Under the pieces are notes generated by a model, which ran no database searches, was not told the DNA's origin, and saw only the letters and a list, made by a program, of their open reading frames with translations. Positions 1 through 41,759 of a stretch of 41,759 bases of DNA are shown in pieces. The translations under genes and the position numbers were made by a program. The stretch spans positions 1 through 41,759 of the IMG/VR virus record IMGVR_UViG_3300036851_000445; one strand, 5' to 3'. Position 1 is the stretch's first letter. Each line of letters opens with the position of its first letter. Source of the DNA: a virus.

Positions 1-236
1 TACAACTGAGCATTGGTTGCCCAACCCCAGTATTCCGTCAGGTGGAAGATTCCAATACCGAACATCAGAATCATCAGCAAGAAGCCGAAGACGAAGATTG
101 CGCCAATGAACGGAATCTTGGAGATCAAAGTCATCCAGTTGCGCATGAAGACGAACAAGAACAACAGACCAGCAAACAGAAAGCCTGACGCCTTGAACAC
201 CGACATCGCATCCGCATAGATCAGTTCACTGCCCAT
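1..236 (-). CDS. Small membrane protein, partial (continues past the window start)
   Basis: The minus strand is open from ATG at 236 to base 1 with no stop, so only the first 78 residues are visible. Two long hydrophobic segments are seen, roughly residues 17-31 (ASGFLFAGLLFLFVF) and 42-62 (IPFIGAIFVFGFLLMILMFGI), joined by a short loop with Arg, Asn and Lys. This suggests an inner-membrane protein with at least two helices. The start is well supported by GGAGG about six bases upstream. It lies downstream of the helicase gene on the same strand, with a 57-base gap. I do not recognise the family. A holin or other envelope role is possible but not shown. Confidence 0.6.
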   Translation of the reverse strand, partial: MGSELIYADAMSVFKASGFLFAGLLFLFVFMRNWMTLISKIPFIGAIFVFGFLLMILMFGIGIFHLTEYWGWATNAQL

Positions 237-293
237 ATATCCTCCAGAATTAACCGTTAAGAGGATATTACCCTAATTGGGTCAAGAAGTCAA

Positions 294-1910
294 CTAGATC
301 GCTTTATACGCGTCACGCCACCATTTTGGTATCTTTGTGTAGGTCTGTTTGTACAGGTAACCAAAGCTGGCATCCAGAATGTACACGTGACCTATGTCTG
401 TAGGTGTGCGCACCACACGACCGCCGCCCTGAATCATGTCGATTAGAGCTTGACGCTGGTACCATTCACTGGACAACTCCATTCTACGCTTGATCCAAGC
501 GTCTCCTAAGTTACCAAATGGTACTTTACAGAACAAAGCAAAGCGAGCGAGATCATCCTTTAGATCTAATCCTTCTGTAATAGAAGGTGAGATCAACAGG
601 GATGGTTTGGGATCTCCCATGAACGCTTGAATAACAGCTCCACGCTGGTCACCACTGCCTGGATTATGATGATAGATTCGATGCTTGGTTGTGTATTCAA
701 GCTCTTCAACAAGCCATTGAGCAATCTGGAAATTGCCTGTGTGTACAATGCCTGATTCGCCCTTATGCAATTCGAGCAATTCTTTGATCGTCTTGAGCAT
801 TGTCTTACGTTCGTTTTCACGATCTTCACTCTTCCAATCGACGTTCATCTTCATCTGTGGCATGTAAGTCACAGGACGATTTTCAACTGGGAATTCTGAA
901 GGCAGCGACAGGAAGGCTGCTTCACTTGGTTCAATACCTAAGTCGCGACAGAAGCCATCCTTGTCCAGAACAGTTGAGGACATAAACAAGAAGCGACGAG
1001 CTTTTGGTTCGACAATGCGACGGAATGCATATGAGCCATACAAGCGCTTAAATGTCATTGTAATCTTGTCTGAAACGAGCACGAAGTGCTGATTCAAGTA
1101 ATCAAGCTCATTGGCAATCAATTCATTGACTTCATCACGGTGATCAGTCAAAGCGCTCAGTTCTTTGAGCTTCTTGATTTCAGCCTGATTGAGGTCGCCC
1201 TTTTCAAGCAACGCTTCACATTCGTATTCAAGATCCTCGACAGCTTCAATGATCTTCGGGATGTACTTCTCTTTGATCCATTCGACGGCTTCTTTCAAAG
1301 TCTTCTTCTGCTGCCAATTGATCTTGTACTTCTTGCAGCGGAGTTCTGAGACGGTTACAGCATCGAAGCTGACTAGTTGCTCCTCTAGGTTGTGGCACTC
1401 GTCTAGGATGAGCAATTCACGTGGATCTTTGAATGTATTGGTGTACGCAAATGAAAGTAGCGCGAGCTTATAATTCAAAACAGTATTTGCCGCTTTGCGC
1501 GCCGCATTCTTGGCGAGCTTGAATGGGCATGACGGACATTCGGGCTTAACGATTGATCCAACGTCGCACGTTGTTCGTTTTAAGTTGCATGAATAATTCG
1601 ACTTTCCATAAAAGGAAGCCATGTTTACTGATGCTATTCCTCTAAAAGAGTTTTCGTACTGTTCTTGTAAAATCTTTTGAGGCGTCAAAATGAATGAATC
1701 GCCACGAACTCCAGGCTTGCGTTGACCAACGAAGTTTGAAAAGGTCAAACCAATGTTGGATTTGCCAGCCCCAACAGGAAGCTCAAGAATCATGTACTTG
1801 ATGTTTGGATTGTCCTTCCAGTTCTTTTCAAGCCACGTCAATGCCTCCACTTGGGATTTGCGCGGTGGATAATCGAAAGGCCAGAAGTCTAGAATGGATT
1901 TTGTTGTCAT
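294..1910 (-). CDS. DinG/XPD-like superfamily 2 helicase with Fe-S cluster cysteines
   Basis: Predicted ATP-dependent 5'-3' DNA helicase, 538 residues. Walker A is seen as GAGKS at residues 47-51 and a DEAH-type box as DECH at 170-173. Between them lie four cysteines (108, 115, 125, 128), the arrangement that holds the 4Fe-4S cluster in XPD/DinG/Rad3 helicases. A C-terminal motif VI region reads QGGGRVVR. T4 itself uses other helicases (Dda, UvsW, gp41), so this is an addition to the T4 core set. The likely role is unwinding of recombination or replication intermediates, or removal of R-loops. Only a weak GAG precedes the ATG at 1910. The gene follows a 315-base non-coding stretch, so it may have its own promoter. 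Confidence 0.85.
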   Translation of the reverse strand: MTTKSILDFWPFDYPPRKSQVEALTWLEKNWKDNPNIKYMILELPVGAGKSNIGLTFSNFVGQRKPGVRGDSFILTPQKILQEQYENSFRGIASVNMASFYGKSNYSCNLKRTTCDVGSIVKPECPSCPFKLAKNAARKAANTVLNYKLALLSFAYTNTFKDPRELLILDECHNLEEQLVSFDAVTVSELRCKKYKINWQQKKTLKEAVEWIKEKYIPKIIEAVEDLEYECEALLEKGDLNQAEIKKLKELSALTDHRDEVNELIANELDYLNQHFVLVSDKITMTFKRLYGSYAFRRIVEPKARRFLFMSSTVLDKDGFCRDLGIEPSEAAFLSLPSEFPVENRPVTYMPQMKMNVDWKSEDRENERKTMLKTIKELLELHKGESGIVHTGNFQIAQWLVEELEYTTKHRIYHHNPGSGDQRGAVIQAFMGDPKPSLLISPSITEGLDLKDDLARFALFCKVPFGNLGDAWIKRRMELSSEWYQRQALIDMIQGGGRVVRTPTDIGHVYILDASFGYLYKQTYTKIPKWWRDAYKAI

Positions 1911-2019
1911 CTCAGTATTTTAACCGAAATACAGAGATTTGACAATGGTGACCGTAAAGAAGGGAGTTGACTCAGCTTCGCACGTAAAAACGTGATAATT
2001 CTTATGTTTAAGACATGCT

Positions 2020-2065
2020 CGGTGGTGGTGCGATCCAGGGAAGTCGAATCCCTCAATGCCCACCG
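2020..2065 (-). ncRNA. T-arm-like hairpin within an outer stem; RNA identity unknown
   Basis: On the minus strand a five-base stem (AGGGA/TCCCT) closes a seven-base loop TTCGACT, which matches the T-loop pattern of tRNA and tmRNA. It is enclosed by a six-base stem CGGTGG/CCACCG with unequal internal loops. The bases after the T-like arm read GGATCGC then ACCA, like an acceptor end, but no matching 5' acceptor strand, D arm or anticodon arm is found at the proper distance. It may be a tRNA relic, a tRNA mimic, or chance. Confidence 0.25.
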
Positions 2066-2103
2066 CCTAACCCAAACAACGAATTTGTATCCGTTGGTCT
2101 CGT

Positions 2104-2124
2104 AAAAATTCCGGGGAAGGAATT
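2104..2124 (-). terminator. Possible terminator downstream of the 2226-4722 operon
   Basis: AATTCC, six-base loop, GGAATT forms a hairpin. On the minus strand it is followed directly by three more T residues. The stem is short and partly A/T, so termination would be weak. It lies about 100 bases past the end of the terminase-like gene, in the direction of transcription. Confidence 0.3.
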
Positions 2125-2225
2125 CATGCTCGTATGGAGTACGCGATCCAGTTAACTAGCCTGCCTGGTTTCAAGCCGCCTCACGATAGCTTACGTAAGG
2201 TCTGTCGTTCTGTTCTATGAACCAA

Positions 2226-2897
2226 TCACACAACGCTCATTGCGCGATCGTAGTTGTCTATTAAAATCTGATTTGGATCTGAAGTCTGAATTCTGGCTAT
2301 TGTGTTATTATTCTGAGCTGTGATTAATCTACTATACAATGGACGGTTAAGGCAACAGGCAGGAAATGAATTTCCCGTCATGATTAGTTGATGGTAATGA
2401 TGCCCATTTGTAAGAATGTTCTCTACTTCAATTTGATTCATATGATCTGAATTATCCAATACGATAATATCAATCGTTCTACCCACTAACATACTTGGAT
2501 ATGGTACACCAAATACAACTTTAGTTCCGTTACTGAACTGAACCTCGTGTGAATTGTTATTGCGCGAAGTACAATGGATACTAGCTATTGGTGTTGTTGG
2601 TATGTTGTGAAACATCTGTTCAAATTCAGTGCAATGAGCCGCCGACAAGCTGACGCTTGGTGTAAACATCAGGAACAATGAATTTGGATTAGAATCAAGA
2701 ACTTCACATATCAAATAAGCAAGTATGGCACTTGATACGCCCACCTGACGACTTTGTAGAAAAAAGATATCCGAATGACGATCCATATCATCGATCATTT
2801 CGCGTTGATGCTGATGTAACTTAAACAACACCCGTCCTACTACAGGATCACGTACTGTTAAGAAATTATCAATAAACTGTTTCTTATCTTGTATCAT
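2226..2897 (-). CDS. Degenerate terminase-like ATPase domain with C-terminal YDRAM tail
   Basis: This 223-residue protein resembles the N-terminal ATPase domain of the large terminase (T4 gp17) and has no nuclease domain. RQVGVSS (50-56) sits where gp17 has RQLGKTT, so the Walker A lysine is Val. LSAAHCTEFEQ (84-94) follows, then FSNGTKVVFG (121-130). LDNSDH (147-152) replaces the Walker B-type IDECAF, so the catalytic Glu is Asn. A coupling-like stretch LIMTGNSF (171-178) comes next. ATP hydrolysis is therefore unlikely. The last residues read DNYDRAMSVV, a tail shared with two neighbouring genes. It overlaps the end of the resolvase gene by 14 bases, so the two are translationally coupled. 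It may bind a terminase partner or DNA as an inactive decoy or regulator; this is inference. Confidence 0.6.
   Translation of the reverse strand: MIQDKKQFIDNFLTVRDPVVGRVLFKLHQHQREMIDDMDRHSDIFFLQSRQVGVSSAILAYLICEVLDSNPNSLFLMFTPSVSLSAAHCTEFEQMFHNIPTTPIASIHCTSRNNNSHEVQFSNGTKVVFGVPYPSMLVGRTIDIIVLDNSDHMNQIEVENILTNGHHYHQLIMTGNSFPACCLNRPLYSRLITAQNNNTIARIQTSDPNQILIDNYDRAMSVV
2238..2252 (-). repeat. YDRAM tail motif, copy 1
   Basis: Codes for Y-D-R-A-M, residues 216-220 of the terminase-like protein, three residues from its end. The Ala-Met codons are GCA ATG, as in the other copies. Confidence 0.7.
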
Positions 2898-3363
2898 CTA
2901 CTGATTTTCCAATCCAATATGCGTCTGTTAAATCAAACAGACCTTTCGTCTTCTTTGCACCCATGTCTTTGAAATACTGTTTTACACCTTCAGGCAAAAC
3001 TTCGTACATCTCAGGTTTCTTTGCGTTTCCCTTTCCTGTGGCATTCTTCTTAACTGTGTTAGGAGGAATGATCACAACCTTGTGTTTGAATGTATGTCTA
3101 AGCGTCACTACAAGTGTGTACTGGAGTCCAGCGAGATCTCTTGTTGCATTGCCGAACTTGGAGAAGGCCAATCCTTCTAGCGCTATTACATCTGGCTTGT
3201 GGTCTAAAACGAGACTAATAATATGAAGTGTTAAATCCCACACTCTCTCATACACATCCTTTTCGGGATCTGTTTTGTAAAGTTCTGCGTTCTTAAACGC
3301 ACCATCTTCAAAAAGAACAATACCTGTCGATGTATAACTTTGATCAATGGCTAATACTTTCAT
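2884..3363 (-). CDS. RuvC-like Holliday junction resolvase
   Basis: A 159-residue protein of the RuvC / poxvirus A22-like RNase H-fold family. The acidic residues fall where expected: D7 in AIDQSYTSTG, E63 in IALEGLAF, and D144 and D147 in FDLTDAY. It would cut four-way DNA junctions to clear branches before packaging. T4 uses the unrelated endonuclease VII (gp49) for this job, so this looks like a functional substitute. It lies between the sheath-like and terminase-like genes of an unusual operon but lacks the YDRAM tail itself. Only GGG precedes the ATG, and a CATAAGTA box ends seven bases before it, so a transcript from there would be almost leaderless. Confidence 0.8.
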   Translation of the reverse strand: MKVLAIDQSYTSTGIVLFEDGAFKNAELYKTDPEKDVYERVWDLTLHIISLVLDHKPDVIALEGLAFSKFGNATRDLAGLQYTLVVTLRHTFKHKVVIIPPNTVKKNATGKGNAKKPEMYEVLPEGVKQYFKDMGAKKTKGLFDLTDAYWIGKSVDDTR

Positions 3364-3369
3364 AGCCCA

Positions 3370-3377
3370 TACTTATG
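3370..3377 (-). promoter_or_regulatory. Late-promoter-like box CATAAGTA before the resolvase gene
   Basis: CATAAGTA differs from the T4 late consensus TATAAATA at two positions. The same eight bases occur before the gene starting at 4722. Its closeness to the ATG makes its use uncertain. Confidence 0.3.
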
Positions 3378-3399
3378 AGCTACCCAAAAGCAGGTTACC

Positions 3400-3744
3400 T
3401 TAAAAGTCTAGCACCCTCATTGCACGGTCATAATCTTCGATCGCTTGGAAACCAAATCCATTCTTACTGATTCCACCACGACAAACATAGAAGTTAACAC
3501 CATGCGCTGGCTTGATATAGACATCCACCACTAATTGATGGCTATCCACGACAGCTGGAGTATTGTTATATTTGTCACAAATCACATTGTACTCTGCTAC
3601 CGACAGATCCATGACCAAAGCGTCAAGGTATGAGGAGATATCATGTCTAATATCATCACGAACTTCCTCTGTGTTAAGCTCGAACAAGTATTGTTCTAGA
3701 ATTTCGGACAAGTCATATCTGACTGTTTCAAATAGTGGTTCCAT
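3400..3744 (-). CDS. Stand-alone tail-sheath C-terminal domain with YDRAM tail
   Basis: A 114-residue protein. Residues about 24-85 resemble the C-terminal domain of contractile tail sheath proteins (T4 gp18 family). The key stretches are NTEEVRDDIRHDISSYL (24-40), ICDKYNNTPAVVD (55-67) and VDVYIKPAHGVNF (73-85). In sheath subunits this domain joins the mesh that links neighbours. Here it stands alone, with none of the rest of a sheath. The protein ends EDYDRAMRVLDF, the tail shared with two neighbours. The ATG lies three bases after the upstream stop, so translation is likely coupled. It could be a remnant, a sheath-assembly modulator, or a minor virion part. The sheath resemblance is from memory of family motifs, not from an alignment. 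Confidence 0.6.
   Translation of the reverse strand: MEPLFETVRYDLSEILEQYLFELNTEEVRDDIRHDISSYLDALVMDLSVAEYNVICDKYNNTPAVVDSHQLVVDVYIKPAHGVNFYVCRGGISKNGFGFQAIEDYDRAMRVLDF
3418..3432 (-). repeat. YDRAM tail motif, copy 2
   Basis: Codes for Y-D-R-A-M, residues 105-109 of the sheath-like protein, five residues before its end. The codons differ from copy 1 at silent positions but keep GCA ATG. Confidence 0.7.
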
Positions 3745-3747
3745 AAA

Positions 3748-4722
3748 TTACTCCAAGAATGCCATTGCACGATCGTAATCATCTTCGACGATCTTCTTTC
3801 CACCTGGAGAATCTGATGTCAGTATTCGAAATTCTGATAGAGGTCCATCAATGCTTGGAATGTACTCACGCACATCCACAACATTTACCTCGACACCAGG
3901 CTTTACAAGCTGCTTGGTTGGACAGACACGTGGTGTGATATCAACGATATTGTTATATCGTTGTGGAATAGGATCCTTCACTGTCGTGGTAATCAACCCA
4001 CCTTTGTGATTGTGCAGTACACGAACCTCATCGTCTTCATCAAACATAGTTGGTGCCACAAGTTTAGGAATACCAGTGTGAAGTGTAGCGTTTGAGAACG
4101 TGCCACCAGTAATCTGAATTGTATGTGTATGATCAGGCTTAGGTACTTTCACCATCATCTGATCTTCACGGTGCTGATGAATCCACAAATTCATAGCAGC
4201 ATTGTATGTGTATCCCTTACCATTCGATAGATCAAGCCATTGTTGTCCATCATAGGATGGAGTTGGTGGATCAGTATTGATTGGTGCAGTAGCAGTTGGT
4301 AATCCAAGCATATCTGCAGCTTTGGACTTTGAGATTATTCCACTGGACAAACACGTTTGCACAAGCTCAAGATCTGATGTGTATTTGTTAACAGGTTTAA
4401 CAGCAGCACGAGCATCAAGTTTCTGTTGATGCTCTAACTCTTCTGTAGCTGTGACAGGTCGTGGGGCAACGATATTCATTGCTCGCTCATAATAATTCTT
4501 CATCGCGTCCGAGATCTCATGGCGAGGTGTTGCGCTAAGTTCTGACTCACATCCAATAGCAACCCACTTACGTGTTGGCGCTACGTATGTGTAGCAAAGA
4601 CCAGTGTCCGCGTTAAGCCACACATCACCAGTTTGTAATTCACCTGTTGGTTGCTTACCATCAGGGGTGAATGTTAGCTTCTTATTGACGATTGGAATCG
4701 TCACTTGTTTTTGTTCTGTCAT
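3748..4722 (-). CDS. Two-unit fibre-like protein with internal and terminal YDRAM-type motifs
   Basis: A 324-residue protein of unknown function. Each half begins with a fibre-type module: GDVWLNADTGLCYTY...W (about 32-53) and GQQWLDLSNGKGYTY...W (about 160-182). These match the W-x-D-T...Y-x-W module of the structural proteins elsewhere in this window. The first unit ends in NYYERAMNIV (76-85) and the second in DDYDRAMAFLE (314-324), so the gene looks like two tagged units fused. A Pro/Thr-rich linker lies between them. It is the first gene of an operon with the sheath-like, resolvase and terminase-like genes. A CATAAGTA box and a GAGGATAT ribosome site precede it. Confidence 0.5.
   Translation of the reverse strand: MTEQKQVTIPIVNKKLTFTPDGKQPTGELQTGDVWLNADTGLCYTYVAPTRKWVAIGCESELSATPRHEISDAMKNYYERAMNIVAPRPVTATEELEHQQKLDARAAVKPVNKYTSDLELVQTCLSSGIISKSKAADMLGLPTATAPINTDPPTPSYDGQQWLDLSNGKGYTYNAAMNLWIHQHREDQMMVKVPKPDHTHTIQITGGTFSNATLHTGIPKLVAPTMFDEDDEVRVLHNHKGGLITTTVKDPIPQRYNNIVDITPRVCPTKQLVKPGVEVNVVDVREYIPSIDGPLSEFRILTSDSPGGKKIVEDDYDRAMAFLE
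3763..3777 (-). repeat. YDRAM tail motif, copy 3
   Basis: Codes for Y-D-R-A-M, residues 316-320, four residues before the end of the two-unit protein. Confidence 0.7.
4477..4491 (-). repeat. YDRAM-type motif, internal copy (YERAM)
   Basis: Codes for Y-E-R-A-M, residues 78-82, inside the two-unit protein. It is followed by NIV, like the hydrophobic ends of the terminal copies. It marks a likely fusion point of two tagged units. Confidence 0.55.
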
Positions 4723-4744
4723 ATCGATATCCTCGCATGTGTAA

Positions 4745-4752
4745 TACTTATG
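4745..4752 (-). promoter_or_regulatory. Late-promoter-like box CATAAGTA before the YDRAM operon
   Basis: CATAAGTA lies 22 bases before the ATG at 4722, in the short gap after gp46. A start six bases downstream would give a leader of about 17 bases containing GAGGATAT. It has two mismatches to the T4 late consensus but well-placed geometry. Confidence 0.4.
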
Positions 4753-4778
4753 TATTGTGGATTTTTACATGCTTTCCA

Positions 4779-6899
4779 TTAACCTTCTTCGTACTTGACA
4801 TAGCTGAAACCATTCGACATTTGGATGATCATTTTGCGGTCAAAGGCACTGTCAATTTCATCTCTGTGGGAGATGATAAACATCGACAACCCTTCGTCGC
4901 GCGTCTTACGTTTCAACATTCGGGCAGCATTCTGTACACCTACACCATCAAGACCCAAATCCAGTACTTCATCTAACATACAAATGTTGATGTGATTGCT
5001 CATGCTTTGGAAGACGTCACGGAAGGCAAATGACAGTGCAACGTTCACTCTTGCTCGCTGACCTTTTGATAGGTTACCGAAGTCTAATGGCTTGCCGAAC
5101 TGTGAAATCTCAGCCGACATGTCTGGTGTGAACTCAACTGTATGGGGTAAGCCTAACTCTGTTAAGTAGTGTGCCAAACGTTGGTTCAAGTATGGAATAC
5201 TCTTGTTGAGTAATGTTTTACGCACGAAACTATCTTTCTTAGTAAGGAGCTTCAACAGGAACTTTTGGTGATCAGTAGTCGCTTGCAGTTCATTGACTAC
5301 GGACATATCCACCGGTTCAACAGTGTAAGCTTCAAGCTCTTTCAATGTATCAACGTATGGGTTAGTAGCTACTTCAAGCTCAGCAATCTTCTGCTGACAC
5401 ACTTCAACTTGACTTTTGATATCCATCAATTGTGGGGTGGTATAGTCGGCCTTGACTTCAACGCTCTGTTGCTTCAGCTCGCCAAGAGCGATGGTAACAT
5501 CGCCTAACACTTCCTGCTTTTCAGCAATGCGTGTATCAACGTCTGTGTTCTGAAGAGTTTGGAGTTGTGTCTGATACGTTCCAAGCTTGCTCTTAATATC
5601 GAGCAGTTCAGTAAAATCTGAAACAGTGATTTGTCTCTTCACTTCTGCCATCTTTGTGGTTAATACACCAACCTCCTGATTGGTGGTTTCAAGCAATGCT
5701 TCCTTCTCGGTAAGTGTAGTCTGAACTTGTTTGATCTTTTCACGTAGCTCGAGCAGTTTTTCTTCCGACTCAAATCGCTGCTTACAATATGGACACTTAG
5801 CCTCATTAAGGTGTTCAAGTTCTTGTGTGATAGTTTTACTATCTTTCGCGAGCGTCTTGATCTCTTTTTCTACGGTTTGGCGCGCACGATCGATCTCACG
5901 CAACTCAGAGGTAAGTGTGGTAAATTCCTGATTGAGAGCATGCTGTTGATCTACGTCAATGCCCTCAATCTTCTTAAGATTGGATTCAATTGTGCCAATT
6001 TCGTATTGGATTTTTCGTTTCTCAGCAGTTAGCTTTGAAATCTCTGTACGAATTTCAGTTTCCTTCGTCTGAATAGCACGAAGTTGTGAATTGATTTCAG
6101 TAGACTGTTCGATTAGAGCTTGTTGCTCCTCGACGTTGATGTTCTTGATGCGCTCTAATTTAGCACGCAACTCTTTCAGATTTCTGTCACGATCGACTCC
6201 CCAACCAACAACCCGAGACTGCATCTGTGCTAACTGTTGATTGTGTCGATCTTGCTCCTTCTTCAGCGCTTCAATCTTTGCAAGATTAGTTACCATTGAT
6301 TGCTCTGTATCCGACATCTGTTCTTTTAGAACTTCAGCCTTTTCAGAAAGAGTCTTAAGGTTGAACAACTCTTCAATCAAATCAGTTTGGTTTGTAGCTG
6401 TCGCATGACGAGAAGGTAAATCGAAGAACGCATCTAGGTCTGCTGAGAAGGTAGCAATACGAACGAATAGGTCGTAAGGAATTCCAAGAATGTTCTCAAT
6501 TTCTTTGTTGATGTCTCTCGAACCAGCAACTTCACGATCTTCTACACCACCTATTGCTATCTTGGTATAGTTACCTTCTGCACCTGCTTTACGAGCACGG
6601 GTAATTTTGTACTCAATGCCATCCTTCTCAAACACAACAACGACTTCCATGTTCTTGTTGTTGATGTTATTGATCAGTTTGTCTTTGGAGATTTTGGAAA
6701 TAGGTGTGTCGTAAAGAGCGTACGTTAAGGCATTGATAACGGTTGTTTTTCCAACGCCATTGGAACCCATGCCGCTCGTCGTATTGTCTAGGTTCTCACC
6801 TAGAATTAACGTGGTGCCAGGTCTATCCAATAGAACTATTGTCGGAACATTTCCGTACGACATGAAGTTCTTCATGCTAATCGACTTGAATTTAATCAT
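4779..6899 (-). CDS. 46: gp46, Rad50/SMC-like subunit of the recombination nuclease
   Basis: ATPase subunit that with gp47 resects DNA ends for recombination-dependent replication. Seen in order in 706 residues: Walker A GSNGVGKTT (45-53), a long coiled-coil region with a zinc hook CPYC near 370, the ABC signature LSKGQRARV near 605, Walker B ICMLDEVLDLG near 640, and a switch His in ISHRDE. It is longer than the 560-residue T4 protein, mainly in the coiled coil. It follows gp47 with a 40-base gap on the same strand, the usual pairing. The start MIKFKSISMKNFMSYG is typical of the family. Confidence 0.95.
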   Translation of the reverse strand: MIKFKSISMKNFMSYGNVPTIVLLDRPGTTLILGENLDNTTSGMGSNGVGKTTVINALTYALYDTPISKISKDKLINNINNKNMEVVVVFEKDGIEYKITRARKAGAEGNYTKIAIGGVEDREVAGSRDINKEIENILGIPYDLFVRIATFSADLDAFFDLPSRHATATNQTDLIEELFNLKTLSEKAEVLKEQMSDTEQSMVTNLAKIEALKKEQDRHNQQLAQMQSRVVGWGVDRDRNLKELRAKLERIKNINVEEQQALIEQSTEINSQLRAIQTKETEIRTEISKLTAEKRKIQYEIGTIESNLKKIEGIDVDQQHALNQEFTTLTSELREIDRARQTVEKEIKTLAKDSKTITQELEHLNEAKCPYCKQRFESEEKLLELREKIKQVQTTLTEKEALLETTNQEVGVLTTKMAEVKRQITVSDFTELLDIKSKLGTYQTQLQTLQNTDVDTRIAEKQEVLGDVTIALGELKQQSVEVKADYTTPQLMDIKSQVEVCQQKIAELEVATNPYVDTLKELEAYTVEPVDMSVVNELQATTDHQKFLLKLLTKKDSFVRKTLLNKSIPYLNQRLAHYLTELGLPHTVEFTPDMSAEISQFGKPLDFGNLSKGQRARVNVALSFAFRDVFQSMSNHINICMLDEVLDLGLDGVGVQNAARMLKRKTRDEGLSMFIISHRDEIDSAFDRKMIIQMSNGFSYVKYEEG

Positions 6900-6939
6900 T
6901 CAACCTATTTTACACTTTTTATTTTTCTTGTTTTTAGTG

Positions 6940-7989
6940 TCACAGACTACGATAGATGTCGATTAGCTTTTGGTTGTTGATGTGATCTGATTCGATATCA
7001 CCCAACATCTGCACAACCAATTCGTTAACAGAACCTATCTTCGAAATATCGTACTTGTCGGTGTCAGCTGTTACTTCAGTGCTCACCAGAGCTTCTTTAA
7101 TCTCTGGTGTCTCTTCCATAACAAACTCACGCAACTGACTTGCATCGGTAAACGTCTGTCTCAATTGATTACTCTCCTCGAAAGTAATCGGAATGTCCAC
7201 GAGGCATTTCACTCTAGCATTAGGATGAAGAATAATCTTCTCATCTAACAAGGTTGATAGTTTAGCTTTTGTGTAACGAGGGCAATCAGGCCAGTCAATG
7301 AATTTAACCGAATTTGAGATATGATCAATCACAGCCATTCCACGCTTATGATCACCTGCATCACCGAAGTCCATAGGGAAGCAATTACCAACATAGTGAA
7401 TGTTGTCTTCGTTTTGTCTCTTATGAAAGTGACCGGACCAAATATCTGGACCTTTGAAGTCTAAAGGATCAGGACCTGTAGGCATTTTCATGCCATATCC
7501 TGTGACTTCAAATCCCTTGAATTCAAAGTGCCCCATCCAATGAGGAAGTGTGATGTGCTTCATCAAATCTGGATACTCTTCGTGGAAGAGGTATGGGGCA
7601 AACAACACACCATCCCCGATGTTAGGCTCTATGATGACCTGATCGATAATTTTGAAATTGCTGAACTCATTGAAAGGAACAATCGAGTGAATCTCGCGTG
7701 TATTGCGATGATACAGATCATGATTACCAACAACGAAATAAACAGGAAGTCCTAATTCATTGATCTTCTTTGCACCACGATATGCGTAGTTCAGAGTTGA
7801 AATGTTAAGGGCACTTCTGTTCTCATTCCAATCACCCAAGAAGGCAACGTGATCAATAGTAGGATCACTTCTTACCTGTTCGCAGAACCAATCAACGTAC
7901 CGAGTACAATCTTGATTGTGCAATTCACTGTTAGACTTCTTGCCCCAGTGAATATCTGTAAAGATAGCTGTCTTCGTCAGTTTTTTCAT
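6940..7989 (-). CDS. 47: gp47, Mre11-like nuclease subunit
   Basis: Metallophosphoesterase-fold nuclease, partner of gp46. Metal-binding motifs are all present: TDIHWG (11-16), LGDWNE (51-56), GNHD (88-91) and SGHFHK (185-190). The C-terminal 150 residues would carry the gp46-binding region. The 349-residue length fits T4 gp47 (339). The ATG overlaps the stop of the preceding small gene (TAATG), so translation is coupled along gp55, the small gene, gp47 and gp46. Confidence 0.95.
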   Translation of the reverse strand: MKKLTKTAIFTDIHWGKKSNSELHNQDCTRYVDWFCEQVRSDPTIDHVAFLGDWNENRSALNISTLNYAYRGAKKINELGLPVYFVVGNHDLYHRNTREIHSIVPFNEFSNFKIIDQVIIEPNIGDGVLFAPYLFHEEYPDLMKHITLPHWMGHFEFKGFEVTGYGMKMPTGPDPLDFKGPDIWSGHFHKRQNEDNIHYVGNCFPMDFGDAGDHKRGMAVIDHISNSVKFIDWPDCPRYTKAKLSTLLDEKIILHPNARVKCLVDIPITFEESNQLRQTFTDASQLREFVMEETPEIKEALVSTEVTADTDKYDISKIGSVNELVVQMLGDIESDHINNQKLIDIYRSL

Positions 7990-8348
7990 TAGTCTTCGTG
8001 TGTTGTTCCAGTCACCATGCCTGCTTGCGTTATTACTGTCGCAGCAAACCTAAGAAGATGTAATAGACTACGATTGGTTATCGTTATTAGTCTTGGTGCT
8101 ACTTCTACTCGTCCGTCACTTAGTGTGTACGGTGTAGTCATCAAGAAAGTAACGCTCTTCTGGTTGTACTCAGCATGAAGAGCTTGGGCTTCGCCATTGC
8201 GAAATCTAGTCATAACATCATTGCGATGTTCAATCAACTCAGCGGTATCTGATGAAATCGTTACATCAATAATATTGGCAGCTGTTAATAGGTTAGCCAA
8301 ATCATGTGCAGCTTCTGTTGAAATTACAAACGGGAATTCGTTTTTCAT
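7989..8348 (-). CDS. Conserved-looking small protein between gp55 and gp47, function unknown
   Basis: A 119-residue protein that I do not recognise. The start MKNEFPFVIS at 8348 is preferred over a longer reading because GGAG lies five bases upstream and the ATG follows the gp55 stop by one base. A longer reading would lie inside gp55. It shows mixed alpha/beta character with no membrane segment and ends in acidic TTHED. Its tight position between two core genes suggests it is expressed with them and may serve replication, recombination or late transcription; this is inference from context only. Confidence 0.7.
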   Translation of the reverse strand: MKNEFPFVISTEAAHDLANLLTAANIIDVTISSDTAELIEHRNDVMTRFRNGEAQALHAEYNQKSVTFLMTTPYTLSDGRVEVAPRLITITNRSLLHLLRFAATVITQAGMVTGTTHED

Positions 8349-8349
8349 G

Positions 8350-9045
8350 TTACTCCGTTGCAGCAGTTTCATCCGATTCGTGCTGCGTGTCTTCGCGTAC
8401 CTTATCAGCATCTTCACGTTCTAGTTCTAATTGATGACGCATTTCTGTGTCATATTCAGACTGATAAGTATACGAGGGTGTCATGCCTTGCTCAACTAGC
8501 ATTTGATCTTTGATGTTGCGCTGCTTCTTCTCCCAATTCAAACACTGAATAAAGGAGTTCTTGATACACTGTGTGAAGAATGCGAATGGGTTATCACTCT
8601 TTTTAGGATCAAACGAGTTCCACGTTCGCACTAACATTTGAATCGCATACCCTTGCATGTCGTCATTGAACGTATATCGAGCGAATTGAGCTGACCTTGC
8701 ATACTTCGAAACTAACATCATTAGCTTCTTAGCTAAATCATCTGACATTCGTCCCAGCCCCTTACTCTCCATAACTGCCTTAAGCAGTTCCTTCTTGGAC
8801 AGATAGTTGCCAGTCGTCTTAGTAGATGTTGGTCGCTTAATTGTCGATAGATTAAGTGGTACCGCATTTACAGGGGAAGGAGGCACTACTTGCGTGACCA
8901 CTGGCACTTCAACTACTGCTTCTTTAACCTGTTTGACTTTTGGTTTGTAGTAAGACTTGTATTTCTTTTTCACAACAGATGTTGCTTTCTTGACCGTCTT
9001 TACTTTATTCGACGCCTTTTTGGTAGACTTCTTCTTTTTTTTCAT
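8350..9045 (-). CDS. 55: gp55, late-promoter sigma factor
   Basis: Phage sigma factor that directs host RNA polymerase to TATAAATA late promoters. Residues about 120-200 match the sigma region-2 core of gp55: YARSAQFARYTFNDDMQGYA, VRTWNSFDPKKS and PFAFFTQCIKNSFIQ. The protein is 231 residues against 185 in T4. The extra length is mostly an N-terminal tail with 19 lysines in the first 41 residues, then a Val/Pro-rich linker. The C-terminus is acidic and polar (HESDETAATE) and lacks the hydrophobic clamp-binding tip known from T4 gp55. The late promoters across this window are its expected targets. Confidence 0.9.
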   Translation of the reverse strand: MKKKKKSTKKASNKVKTVKKATSVVKKKYKSYYKPKVKQVKEAVVEVPVVTQVVPPSPVNAVPLNLSTIKRPTSTKTTGNYLSKKELLKAVMESKGLGRMSDDLAKKLMMLVSKYARSAQFARYTFNDDMQGYAIQMLVRTWNSFDPKKSDNPFAFFTQCIKNSFIQCLNWEKKQRNIKDQMLVEQGMTPSYTYQSEYDTEMRHQLELEREDADKVREDTQHESDETAATE

Positions 9046-9130
9046 TGATCTTGGGTACTTTGGGGTTTATGCTTTTTATTATGGTCCAAAGTTCATTGAA
9101 TATAGGTGAAAAACCAACTAAGGTCAACGA

Positions 9131-9138
9131 TATAAATA
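9131..9138 (+). promoter_or_regulatory. Late promoter TATAAATA for the baseplate cluster
   Basis: A perfect T4 late -10 box lies 41 bases before the first baseplate gene, in the divergent gap with gp55. Transcription would start near 9144 and leave AGGAG at 9166-9170 as ribosome site. Confidence 0.85.
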
Positions 9139-9179
9139 CCCTGAAGGCTTAGAGACCATGCTTTCAGGAGAATTTGGGG

Positions 9180-9872
9180 ATGACGGACACTGTTGAAAAT
9201 CCATTCACGATTAAATTGGTTGCACAAAGCGATCCATCAAATAAGTTCAATCGAGTTGTATTCAAGGTAACACCTGATCTGTCAGAAGCACAGACTGTAA
9301 ACTACAGCACAATTGAACCCGTCCACATGCCTGGTCAGATCTTTGTGTACAAGAACACAACCTCTCGTACATTTAGTCTTTCAAATATCAGACTGATCTC
9401 AAGAACGGCTGATGAGGCAGACCTTAATTTGCGTTACCTTTGGACTCTTCGTGGATGGACAAAGCCACGATTTGGCATCAACAGCAAGACTCTTCTTCCT
9501 CAACAGATAGCCGAACGCGAAAAGAATCGATTGAGTCCTGAACGTCCAGAATTTGCAAGTGCAGCTGATAGAGCTCAGAAACTCGGTGTAGAATTGTTAG
9601 GCTCACCTCCAGAGACACTTTTATTTTCAGCATACTCATCAGGAAAGACAGGCACAGCTCAAAGAATGGAACACATTCGCCGTGTCCCTGTTGTAATCCA
9701 ATCATTGAACGTTCCATACCCAAGTGACGTCGACTACATCATTTCAACAAGTGGTGTTCCTATGCCTACAATCATGTCTCTAGATGTTACACTGCTAGAG
9801 ACACATTCACCTCGTGAGTATGAAAAATTCAGCTTGGATGATTACAGAAACGGCATCCTTCCAAACTTCTAA
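9180..9872 (+). CDS. Baseplate tail-tube cap protein (gp48/gp54-like)
   Basis: A 230-residue structural protein that probably sits on the central hub and starts tail-tube assembly. The C-terminal part has the pattern of this family: RVPVVIQSLNVPYPSDVDYI, then a strand ending in LLETHSPREYEKFSLDDYRNG. ATG at 9180 is chosen because AGGAG lies nine bases upstream; an in-frame TTG at 9174 is too close to it. It is the first gene after a perfect late promoter, followed by gp53-like, hub, spike, gp25 and gp6. Whether it equals gp48 or gp54 cannot be settled here. Confidence 0.65.
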   Translation: MTDTVENPFTIKLVAQSDPSNKFNRVVFKVTPDLSEAQTVNYSTIEPVHMPGQIFVYKNTTSRTFSLSNIRLISRTADEADLNLRYLWTLRGWTKPRFGINSKTLLPQQIAEREKNRLSPERPEFASAADRAQKLGVELLGSPPETLLFSAYSSGKTGTAQRMEHIRRVPVVIQSLNVPYPSDVDYIISTSGVPMPTIMSLDVTLLETHSPREYEKFSLDDYRNGILPNF

Positions 9873-9880
9873 GGTAACAC

Positions 9881-10240
9881 ATGGCAATCTCAATTAATAC
9901 CCGCACAAATATCTCAACTGACAATCGCATGTCTCGTTACGTGCAGGGCGGCTTGTCTGATAAATTCAGTAACCGTATTGGTTGGTGGGAAAGATACTCA
10001 TTTGAGAAGCGAGAAGATGACCTTCGCTTTGTAATTCAAACACACCAGGAAAAGAGACCCGATCTGATCGCTTTCGATGCCTACGGTAAAACGTCTTTGA
10101 TGTGGTTGGTGTTGCAATACAACGCAATTGTTGATACAGAAACAGAATTATACGTTGGAAGAGAACTAAGACTACCAACACAGCGTCGAGTTATGATTGA
10201 GATCTTGACAAAGCAGGTTGGCGGTAATCCTGTCACATAA
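9881..10240 (+). CDS. 53: gp53-like baseplate wedge protein
   Basis: A 119-residue protein. The region RPDLIAFDAYGKTSLMWLVLQYN, then TELYVGRELRLPT, matches the LysM-like part of T4-type gp53, where a 'temperature-like' Y-G-...W-W/L-hydrophobic stretch is followed by a G-x-x-L-x-x-P strand. In T4, gp53 joins neighbouring wedges round the hub. This copy is shorter than the 196 residues of T4. The gap to the preceding gene is eight bases, within the late baseplate operon. Confidence 0.75.
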   Translation: MAISINTRTNISTDNRMSRYVQGGLSDKFSNRIGWWERYSFEKREDDLRFVIQTHQEKRPDLIAFDAYGKTSLMWLVLQYNAIVDTETELYVGRELRLPTQRRVMIEILTKQVGGNPVT

Positions 10241-10245
10241 TAAAC

Positions 10246-12159
10246 ATGTCTAATCCTCCAAATCCTTTATCAATCTATAGAACATACTCATATCACCACG
10301 TCCTCGTAGTTTGTGATAGCACACAAACTGCAACCGAAATTGCTGATTCTGGTATCCTGTCTGAATTCTTCTTGAACCGTCCACCTGAAGATAAACTGGT
10401 ATCACAACAAACACCAAGAGGTGGTGCATATGTTGTGTTGATCAGCGGATTCACCGACGCCCAATTCGTCATTCAAGATATTAAATGGTCCACTATCATT
10501 GCTTCCAACACGCCAACATCTGATGGTGGTCCTTTGACTAGTACTGTTGAAACGGATGGAGAGATGACAATCCTTGAACCACAAGGTGTTCGATTTCTAA
10601 ACGTACTAGCTAATGTGTGTGATGCTCTACAGACAGATCCAACAGGGTTGGTGTTCCTGCTTAAGACCTTCTTTGTTGGCAACACTGATACGGATCAGCA
10701 AGATTTGATTACCAACATCCGTCCTTTCTTGTTCTGCCCATGTGACATTCAAGCCAAGTTTGACGAAACGGGCGCACTATACACATTTGGATTTGTAGGC
10801 CTATCAAATGGCGCTGCAAAGCTACCATACATCAATGAAATTGCAAATTCAATAACAATTGCACCCACAGAACGTAACCAGACACTTGAGTATATCTTCA
10901 ACACGTATCTGCCAAAATTCCTGAAGAATGAATACAACGCCGACTACCAGAAGTTAATGAATGACTACAATAATGCTGGCATTGCAACGAATAAAAACTT
11001 CAGACAAGTAACATATAAGTTTGATCTTGATCCGGCATATCGTGGTATGAAGTTTGGTACAAACGAAATCACACAAACATCTAACGAACCTGACTCTCCT
11101 ATTTTGGCGTTCTCCTCATCACCTACGATGGAACAGGTGATAAATGGCATTATGTTGTCGAGTGCAGATGTCGTAGCAGAAGTCAATAACGAAACAGACA
11201 AGTACATCTACAAAATTACATCGAGCATTGATTCAACACCTACAGATTATGTGGTTACGTTTCATATTCATCGTTATCATCAAGTGAATGTCCCCGTAGA
11301 GAATACAATAGATAGACCATTCGTTCCTGAGCCAGGCAATGTGATTGAATTTGATTATATTTTCTCAGGTAAGAACACTGACATCAAAGATTTTGACATC
11401 AGGATGTCGTATGGGTTGGCATTCTTTCACACTATCACAACATCCCCAAACTTGATGGGGCAGACACAGAGTATGGCAACATCTCAGTATGATGCCAATG
11501 GTGTAGGTGGAGCCCCTGCAAACTCACAAGCACGAGCAACAACAGATGCTAATACTGAGAGAAGAAAATCAGTTGCATTTGTAGGCGGTCAACAGGGCAC
11601 GGCTCTTACACGTAACAAGTTTAATCCAATCAACACAGCAAATTTCCAATCCGTGCTTGCTCGATATGCAGCATTAGAAAACGTTCAAGTCAAGATGACA
11701 ATTGCTGGTAATCCTCAGTTACTTGATGAGATGTCAGCATTGCCACGTGATTTTGTCAAGCGTGAAACTGAATCTCCTAAAGCAGGACAAACGATTGCTC
11801 CAAGATGGATGACTGTACCTGCTTATGTTAAGGTTAACATCTTCATGCCATCTACAGTTCCAGGTCAAGACTTCGTAGATCGCTTCTGGTACGATGGGTA
11901 TTACCAGATGCTCGCAGTTGATAATATATTTTCTGAAGGTGCGTTCACGCAAGAGATTGAAATGTTTAGTTTGCCGTACGGTAGCATCTTAGATAAGAGA
12001 TCAGATCAGACAACTCCACCAACAAACGAAAATATTGTTTCATCAGTAACAACTCCACCACCAGCATCAAATGAAAACGCTCCTGGAAATGTACCTACCG
12101 AAGGGCTAACGGCCGCACAAAGAACAGAAATACGCAACCGTCAGAAAGGAAACCGCTAA
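10246..12159 (+). CDS. Probable baseplate hub protein (gp27 position)
   Basis: A 637-residue virion protein. It lies directly before the gp5-like spike gene, where a hub ring subunit is expected. The region about 530-580 (VKVNIFMPS, then RFWYDGYYQMLAVDNIFSEGAFTQEIEMF) has the form seen at the end of hub and tail-tube-like folds that dock under the spike. The N-terminal third is mixed beta and contains FLNVLANVCDALQTDPTGLVFLLKTFF. The C-terminal tail is Pro/Thr/Asn-rich. It is larger than T4 gp27 (391 residues). The hub assignment rests mainly on gene order and the C-terminal pattern. Confidence 0.55.
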   Translation: MSNPPNPLSIYRTYSYHHVLVVCDSTQTATEIADSGILSEFFLNRPPEDKLVSQQTPRGGAYVVLISGFTDAQFVIQDIKWSTIIASNTPTSDGGPLTSTVETDGEMTILEPQGVRFLNVLANVCDALQTDPTGLVFLLKTFFVGNTDTDQQDLITNIRPFLFCPCDIQAKFDETGALYTFGFVGLSNGAAKLPYINEIANSITIAPTERNQTLEYIFNTYLPKFLKNEYNADYQKLMNDYNNAGIATNKNFRQVTYKFDLDPAYRGMKFGTNEITQTSNEPDSPILAFSSSPTMEQVINGIMLSSADVVAEVNNETDKYIYKITSSIDSTPTDYVVTFHIHRYHQVNVPVENTIDRPFVPEPGNVIEFDYIFSGKNTDIKDFDIRMSYGLAFFHTITTSPNLMGQTQSMATSQYDANGVGGAPANSQARATTDANTERRKSVAFVGGQQGTALTRNKFNPINTANFQSVLARYAALENVQVKMTIAGNPQLLDEMSALPRDFVKRETESPKAGQTIAPRWMTVPAYVKVNIFMPSTVPGQDFVDRFWYDGYYQMLAVDNIFSEGAFTQEIEMFSLPYGSILDKRSDQTTPPTNENIVSSVTTPPPASNENAPGNVPTEGLTAAQRTEIRNRQKGNR

Positions 12160-12160
12160 C

Positions 12161-13702
12161 ATGCCTGGCTCAGGATACATCAAACAAATAATGGCTGACC
12201 AAAAGGTCAAGCATTATGATCACAGTATTACTGTCGGCGAAGTTGCGGATACTAATGATCCCCAGCAACAAGGCCGCTTACGTGTATTTTGTCCAGCATT
12301 TGGTGATGCAGATTCAATGCTTACCTCTAGCATTCCGTGGTCAATTTATGGATCTCCATTTGCTGGATCAAACGAATTTGGAGCCCGTGGAGTAGGTGAA
12401 CAACAGACGGAAGGACCAGTTGCGTATGGAATGTTCAACATTCCAAAAGTAGGAACACAGGTACTTGTGGCTTGTGTGGACGGCAATCCAGCAAACCGTG
12501 TCTGGTTTGCAGCTCTCTACAAGCCATGGTCAGCTCACACACTCCCACATGGTCGATACATTACAAATGGTGCAGGTGAAGGGAAACCTGAAGGTCCATT
12601 GTCTTCATCAGAACAGCCAATCAATCCTCTTTATGACAATCAGACAGAAGCTTTTGGTGGTGGATCTGCTCCAGCCCGTCAAAGCTTCGAGTGGATTACA
12701 CGTGGATCAGATGGACAAGCAGCCTTCTTGAAGAATGAATACATTCGATCTAAGGGTGGTTCTGATGTAAGTGAAGTAGCCGATGATAGAAATGCACAAA
12801 TCACCGAAGCTGATGGTGACACAATCACAAGAAATGCTGGATACGGTAAGAGTCGTATAGAGCCATACCTAGAAGATCAGATTACCGATGGTGTTAACTG
12901 GGATCCACAGAATTACTCATGGACAACTCCTGGTTTTCACAGCATTGCTATGACAGATCGCAAAGATAACTGTCGCATGCGTTTCCGTACGACTGGTGGT
13001 TCACAAATCATCCTTGATGATACAAACGAACGAATCTATATTTCAACTGCAAAAGGCAAATCATGGATTGAGATAGACGAACAAGGTCCAATCTACATCT
13101 ATACAGAGCAAGATTTTTCAGTAAGAGCTAAAGGTGATATCAACTTCACAACGGATAAGACATTCCGGGTAAGTGCAGCTCAGGGCATTCATTTGAATTC
13201 ATCTGGAGATATCAGAGCTACTACGGCTACTAACTTGCACCTACATGCTGCTAGTGAAGTACACGTCCAGGCTGGATCAACATTACATCTGCTATCATCC
13301 AGCAACACATTCATTGAATCAGGGGCTAACTTGAATATGTTAGCTACCAGCAACGCATATTTGGAAGCAACATCAGACCTAAACCTTAAATCAGGAGCAA
13401 ATTGGAATGGTCAAGCTGGTGCAACACTAAGTCTAACAGGTGGATCACAGATCCTTGAAACAGCTCCGCAGATTCACTTGAATGGTCCAACAGCAACACC
13501 GGCAGCGACAGCATCTCCAGCTGTAGATGCTGAGAATGCATTCATATCAAGTATGATTCCAAATCAGGAGCCATTTGCACGCTCTTACACGGCGTCAGAC
13601 ACATCAGCATCGCCAGAATACGATTACAATAGCCCTGAAGTAGGTAGAGGTAGTGCAGTTCACGGAATTACACTCACAAGAAACCCTGAGTGGCACCGCT
13701 AA
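12161..13702 (+). CDS. 5: gp5-like central spike protein without a lysozyme domain
   Basis: Needle protein at the centre of the baseplate, 513 residues. An N-terminal OB-fold is seen around 17-125 (ITVGEVADTNDPQQQGRLRVF, then PKVGTQVLVACVDGNPANRVWFAAL). Residues about 318-426 are an array of short repeats such as DINFTTDKTFRV, NLHLHAASEVHVQAG and DLNLKSGANWNGQAG, typical of the triple-stranded beta-helix of gp5/VgrG spikes. T4 gp5 carries a lysozyme domain between these parts; none is visible here. A wall hydrolase may instead be supplied by the PAAR-M15 protein encoded at 34372-35523. The ATG follows the hub stop by one base, with AAGGAAA upstream. Confidence 0.85.
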   Translation: MPGSGYIKQIMADQKVKHYDHSITVGEVADTNDPQQQGRLRVFCPAFGDADSMLTSSIPWSIYGSPFAGSNEFGARGVGEQQTEGPVAYGMFNIPKVGTQVLVACVDGNPANRVWFAALYKPWSAHTLPHGRYITNGAGEGKPEGPLSSSEQPINPLYDNQTEAFGGGSAPARQSFEWITRGSDGQAAFLKNEYIRSKGGSDVSEVADDRNAQITEADGDTITRNAGYGKSRIEPYLEDQITDGVNWDPQNYSWTTPGFHSIAMTDRKDNCRMRFRTTGGSQIILDDTNERIYISTAKGKSWIEIDEQGPIYIYTEQDFSVRAKGDINFTTDKTFRVSAAQGIHLNSSGDIRATTATNLHLHAASEVHVQAGSTLHLLSSSNTFIESGANLNMLATSNAYLEATSDLNLKSGANWNGQAGATLSLTGGSQILETAPQIHLNGPTATPAATASPAVDAENAFISSMIPNQEPFARSYTASDTSASPEYDYNSPEVGRGSAVHGITLTRNPEWHR

Positions 13703-13721
13703 AATTCATGTGCACCCTACT

Positions 13722-13729
13722 GATAAATA
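13722..13729 (+). promoter_or_regulatory. Late promoter GATAAATA before gp25
   Basis: One mismatch to TATAAATA, in the 56-base gap between the spike gene and gp25. It would start transcription near 13735, about 24 bases before the ATG. Confidence 0.75.
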
Positions 13730-13758
13730 TCATTTTGGCACCAACCAGGTAGTGAACA

Positions 13759-14139
13759 ATGGCTTTAACAAAAGGGTTATATAAAGGTTACTCATCCTTT
13801 GAATTCGAACGAACCAAAAGTTTCGGCATCGAAGACATTGAATTAGTAAAACTTGACTTGTTGAACCACATCTTCACGAAGCGTGGTACGAGAGTAATGA
13901 TGCCAACGTTTGGCTCCGTCATTCCTGAACTTGTGTTTGAACCACTAGATGCTGACACACTTGAAATTTTAGAAGATGAGCTGAAGACAGTATTTGATTA
14001 CGATCCGCGTGTTGAGTTGTTAAGTCTAAACCTTACACCTGATTATGATAGAAACACAGTCATTGCTAGTGCTGTACTACTTTACGTGCAATTGAACATG
14101 ACAGATACGTTCGAGCTTAACTTGCAGTTTGAGGAATAA
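13759..14139 (+). CDS. 25: gp25, baseplate wedge protein
   Basis: Conserved wedge component that links gp6 and gp53 and touches the sheath; related to TssE of type VI secretion. The 126 residues show the family core KRGTRVMMPTFGSVIPELVFEPLD followed by DELKTVFDYDPRVELLSL. The length fits T4 gp25 (132). It overlaps nothing and sits four bases before gp6, as usual in T4-like phages. It has its own late promoter. Confidence 0.92.
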   Translation: MALTKGLYKGYSSFEFERTKSFGIEDIELVKLDLLNHIFTKRGTRVMMPTFGSVIPELVFEPLDADTLEILEDELKTVFDYDPRVELLSLNLTPDYDRNTVIASAVLLYVQLNMTDTFELNLQFEE

Positions 14140-14142
14140 GAA

Positions 14143-17100
14143 ATGACAAGACAGATATCACGCGCTGAAGCATGGGAAAGAGCACACGAAGTATTCACCC
14201 AGATTAACTTCAATGCATTTGACTACAATACAATCAAGGATAGTCTTGTTGACTACATGAAGTTGTATTATCCAGAAGATTTCAATGACTACATTGAATC
14301 GTCTGAATTCGTCGCTATCATGGAATTGTTTGCTTATGTCGGTGGATTGGTAGCATATCGTCTTGATCTCAATGCTCATGAAAACTTCATCACAACAGCC
14401 GAACGTAAAGAATCTGTTCTTCGTCTTGCAAAGCTGATCTCATATAAAGCTTCCAGAAATATTCCTTCTCGCGGTCTTGTAAAACTAACAAGTGTACAGA
14501 CAACAGAAACCTTGTTTGACTCTTCCGGTCGAAACATCTCTGGTAGAAAGATCCTTTGGAATGACAACAATAACGCAGACTGGAAAGAGCAATTTCTTCT
14601 TGTTGTAAACCGCGTTCTTGAACAGCCATTTGGCAGTGTATCACCAAATGAGCGCGTTCAGGTAGATGACGTATTGTTCGAGTTGTACACGCTTAATAAC
14701 AATCCTTTGAATGTTAACGGAAAGAGTGTATTTCCATTCACAGCTACTGTCAATGGTCAAACATTGCCAATGGAACTTGTACCAACTGAGCTTACAAGCA
14801 CAGGACCAACAGAAAAGCGCCCTGAAGTAAATGGTAAATTTGCTTTGTTGTACGCTTCTGACGGTCTTGGAGATGCATCAGATACCACAGGCTTCTTGGT
14901 GTATACAAAACAAGGTACATTACAGAAGCAACAGACCACATTTGATGGCATTACACCTAACCAAACATTAGATCTTGGCATTGACAATATTAACGAAACA
15001 GACTTGTGGTTGAATAATGTTGATCCAAATTCACGTCAGATCATTGTAACAAACCCATACAGCACTGTATTGCCTCACTTGTCAGATGATGCTGCCCGTT
15101 ATGGTGAGTGGTTCGAAGTTGACTTATCAAATGCACAGAATATTCTATTCAATACGAGCCGCGAACGTCGCAAGTATGAAACAGAAACACTAGATGCTGA
15201 TAATGTTCGCTTGATCTTCGGTGATGGTGAATTCGCTGATATTCCTTCAGGTGCGTTTGATATTTGGTTCCGTGTCTCTGCTAACTCAGACGTTGCAATT
15301 CCACGCTCCACAGTAGTTAACCAATTAGCCACATTTACATATAATGATGCTATTGGCAATGTCCAAACGTTTACCTTCCAGTTCTCGCTGATTAGCTCAT
15401 TATTGAATGCATCTCCATCTGAAGATATTGAGCACATCCGTCGCGTCGCTCCATCTGTGTACTACACACAGGATCGTATGGTTAATGGCCGTGACTATAA
15501 TTCCTTCCCACTTCAGGATCCAACGATTTTGAAGTTGCGCTCTATTAACCGTACGTTTGCAGGCGACTCTAAGTACATTGCATGGCATGATCCACGCGAG
15601 TATTATGAAAACGTTAAGATGTTCGGTGATGATCTCGCATTGTATTGGGTTGAAAAAGAGCCATCAGAAGGTGGAACAATCACAGTCAATAGCTTTATAT
15701 CAGCAACGGATTTGATCTCAACATATGTGGAGCCACTTCTTTGCAGTGTTGATTTGTACAATGTACTTGCATCAAGATTCTCAGGTCCAACTTTCAGCAA
15801 TCCTATTAATGTCCGATGCCAGTTTAATGATGAGCCATATAGCTTCAGCATTACACCTTCAACAGAATTGGCATGTATCCTTGATCGTGTAAGTGACACA
15901 AATTTTGAAACAACAGATTTGTACTACTCACCATCACAAGACGAATGGATTCCTTCGAATACCAGCAACCCTCCAGCAGGTGCCCCATCGGATGTCATTT
16001 GGATGATTCGTATCCGTAAGTCATACTCTGGATCAAGTCCTCAGGGCTGGATTGTTACGTGGAGAACTCGACGTCTGATAGCTCAAAGTGTAGAAACACA
16101 GTTCTGGAATACGAATGGAGCCAACACAGTTATCGACTTTGATACATTAGCATCAGTACGAGATTACATTGCTGTTCTTAAGGCTAATGTCAACTCTGAA
16201 GGCACATCAGTGCTGGACAATAACATCAACTTACTAGCCTTGTCACAAGAGCTAGTTGACGAATCCAGTTTACCAAACGTAGGGTTACCAGACATCCACC
16301 GCTTGAATGTCGAATCCACTGATGATAATGAGGATGGTATTCCAGATAATGTAGCATTGCCTGAATTGTTCAACAAGGTCACCATTAATCCATTGACATT
16401 TGCTGCAACAATGGATGTCACATTAGACAGATCAATCATCGTGGATCCATCATATACATTAGATGAACTCAACATCTACTTGTTGGATGCTGATGGCACC
16501 ATTGTTTACACTGTGCCACATGGTAACGGAACAGGTGAATGGTCGGAACAGCTACCAATCGATGCTGATCTTCCAGATGGCCTAACTGACAACATTCGTA
16601 TCCTTGCTCCAAGCGGTGGTTCACCATCATATGCTTCTGTGGTAACACAGATTCGTATCGATTATATCGATCATGTTTATTTGCATCGCATTTCAAACCA
16701 AGATCCATATGAGCCAATGGAAACAACAGACGAAGCTAAAGTGTTGTGGGCAATTGATAATCAGATCACAGTAGAAGCTGATCGTCATTATATTCGTTAT
16801 GCCGGCCGTTATCCGTTCAACTTCGCCTGGTTCCACTTTACTCCACGCTTGAACTTGGTAGATCCAGCTGCTTCTAATATCATCGACATGTTCATTGTGA
16901 CACGTGGTTATTATCTTGCGCTTCGACGTTGGATTGAGGGACGTTCAGACGATGAGCCAACTGCTCAAACACCACTAGAGTTGCGTAACACGTATGGTAA
17001 CCTGATCGATAATAAGATGATCTCGGACACTGTGATCTTACATCCGGGTGAATTCAAGATTCTATTTGGTCCAAAGGCAATCCCGCAGCTTCGTGCTCGC

Positions 17101-17433
17101 TTTGAAGTTATCCGTCCAGCAGATGGTGGTAATTTGACTGATAATGAAGTCAAGGTACAGATTGTAAATGTGATTCGTAACTTCTTCACACTTGAAGATT
17201 GGGAATTTGGTGAGACATTCTTCTACAGTGAATTAAACGCTTCAATTCATGCTGTTCTAGGACCTGAGATTAAGTCAGTAGTAATCGTACCTCTGTACTC
17301 TTCAAATCAGTTCGGCGATATGTTCCAGATCATGGCAACAGAAGATGAGCTATTCATTCCGGACATTCAAACAACGGACATTGAGATCGTAGCATCCTAC
17401 ACCCCAACCAACATAAGACAAGAGCCTGAGTAA
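14143..17433 (+). CDS. 6: gp6, baseplate wedge protein, enlarged
   Basis: Main wedge protein that forms the inner iris ring of the baseplate. The N-terminal 150 residues (FNAFDYNTIKDSLVDYMKLYYPEDFNDYIESSEF, read in parts) and the C-terminal end match T4-type gp6/J-like proteins. At 1096 residues it is much larger than T4 gp6 (660). The extra length appears to lie in the middle. It includes a DDNEDGIPD element near residue 726, like a calcium-binding thrombospondin type 3 loop, followed by a beta-rich module to about 840. The gene ends at a terminator hairpin that contains its stop codon. Confidence 0.88.
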   Translation: MTRQISRAEAWERAHEVFTQINFNAFDYNTIKDSLVDYMKLYYPEDFNDYIESSEFVAIMELFAYVGGLVAYRLDLNAHENFITTAERKESVLRLAKLISYKASRNIPSRGLVKLTSVQTTETLFDSSGRNISGRKILWNDNNNADWKEQFLLVVNRVLEQPFGSVSPNERVQVDDVLFELYTLNNNPLNVNGKSVFPFTATVNGQTLPMELVPTELTSTGPTEKRPEVNGKFALLYASDGLGDASDTTGFLVYTKQGTLQKQQTTFDGITPNQTLDLGIDNINETDLWLNNVDPNSRQIIVTNPYSTVLPHLSDDAARYGEWFEVDLSNAQNILFNTSRERRKYETETLDADNVRLIFGDGEFADIPSGAFDIWFRVSANSDVAIPRSTVVNQLATFTYNDAIGNVQTFTFQFSLISSLLNASPSEDIEHIRRVAPSVYYTQDRMVNGRDYNSFPLQDPTILKLRSINRTFAGDSKYIAWHDPREYYENVKMFGDDLALYWVEKEPSEGGTITVNSFISATDLISTYVEPLLCSVDLYNVLASRFSGPTFSNPINVRCQFNDEPYSFSITPSTELACILDRVSDTNFETTDLYYSPSQDEWIPSNTSNPPAGAPSDVIWMIRIRKSYSGSSPQGWIVTWRTRRLIAQSVETQFWNTNGANTVIDFDTLASVRDYIAVLKANVNSEGTSVLDNNINLLALSQELVDESSLPNVGLPDIHRLNVESTDDNEDGIPDNVALPELFNKVTINPLTFAATMDVTLDRSIIVDPSYTLDELNIYLLDADGTIVYTVPHGNGTGEWSEQLPIDADLPDGLTDNIRILAPSGGSPSYASVVTQIRIDYIDHVYLHRISNQDPYEPMETTDEAKVLWAIDNQITVEADRHYIRYAGRYPFNFAWFHFTPRLNLVDPAASNIIDMFIVTRGYYLALRRWIEGRSDDEPTAQTPLELRNTYGNLIDNKMISDTVILHPGEFKILFGPKAIPQLRARFEVIRPADGGNLTDNEVKVQIVNVIRNFFTLEDWEFGETFFYSELNASIHAVLGPEIKSVVIVPLYSSNQFGDMFQIMATEDELFIPDIQTTDIEIVASYTPTNIRQEPE

Positions 17434-17457
17434 GACTAGCTTAAACAGGCTCTGTTT
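17421..17457 (+). terminator. Rho-independent terminator after gp6
   Basis: A perfect eight-base stem AGAGCCTG (17421-17428) / CAGGCTCT (17446-17453) is followed by GTTTTA. The stop codon of gp6 lies inside the 17-base loop. It separates convergent gp6 and the SPFH lipoprotein gene; in the minus direction the T-run is poor. Confidence 0.75.
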
Positions 17458-17462
17458 TAGAT

Positions 17463-18257
17463 TTATTTCTTGCTTACGTCGAGAACTGGCGTGACACCAC
17501 TGTTAATGAATGTACAAGCACCCTTAACGCATGCCTCTTTCAGCATGTTAATGCGCTGCAATTCAATGAACTGTTCGGGTGACAAATGCATTGCTTCGCG
17601 ATAAGCATTATCAGCACTTGCACGTGCAACTTCAGCAGCTTTGCGCTGATCTTCGGCCAATCGCTTCTGCTGTTCAGTCTGAATTCGCTGCTGCTGTGAA
17701 GCAGTTTCAATTCGCTGATTCTTTACAGCATCTGGTGGATTGGCTTTGCCGATCGAGGATTGAACAACTAACACAGGGAGCTTCAGATCCTTCAGCAACT
17801 GCTGCATATTGAGCATGATTTCGTGATCAATCTCATCTACAGCAACTGTTGAGATAGCTGTTTCATTCATACCATGCTTTCGAACAGCCTGACGAACAAT
17901 CTTAGCATAAGGATTGGCTACGTTGTTTTGATACCAATCAGCACCAAAGTGTTTGATCAGTCCAACACTGTCTGTAACTTGCAATACTAATACGGAGTGG
18001 AATGACAGAGGAACGCCGTCGCTTGTCATGATGTCAGCCATATCAATTTCATATGCCTTTGGCTGAACGAATACTTCAACACCCCACGTTGAGAATGCTG
18101 TAACAGAAAGGCCTGTCTTCACTGGTTCGTCTACAACACCACCATGACCGAATATCCATGGTTTCTGAACCAACACAATCTCTTCGCCTGGACCTGGACT
18201 GTGAATAGAGCAACCAGCGAGCAGAGACATTAAACCAATTAGCACGAACCTTTTCAT
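17463..18257 (-). CDS. SPFH/prohibitin-like lipoprotein
   Basis: A 264-residue envelope protein. The signal MKRFVLIGLMSLLAGC ends in a lipobox LAGC with Cys16, so it should be lipid-modified; Ser at the next position favours the outer membrane in E. coli-type sorting. Residues about 25-165 look like an SPFH (band 7) domain, e.g. SFHSVLVLQVTD and AKIVRQAVRKHGMNETAISTV. A Gln/Arg/Ala-rich coiled coil follows (about 175-230). It has AGGAGTT before the ATG. It is the only minus-strand gene within the plus-strand structural block, so it is probably expressed on its own and at another time. It may modify the host envelope during infection. Confidence 0.75.
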   Translation of the reverse strand: MKRFVLIGLMSLLAGCSIHSPGPGEEIVLVQKPWIFGHGGVVDEPVKTGLSVTAFSTWGVEVFVQPKAYEIDMADIMTSDGVPLSFHSVLVLQVTDSVGLIKHFGADWYQNNVANPYAKIVRQAVRKHGMNETAISTVAVDEIDHEIMLNMQQLLKDLKLPVLVVQSSIGKANPPDAVKNQRIETASQQQRIQTEQQKRLAEDQRKAAEVARASADNAYREAMHLSPEQFIELQRINMLKEACVKGACTFINSGVTPVLDVSKK

Positions 18258-18383
18258 ATCAACTCCTAAATATTGTGAGAATGTGGGGCTGAGTGTACAG
18301 GAACTGATTCATGTAGACAAATAATATCAGGGTTATCCACCCTAACATGTGAAACCGCGCGGGATTTTTGATAGGGTTCCTTA

Positions 18384-18391
18384 GATAAATA
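18384..18391 (+). promoter_or_regulatory. Late promoter GATAAATA for the giant structural gene
   Basis: One mismatch to TATAAATA, 27 bases before the GTG start. The 160-base divergent gap upstream (18258-18417) shows no other clear element apart from the lipoprotein ribosome site. Confidence 0.75.
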
Positions 18392-18417
18392 TAAGACATA
18401 TTGGAGAGTGCACGAAA

Positions 18418-21400
18418 GTGGTAGATAACAGCGATTATAACAAACCCAGAATGAAACTAGACCGTCTATTGCCTGAGGTCTATCAGTCACAGACTAACCA
18501 TTCTGCCTTTGAAAATCTGTTCAATCGTTTCTTAACCAAAAACGAAACCAAAAACGTTAGCGGCTACATTGGTAGAGGCAACTCACAAGCCATTGTATCA
18601 CGTCAGATCCGTGAGCCTACAATCGATCGTCAGGCGTTCCAGCTCCAACCTATCATCAATGCAAAGGTTGGCTCCGTTGATCACATGGCTTCTTGGAAGG
18701 ACATCCTTAATGAACTTGAGCGCCTTGGTGTAGACATCGAAAGACTGCCTGTTTGGGGTAGTGTTCAGAAGTTCAACTGGGTTCCACCTATTGATATGGA
18801 TAAGTTAATCAACTACCAAGATTACTATTGGTACGATGAACTTCAGCCAAACTCTCGTCCACAGTACATTACAATCCGTAGTCGTTGTAAGCAGGCTGAA
18901 GCATATGCTAACTTCTGGGAACGACTTGTTAGCCAGTATGGCCAAACAATTGAAATTGACGATATCTTAGTATCAGCTACATCAGCACCTACTTTCACTA
19001 TCACGTCTATTACATCAAGCACTGTTATAGTCGAGAATGACATTGTTGGACAACTTACTTCTAACCAATCTTTCAACCTTGTTGGTACCACATCAAATGA
19101 TGGAATTATAACTGTTGCATCAACACCAACATATGATCCCATCACCGATCGTTCAACTATTTCAGTAGTAGAAACACTTGTGCCAGAAGGTGCAGGTGGT
19201 TCGCTTCAGCTTCGCCAGTACAATAGATTCGTGTTCAATGGCGATTATGGCCGTCTGTTCGAGCCTGGCTTCGTATTCTACGTAACAAATTCAACAAATT
19301 CTGAAATCAATAACACCTTCTTTACTGTAACTGCTCTCGACTACGATGATGAAAATACCGTCGCAACGGTCACCGTCAATGTAATGTTAACAAACAGCAC
19401 AGTGAGTGGTGATGTCTCACTTCAAGATAGCTTAACACAAGCTGAAGCTGATCGTGATTGTCAATGTACAGGAACAATTGGATGGGATCAGTCTCAATGG
19501 GATGATAATCCCGAAGATCCAATCTGGGGTGGTATTCCTCCAGGCGATCACGCTACATTTATTGCATCTATTTCAAATCCAGGACCACCATCAGGTTCCC
19601 CAATCTTTACCCCACCTGATACACCTATGTGGTACGACACTGATGGTGACGTATTGTACGAATGGGATGGTACAGAATGGAATCCAATCGTTACAAACTT
19701 CTCAGTTACACTGGCTGAAACAGATGGTGGTACACTTTGGGATCAGGCTGGTACAGACGAGTGTGGTATTCCACCTTACTCAGAGTCTGCACAACAATGG
19801 ATTGATCAGAACAAATGGCTTCACAAAACAGATGTTCCCAACTTCAACATTGCTAAGAAGGCTCAGATCCCAATCATTGAATACGATTGGGATCTTGAGT
19901 TGAATGAATGGACATTCACAGATTATACATGGAAATATCGCAAGAACGACACGATTGACTGGGCTACATCAACAGTAGCTCCTAGCTTGTTGGAGTTGAT
20001 TCCATTTACATCATACACGCAAAGTACAGCAACAATTATCCTTGATGAAAGTTATGGTGATCAGACACAGTACTTTAAGCCAGGTAAATTGTTCCGTTCA
20101 TTTGGTAACTTGGGCCTTCTTGAAGTTGCAGTGTCATATTACAAAAAGTCTGGTTCTCCTGGCTCTCCATACCAAACATACATTGAATTGACCGCTGATC
20201 CAGGTGTCCTTCCAGGCTATTTGTATCCACTATACACAGCAATGGGTGATTCGTGGATTGAGTACGATAACCATTGGGTGTTTGTAGGTTCACAAGATAC
20301 TGTGCCGGTTAATCACCAGCCAATTAACCCATTCTTAGAGGTAACAAGTGCATATACTGTTGTTGGTGACTACCAATATGCAACTGGCCCATATACTCAG
20401 GAAAATGTGGTCCTTGTGGATGCTGTTGTGGATGAATACACATTAGATGCATCTCTGCGCAATCGTGCATTGATCGGTTCCGACGATGTACGTGTGTATA
20501 TTGACGGCATCCGTCAATATGGAACATACAATGAACTAACTGAAGTTGATTTAGGAATTGGTGCAGATGAAACGCACGTTGCTGGTATCGGATTCCTTTC
20601 TGGATATTCACCTAACGCTGCCGGACAAGTTGTTCGTATTGAATTAGGTGAAGCTTCGATCCTTGACATTGGATATTCACAGATCCCAGTTAGAACTACT
20701 GAAAGCGATACAGCATTCGCTGCAGCAGTAATTGCTGGTACAGAACCCCTCACTGTCAGTTTGATCAAGTATCGCAAAGTAGAACAGATCAAGACCGCAA
20801 CAAATCAGTATCCACTATTTGACATTTATAACGCTGATGGTACATCTGCATATCGTGCAAATCCAATTTTTGCATTCGAGACAAGTCCTACTGCAACGGT
20901 ACATCCAGCAGTTGGATTGCGTCTTGTATTAACCACTTCTCCATTGCTTGATTTTGGATTCGAACAGTTCTTAATTGATGTGGACAATGGAACATTGTTC
21001 GCTTATCGTGACTACTCAAGTCAGAATCAAGATTTTTGGTTCGACACAAAGAGCCAAACACTGAAAGTTTGGGATGGCACCACGTGGGCAGATCAATTCT
21101 ACGTTGAAGATTACTATGCAACCCCTCATGTTGGCGATACACAACCAGACGAAGTATTCAGAGCTATCGAAGGCTTCTTATGGTACGATACTGTCAACGA
21201 GGTTTTGAAATCAAGTGGTGGTCCAGGCTCTCCAACAACATGGAATATTGTCACTGACGTTATTGCACAGTCTTCTGATAATACTCTAAGGACAATTTGG
21301 AGACCCGGAACCAACGATGAACGTTATGTTCCTAAGAAAGTAGACTGGCTTGCCCGTTCAGAAGCTGAATATGACTCTCAACGAGATCTCTTTATCACGG

Positions 21401-24400
21401 AGCGTGCTGAAGAGTTAGAAGGATTGGGGCAAACCCCAACAGAAGCTACTGCTCAAGCTACAACAGAATGGTATTTGAGACAGAAGAATGATCTTTCACC
21501 AACAGGTGTGTGGATTGGTGATTGGGAAATCCCAGATCCATTGTACTTCAACAACTTGCACGAGAACAGAAAGGTTGTTACATACAGAGAATTAATCACT
21601 CACTTTACAACAATCATCGACGCTCAGCCAAAAGTACCTGCTTATGTTGGTCCAAACACAAGTTCTTTCCACTTGTTGTCTATGGACTCAATTAACTACG
21701 GTCTCGGCGGTCGCATTAAAGAATTCAATGATGGATTTGATACATTCTTGTCGTCGATTTTTGTCGATACTGTCACACCACGTACTCTAATCGAATTTGC
21801 TCACGATCAATATGAAGGCGCAATCAATAATTTGATTGAAAGCTACAGACGTCAGTTGATTTCTTTGATGAGTAACACGTCGACCGATTCCTTGATTGAT
21901 TTTTCAAACTTCGCTTCTGACACAATCATTAATTCTTACGAAGAAAATGATAATGGTGCCTTTGTTTATGGTGACAGCACCACTTTCACTGATAATGAAG
22001 GATCAAACGACATTGGTATCAGGAACTGGATTGCAACACTTCCATATTTCAAGCTAGTTCATAAGACACGTCCAACCAGATTGCTAGATAGCGTCCTTAA
22101 TATTGACGCTCTTGTCCATCATGATTCACATTTGAATAGCTATCAATTCACTGATCCAATCATTGAAACACTTTCGCGCAATATCACACGCATTCCAGAT
22201 GATCGTGGTAATGTGCCTGACACATTTGGTCGCGTTTCTTCGGTACAACCACCTAATAACTATACACAGTTTGAATCTGTATATTTGTCGACGATCACAA
22301 ATCGTGCTGGTGTATACTGGTATCAGGTTCCATCTGTTGGTGACCGTGTTCTTTATCGTATGGCTGTTGTATCAGCTGGGACAATCGTGCCCCCAAGCAC
22401 TGTTCCAGACGGAACGTTGTGGGTAGATACTCGTCCTGGCTTGGGTACACTTCGTATCAAAGCCACGGACATTTCATTGAACGTAACATGGGATCCAGTA
22501 CCTGGCCTAACACCTGGTGATGAACGTCTTCACAACGGCTCAAACCCAAATGATATCACAACGGCAACGTATGCTGCATATCAGCCTGTACAAATCAACA
22601 CAGTATTGAATGACATCATCTTCAATGTTGAAACGATGTTGTTTGATAATGCTCCTGATTATGACATTCCACCATATGATTTGGAAGCATTGCCATCGAT
22701 TGATGCAAACCTATACGATACTTACCTTGAAGAAGCATTTTTGGATTATGTCTCACAGCAAGAGATTTCATCACCGTTCAAAAACGTAGATTATGTGTTC
22801 GATGATGCCTTCACGTGGAATTACAAGTATTCAACGATCGGTCTTGGACACGAGATTCTTGATACCGATGTTGAATCAGCCTCATTTACAATCGATGGCA
22901 ACTACTTAGCGACATTCAACGTTGCCGATCTTCCATTCTATATCAAGAATGGTGGGTTGAATGATGGTACCTGGACCACACTGTCCACATTGCCAACAGC
23001 TGTATATGATTCTATTGCCGATAGAACAACAGTGTACACACAAGATCGTACTGTTGTAACGTCTTCAATCGGTACAATCTATCTTGGCACATTAGCAAGC
23101 GACGTTAATACGGGCGCTGAATCTGGCGGTGACTGGAGAGACTTGTATCAGAAGGTGTACAATACTCCATATCCACATCTCGAGCCATGGAAGCTTCAAG
23201 GATACGAAAGTGAACCAGAATGGTGGACAGCAGAATTTGCTGTTCTAACAGATGCAGATATTGTAACATGGGGCAATCGTCGTTGGAAGTACGACTTCGA
23301 CTCACAAATCGGCATGTGGGAATATATTCGCACAGGAACGATTCCTCCTGGATATAATTACCCATCTGGTGTGACAAGTATCACTGGCGATCCAACCATC
23401 GATAGAAATGTCCATGGAATTCAGATTGCTGATCTTCCAGCATATAACTACTTCTCCGTTAATATCACAAACGGTGTGGTATCTGCTGATGGTGGACTCA
23501 CAAACTTCAGTCCAGATGATGTATTCCCACCATTTTGGGACTACCTTACATATTTTGGTGGTGCTCCTGCATTTCCAGATACCTTAGTACGTTCATTATT
23601 CAGCTCATATAATGGTGAAATTGTTACACCATCAGCTGATTATGCATTTGGAGATGCTGGTCCAATCGAGTGGCAGTGGAGAACTTCATCACAATTCCTA
23701 TATGATCAGATGACAATTGGTTTCAGAATGGATCCAGTTCGTTATGTTGCACACACGTTTGGTAAGGATTTCATTATCGTTGACGATCTTCAGATTGATG
23801 ACGATACGGACAATACCTTTAGCCATACCCGTACAAACTTTCACGGTGAAATTGTTGACGACAGATTGTATCAAGTGAATGGAACAAATCAGTGGTACGT
23901 TAACTACACACGTTACACTGGATTTGATACAAACTATTCTAACTTTAGAACACTGTGGACGCAGTGGTATGCACCATTAACATATCAATTCTCAGCTTTC
24001 ATTGATACACAGTCTTTGTCATTAGGTCACCGCGTAGTTCCTGTGTCGAATTTCGACTGGCAAGTGACAGCCAAGAGTTCCCCTGGTGTAACTGATCACT
24101 GGTACGATGCTTTCAGAGTCAGTGTTGTTGGTATGCCACCAGCTGTTGTTCGTTACAACAATGAATCTCAGTGGATCTTCGAAGTTAACACGAATCTTCC
24201 TATTGCACGAACAATCAACTACTATGATGTTCGTAATTATCCATTCAGAGTTGACCTTACAAACAACATTTGCTCATTGTACACATATGATGTTGTCGAT
24301 CTTGATTTCTTAGGCGGAACTATTTCCGTTGATAATGATCAATCTGCCCTGTTCAAAACAGGTAGCTCATTTGAAATCACAGACTCTATCGGTAACAATG

Positions 24401-27400
24401 GAACATACACGGTTAATACCTCTGTATACGACAGTGGTTCCAACACAACAATCATCACAATTGAAGAAGAGTTTGAGGATGGCGTAGTTCAAGGCATCAT
24501 CAAACTTGATTATAGAGATTTGCCATGGCAAACGGGCGATCTTGTGTTTATGACTTCAGATGAAACAATGGCTTCACCATTGTTGTACGATACTGAGTAT
24601 TTCATCATTCGCTTGAACGAACGTGAGTTCCGTCTTGCTGAAACATCATTGGATGCAACTGCAAATATTCCTATCGAACTGACCACAATTGGTCGTCAAC
24701 AGCAGTTTGTTGGCCAAGTTCACTCAACATTCAAAGCTCTTAATGGCGCAGCAACAAATGTAGATTGGAAGCATTACGTTCCTGATACTACAAATGTACT
24801 AACATTCACAACACCTGCAGAAATCGTTGGTGTGCAGCAGATCATCAACATCATTGATGGCTATCAGAAATACCAAAGTGAACAAGGTTGGGTTTTAACA
24901 TCAACTGCAAGTGCGCTTGATCCAAACGCAACAGAGGCACCTACAGGCTGGCAGATGGAGATCGAGAATTTCATCAATTACATCTTCAGCTTCAGAAAGA
25001 ACAGAAACCGTCCTGCTTCTAACGTTTATGAAATCTCTGTCGATACATCAACGGATATATTCACATTCATTGGACACAATGCAGACTTCATGACGGGGGC
25101 CAAAGTAACTCTTAACTCCGATACTGGGGTATTACCGGATCCACTTGTGAAGAATCTTCGTTACTACGTAATTCGTGATTCACTAACAACGTTCCGTCTT
25201 GCAGCATCACCACAAGATGCAAGAGCAGGCACTGCTATTGATATTGAACTATCAAGTGGATACGGCACGTTGTATATCTCCGCCGCTGCAACACTTCGCG
25301 ATCCAGTGGCTGTATATGAATTGAACGCATTCCGCACAGGTATTGCATTTAGACCCGAGCGTGGTATTGTATCTAACGTATTCACCGGTCCATCCGAAGA
25401 TGTCCGCTCATCACAACTTATCTTTGATCAGAATGGTGAGCCAATTCCTCGTAGTAATGCTCGTATCTTCCGTGAAGATAAACAAACACAAATCTCTGTA
25501 CCTGCAACACAAGGTATTCACTTGGGTGGATTGCACTTATACACCGACACGTACGAACACGTATTGATTTTCAACAACTACACAACTGGTGACGCATTAA
25601 TTTACGATCCATTTGTTGGATTGAATGTCACGAAGTTTGAGCTTGAATTCCAACGTCAGATCGGATTCACACAACGTCCTAACGTTGGTGGTTATTACTA
25701 TCAGACATACTACAACCAGAATCCTGAGTTGAAGCGCAACATTGAATCAAGTGTTGAAGAACTACGCAACCTGTACGATACGTATACAGCAATTGAGTCA
25801 GATCCTATGATTGTTCAAAGTCGCAAGACTCTTGGATATGAGGGATTGAAGACATATCTAAACGATTTAAACATCAATCCTAAATCCCAGTTCATTTTCT
25901 GGCGTGGAATGATTCAGCGTAAGGGTTCAGTCAATGCTATTACTGCATTTATTAACTCGCGCCGCTTCATTGATGCTAAGGTAGACGAGTTCTGGGCAGT
26001 CAAGATTGCTGATTTTGGTTCAGCAGCAGAAAAAGAATATCCAGAGTTGTATCTTACAACATCAGATGCTCGTTCGAACGATCTTCGTCTTGATTTCATC
26101 ACTGAAGATGATTTGTGCTTACCTGGCTATGCAATGAATACGTACGATCAGATGCCTTGTGGCTATGCATATCCGGAAGATGGTGAGCCAATTTTGATTG
26201 GTTCTGATGGTTTCATCCCAATTCTTGTTACAGACGAATCTCGCTGGTACAATCAGCCCGATCAGATGGCAATATTGAAAGACAATGGCGAGACAATGTA
26301 CTTCACATTGAAAACTGTCGGGTATGTTCAGATTGATTTCTTTGACATTGATAGTGGATTAGTAGGTGTTGGATCCCCTCAGCTAGATGGTACAGCTTAT
26401 GTTGAAGCGTTATCTAATAAGACAAGTTCACCAAGCACATACGTTGGTAATTTAATTGCTCCATACAGTACACCAGCTGATGGTCAGGGCATTATTGTTC
26501 GTGATTTCGACGGATTCCTAACAATTAGCACATTCTGGACTTGGGATGCAAGCAATGACATATGGGTCAATGGTGGTTACTGGGACGACTTCACAAATCG
26601 CACTACCCCTTCTCTACGTCACGGCTTCAAATCCGACGCAGTTGAGATATTATTGAACTGGTATACTCCTGGATTTAATGTTCGCTTCTATAATGGAAGC
26701 CCAGCTGGTATTCCATTCTCACCCGGCAACCAGATAACACTACCTTCAGGATATATTCCATTTGCAAGTAGTATCAAATTATTCAAGGATGGAAGACTTC
26801 TTGAGTCTGGCATCGACTATTCAGAAACAGTAAGCACTGGCTTACTTTCAAATGATGTATTCTTCCCTGTAGCTCTAGATGGAAGTGAAGAAATTCAAGT
26901 TGAATACACAACCTCTAAGTTGGTGGAAGGATTACACTATCAGAATGTCAACTCTGATGTAGTTCAATTCTTGTATCCTGAGCTAGTAACAGCCATTGCC
27001 CCTGACAGTGGTTCACCATCATTCAATTCTAACTTCCGCATCTGGGGATTGGTACAGGATGACAACTCTCAGAATCCTGCAAAGATCATTGACGTCATCG
27101 CACAGACAGTACTTACACCTGTTCAAATGTGGGATCCGGCTCGTGGAATGAACTATTACAATTCAATGCATAACGTTGATCTTGAAAACGATCGTGATCC
27201 AGCATTGTATACAAATACTCCACTTGGTGATACGCAATATGCTGCAATTGAACCTGGTGTTGGATTTAATCGAACATCTCCTTCAGAGTGGAACATTCAA
27301 CAAGTAGGAACAACGTGGTTAGATACCGCTGTAATCGACTACTTCAGATACTATGATTTGAATGCAGTGCCAGACCTTGAAACTCGCTTTGTTGGTTGGG

Positions 27401-28746
27401 GAAATCTTGCAGATTGGGCATCAATCACAGTTCGTGAATGGGTAGAATCAGATGTCACACCTGACGAGTACAATGAAATTGCTGCATTGCAGGAGAACGA
27501 CGTTTCAATTGACGAACAACTTCGCAAGTCAGGACGTGTCAATAAGAGACTGTTCAGAAAAGTAGGTACTGATTGGGTCCGTTTCCTACCAGTAATCCAG
27601 CAGTTGGATGTTGCAATTGACGGTACTCCAAACAGTGCACTTCCAACACAGTATACATTCGCTGTTGATAGTGATTTGAACTTTAATCTTGGTGGCTCAC
27701 CAACACTTGATGTTATCAGCATCTATGTTAATGGTAGATTACTGAAGACAGTGGACTATGATACAACAGTAGTTCTTACAGTTGATGAAATCAAGTATGA
27801 AGACCACCTAACATTTGTAGCAATGCCACCAACAGATCAAGAAATTATTGATGAATTTGTTGAAGCTGGAACAATGCTTCAAGATTACGAGTATACAATC
27901 ACAGATTACTATGATCAATTCGGTATTCAGAAGTTCAAGTACTATTTCTGGGTAGAAAACAAGCTCACAAAGAACAACAATAGAACATTGTCACCTGCTG
28001 AAACAGGTAATCAGTTAGTAGCCTTGCCAACACCTTATATGTTCTTCCAGAACTTAAAGCAGCCAACACGTGTTGTAGTAGATGGATACTTGTACAACAT
28101 TCCATTGCGCTTCTCACAGTCCATTATCCGCGGCTTGAGAGGTATTATCGATGCTGATCGTCGTTACATCTTACGTTACACTCGCGATTACACATTGCGT
28201 GACTCGTTAGATCACGGCAAGACAGCTCTACAGCTCAAGAATAAGCACCAAGAGTGGAAGATGATCCGTCAGAATCAAACAGGAAAGATTGATCGTTGGT
28301 TGTGGGATAGAATTACTGAGAGCATGGTTCAGTTCAAGTTGGATGATCCTACAATTCGCGTTCCGTCGTTGAATCGTGAATTGTATGATCAAACCTATGG
28401 AACAGATACGCAGTACGGACTTGGAGATGGCCAGGCATTCGCTAATGGAACACTAGCATTGGGGTGCGTCTTATTCGATCTTCAGAATCCAGAAAATGAC
28501 TTTACACCTGTCGATATTGATTTGTTCTTCGATGATAACACATTTGAAACAGCCACGGATGTTGTCAATACTATGGATTTGATCTACACATCGTTCGCTG
28601 CTGAACATGTCAATCGTATTTTCTTCTCTGTATTGCACAATGCAGCATTCTCACAGAAGGCTAAATATGCTGACATCTTTAAGACATCCATGATTGCACT
28701 TCATGGCATTCGACCATTCCAGGTCGGTGCATTATTTGATGACTAA
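18418..28746 (+). CDS. Giant 3442-residue virion protein, in the gp7 position
   Basis: A huge structural protein following gp6, where T4 has gp7 (1032 residues); a baseplate-periphery role is inferred. The GTG start is chosen because GGAG lies 11 bases upstream; the next in-frame ATG is 11 codons later. It is built of repeated modules: W-Y-D-T...L-x-x-W-D-G-T-x-W units near residues 402, 870, 920 and 1331; G-S-x-x-N-x-G-x-Y-T-V beta modules near 214, 288, 1496 and 1975; paired TG-x-x-V...Y-x-x-I-R...F-R-L-A units near 2035 and 2219; and D-G-x-x-L-x-x-x-x-D-Y units near 691, 2784 and 3100. A more helical part lies near 2407-2540 (QRKGSVNAITAF, AKVDEFWAVK). No enzyme motif was seen. Direct homology to gp7 is not shown. 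Confidence 0.7.
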   Translation: MVDNSDYNKPRMKLDRLLPEVYQSQTNHSAFENLFNRFLTKNETKNVSGYIGRGNSQAIVSRQIREPTIDRQAFQLQPIINAKVGSVDHMASWKDILNELERLGVDIERLPVWGSVQKFNWVPPIDMDKLINYQDYYWYDELQPNSRPQYITIRSRCKQAEAYANFWERLVSQYGQTIEIDDILVSATSAPTFTITSITSSTVIVENDIVGQLTSNQSFNLVGTTSNDGIITVASTPTYDPITDRSTISVVETLVPEGAGGSLQLRQYNRFVFNGDYGRLFEPGFVFYVTNSTNSEINNTFFTVTALDYDDENTVATVTVNVMLTNSTVSGDVSLQDSLTQAEADRDCQCTGTIGWDQSQWDDNPEDPIWGGIPPGDHATFIASISNPGPPSGSPIFTPPDTPMWYDTDGDVLYEWDGTEWNPIVTNFSVTLAETDGGTLWDQAGTDECGIPPYSESAQQWIDQNKWLHKTDVPNFNIAKKAQIPIIEYDWDLELNEWTFTDYTWKYRKNDTIDWATSTVAPSLLELIPFTSYTQSTATIILDESYGDQTQYFKPGKLFRSFGNLGLLEVAVSYYKKSGSPGSPYQTYIELTADPGVLPGYLYPLYTAMGDSWIEYDNHWVFVGSQDTVPVNHQPINPFLEVTSAYTVVGDYQYATGPYTQENVVLVDAVVDEYTLDASLRNRALIGSDDVRVYIDGIRQYGTYNELTEVDLGIGADETHVAGIGFLSGYSPNAAGQVVRIELGEASILDIGYSQIPVRTTESDTAFAAAVIAGTEPLTVSLIKYRKVEQIKTATNQYPLFDIYNADGTSAYRANPIFAFETSPTATVHPAVGLRLVLTTSPLLDFGFEQFLIDVDNGTLFAYRDYSSQNQDFWFDTKSQTLKVWDGTTWADQFYVEDYYATPHVGDTQPDEVFRAIEGFLWYDTVNEVLKSSGGPGSPTTWNIVTDVIAQSSDNTLRTIWRPGTNDERYVPKKVDWLARSEAEYDSQRDLFITERAEELEGLGQTPTEATAQATTEWYLRQKNDLSPTGVWIGDWEIPDPLYFNNLHENRKVVTYRELITHFTTIIDAQPKVPAYVGPNTSSFHLLSMDSINYGLGGRIKEFNDGFDTFLSSIFVDTVTPRTLIEFAHDQYEGAINNLIESYRRQLISLMSNTSTDSLIDFSNFASDTIINSYEENDNGAFVYGDSTTFTDNEGSNDIGIRNWIATLPYFKLVHKTRPTRLLDSVLNIDALVHHDSHLNSYQFTDPIIETLSRNITRIPDDRGNVPDTFGRVSSVQPPNNYTQFESVYLSTITNRAGVYWYQVPSVGDRVLYRMAVVSAGTIVPPSTVPDGTLWVDTRPGLGTLRIKATDISLNVTWDPVPGLTPGDERLHNGSNPNDITTATYAAYQPVQINTVLNDIIFNVETMLFDNAPDYDIPPYDLEALPSIDANLYDTYLEEAFLDYVSQQEISSPFKNVDYVFDDAFTWNYKYSTIGLGHEILDTDVESASFTIDGNYLATFNVADLPFYIKNGGLNDGTWTTLSTLPTAVYDSIADRTTVYTQDRTVVTSSIGTIYLGTLASDVNTGAESGGDWRDLYQKVYNTPYPHLEPWKLQGYESEPEWWTAEFAVLTDADIVTWGNRRWKYDFDSQIGMWEYIRTGTIPPGYNYPSGVTSITGDPTIDRNVHGIQIADLPAYNYFSVNITNGVVSADGGLTNFSPDDVFPPFWDYLTYFGGAPAFPDTLVRSLFSSYNGEIVTPSADYAFGDAGPIEWQWRTSSQFLYDQMTIGFRMDPVRYVAHTFGKDFIIVDDLQIDDDTDNTFSHTRTNFHGEIVDDRLYQVNGTNQWYVNYTRYTGFDTNYSNFRTLWTQWYAPLTYQFSAFIDTQSLSLGHRVVPVSNFDWQVTAKSSPGVTDHWYDAFRVSVVGMPPAVVRYNNESQWIFEVNTNLPIARTINYYDVRNYPFRVDLTNNICSLYTYDVVDLDFLGGTISVDNDQSALFKTGSSFEITDSIGNNGTYTVNTSVYDSGSNTTIITIEEEFEDGVVQGIIKLDYRDLPWQTGDLVFMTSDETMASPLLYDTEYFIIRLNEREFRLAETSLDATANIPIELTTIGRQQQFVGQVHSTFKALNGAATNVDWKHYVPDTTNVLTFTTPAEIVGVQQIINIIDGYQKYQSEQGWVLTSTASALDPNATEAPTGWQMEIENFINYIFSFRKNRNRPASNVYEISVDTSTDIFTFIGHNADFMTGAKVTLNSDTGVLPDPLVKNLRYYVIRDSLTTFRLAASPQDARAGTAIDIELSSGYGTLYISAAATLRDPVAVYELNAFRTGIAFRPERGIVSNVFTGPSEDVRSSQLIFDQNGEPIPRSNARIFREDKQTQISVPATQGIHLGGLHLYTDTYEHVLIFNNYTTGDALIYDPFVGLNVTKFELEFQRQIGFTQRPNVGGYYYQTYYNQNPELKRNIESSVEELRNLYDTYTAIESDPMIVQSRKTLGYEGLKTYLNDLNINPKSQFIFWRGMIQRKGSVNAITAFINSRRFIDAKVDEFWAVKIADFGSAAEKEYPELYLTTSDARSNDLRLDFITEDDLCLPGYAMNTYDQMPCGYAYPEDGEPILIGSDGFIPILVTDESRWYNQPDQMAILKDNGETMYFTLKTVGYVQIDFFDIDSGLVGVGSPQLDGTAYVEALSNKTSSPSTYVGNLIAPYSTPADGQGIIVRDFDGFLTISTFWTWDASNDIWVNGGYWDDFTNRTTPSLRHGFKSDAVEILLNWYTPGFNVRFYNGSPAGIPFSPGNQITLPSGYIPFASSIKLFKDGRLLESGIDYSETVSTGLLSNDVFFPVALDGSEEIQVEYTTSKLVEGLHYQNVNSDVVQFLYPELVTAIAPDSGSPSFNSNFRIWGLVQDDNSQNPAKIIDVIAQTVLTPVQMWDPARGMNYYNSMHNVDLENDRDPALYTNTPLGDTQYAAIEPGVGFNRTSPSEWNIQQVGTTWLDTAVIDYFRYYDLNAVPDLETRFVGWGNLADWASITVREWVESDVTPDEYNEIAALQENDVSIDEQLRKSGRVNKRLFRKVGTDWVRFLPVIQQLDVAIDGTPNSALPTQYTFAVDSDLNFNLGGSPTLDVISIYVNGRLLKTVDYDTTVVLTVDEIKYEDHLTFVAMPPTDQEIIDEFVEAGTMLQDYEYTITDYYDQFGIQKFKYYFWVENKLTKNNNRTLSPAETGNQLVALPTPYMFFQNLKQPTRVVVDGYLYNIPLRFSQSIIRGLRGIIDADRRYILRYTRDYTLRDSLDHGKTALQLKNKHQEWKMIRQNQTGKIDRWLWDRITESMVQFKLDDPTIRVPSLNRELYDQTYGTDTQYGLGDGQAFANGTLALGCVLFDLQNPENDFTPVDIDLFFDDNTFETATDVVNTMDLIYTSFAAEHVNRIFFSVLHNAAFSQKAKYADIFKTSMIALHGIRPFQVGALFDD

Positions 28747-28757
28747 AGGGTAAAATA

Positions 28758-29084
28758 ATGGCATCAAATTTCATTAAAACACTAGATCCAGTTCAAGGCT
28801 TGATCGACTACGTACAAGATATTAAACCATACCACACGAAGGTAATGGAAGTACTGATTGAGTACGTGTACGACGATGCAGCCCGCGTTTCGATGCCGGA
28901 TACCCTTGATATGGTCATTGATCTTACATTCACAGATGTCATGAATGTGACCATGATTGAAGCGTTTGATCAAACGCTTATCACAGATTTGCCGCTGATT
29001 GGCGGATTTGATGTTGGTGGCTTTGATATGGGTGGAATGGATGCAGACGCAGATACTTACCTTCAATTGTACCATAGCGGATAA
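28758..29084 (+). CDS. Small protein after the giant gene, function unknown
   Basis: A 108-residue protein, probably a minor virion part. The N-terminal half is helical and reads DPVQGLIDYVQDIKPYHTK then VMEVLIEYVYDD. The C-terminal end is rich in Gly, Met and Asp (GGFDVGGFDMGGMDADAD). It begins 11 bases after the giant gene, with AAGGGTAAA as ribosome site, so the two are co-expressed. It does not match a family I can name. Confidence 0.65.
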   Translation: MASNFIKTLDPVQGLIDYVQDIKPYHTKVMEVLIEYVYDDAARVSMPDTLDMVIDLTFTDVMNVTMIEAFDQTLITDLPLIGGFDVGGFDMGGMDADADTYLQLYHSG

Positions 29085-29087
29085 ATA
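29080..29087 (+). promoter_or_regulatory. Late promoter GATAAATA overlapping the upstream stop codon
   Basis: One mismatch to TATAAATA; the box includes the TAA stop of the preceding gene. It lies 29 bases before the ATG at 29117. Confidence 0.75.
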
Positions 29088-29116
29088 GACCCGTAATAAC
29101 ACAGGACAGGATTGCA

Positions 29117-30142
29117 ATGGCAAAACTAAATTTCAGAGAAGGAATCGTACGTTACCCTACAGTAAGTCAGGGCGGTCCGTTCGTTGTCGTTTCAGGCAAT
29201 CGTGTTGATATCTCATCAGCTGTTTTAAATGTACCTGTACAAGCAACAATCGCTTATCTGAATCAGAACTACTTGATTCAAAATACGAATCCAAGCTCAA
29301 CAGCTTGGGGTTCAGGCAATGGTGTCGGGCCTAACAACAATGCCCCATTCACAACTGTAGGATCATACTACTTGTATTGGGATGTGGATTTCGTCACAGG
29401 CGAGATCGCTTACGATTATACAACAGTTGCTCCTGTATTTGGCCCAACTGCACCTTCAAGTCCAGTCGCTGATCAACATTGGTTTGATACGGCTAACTTC
29501 ATCATGAAAGTTCGTGTTGGTTCCTCGTGGATTGACACACTTCGTGTGTTCGCTGCTACGTATACTGGTGGTGGCTCAGGTGGACTATCAGCTTACGCAC
29601 TTGGTTCACAAGTCAGTATTACAAATGTGACTGCATATGCAGGTTATATTTTGTTTGACGATGAACAAAAGCCTCTTCGTCGCTATCGTGGTGACCGTAA
29701 AGTGGTATTCATTCATACGGAAACCCCGTTGTCCACAACATATGAGACGAGTGGTGGTATTGCCAGCTTCCGTCTTGACGCAGTATTATTCTCAGCTAGC
29801 GCTGTAGAATCAATTGCTGCTTATCAGCCAGTGGCCTTCCAGAACCCAGGCAAGCTTGTACTAGCACGTAACACAACACCAACGCTGCCAGCTATTGGTA
29901 TCGCTGCTGAAGACATGACATCAGGGCAATACAAGTCATACATTCCGACCGGATTTGTCCAAAACATATCTTGGGATTGGGACGTATTCGATACACAGCC
30001 ACCAAACACACCATTGTTTGTAAGTGCTGATGGTGAGCTAACAACTACTGTGCCTCAAACAGGTTCAGTTCAGCAGATTGGGTACATCGTTGATGCAGTA
30101 ACGATCTACGTCCAACCACAACAAGTAATTACATACGGATAA
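29117..30142 (+). CDS. Tail or fibre structural protein
   Basis: A 341-residue beta-rich protein. Residues about 105-145 hold the module PVADQHWFDTANFIMKV then GSSWIDTLRVF, shared with the giant protein and others here. A Gly-rich stretch (TGGGSGGL) separates it from a C-terminal part with hydrophobic beta strands (FQNPGKLVLARNTTPTLPAIGIAAEDM), a pattern often seen in phage fibre or decoration proteins. The position in the late block supports a virion role. It has its own late promoter. Confidence 0.6.
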   Translation: MAKLNFREGIVRYPTVSQGGPFVVVSGNRVDISSAVLNVPVQATIAYLNQNYLIQNTNPSSTAWGSGNGVGPNNNAPFTTVGSYYLYWDVDFVTGEIAYDYTTVAPVFGPTAPSSPVADQHWFDTANFIMKVRVGSSWIDTLRVFAATYTGGGSGGLSAYALGSQVSITNVTAYAGYILFDDEQKPLRRYRGDRKVVFIHTETPLSTTYETSGGIASFRLDAVLFSASAVESIAAYQPVAFQNPGKLVLARNTTPTLPAIGIAAEDMTSGQYKSYIPTGFVQNISWDWDVFDTQPPNTPLFVSADGELTTTVPQTGSVQQIGYIVDAVTIYVQPQQVITYG

Positions 30143-30145
30143 TCC

Positions 30146-30442
30146 ATGACAAATTTAGTTCCAATTCAATTAGACAGAGATACTGGACGTTTGTATGCAC
30201 GAGCCGTAACAGGCAGTGGAGCATCGTCTGTCACAGGTTATCAGTTTACTCAAGCTTCTGCCATCTCAACCTGGAACATTGCACATAATCTTGGATCAGA
30301 AACTGTAATCACGCAAATATACGACAACACTAACACACTAATCATTCCAGATTCAGTAGTCATTGTTGACGAAGATAATATCACTGTCACATTTGGTGCA
30401 GCTCAAGCAGGCATTGCCATCTTAATGGCGTTTGTATCATAA
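30146..30442 (+). CDS. Small fibre-tip-like protein
   Basis: A 98-residue protein. The C-terminal 55 residues, WNIAHNLGSETVITQIYD then VVIVDEDNITVTFGAAQAGIAILM, follow a common phage tail-fibre domain pattern (W-x-I-x-H-N-L-G ... V-x-F-x-x-x-x-x-G). It could be a fibre tip or a short adhesin. It lies three bases after the previous gene and is likely co-translated. Confidence 0.6.
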   Translation: MTNLVPIQLDRDTGRLYARAVTGSGASSVTGYQFTQASAISTWNIAHNLGSETVITQIYDNTNTLIIPDSVVIVDEDNITVTFGAAQAGIAILMAFVS

Positions 30443-30451
30443 GGATAGATC

Positions 30452-30688
30452 ATGGGAACATTGTATAAAACATCGGACATTTACTTAGCAGCTTGCCTTC
30501 GTCTTAATAATATCAACTTACTTTCGATTGAAGTAAGTGGTAGCAAGGGAACATTCGTATTTGAAGATGTCGATAAGACATTACTTCAGAATTACGATCT
30601 TGGAAAGATGCTGGTTGAGCCTGTCGCATTCAACAATGCCGTTAAGCAGCTAACAACATCAGTAAGGAGAATGATTTCACCAAGATAA
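30452..30688 (+). CDS. DUF5659-like small protein
   Basis: A 78-residue protein. The pattern YKTSDIYLAACLRLNNINLL, then GTFVFEDVDKTLLQNY, fits the small DUF5659 family: K-T-S-D start, a helix, and a F-x-F-x-D strand. The function of that family is unknown to me. Similar small proteins are found among phage structural and lysis genes. AAGGATAG precedes the ATG. Confidence 0.55.
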   Translation: MGTLYKTSDIYLAACLRLNNINLLSIEVSGSKGTFVFEDVDKTLLQNYDLGKMLVEPVAFNNAVKQLTTSVRRMISPR

Positions 30689-30711
30689 TGGTGTGATCAT
30701 AGGAGCGTATA

Positions 30712-31965
30712 ATGAAAGTCAATGGTAATTTAACATTTGCAACGTTGGGTTCAGGTGAACTGCGTAATGCAATCATTGAGCGTTTGCCTACAGCTCCTAC
30801 AGCATTTGCTGGACGCATTTATTACAACACCTCTGACAATTTGTACTACTACAATAATGGTACAGATTGGGCAGCATTTGAAGCCGGCACACCAACACCT
30901 GCATACGGTACGGTTACGGGTGATTCAGGAACGGCGCCAGCAGCTTCAAGCGGCGCAACAATTCTTATTGTCGGTGGACAGGGTCTATCCACAGTTGCAT
31001 CAACAGGTCCAAACACATTAACAGTCAACCTTAGCTTAGACACTAATCTAACAGCTGCTACGGTTGTTACCGGTGACTTCTTAGCTTTTGCTGACGTTAG
31101 TGCTTCCAGTGCAGCAAGAAAGACTACAGTTCTTAACTTCCTAAACGATCTTGATATTCCAAATGGAATCTCATCAAATGGTCTAGTAACAAGAACAGCG
31201 GCTGACACATATGCAGCGCGTATTATCACAGGTATTACAAACAGAATCACCGTATCAAACGGTGACGGTGTTGCTGGTGCCCCAAACATCGATATCGCGG
31301 CAGGATATGCAGGCCAAACTTCTATCACAACTCTTGGTACAGTTACAACAGGTGTGTGGAACGGTACAACTCTTGCTATTGCAAACGGTGGTACTGGACA
31401 GACCTCAGCAAATGCGGCATTAAACGCATTGCTTCCAACACAAACAGGCAATAGTGGTGAGTTCTTAACAACAAATGGAACAAACACATCATGGGCAGCA
31501 TTATCACTTGATAGTCTTAGTGATGTAACAATCACAAGTCCAGCTGATGGAGATGTATTGACATATCAAGCTGGATCACCAACAGGTTGGATCGCTGCAC
31601 CAGCATCCGGTGGTAGTGCTTGGAATTATGATATCGCAGGTAGCACATTTACAACTCCAAGTGATGGTGATATCATTCTGAAGTTCATTGCTGTACGTGA
31701 ATATCGTCTTCCAGAGGATCTACTAGATTCACAATTCTATTTTGGTACGCCTCCAACTTCAGCCGGTGTGTTAACAGTCACACTTCTCGAAGGAGGATCA
31801 CCAACCACACTTGGTACTATCGCTGTAGATAATGCAGGCGTCGCTACCCCAACACTATCAGAAGTGACAATTAATGAAGGTGATATCATCACCGTTGAAG
31901 TAACCACAGCTGATGGTATGGATGATATTATTCTTACCCTTTTGACGTTACCACCAAGTTTGTAA
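30712..31965 (+). CDS. Tail fibre protein
   Basis: A 417-residue fibre-like protein. The N-terminal part has a module GRIYYNTSDNLYYYNNGTDW. Residues about 215-265 hold the classical fibre motif TTGVWNGTTLAIANGGTGQT, then GEFLTTNGTNTSW. The C-terminal end is a beta-rich domain of about 100 residues that could bind a receptor or cap the trimer. The low charge and high Thr/Ser/Gly content fit a beta-structured trimeric fibre. AGGAGCG lies five bases before the ATG. Confidence 0.7.
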   Translation: MKVNGNLTFATLGSGELRNAIIERLPTAPTAFAGRIYYNTSDNLYYYNNGTDWAAFEAGTPTPAYGTVTGDSGTAPAASSGATILIVGGQGLSTVASTGPNTLTVNLSLDTNLTAATVVTGDFLAFADVSASSAARKTTVLNFLNDLDIPNGISSNGLVTRTAADTYAARIITGITNRITVSNGDGVAGAPNIDIAAGYAGQTSITTLGTVTTGVWNGTTLAIANGGTGQTSANAALNALLPTQTGNSGEFLTTNGTNTSWAALSLDSLSDVTITSPADGDVLTYQAGSPTGWIAAPASGGSAWNYDIAGSTFTTPSDGDIILKFIAVREYRLPEDLLDSQFYFGTPPTSAGVLTVTLLEGGSPTTLGTIAVDNAGVATPTLSEVTINEGDIITVEVTTADGMDDIILTLLTLPPSL

Positions 31966-31977
31966 GTTTGACTATAG

Positions 31978-31985
31978 CATAAATA
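31978..31985 (+). promoter_or_regulatory. Late promoter CATAAATA
   Basis: One mismatch to TATAAATA, in the 40-base gap after the tail fibre gene. The next gene follows with CTGGAG as ribosome site. Confidence 0.7.
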
Positions 31986-32005
31986 CAGGATAACTGGAGT
32001 TTTCA

Positions 32006-33232
32006 ATGGCACGACGCAAGAAAAAAGGAATGCACGACGAATTAGGTGTGACCATGAAGGGTCATGTAAAGATCGTCGATGATCTTGGCAATGTATTGCT
32101 CGACAAGTACAATGCAATCCATCCTCAAAACATGGCAAGAGTCATTGCTCGCGCGCTTTCAAACGAGTCCAACTTCAACATTTGGCGCATTGCTTTCGGC
32201 AACGGTGGAACAACTACAGACGCTGCATTCACGATCACATACAAAACACCAAACGATGGTCAACCACCTGACACACGTACATGGGATTCACGATTGTATC
32301 ATGAGACCTATAGTGAAATTATCGACGAGGGCCAGGTAGTTCTTAACCCTCTTTTGGGAACAGATCCAGGTTCAGCTGACGCAAATACAGGCACTCGTCC
32401 AGGCGGCGGTGCTGTACCGGCTGACGATCCTCCTTCAACTCCTCACGTTTCAGGACCAGGTGTTCGAAGCGTAGAGTTGGGTTTGACATCACAAATTATT
32501 GTAACATGCGTTCTCAACCCAGAAGAACCAACTGGTCAAACAGAGACAGATACGATTTCTGCAACAGAAGCATCGTTCGCATTTGATGAACTCGGCTTAT
32601 ACACACCAGGTGCTCCTGCAGCTGACTCAACCGGATATCAGGATGTGGATGTTGGCAATCGTTTCTCAACAGATGACACAGGCTTGGTTGCTGGTCAGCA
32701 GTATAGTTTTAAAATTAACGTCGACGCTGGTGGTGTTATTGACATTAGCTTTACAGTTCCACTTGCTGGTGGATCTGGTACAAGCGGTGAAGTCCTTTAC
32801 GGTGATCTTTGCCAAGCAATCAATACAGGTGACGTAGATTGGAATCCAGCTTGGGGTAGCTTAAATCCTCTTCCAGGTGGTGCAACAGTTGCAATCACTG
32901 ATGATACAACGAGCTTCTCGTCTATCACAGGTGCTCAGACATACGGATTCTTACGTTTCACTAGCCCAACTGTTGGTTCGTCTTCATCGATGGCTGTAAC
33001 CGCTGGTTCAATTGGTTCGAATTTGTTCACATCGCTTAATCCTCCAACGGGGGGAACGATTAAGACAGCCGTTGCGGGTCAGGACGCTGGTGTTCAAAAT
33101 GCTCCAACAACTCCAGGCATTGAAAGAGAGCGTCTTTTGTCACATCTTATCTTCAATCCTGTTGTAAAAGCAGCAAACAGAACACTGACAGTTACGTACA
33201 CAATCACCGTATCTCTAGCTCGTTCGTTCTAA
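32006..33232 (+). CDS. Virion structural protein, function unknown
   Basis: A 408-residue protein. It starts with a basic tip (MARRKKKGMHDE) and a short domain reading HVKIVDDLGNVLLDKYNAIHPQNMARVIARAL, similar in style to N-terminal parts of phage fibre or collar proteins. Gly/Pro-rich linkers and beta modules follow. The C-terminal 60 residues (LLSHLIFNPVVKAANRTLTVTYTITVSLARSF) end in a hydrophobic beta strand. Promoter and position place it with the late structural genes. Confidence 0.6.
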   Translation: MARRKKKGMHDELGVTMKGHVKIVDDLGNVLLDKYNAIHPQNMARVIARALSNESNFNIWRIAFGNGGTTTDAAFTITYKTPNDGQPPDTRTWDSRLYHETYSEIIDEGQVVLNPLLGTDPGSADANTGTRPGGGAVPADDPPSTPHVSGPGVRSVELGLTSQIIVTCVLNPEEPTGQTETDTISATEASFAFDELGLYTPGAPAADSTGYQDVDVGNRFSTDDTGLVAGQQYSFKINVDAGGVIDISFTVPLAGGSGTSGEVLYGDLCQAINTGDVDWNPAWGSLNPLPGGATVAITDDTTSFSSITGAQTYGFLRFTSPTVGSSSSMAVTAGSIGSNLFTSLNPPTGGTIKTAVAGQDAGVQNAPTTPGIERERLLSHLIFNPVVKAANRTLTVTYTITVSLARSF

Positions 33233-33256
33233 TTAGGAACTTTTAAGTTACAGTAC

Positions 33257-33264
33257 TATAAATA
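33257..33264 (+). promoter_or_regulatory. Late promoter TATAAATA for the papain-fold gene
   Basis: A perfect match to the T4 late box, 29 bases before the ATG at 33293, followed by GGAG as ribosome site. Confidence 0.85.
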
Positions 33265-33292
33265 TTTTCATTCCTGTTCATGGAGAAAATAC

Positions 33293-33817
33293 ATGCAAGT
33301 GCTGCCATACACGTCCGCTGTTTCTAAAATCAAAGATGGCGATATTGTCTTTATGCGTAATAGAGGCAAAATCTCCCGCATCGTGCAATTTCTTACACGA
33401 TCAAATTACTCTCATGTAGGAATAGCGTTTTGGGCGCGCATAGGTGACAACTATAGAGTCATGATTATTGAATCTCAGCGTGGTACTAAGCGCCGAATTC
33501 AGAATCTAAGTGTGTATGCTGACAACGATCTTGACATCGTACCTGCCCCAACTGAGTTTATAATGTACGAAGAGCAAGCTTTTAGCGAACTCGGAATCAA
33601 GAAATACAATTCAATCGAAGCAATCTATATTGGTATTCGTGAATTTATCTTTAAGAAAATAGGATGGCGTTTACCTCACGCCAAGTTCAGTGGTGAGATC
33701 TGTTCTGAATTTATCGCTCGTCTCCTAGATCTGAAAGACACTACAGTTAGCCCACAAGGTTTGTACGAGCAGCTTCTAGATCTTGGACATGATGTAGCAA
33801 TCCAAGTCCGCAAATAA
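33293..33817 (+). CDS. Permuted papain-fold hydrolase (YiiX/NlpC-P60-like)
   Basis: A 174-residue predicted cysteine hydrolase. The order of motifs is that of the circularly permuted NlpC/P60 clan: DGDIVFMR (15-22), NYSHVGIAF with His41, IIES with Glu60, and ICSEF with Cys137. Members cut amide or ester bonds in peptidoglycan peptides or in lipids. No signal peptide or membrane segment is seen. It is the last plus-strand gene before a strong terminator and has its own perfect late promoter, so it is made late. Roles in lysis or as a virion-carried enzyme are both possible. Confidence 0.7.
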   Translation: MQVLPYTSAVSKIKDGDIVFMRNRGKISRIVQFLTRSNYSHVGIAFWARIGDNYRVMIIESQRGTKRRIQNLSVYADNDLDIVPAPTEFIMYEEQAFSELGIKKYNSIEAIYIGIREFIFKKIGWRLPHAKFSGEICSEFIARLLDLKDTTVSPQGLYEQLLDLGHDVAIQVRK

Positions 33818-33842
33818 AAAAGCCCTCTTTCGAGGGCTTTTT
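33817..33842. terminator. Strong bidirectional terminator
   Basis: An 11-base stem AAAAAGCCCTC/GAGGGCTTTTT with loop TTTC. It gives a T-run on both strands, between the convergent genes ending at 33817 and 33870. Confidence 0.9.
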
Positions 33843-33869
33843 ATTATCACTCACCTACTTGGAAGTAGA

Positions 33870-34292
33870 TTACTTTGGATTTGTCTTCTGCTGCTCAGCA
33901 AGCTGTGCTGATGCAATATTGGCCTGCAGTTCAAGTGCGTTCTTGATATCAACGCGACCGACACCGATCTGGCCCTGACGTGGATTCATGACAACACCTT
34001 CTGGTGTAATTACCTTCACCAACTGGTGGAAGTATGTCAATGCATTCATGCCATTGTTCAAAGTTGTTGAATTCATCAAATCCCAAAGTGGAAACGTCTT
34101 AGCATGACGACTTGCCAACATCTTTGCGAGACGTGTCTTGTCGATCTTGTCAAGAGATGAGATGTCAACATAATAAATGTTGCCAAAGTCATCGCGTTTC
34201 ATAACGGCGCATTCAACGATAACACCATTACCTTTCAAATCAATCCATTCCACATGCTGGTGATGTGGGCTCTTACGTGTAAAAACTGGCAT
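33870..34292 (-). CDS. Unknown protein, 140 residues
   Basis: I do not recognise this protein. It begins with a beta-rich region (VEWIDLKGNGVIVECAVMKRDDFGNIYYVDI), continues into helices, and ends in a Gln/Ala/Lys-rich stretch that may be a coiled coil. There is no membrane segment. A ribosome site AAGGAG and a late-promoter-like box (TCTAAATA) precede it, and it lies downstream of the PAAR-M15 gene on the same strand, so a late virion or lysis role is likely by context. Confidence 0.65.
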   Translation of the reverse strand: MPVFTRKSPHHQHVEWIDLKGNGVIVECAVMKRDDFGNIYYVDISSLDKIDKTRLAKMLASRHAKTFPLWDLMNSTTLNNGMNALTYFHQLVKVITPEGVVMNPRQGQIGVGRVDIKNALELQANIASAQLAEQQKTNPK

Positions 34293-34337
34293 ACTATTTT
34301 CTCCTTAAACCAAGTTGTGAGTAACGTTTGGTGAAAA

Positions 34338-34345
34338 TATTTAGA
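34338..34345 (-). promoter_or_regulatory. Possible late promoter TCTAAATA
   Basis: One mismatch to TATAAATA on the minus strand, about 45 bases before the ATG at 34292. The mismatch falls at the second base, which is usually well kept. Confidence 0.45.
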
Positions 34346-34371
34346 TGGAAAAAATGGAGGGATACCAATCG

Positions 34372-35523
34372 TCAAACAACGCGGAATAGGCCCGTCTGAT
34401 ACGTACTTGGAGCAGCAACTTGGGTCAAAACTAGACGTCTATGACCGGAATTGTTCGAACTTAAGTGGAACCATGGATTTCTACCACCATACTCAAGAAT
34501 CATTTGATCGTAATTGACGTTGTCACGGACCAAGAAAGCCCTGTCCCAATAATTCTGAGCTGTGAATCCAGGATACTGAATATCTGTGGCTTGGCCCTTG
34601 TTGTGTTGGCTGTTGTTGGAAGCATTTCGCCAACCTGATGTAATCTCGTATGGACCGTATAATGCACGAAGTGGCTCAAGAACTGTTGCTGCATGGAAGC
34701 ACATGTTCTGAAGGATTTGTTTTGTTGATAATCCAATTGGCTGATTGGTTGTCGTTAGGAAACGATATGTGCTAACTGAAGGACCTACAGTTAAATCATA
34801 TACTGTGAAGTTTGTTGACAATTGGAAGCCTTGTGCCCACAAATCAAAGGCTCCGTTTGATCCATCTCCACCAGTATCGTCTGTCCATTTGAATGCTGGA
34901 TCAAGACTCTCTACACCAGTGCACGTATGAGGTGCAGGCTGATTGCTAGGTGGCTGGACAGGGCTTTCGTCAATTGGAGGTGGAGCTCCATTTGGTGCTC
35001 CCTCAGCATAAAATGGCGGCACCTGTGGCGGCGGAGCTTGGTCAACGTCATCGTTCTCGTACGAGAAATTGTCAAGAGCGGTACCATTCTTCGGTATAGC
35101 AACTGGATCTGTGATGGGCTGGTACGTACCAAAGGTAGGACTAATGTTATCGTTATCATATGTTGTGTTCGTTGGTGTTACGTCAACAATATATGAAACG
35201 CCTCCTCCCACATTAACAAAAACATCTGGTGATCCTTGTGAAATAATCTTCCCGTTATGTTGCTGATTGCTGCAGTTCAGGTGATTAGCTATTACACTAC
35301 CCACATTGCTCATTGGTTTATTGTTAACAAAGACATTTGGAGATCCCGTTAAGATTAAAGCGGGCGGTTTACATCCACCATGACCAGAAGTGGTATCCTG
35401 TGTAGCTCTAGCAATGGCGCGATTGTTAGCAAACACGTCGGGACTACCCACAGCGATATAGTCAGGTGGTGTACAGGAAGTAGGGTCTTGGCCGGGAATT
35501 GTGTTTCTTGCTACAGCTGTCAT
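34372..35523 (-). CDS. PAAR-repeat spike tip fused to an M15-type peptidase
   Basis: A 383-residue two-domain protein. The N-terminal 110 residues carry PAAR-type repeats (DYIAVGSPDVFANNRAIARA, then ALILTGSPNVFVNNKPMSNV, then ISQGSPDVFVN) with Cys and His residues that could bind metal at the spike point. A Pro-rich linker follows (about 150-200). The C-terminal part has M15 (D-Ala-D-Ala carboxypeptidase-like) zinc motifs: TSGWRN, HNKGQATD with His near 307 and Asp near 314, and PWFHL near 351. It should cap the gp5 spike and cut peptidoglycan on entry. ATG at 35523 is chosen over an in-frame TTG at 35553, which lies inside the promoter region, because GGAG precedes it. Confidence 0.8.
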   Translation of the reverse strand: MTAVARNTIPGQDPTSCTPPDYIAVGSPDVFANNRAIARATQDTTSGHGGCKPPALILTGSPNVFVNNKPMSNVGSVIANHLNCSNQQHNGKIISQGSPDVFVNVGGGVSYIVDVTPTNTTYDNDNISPTFGTYQPITDPVAIPKNGTALDNFSYENDDVDQAPPPQVPPFYAEGAPNGAPPPIDESPVQPPSNQPAPHTCTGVESLDPAFKWTDDTGGDGSNGAFDLWAQGFQLSTNFTVYDLTVGPSVSTYRFLTTTNQPIGLSTKQILQNMCFHAATVLEPLRALYGPYEITSGWRNASNNSQHNKGQATDIQYPGFTAQNYWDRAFLVRDNVNYDQMILEYGGRNPWFHLSSNNSGHRRLVLTQVAAPSTYQTGLFRVV

Positions 35524-35537
35524 TATTTCTCCAGCGT

Positions 35538-35545
35538 TATTTATA
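35538..35545 (-). promoter_or_regulatory. Late promoter TATAAATA close to the PAAR gene start
   Basis: A perfect late box on the minus strand, 14 bases before the ATG at 35523. Transcription would start near 35532, leaving a leader of about ten bases that still contains GGAG. Confidence 0.8.
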
Positions 35546-35552
35546 GCCCCCA

Positions 35553-35560
35553 AATAAATA
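35553..35560 (+). promoter_or_regulatory. Late promoter AATAAATA, back to back with the minus-strand one
   Basis: One mismatch to TATAAATA, 29 bases before the ATG at 35590. The two divergent boxes are separated by seven bases. Confidence 0.65.
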
Positions 35561-35589
35561 CAGAATCACACCATATTGAGACACAGATT

Positions 35590-36081
35590 ATGATGGAAGC
35601 AATTCAAACAGCATTAGTAAACACAGGATCCTGGCTCGGATCACTAGACCCCCTTAAAGCAGGTATTCTAATCTTTGGCGGCTTCTTCGCCTTACTAATG
35701 TGGTTGGCACACCGATCAGGCAAACTCGATTGGACCGACCTAATCACAGGCAAAGGCACAACAAAGGTCAGTCTAACAAAGCTTCTTCAATTGATTGGTG
35801 GCATCACCGGAACGTGGGTTGTGATGTATCAGACTATGCATAATCAGTTGGGTGGAGAACTATTCTTCGCTTATCTAGCATATGTTGCTTCAATTGAAGG
35901 TTACAGCAAGTTCATGGCAGCTAAGTATGGTGTCAGTGACTCAGCAAACGATGTTTCACGCAGAGGTCAGTTGAATTCCAACCAACAGAATCAACAATGG
36001 CTTGATGCAAACACATCACAGAACAATGCAAACAACGGACAGAATCCTCCACCTGCACCAAAAGTGGATGACGTCATTTAA
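35590..36081 (+). CDS. Membrane protein, possible holin
   Basis: A 163-residue protein with three hydrophobic segments: about 24-41 (AGILIFGGFFALLMWLA), 66-82 (LLQLIGGITGTWVVMY) and 91-108 (LFFAYLAYVASIEGYSKF). A hydrophilic Asn/Gln-rich tail of about 45 residues follows. Size, helices and a late promoter fit a holin, and wall-cutting enzymes are encoded nearby. Proof of holin function is lacking. The start at 35590 is favoured over the ATG three bases later by a GAG nine bases upstream. Its stop overlaps the convergent RNase H stop by four bases. Confidence 0.6.
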   Translation: MMEAIQTALVNTGSWLGSLDPLKAGILIFGGFFALLMWLAHRSGKLDWTDLITGKGTTKVSLTKLLQLIGGITGTWVVMYQTMHNQLGGELFFAYLAYVASIEGYSKFMAAKYGVSDSANDVSRRGQLNSNQQNQQWLDANTSQNNANNGQNPPPAPKVDDVI

Positions 36082-37022
36082 CTGTTAAGCATATCGACAA
36101 AATTGTCGACCTGTTCTACGATCTTTTTGAGCTCATACTTACCTAAGAACTTTAGGAAGTGGAAATAAGAGAACTTGCCTCTATTGGCTTCAGCTTCAAG
36201 AATCGATACTACAATCTGCTTCTGAATATCATCTGGCTGTTTGCGCAAATCCATCAATAGCTGGTTCTCTTTGAACACATCCTTGACTGTGAACTCAACA
36301 CCTTCGGGGTTCTTCCATACCTGCTGCATCAAATTGACACGATCCAATTCGTCTTTGTAGGCCTTCTCAATGCGGGTGCTCTTAACACGTGGGAACGCAC
36401 TCATTACATTGTCCCCTGCATCACCACGAATACACTTCTCAAACAAGAAGTACTCAACATCACCATTCCATTCTTCCAAAGTACGATCTTTGCCTGTGCT
36501 AGGATCGACTAAGCGAACATTTGGATAGCCAAGTAACTGAAGCATATCCTTATCGCTGCTGATAATAATGAGTTCGTTGTCTGGATCAAGTGTATGTACC
36601 TGACAAAGTCCCGACATCAGATCGTCAGCTTCCAATCCATCACCAGCAAGGGCAATAATGGAAGTGTGTTCACGAATCATGAGCTCGAAATCAGCAAGGT
36701 GTTTCAAGAATACTTCGTATCTGATCTTTTCTGCAGGTGTCATCTTCTGTCGACGATTGCCCTTATAAGGACGCTTGGACAAGCAATCTGGACCTGCTGT
36801 GTATGCTTTGCGCCAAGATGTTCGATCAAACACCATGACTACCTTGTTTGGTCTGAACTTCTTGTAATACATGTTCAATGTTACAAGAGCTGTGTGGTGA
36901 GCCATACCAGCGACAGTAAGATCGCTCTCGTTCTTGTGAACGAAGAATGTCTTATACAATAGATTCGACATATCGAACACTAGATATCGCTGACCTAACA
37001 AATTACTGGCTGCATTATGCAT
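36078..37022 (-). CDS. rnh: RNase H / 5' flap exonuclease (T4 rnh-like)
   Basis: Removes RNA primers and 5' flaps during lagging-strand synthesis. The FEN1/T4 RNase H acid motifs are seen: LVFDMSNLLYKTF with Asp16, VMVFDRTSWRK, GDGLEADDLMSGL, ISSDKDMLQLL and RGDAGDNVMSAFP. The length of 314 residues fits T4 RNase H (305). The ATG at 37022 lies just inside the end of the upstream gene (GAATATGCATAATG). A longer reading with extra N-terminal residues would overlap that gene more and add nothing conserved. In the same minus-strand run as the clamp. Confidence 0.88.
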   Translation of the reverse strand: MHNAASNLLGQRYLVFDMSNLLYKTFFVHKNESDLTVAGMAHHTALVTLNMYYKKFRPNKVVMVFDRTSWRKAYTAGPDCLSKRPYKGNRRQKMTPAEKIRYEVFLKHLADFELMIREHTSIIALAGDGLEADDLMSGLCQVHTLDPDNELIIISSDKDMLQLLGYPNVRLVDPSTGKDRTLEEWNGDVEYFLFEKCIRGDAGDNVMSAFPRVKSTRIEKAYKDELDRVNLMQQVWKNPEGVEFTVKDVFKENQLLMDLRKQPDDIQKQIVVSILEAEANRGKFSYFHFLKFLGKYELKKIVEQVDNFVDMLNS

Positions 37023-37416
37023 ATTCACTTTCACTTCTTGTAACAGGACCAGCACCTTCCATTGTTTCAGACATGTCACGTAGCAATAGTGCTACCCATT
37101 TCTGAACAACTGCTTCATCCTTTGCGGCTGCAATACCTTCTGCTCTGAGATACTTAACAAAGGCATCATTCCAATCAAGTTCAACCTTCACACCTTCATT
37201 GGTTTGTACTATGCCAAGAATATCAACCCACGGATCGGTTGATTCCTTCATGGCAGTAACATAGGCCTCACGATTCTGCTTTGCTGTTTCACGCTCTTTG
37301 AGGAGAGCTTCACGGCGCTTGTCTTCTTCACTCTTGAGGTCTTCGACGATTTTTGATTTCATCTCTTCATAAAGAGACTTCTTAAGAGCTTCTAATTGAT
37401 CTGGTGTGATTTCCAT
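37015..37416 (-). CDS. Small protein between clamp and RNase H, function unknown
   Basis: A 133-residue protein that I cannot name with certainty. The N-terminal 55 residues form a highly charged helix (Glu/Lys/Arg-rich, EEDKRREALLKERETAKQNR). A compact domain follows with PWVDILGIVQTNEGVKVELDWNDAFVKYLR. T4 encodes gp33, the late-transcription co-activator, near rnh, but this protein lacks the hydrophobic clamp-binding C-terminus of gp33. Ribosome site AAGGAA lies upstream, 13 bases after the clamp stop. Confidence 0.65.
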   Translation of the reverse strand: MEITPDQLEALKKSLYEEMKSKIVEDLKSEEDKRREALLKERETAKQNREAYVTAMKESTDPWVDILGIVQTNEGVKVELDWNDAFVKYLRAEGIAAAKDEAVVQKWVALLLRDMSETMEGAGPVTRSESEYA

Positions 37417-37429
37417 GATTGATATTCCT

Positions 37430-38140
37430 TTATTCGACAGGAATCAGCAACACGCTGAGACCGTCAACTACCACTTTCAACAAACCAACTGTGCCTATTT
37501 CAAAATAGGTTGGTTCCTTCTTCAAAACTGAAAGAAGTAGCTTTGCTGAATATCTATAGGCAAATTTAGGTGGGGTGTCCATTAGTGAACCATCGACTGT
37601 TTCGACTGTTTCGGCAAATACATGCTTGAAAATGTCGTTGTTATTGTCTACTAATTCAAAAGAAACACCTTCTGAATTACAAATGATAGCTACTGATGTT
37701 GCACTCATGGCTGACATGCCCTTGTTGAGTAGGTCAACCATCTCAGGGGTGATGCTTACTTTGTAACGCAATGGATCATTGATCTTGCGTTTAGCTTGAA
37801 TCAGTGTTGGATCGCCACAACGATAATCAATCTTAGTGCCCTTTGCTTTCAGCGTGAGCGAGAAAGCATGTGTAGTACCGTCTTTGACGGTAACATCCAC
37901 ATTGAAGTCTTCCATTCCGCCAACAACGTTGATGCGAGAATTAAGCACATTTAGTCTAGTGATACCTAATGCACCACATGGAAGTTCTGGTACGTCACTA
38001 TCTTGAATGATAGCGACCGTTCGAGCTGTATCCATACCACGAACCATTCCTGGTTCGATGATTAACTCTTCGATGCCGACGAGCTGTGCTAGTTTGATTG
38101 CATTCTGAATGTACTTGACTAACTCAGGTGTTATTTTCAT
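37430..38140 (-). CDS. 45: gp45-like DNA sliding clamp
   Basis: Ring clamp that keeps the polymerase on DNA and, in T4, activates late transcription. The 236 residues match the size of T4 gp45 (228) and show two similar halves: a helix start (ITPELVKYIQNAIKLAQ; later ITPEMVDLLNKGMSAMSA) followed by beta strands. The end reads AYRYSAKLLLSVLKK, then FEIGTVGLLKVVVDGLSVLLIP, typical of clamp final strands. Sequence likeness to T4 is low, so the call leans on repeat structure, length and its place between polymerase and RNase H. Confidence 0.7.
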   Translation of the reverse strand: MKITPELVKYIQNAIKLAQLVGIEELIIEPGMVRGMDTARTVAIIQDSDVPELPCGALGITRLNVLNSRINVVGGMEDFNVDVTVKDGTTHAFSLTLKAKGTKIDYRCGDPTLIQAKRKINDPLRYKVSITPEMVDLLNKGMSAMSATSVAIICNSEGVSFELVDNNNDIFKHVFAETVETVDGSLMDTPPKFAYRYSAKLLLSVLKKEPTYFEIGTVGLLKVVVDGLSVLLIPVE

Positions 38141-38167
38141 TATTATGCCCCATAGTTAGGACATATA

Positions 38168-38569
38168 TTACTCGTCTTTCAAAAATCTCTCAACAGTACT
38201 GTCTGCCTTCTCAGCCTGCTCTTTGAAAAAGACCTCTTCGACACTAATACCATTCTTGTTCATCCACCATGACACAATTTGTCGATGACAAAAATCTTTT
38301 GGGCTCTCATAACACAACATAATCGCCCCATCACCAAGCTCCTCGGCAACCTTTTTAGGGTCTAGTCCACGATCTTCTAACAGTTGAAGGTACCGAATCG
38401 TGTATTCTTTTTCGTCAATCTCACCAGCCTTCTTAGCCCTGACCAATTCCCACGTGGGAGCCAGTGGATAATACGCTTTTCCCTTGTACCAGTAGGGAGC
38501 CTTAACACTGATGCAAACAGCGTTTGGATCCTTAGCATGGCGGGCATAATTGGATGTGTATAGCTTCAT
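38168..38569 (-). CDS. DUF488-family protein
   Basis: A 133-residue protein. The family pattern is seen at MLCYESPKDFCHRQIVSWW, with the two cysteines and His-Arg usual in DUF488, and the N-terminal YTSNYARHAKDP. The biochemical role of the family is not firmly known. ATG at 38569 is chosen (MKLYTSNYARH); an earlier in-frame TTG would run into the divergent transglycosylase gene region. No strong ribosome site is visible. Confidence 0.75.
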   Translation of the reverse strand: MKLYTSNYARHAKDPNAVCISVKAPYWYKGKAYYPLAPTWELVRAKKAGEIDEKEYTIRYLQLLEDRGLDPKKVAEELGDGAIMLCYESPKDFCHRQIVSWWMNKNGISVEEVFFKEQAEKADSTVERFLKDE

Positions 38570-38598
38570 AGGGATATCTAGCTTCTCACGCCGAAAAG

Positions 38599-38606
38599 GT
38601 AAATAC
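38599..38606 (+). promoter_or_regulatory. Weak late-promoter-like box GGTAAATA
   Basis: Two mismatches to TATAAATA. A start six bases downstream would fall at 38612, one base before the ATG of the transglycosylase gene, giving a leaderless transcript. Confidence 0.35.
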
Positions 38607-38612
38607 AACCAT

Positions 38613-39287
38613 ATGAAGCTTCATGAGATCACAAACCCACAGTTTAACCAAGAGAGATTGGATGAGTTAAACCTCAAACATGCACTCGCTTCGGGTATTG
38701 CTGCAGGGTCATTGATGGGATCTGTTGGTCATCAAGCTCCAAAAGAGCCAGTTCGCGCCCCATTGTCAATGCGTCCTAGCGCTCAAGCGCCAAAAGCGGC
38801 TTCATATCAGATGAGAGATCGTCGAGAGCTTGAACAAACAAGACGTGAACAATCAATGGTAGACAATATCACCAAGAAGTACAAAACAACACCCGAGCTT
38901 GCAAAGCGAATTGTTGATGTCGCTCATGAAAATGAAGATCCAACGTTTCCAAAAGCTGCAGATCTCCTATCGTTGATTGGCATTGAAAGTAGTTTCAAGC
39001 CTTCAGCCGTATCTGGTCTAAAGAAAGATCCAGCAGTGGGGCTAATGCAAGTTCGTCCTGGCATGTGGGGAATTGAACCAGAAGATATCGATGATATTGA
39101 AGAGCAAATCAAACATGGTGCTCATGTGTTAAAGACGTATTACGCAAAGCTTGGCGATAAAGAATCAGCAATCAAAGCCTACAACGTTGGATTGAGAGGA
39201 TTCCGCAACAAGTTGAATCCAGATGCTGCCGATCGTTACTTCTCAAAGTACAGTAACGAGTACGATACGATGTACGCAGCTCTTTAA
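38613..39287 (+). CDS. Lytic transglycosylase (SLT domain)
   Basis: A 224-residue peptidoglycan-cutting enzyme. SLT family motifs are seen: GIESSFKPSAVS with the catalytic Glu near 125, AVGLMQVRPGMW, and KAYNVG near 188. The first 80 residues are a basic, Gln/Arg-rich lead with MKLHEITNPQF at the start; this could direct it into the virion. No signal peptide is clear. The gene is on the plus strand between minus-strand replication genes, so it is expressed separately, most likely late. ATG at 38613 is chosen since the preceding 63 bases belong to the divergent promoter region. Its stop overlaps the gp43 stop by four bases. Confidence 0.82.
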   Translation: MKLHEITNPQFNQERLDELNLKHALASGIAAGSLMGSVGHQAPKEPVRAPLSMRPSAQAPKAASYQMRDRRELEQTRREQSMVDNITKKYKTTPELAKRIVDVAHENEDPTFPKAADLLSLIGIESSFKPSAVSGLKKDPAVGLMQVRPGMWGIEPEDIDDIEEQIKHGAHVLKTYYAKLGDKESAIKAYNVGLRGFRNKLNPDAADRYFSKYSNEYDTMYAAL

Positions 39288-41759
39288 TCGCCTAACATCG
39301 AATCAAACATCAGCTTCTGCTTCGTAGGAACGATTCTTCCAGTACACTCAATGATATTTGTTAGTGGATTGTCTACCAATCTTTCAACGTGTGGCGCACG
39401 CTTGATTTTGAAGTTCTCAATAAACCACTCAGGCACTTCTTCAATATCTGTTGGAATCGCAATTGTCTTAAATCTACCAACAGGATTCTGTAAATGAAAC
39501 ACCTTCATCTTCATACCTGACACAAGTGGTGGACTTGCATTATCTTTGAACTCTTCCAAGCACAAATTATAAAGAATTGCAGCAGCTTGTCCACCACCGA
39601 TTCTAGTGTTTGGATCATTCTTATAGGCCATTGTGTACTCTTCAACCTTATTGATACCCTTTGGGAGACCAATATCCATAAGATTTTCCGTCTTCAGAAT
39701 GACATCCTTAAAGTCTACGATGTCGCGTTCAATAACACTCCACTCTTCACCTTTCAGATATCGTTCAATGAATCCAGTTAGTTTAGTAGCAACCCACTTT
39801 GGTAGGGTTGTCTTCTTGGTTTCAAGTCCCATGACTTTCATTTTGTCGACGGCCTTACCATCGAGATCGATCAAGTGAAGAATGTAACGCTTCTTGTTAA
39901 CGAAGATGCCTCTATCTGTGACAATTTCACGACTACACTTAATTCTGCTATCGAATCCTGGCTGACATCTAAATGTATCACGCATGAATGGCTGGTATGA
40001 AGCATTGACTGCTGCTGATACAGCGTTTGCAATGACAATAGCTTCTTCCTTGCTCTCAGCAAATGTGTTGAAGTATGTTGAATCGGTATCACCATACAGA
40101 ACAGCCTTCGTCTGAAACTTACCATTGAAGATAGGTCCCATCAACGTGGTGTTTGGATCAACACCTTCTTCGCGTTCCTTCTTACCCATTGTGTAATACA
40201 GTGGGAAGTCGATGTCATAATTGCCTTCAAGATTCTTAGCAACAGTTCGACACTGATGTTTCAAAATCGCACGACCTGAACCTGTTGTACTCTCACCCAT
40301 GCGCAAGTCATAGAAGCGGAAGTACAAGTTTGACAAAGCGCCGTAGAAGCTGTTTAGCTTGATCTTATACACGTACTGTAGTTTGTCATAGTACATCTCA
40401 AGATCAGGATTCTTATTTTCCTTTGCCTCCTTCAACAGCTTCTGGTATTGAATACGCATATCGAACCACTTCTTAAGAATGGTTGGAATAATGCCTGGCT
40501 TGCTCTGATCAAATACAGTTCCGTATCCTGAAACAGCCCACTTGCGATCCCAAAGGATATCTGCCCACTCCTTAGCTGTGTATTCTTCCGTCTGTCCATC
40601 TTCAAGTGTCAGTGTAAGTACAGCTTCTGAGCGCTTTGAGATCTCCGTGTACGCTTGAATCTCTTCAACGAACTGTCCACGAAGTGTTTCAGGACTAATA
40701 TTGAGAGAGATAATAGCCGATGGATACAGCGATTTGATATCAATTGAACCAGTGTAGTGGTGTTCACCAGTTTGTGGATATAGAACAAGAGCACCTTGAA
40801 TCTGTCGGTCGATTTCTGGTGGTGTCATATCGTTTACAATCAATCCACCAAGCTCATGATGACATTCATTGATAACGGACAGTTCGGACAACTTAATAGT
40901 GCCCGTTACGTGAGCAAATTGAGCTGTTGATAAGTGAGCACTTACGTTAGCAACTTGTACGTATCCCAGCTTCTCTTCAAAGCCCTTGAGAATTTCAGTA
41001 TCGCGAAGGTTGTATCGAATGAAGTATAGGAAATCTTTGCGATAAAGCTTTGCAAGCGAGCCTTCGTACTTTAATTTAGGCAAGTTAGGTAGGAATTCAT
41101 CAGCAATAGATTCCAACTTGTATGACTGTCTACCTTCCTGCTCATACTTCTTGAATAGTTCAAGATAGTCGACTCGAATGCGGCCGAATGTATCCAATGT
41201 TTCGTCAACACGATAGTTACGCTGCACCTCTCTCCACTTTGGTGGAGGAGCCTCTGGAAAGCTAAGCATGCTAAATGCTTTCTTACCATACTTCTCTAAG
41301 CGTTTGCCGATGTAAGGTACGTCGAACCAGTCACTGTTCCAGCCAGAAATCACATCACTGTCCTGCATCTCCATGAGCATCATCATTAGAAGCTCTTTCT
41401 CGTTCTTGACGAACGTAACGTCTACTGTAACATCTTCAAGAAATGGTGAAATCTTCTGCAGTTTTTCTTTGACTTCAGCGTAGTCGCGTGTGCCTGTATA
41501 TTCAGAAGGAGGTACTGCGATCAGCACCATTCTCTTGGACCATTGATGATAGATGGCAATGGAATTAACCGGTGCATATGGATTCTTGACAGACGAGAAT
41601 CCCAACTCAGCACTGTAATCAACCTCGATATCGAAGAATGATACGTTTAGAATTGGTGCTGGCTGGTTGTAATAGTGTTCGGATAGAACACGAAGCTCAG
41701 ATGCAATGTCAGATTCCCAAAGAGTTACACGTGCATTCTGTAACTTCTTCTTGGTCTCA
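39284..41759 (-). CDS. 43: gp43, family B DNA polymerase, partial at its start
   Basis: Replicative polymerase with proofreading exonuclease. The minus strand is open to the window's end, so the true start lies outside; about 824 residues are visible of a protein near 900 in T4. Exonuclease motifs are present: FFDIEV near 41630, NSDWFDVPY near 41330, and YNLRDTE near 40995. Polymerase motifs are DIKSLYPSAI (motif A), KLNSFYGALSN (motif B) and YGDTDST (motif C, near 40085). The end reads KLMFDSMLGD, a short hydrophobic-acidic tail like the clamp-binding tip of T4 gp43. No intein or split was seen. Confidence 0.95.
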   Translation of the reverse strand, partial: ETKKKLQNARVTLWESDIASELRVLSEHYYNQPAPILNVSFFDIEVDYSAELGFSSVKNPYAPVNSIAIYHQWSKRMVLIAVPPSEYTGTRDYAEVKEKLQKISPFLEDVTVDVTFVKNEKELLMMMLMEMQDSDVISGWNSDWFDVPYIGKRLEKYGKKAFSMLSFPEAPPPKWREVQRNYRVDETLDTFGRIRVDYLELFKKYEQEGRQSYKLESIADEFLPNLPKLKYEGSLAKLYRKDFLYFIRYNLRDTEILKGFEEKLGYVQVANVSAHLSTAQFAHVTGTIKLSELSVINECHHELGGLIVNDMTPPEIDRQIQGALVLYPQTGEHHYTGSIDIKSLYPSAIISLNISPETLRGQFVEEIQAYTEISKRSEAVLTLTLEDGQTEEYTAKEWADILWDRKWAVSGYGTVFDQSKPGIIPTILKKWFDMRIQYQKLLKEAKENKNPDLEMYYDKLQYVYKIKLNSFYGALSNLYFRFYDLRMGESTTGSGRAILKHQCRTVAKNLEGNYDIDFPLYYTMGKKEREEGVDPNTTLMGPIFNGKFQTKAVLYGDTDSTYFNTFAESKEEAIVIANAVSAAVNASYQPFMRDTFRCQPGFDSRIKCSREIVTDRGIFVNKKRYILHLIDLDGKAVDKMKVMGLETKKTTLPKWVATKLTGFIERYLKGEEWSVIERDIVDFKDVILKTENLMDIGLPKGINKVEEYTMAYKNDPNTRIGGGQAAAILYNLCLEEFKDNASPPLVSGMKMKVFHLQNPVGRFKTIAIPTDIEEVPEWFIENFKIKRAPHVERLVDNPLTNIIECTGRIVPTKQKLMFDSMLGD

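Follow-up and report, generated by a model that had tools for sequence, protein, structure and literature searches.

Three Neighboring Genes End in the Same Peptide

The stretch of DNA analyzed here (the window) is a 41.8 kb virus contig from IMG/VR with 33 genes, among them genes for a T4-like late sigma factor, SbcCD, a helicase, a clamp, a DNA polymerase, and baseplate proteins. Between an SbcC/gp46-like nuclease gene and the helicase gene lie T1, T2, and T3 (table 1). Re-reading of the sequence gave exactly the ends that a preliminary description had claimed for these neighbors: T1 stops after IDNYDRAMSVV, T2 after IEDYDRAMRVLDF, and T3 after EDDYDRAMAFLE. YDRAM is thus the C-terminal end of 3 of the 33 window genes, and the fourth copy described inside the largest of the three proteins, T3, is likewise present as YERAM within YYERAMNIV. 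Inspection of all C-termini in the window gave the tail on no further plausible gene. The RuvC-like gene between T1 and T2 is absent from the preliminary description. A candidate tRNA in the gap before the helicase gene (1911–2225), where a T-loop-like stretch was seen by eye, was rejected, as ARAGORN finds none in the window.

Table 1. Features of the tailed-gene region of the window.
Feature	Position	Strand	Evidence or remark
DNA helicase	294..1910	-	phrog_2488 3e-114; downstream anchor of array
T1, tailed terminase large-subunit ATPase domain, 223 aa	2226..2897	-	Pfam GpA_ATPase 5e-9, phrog_5989 1e-9
T1 C-terminal tail NYDRAMSVV	2229..2255	-	
RuvC-like Holliday junction resolvase, no tail	2884..3363	-	phrog_159 2e-34; syntenic anchor
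CATAAGTAT upstream of RuvC-T1	3369..3377	-	possible promoter element of unknown class
T2, tailed stand-alone sheath C-terminal domain, 114 aa	3400..3744	-	Pfam Phage_sheath_1C 1.6e-8, phrog_10581 3.5e-18
T2 C-terminal tail DYDRAMRVL	3409..3435	-	modelled helix, residues 105-112
T3, tailed, two tryptophan-rich units, 324 aa	3748..4722	-	
T3 C-terminal tail DYDRAMAFL	3754..3780	-	
T3 second tryptophan-rich unit (approximate)	4180..4278	-	local BLAST to tailed units of G008, G010
T3 internal tail copy YYERAMNIV	4468..4494	-	~25 residues after first unit; spacing as in separate single-unit tailed gene of G008
T3 first tryptophan-rich unit (approximate)	4555..4629	-	sequence
CATAAGTAT upstream of T3	4744..4752	-	possible promoter element of unknown class
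SbcC/gp46-like recombination nuclease subunit	4779..6899	-	upstream anchor of array

The sharing of YDRAM in the window is more than chance. When C-termini of other phages were drawn at random, a 5-mer common to at least 3 of 33 C-termini arose in 8 of 20,000 draws, and the same sharing among internal segments arose in none of 20,000. When all C-terminal pairs of the window were scored, the three pairs formed by the T1, T2, and T3 tails took the top places (scores 38–39, the next being 30), and control segments reached at most 27.

The Tail Recurs in Uncultured Jumbo Phages

In a group of uncultured giant phages, many small proteins that otherwise differ end in the same tail. We count at least 28 tailed proteins on eight jumbo-phage contigs, the window included, all of them from uncultured phages and seven of them under 45 kb. 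Scans of IMG/VR with degenerate DNA patterns of the motif gave 65 distinct [DN]YDRAM peptides, most of them internal and unrelated; 10 lie within 7 residues of a stop, and 6 of these 10 come from four jumbo contigs, each with one or two [DN]YDRAM at protein ends and with related neighborhoods. Lone C-terminal matches, among them L048, L058, L078, L099, and L057, were discounted as probably due to chance. In a family unrelated to the tail, an internal DYDRAMLFCRYQEYYESPY occurs near the N-terminus of a protein conserved across numerous viral contigs (L022, L024, L030, L033, L038, L039, L044, L047, L055, L056, L059, and L071). Three contigs (L211, L214, and L134) were found via SbcC or the clamp loader, blind to the motif; the phages added by this search are G013, G014, and G015.

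A stop-to-stop scan counted 27 tails in the eight contigs. It gave none in controls of 1.05 Mb, which take in XacN1 almost entirely and RAS14 entirely, nor did G002, a 190 kb contig whose SbcC is 47–49% identical, hold a tail above the scan threshold. The controls (XacN1, RAS14, and five other phage contigs) total about 1.25 Mb; with 27 matches against zero, the motif does not occur at chance frequency in this group. Because the members used to train the scoring matrix came from these same contigs, the independent evidence lies in the empty controls and in the contigs that were reached without use of the motif.

By SbcC, the nearest cultured relatives are the jumbo phages XacN1 and Stenotrophomonas phage RAS14, and XacN1 is also nearest by the clamp loader. 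Gene order around SbcC in XacN1 is partly similar to that of the tailed phages, but no tailed protein was found in nearly all of XacN1 or in all of RAS14. The gene of XacN1 that aligns with SbcC (L013:8927–12226, about 1,100 codons) seems to contain an SbcD portion as well, whereas SbcD and SbcC are two genes in the window. An SbcC tree does not show the tailed phages as one clade. Searches by tblastn found no relatives of T3 or of two tailed proteins of other contigs among phage isolates, and none of T1 and T2 in IMG/VR. The exact motif is absent from 14 records related by SbcC or sheath, no SbcC-based relative was confirmed among GTDB contigs, and a literature search for YDRAM and for similar systems found nothing relevant.

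Several Bodies Resemble Pieces of Virion and Packaging Proteins

The preliminary description speaks of a terminase-like and a sheath-like protein. The analysis does not support a reading of these as working terminase and sheath proteins: both are fragments. T1 has ATPase-domain sequence like large terminase subunits (T4 gp17, GpA ATPase), but its 223 aa correspond to the ATPase part only, and in alignment with the large terminases of related phages ARQTGKS has become SRQVGVS and LDE has become LDN. T1 therefore differs from a large terminase in lacking the nuclease domain, the Walker A lysine, and the catalytic glutamate. Its sequence has no match in the PDB, and its AlphaFold model (pLDDT 42) was not used.

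The best PDB match of the T2 model (mean pLDDT 71.5) is the T4 gp18 sheath (E 1.4e-3, TMq 0.60). T2 is 36% identical over 81 residues (E 1e-14) to a tailed protein of G010, and both match the sheath C-terminal domain. In likeness to contractile tail sheath proteins (T4 gp18, Phage_sheath_1C), T2 and its G010 homolog comprise the complete C-terminal domain and reach the point where the real sheaths of relatives stop, where a linker and the tail follow; they differ from those proteins in lacking the other sheath domains, in carrying the linker and tail, and in lying outside the late structural cluster.

The tryptophan-rich units of T3 are weakly similar to tailed proteins of G008, G010, and G015. 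As the units in G008 are separate small tandem genes, each with its own tail, and as the distance of YERAM from the first unit of T3 is similar, T3 most plausibly arose when two tandem tailed genes fused, with the internal YERAM as the probable remnant of the tail of the upstream gene.

A segment common to tailed proteins of G013 and G009 matches, in G013, the portal of the phage itself with 64% identity over 25 residues; against Pfam Portal_T4 these proteins reach only E 0.01. The segment, VDVGKMPPQRVxxYLExxK, stands without the rest of the portal in small tailed proteins at L301:814–1101 (-) and L130:12258–12578 (+). Among the bodies, several are thus stripped pieces of virion or packaging proteins: two hold a sheath domain, two a portal segment of 25 residues, and one a terminase ATPase domain. 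The other bodies have no convincing known relatives, and known defense-system families gave no meaningful match.

If the tail were the final helix of a domain family common to all its carriers, the bodies should be related, as indeed the sheath-domain pair and the portal-segment pair are. Most bodies, however, have no detectable similarity to each other, in keeping with the preliminary description, and the sheath-domain homologs that lack the tail are complete sheaths. We regard a single family as scarcely credible and, to judge by these comparisons, largely refuted.

Constraint on the Tail

The tail has the consensus [ADN]-Y-[DN]-R-A-M-x-h-[LIV], followed by 0–5 residues to the stop. Tyrosine stands in 25 of 28 tails (otherwise phenylalanine), alanine in 27, methionine in 26, and L, I, or V at the ninth position in all 28; position 3 is aspartate in 21 and position 4 arginine in 20. 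Thirteen tails stop at the ninth residue and the others carry 1 to 5 more. Two tails are degenerate (AYDRVKRIL and AFDRANRAL). Acidic residues make up 23% of the 20 residues preceding the tail and 17% of the corresponding stretch in other genes. In the AlphaFold model of T2 the tail follows the last strand as a helix of its own (residues 105–112, pLDDT about 62–67), which suggests, with low confidence, that the tail may form a short helix.

This anatomy bears on the possibility that the tail is a C-terminal degron marking short-lived early proteins for a host or phage protease. The extreme C-terminal place, the hydrophobic end, the probable early expression of the genes, and what we take to be a loose likeness to ssrA-type tags are consistent with a degron, but the 0–5 variable residues after the conserved core are ill-suited to proteases that read last residues, and the strongest constraint falls on the inner positions Y, A, and M. 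We consider a degron distinctly improbable.

Synonymous codons of the tails vary widely while Y, A, and M stay, and this pattern across 28 tails bears out the earlier proposal that the peptide is under selection. The GCA-ATG constancy offered in support of that proposal holds only in the window: where the alanine is kept (27 tails), it is encoded by GCA in 16, GCG in 6, GCT in 4, and GCC in 1, so that the constancy is local. The codon data also weigh against a functionless 3′ cassette that drifts as recombination copies the tail between neighboring genes. Such a cassette would be in keeping with the tandem arrays, with the internal copy in T3, and with a 21-codon open reading frame of G010 that holds little but a tail. 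Nonetheless, the T1, T2, and T3 genes have no DNA similarity upstream of the tail outside about nine codons, the synonymous codons have diverged, and tails persist in phages whose SbcC proteins are only about 50–60% identical; we hold a drifting cassette to be very improbable.

Tailed Genes Are Accessory Inserts and Probably Early

Tailed genes are accessory inserts; most of them immediately follow SbcC, RuvC, or the clamp loader. The order in G008 is SbcD, SbcC, four tailed genes, RuvC, three tailed genes, another small gene, and helicase, the tail just before RuvC being visible in the stop-to-stop scan only; in G009 it is SbcC, four tailed genes, RuvC, and helicase. The clamp loader is followed by tailed genes in G010 and G007 and by two in G014, SbcC is followed by two in G015, and the four of G013 (155 kb) comprise one beside the clamp loader, two around SbcC-RuvC, and one elsewhere. 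Unrelated bodies occupy the same sites in different contigs; the tail is constant, the bodies turn over. The 21-codon open reading frame of G010 (L131, about 13420–13485, +) encodes STVDQEKQSEQAYERAMGVIK and may be the remnant of a body or a tag-only peptide. Elsewhere in the window, a 3442-residue open reading frame lies among the baseplate genes (18418–28746, +), and G008 has a 3762-residue gene at the same place.

T4-type late elements (ATAAATA) precede many structural genes of the window and its relatives. At the sites examined, none precedes a tailed gene except for one that lies within coding sequence upstream of a weak member in G007. Read by eye, the clamp loader gene that immediately precedes the tailed genes in G007, G010, and G014 has a sigma-70 promoter close to perfect (TTGACA/T, 16 bases, TATAAT/TATACT). 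Given these promoters and the missing late elements, the tailed genes are likely expressed early. The sequence CATAAGTAT occurs just twice in the window, a short way upstream of RuvC and of T3, both genes of the tailed operon, and could possibly represent a promoter class of its own.

The Tail as a Probable Docking Tag

A common partner is the natural reading of a tail that is real, borne by unrelated bodies, maintained as a peptide, and recurrent in independent phages. This much of the partner proposed in the preliminary description stands; a search for a receptor-like gene common to the tailed contigs and absent from the controls, in which partial contigs were compared, gave no convincing candidate. 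We lean, with some reserve, toward the hypothesis that the tail is a docking tag for one common partner. An often acidic linker would lead into a helix N-cap, after which Y-[DN]-R-A-M-x-h-h would form an amphipathic helix of two turns. The tag would be carried by a large number of small accessory proteins that turn over fast, are encoded in arrays following SbcC, RuvC, and the clamp loader, and are probably made early. Every tailed protein would dock through it onto one common, probably phage-made, partner, and the variable bodies, some of them stripped sheath, terminase, and portal pieces, would engage different targets.

In favor of docking and of such a partner, both of which we infer, stand the near fixation of Y, A, M, and the last hydrophobic residue in 28 tails on eight contigs, the empty controls, the contigs found blind to the motif, the unrelated bodies at shared sites, the sheath-domain proteins whose linker and tail begin where real sheaths end, and the modelled helix. 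Phages are known to put constant short tags on different proteins, as in the clamp-binding tails and the capsid-targeting sequence of T4 (PMC2988020, PMC3012670). Against docking we count the lack of a receptor candidate in the search of partial contigs, the two degenerate tails, a gene with the motif inside it, the 21-codon open reading frame, of a sort that a drifting cassette could leave, and the training of the scoring matrix on the contigs themselves. Given docking, a replication/recombination complex is our tentative first choice of partner, followed by a partner of some other kind; the capsid core or a store of ejected proteins would be a more doubtful choice, and a host or phage protease an unlikely one.

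Two known phage systems suggest more specific forms of docking, and our estimates for them accordingly overlap with that for docking itself. First, the tail could be a capsid-loading tag, by which variable small proteins enter the core of the prohead to be ejected into the next host. The capsid-targeting sequence of T4 is N-terminal; the tail resembles it as a constant short peptide on diverse small phage proteins but is C-terminal, has no consistent protease site, and lies in probable early operons. The T4 sequence is carried by the highly diverse small proteins IPI, IPII, and IPIII (PMC3012670), and the turnover of bodies at fixed loci fits a role of this kind. Yet a prohead-protease site ([LI]xE) lies by the tag in only 2 of 28 linkers (by eye; the specificity in these phages may differ), and no convincing late promoter precedes any tailed gene examined. 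Capsid loading seems to us unlikely.

Second, the tail could bind the sliding clamp and tether the tailed proteins to DNA through gp45. The T4 clamp-binding motif of gp43, gp55, and gp33 is short, C-terminal, set on a flexible linker, and interchangeable among unrelated proteins (PMC2988020, PMC7892883). The tail shares this design, a short C-terminal motif on a linker in unrelated proteins, with all 28 tails ending 0–5 residues from the stop, and tailed genes come after the clamp loader or SbcC. However, the gp55 proteins of these phages have probable clamp-binding ends that look canonical and different (DDMLKF in G009, SSDILEF in G013, and DDLISFDK in G015), the DNA polymerase of the window ends in KLMFDSMLGD, neither gp55 nor polymerase is tailed here, and the carriers of the tail are not known replication or transcription proteins. 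We rate clamp binding as quite unlikely. On the features tested, the tail fails to fit either the T4 capsid-targeting or the T4 clamp-binding class.

Implications

An inactive terminase ATPase, a portal segment, and sheath domain pieces, all probably expressed early, are unexpected. Under a further extension of the docking hypothesis, to which we give a poor chance, they would be tagged decoys of the phages' own hallmark proteins: the early pieces would occupy host immune sensors, and the tag would gather the catch onto the common phage partner for sequestration or destruction. Avs1-4 recognize terminase and portal (PMC12931631), that is, two of the three proteins whose pieces carry the tail, and since both are known triggers of these immune sensors the decoy idea is directly testable.

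The binding partner of the tag would reveal the role of a whole class of probable early genes. Furthermore, searches for the tail can find accessory, perhaps counter-defense, genes of jumbo phages that are missed by homology searches.
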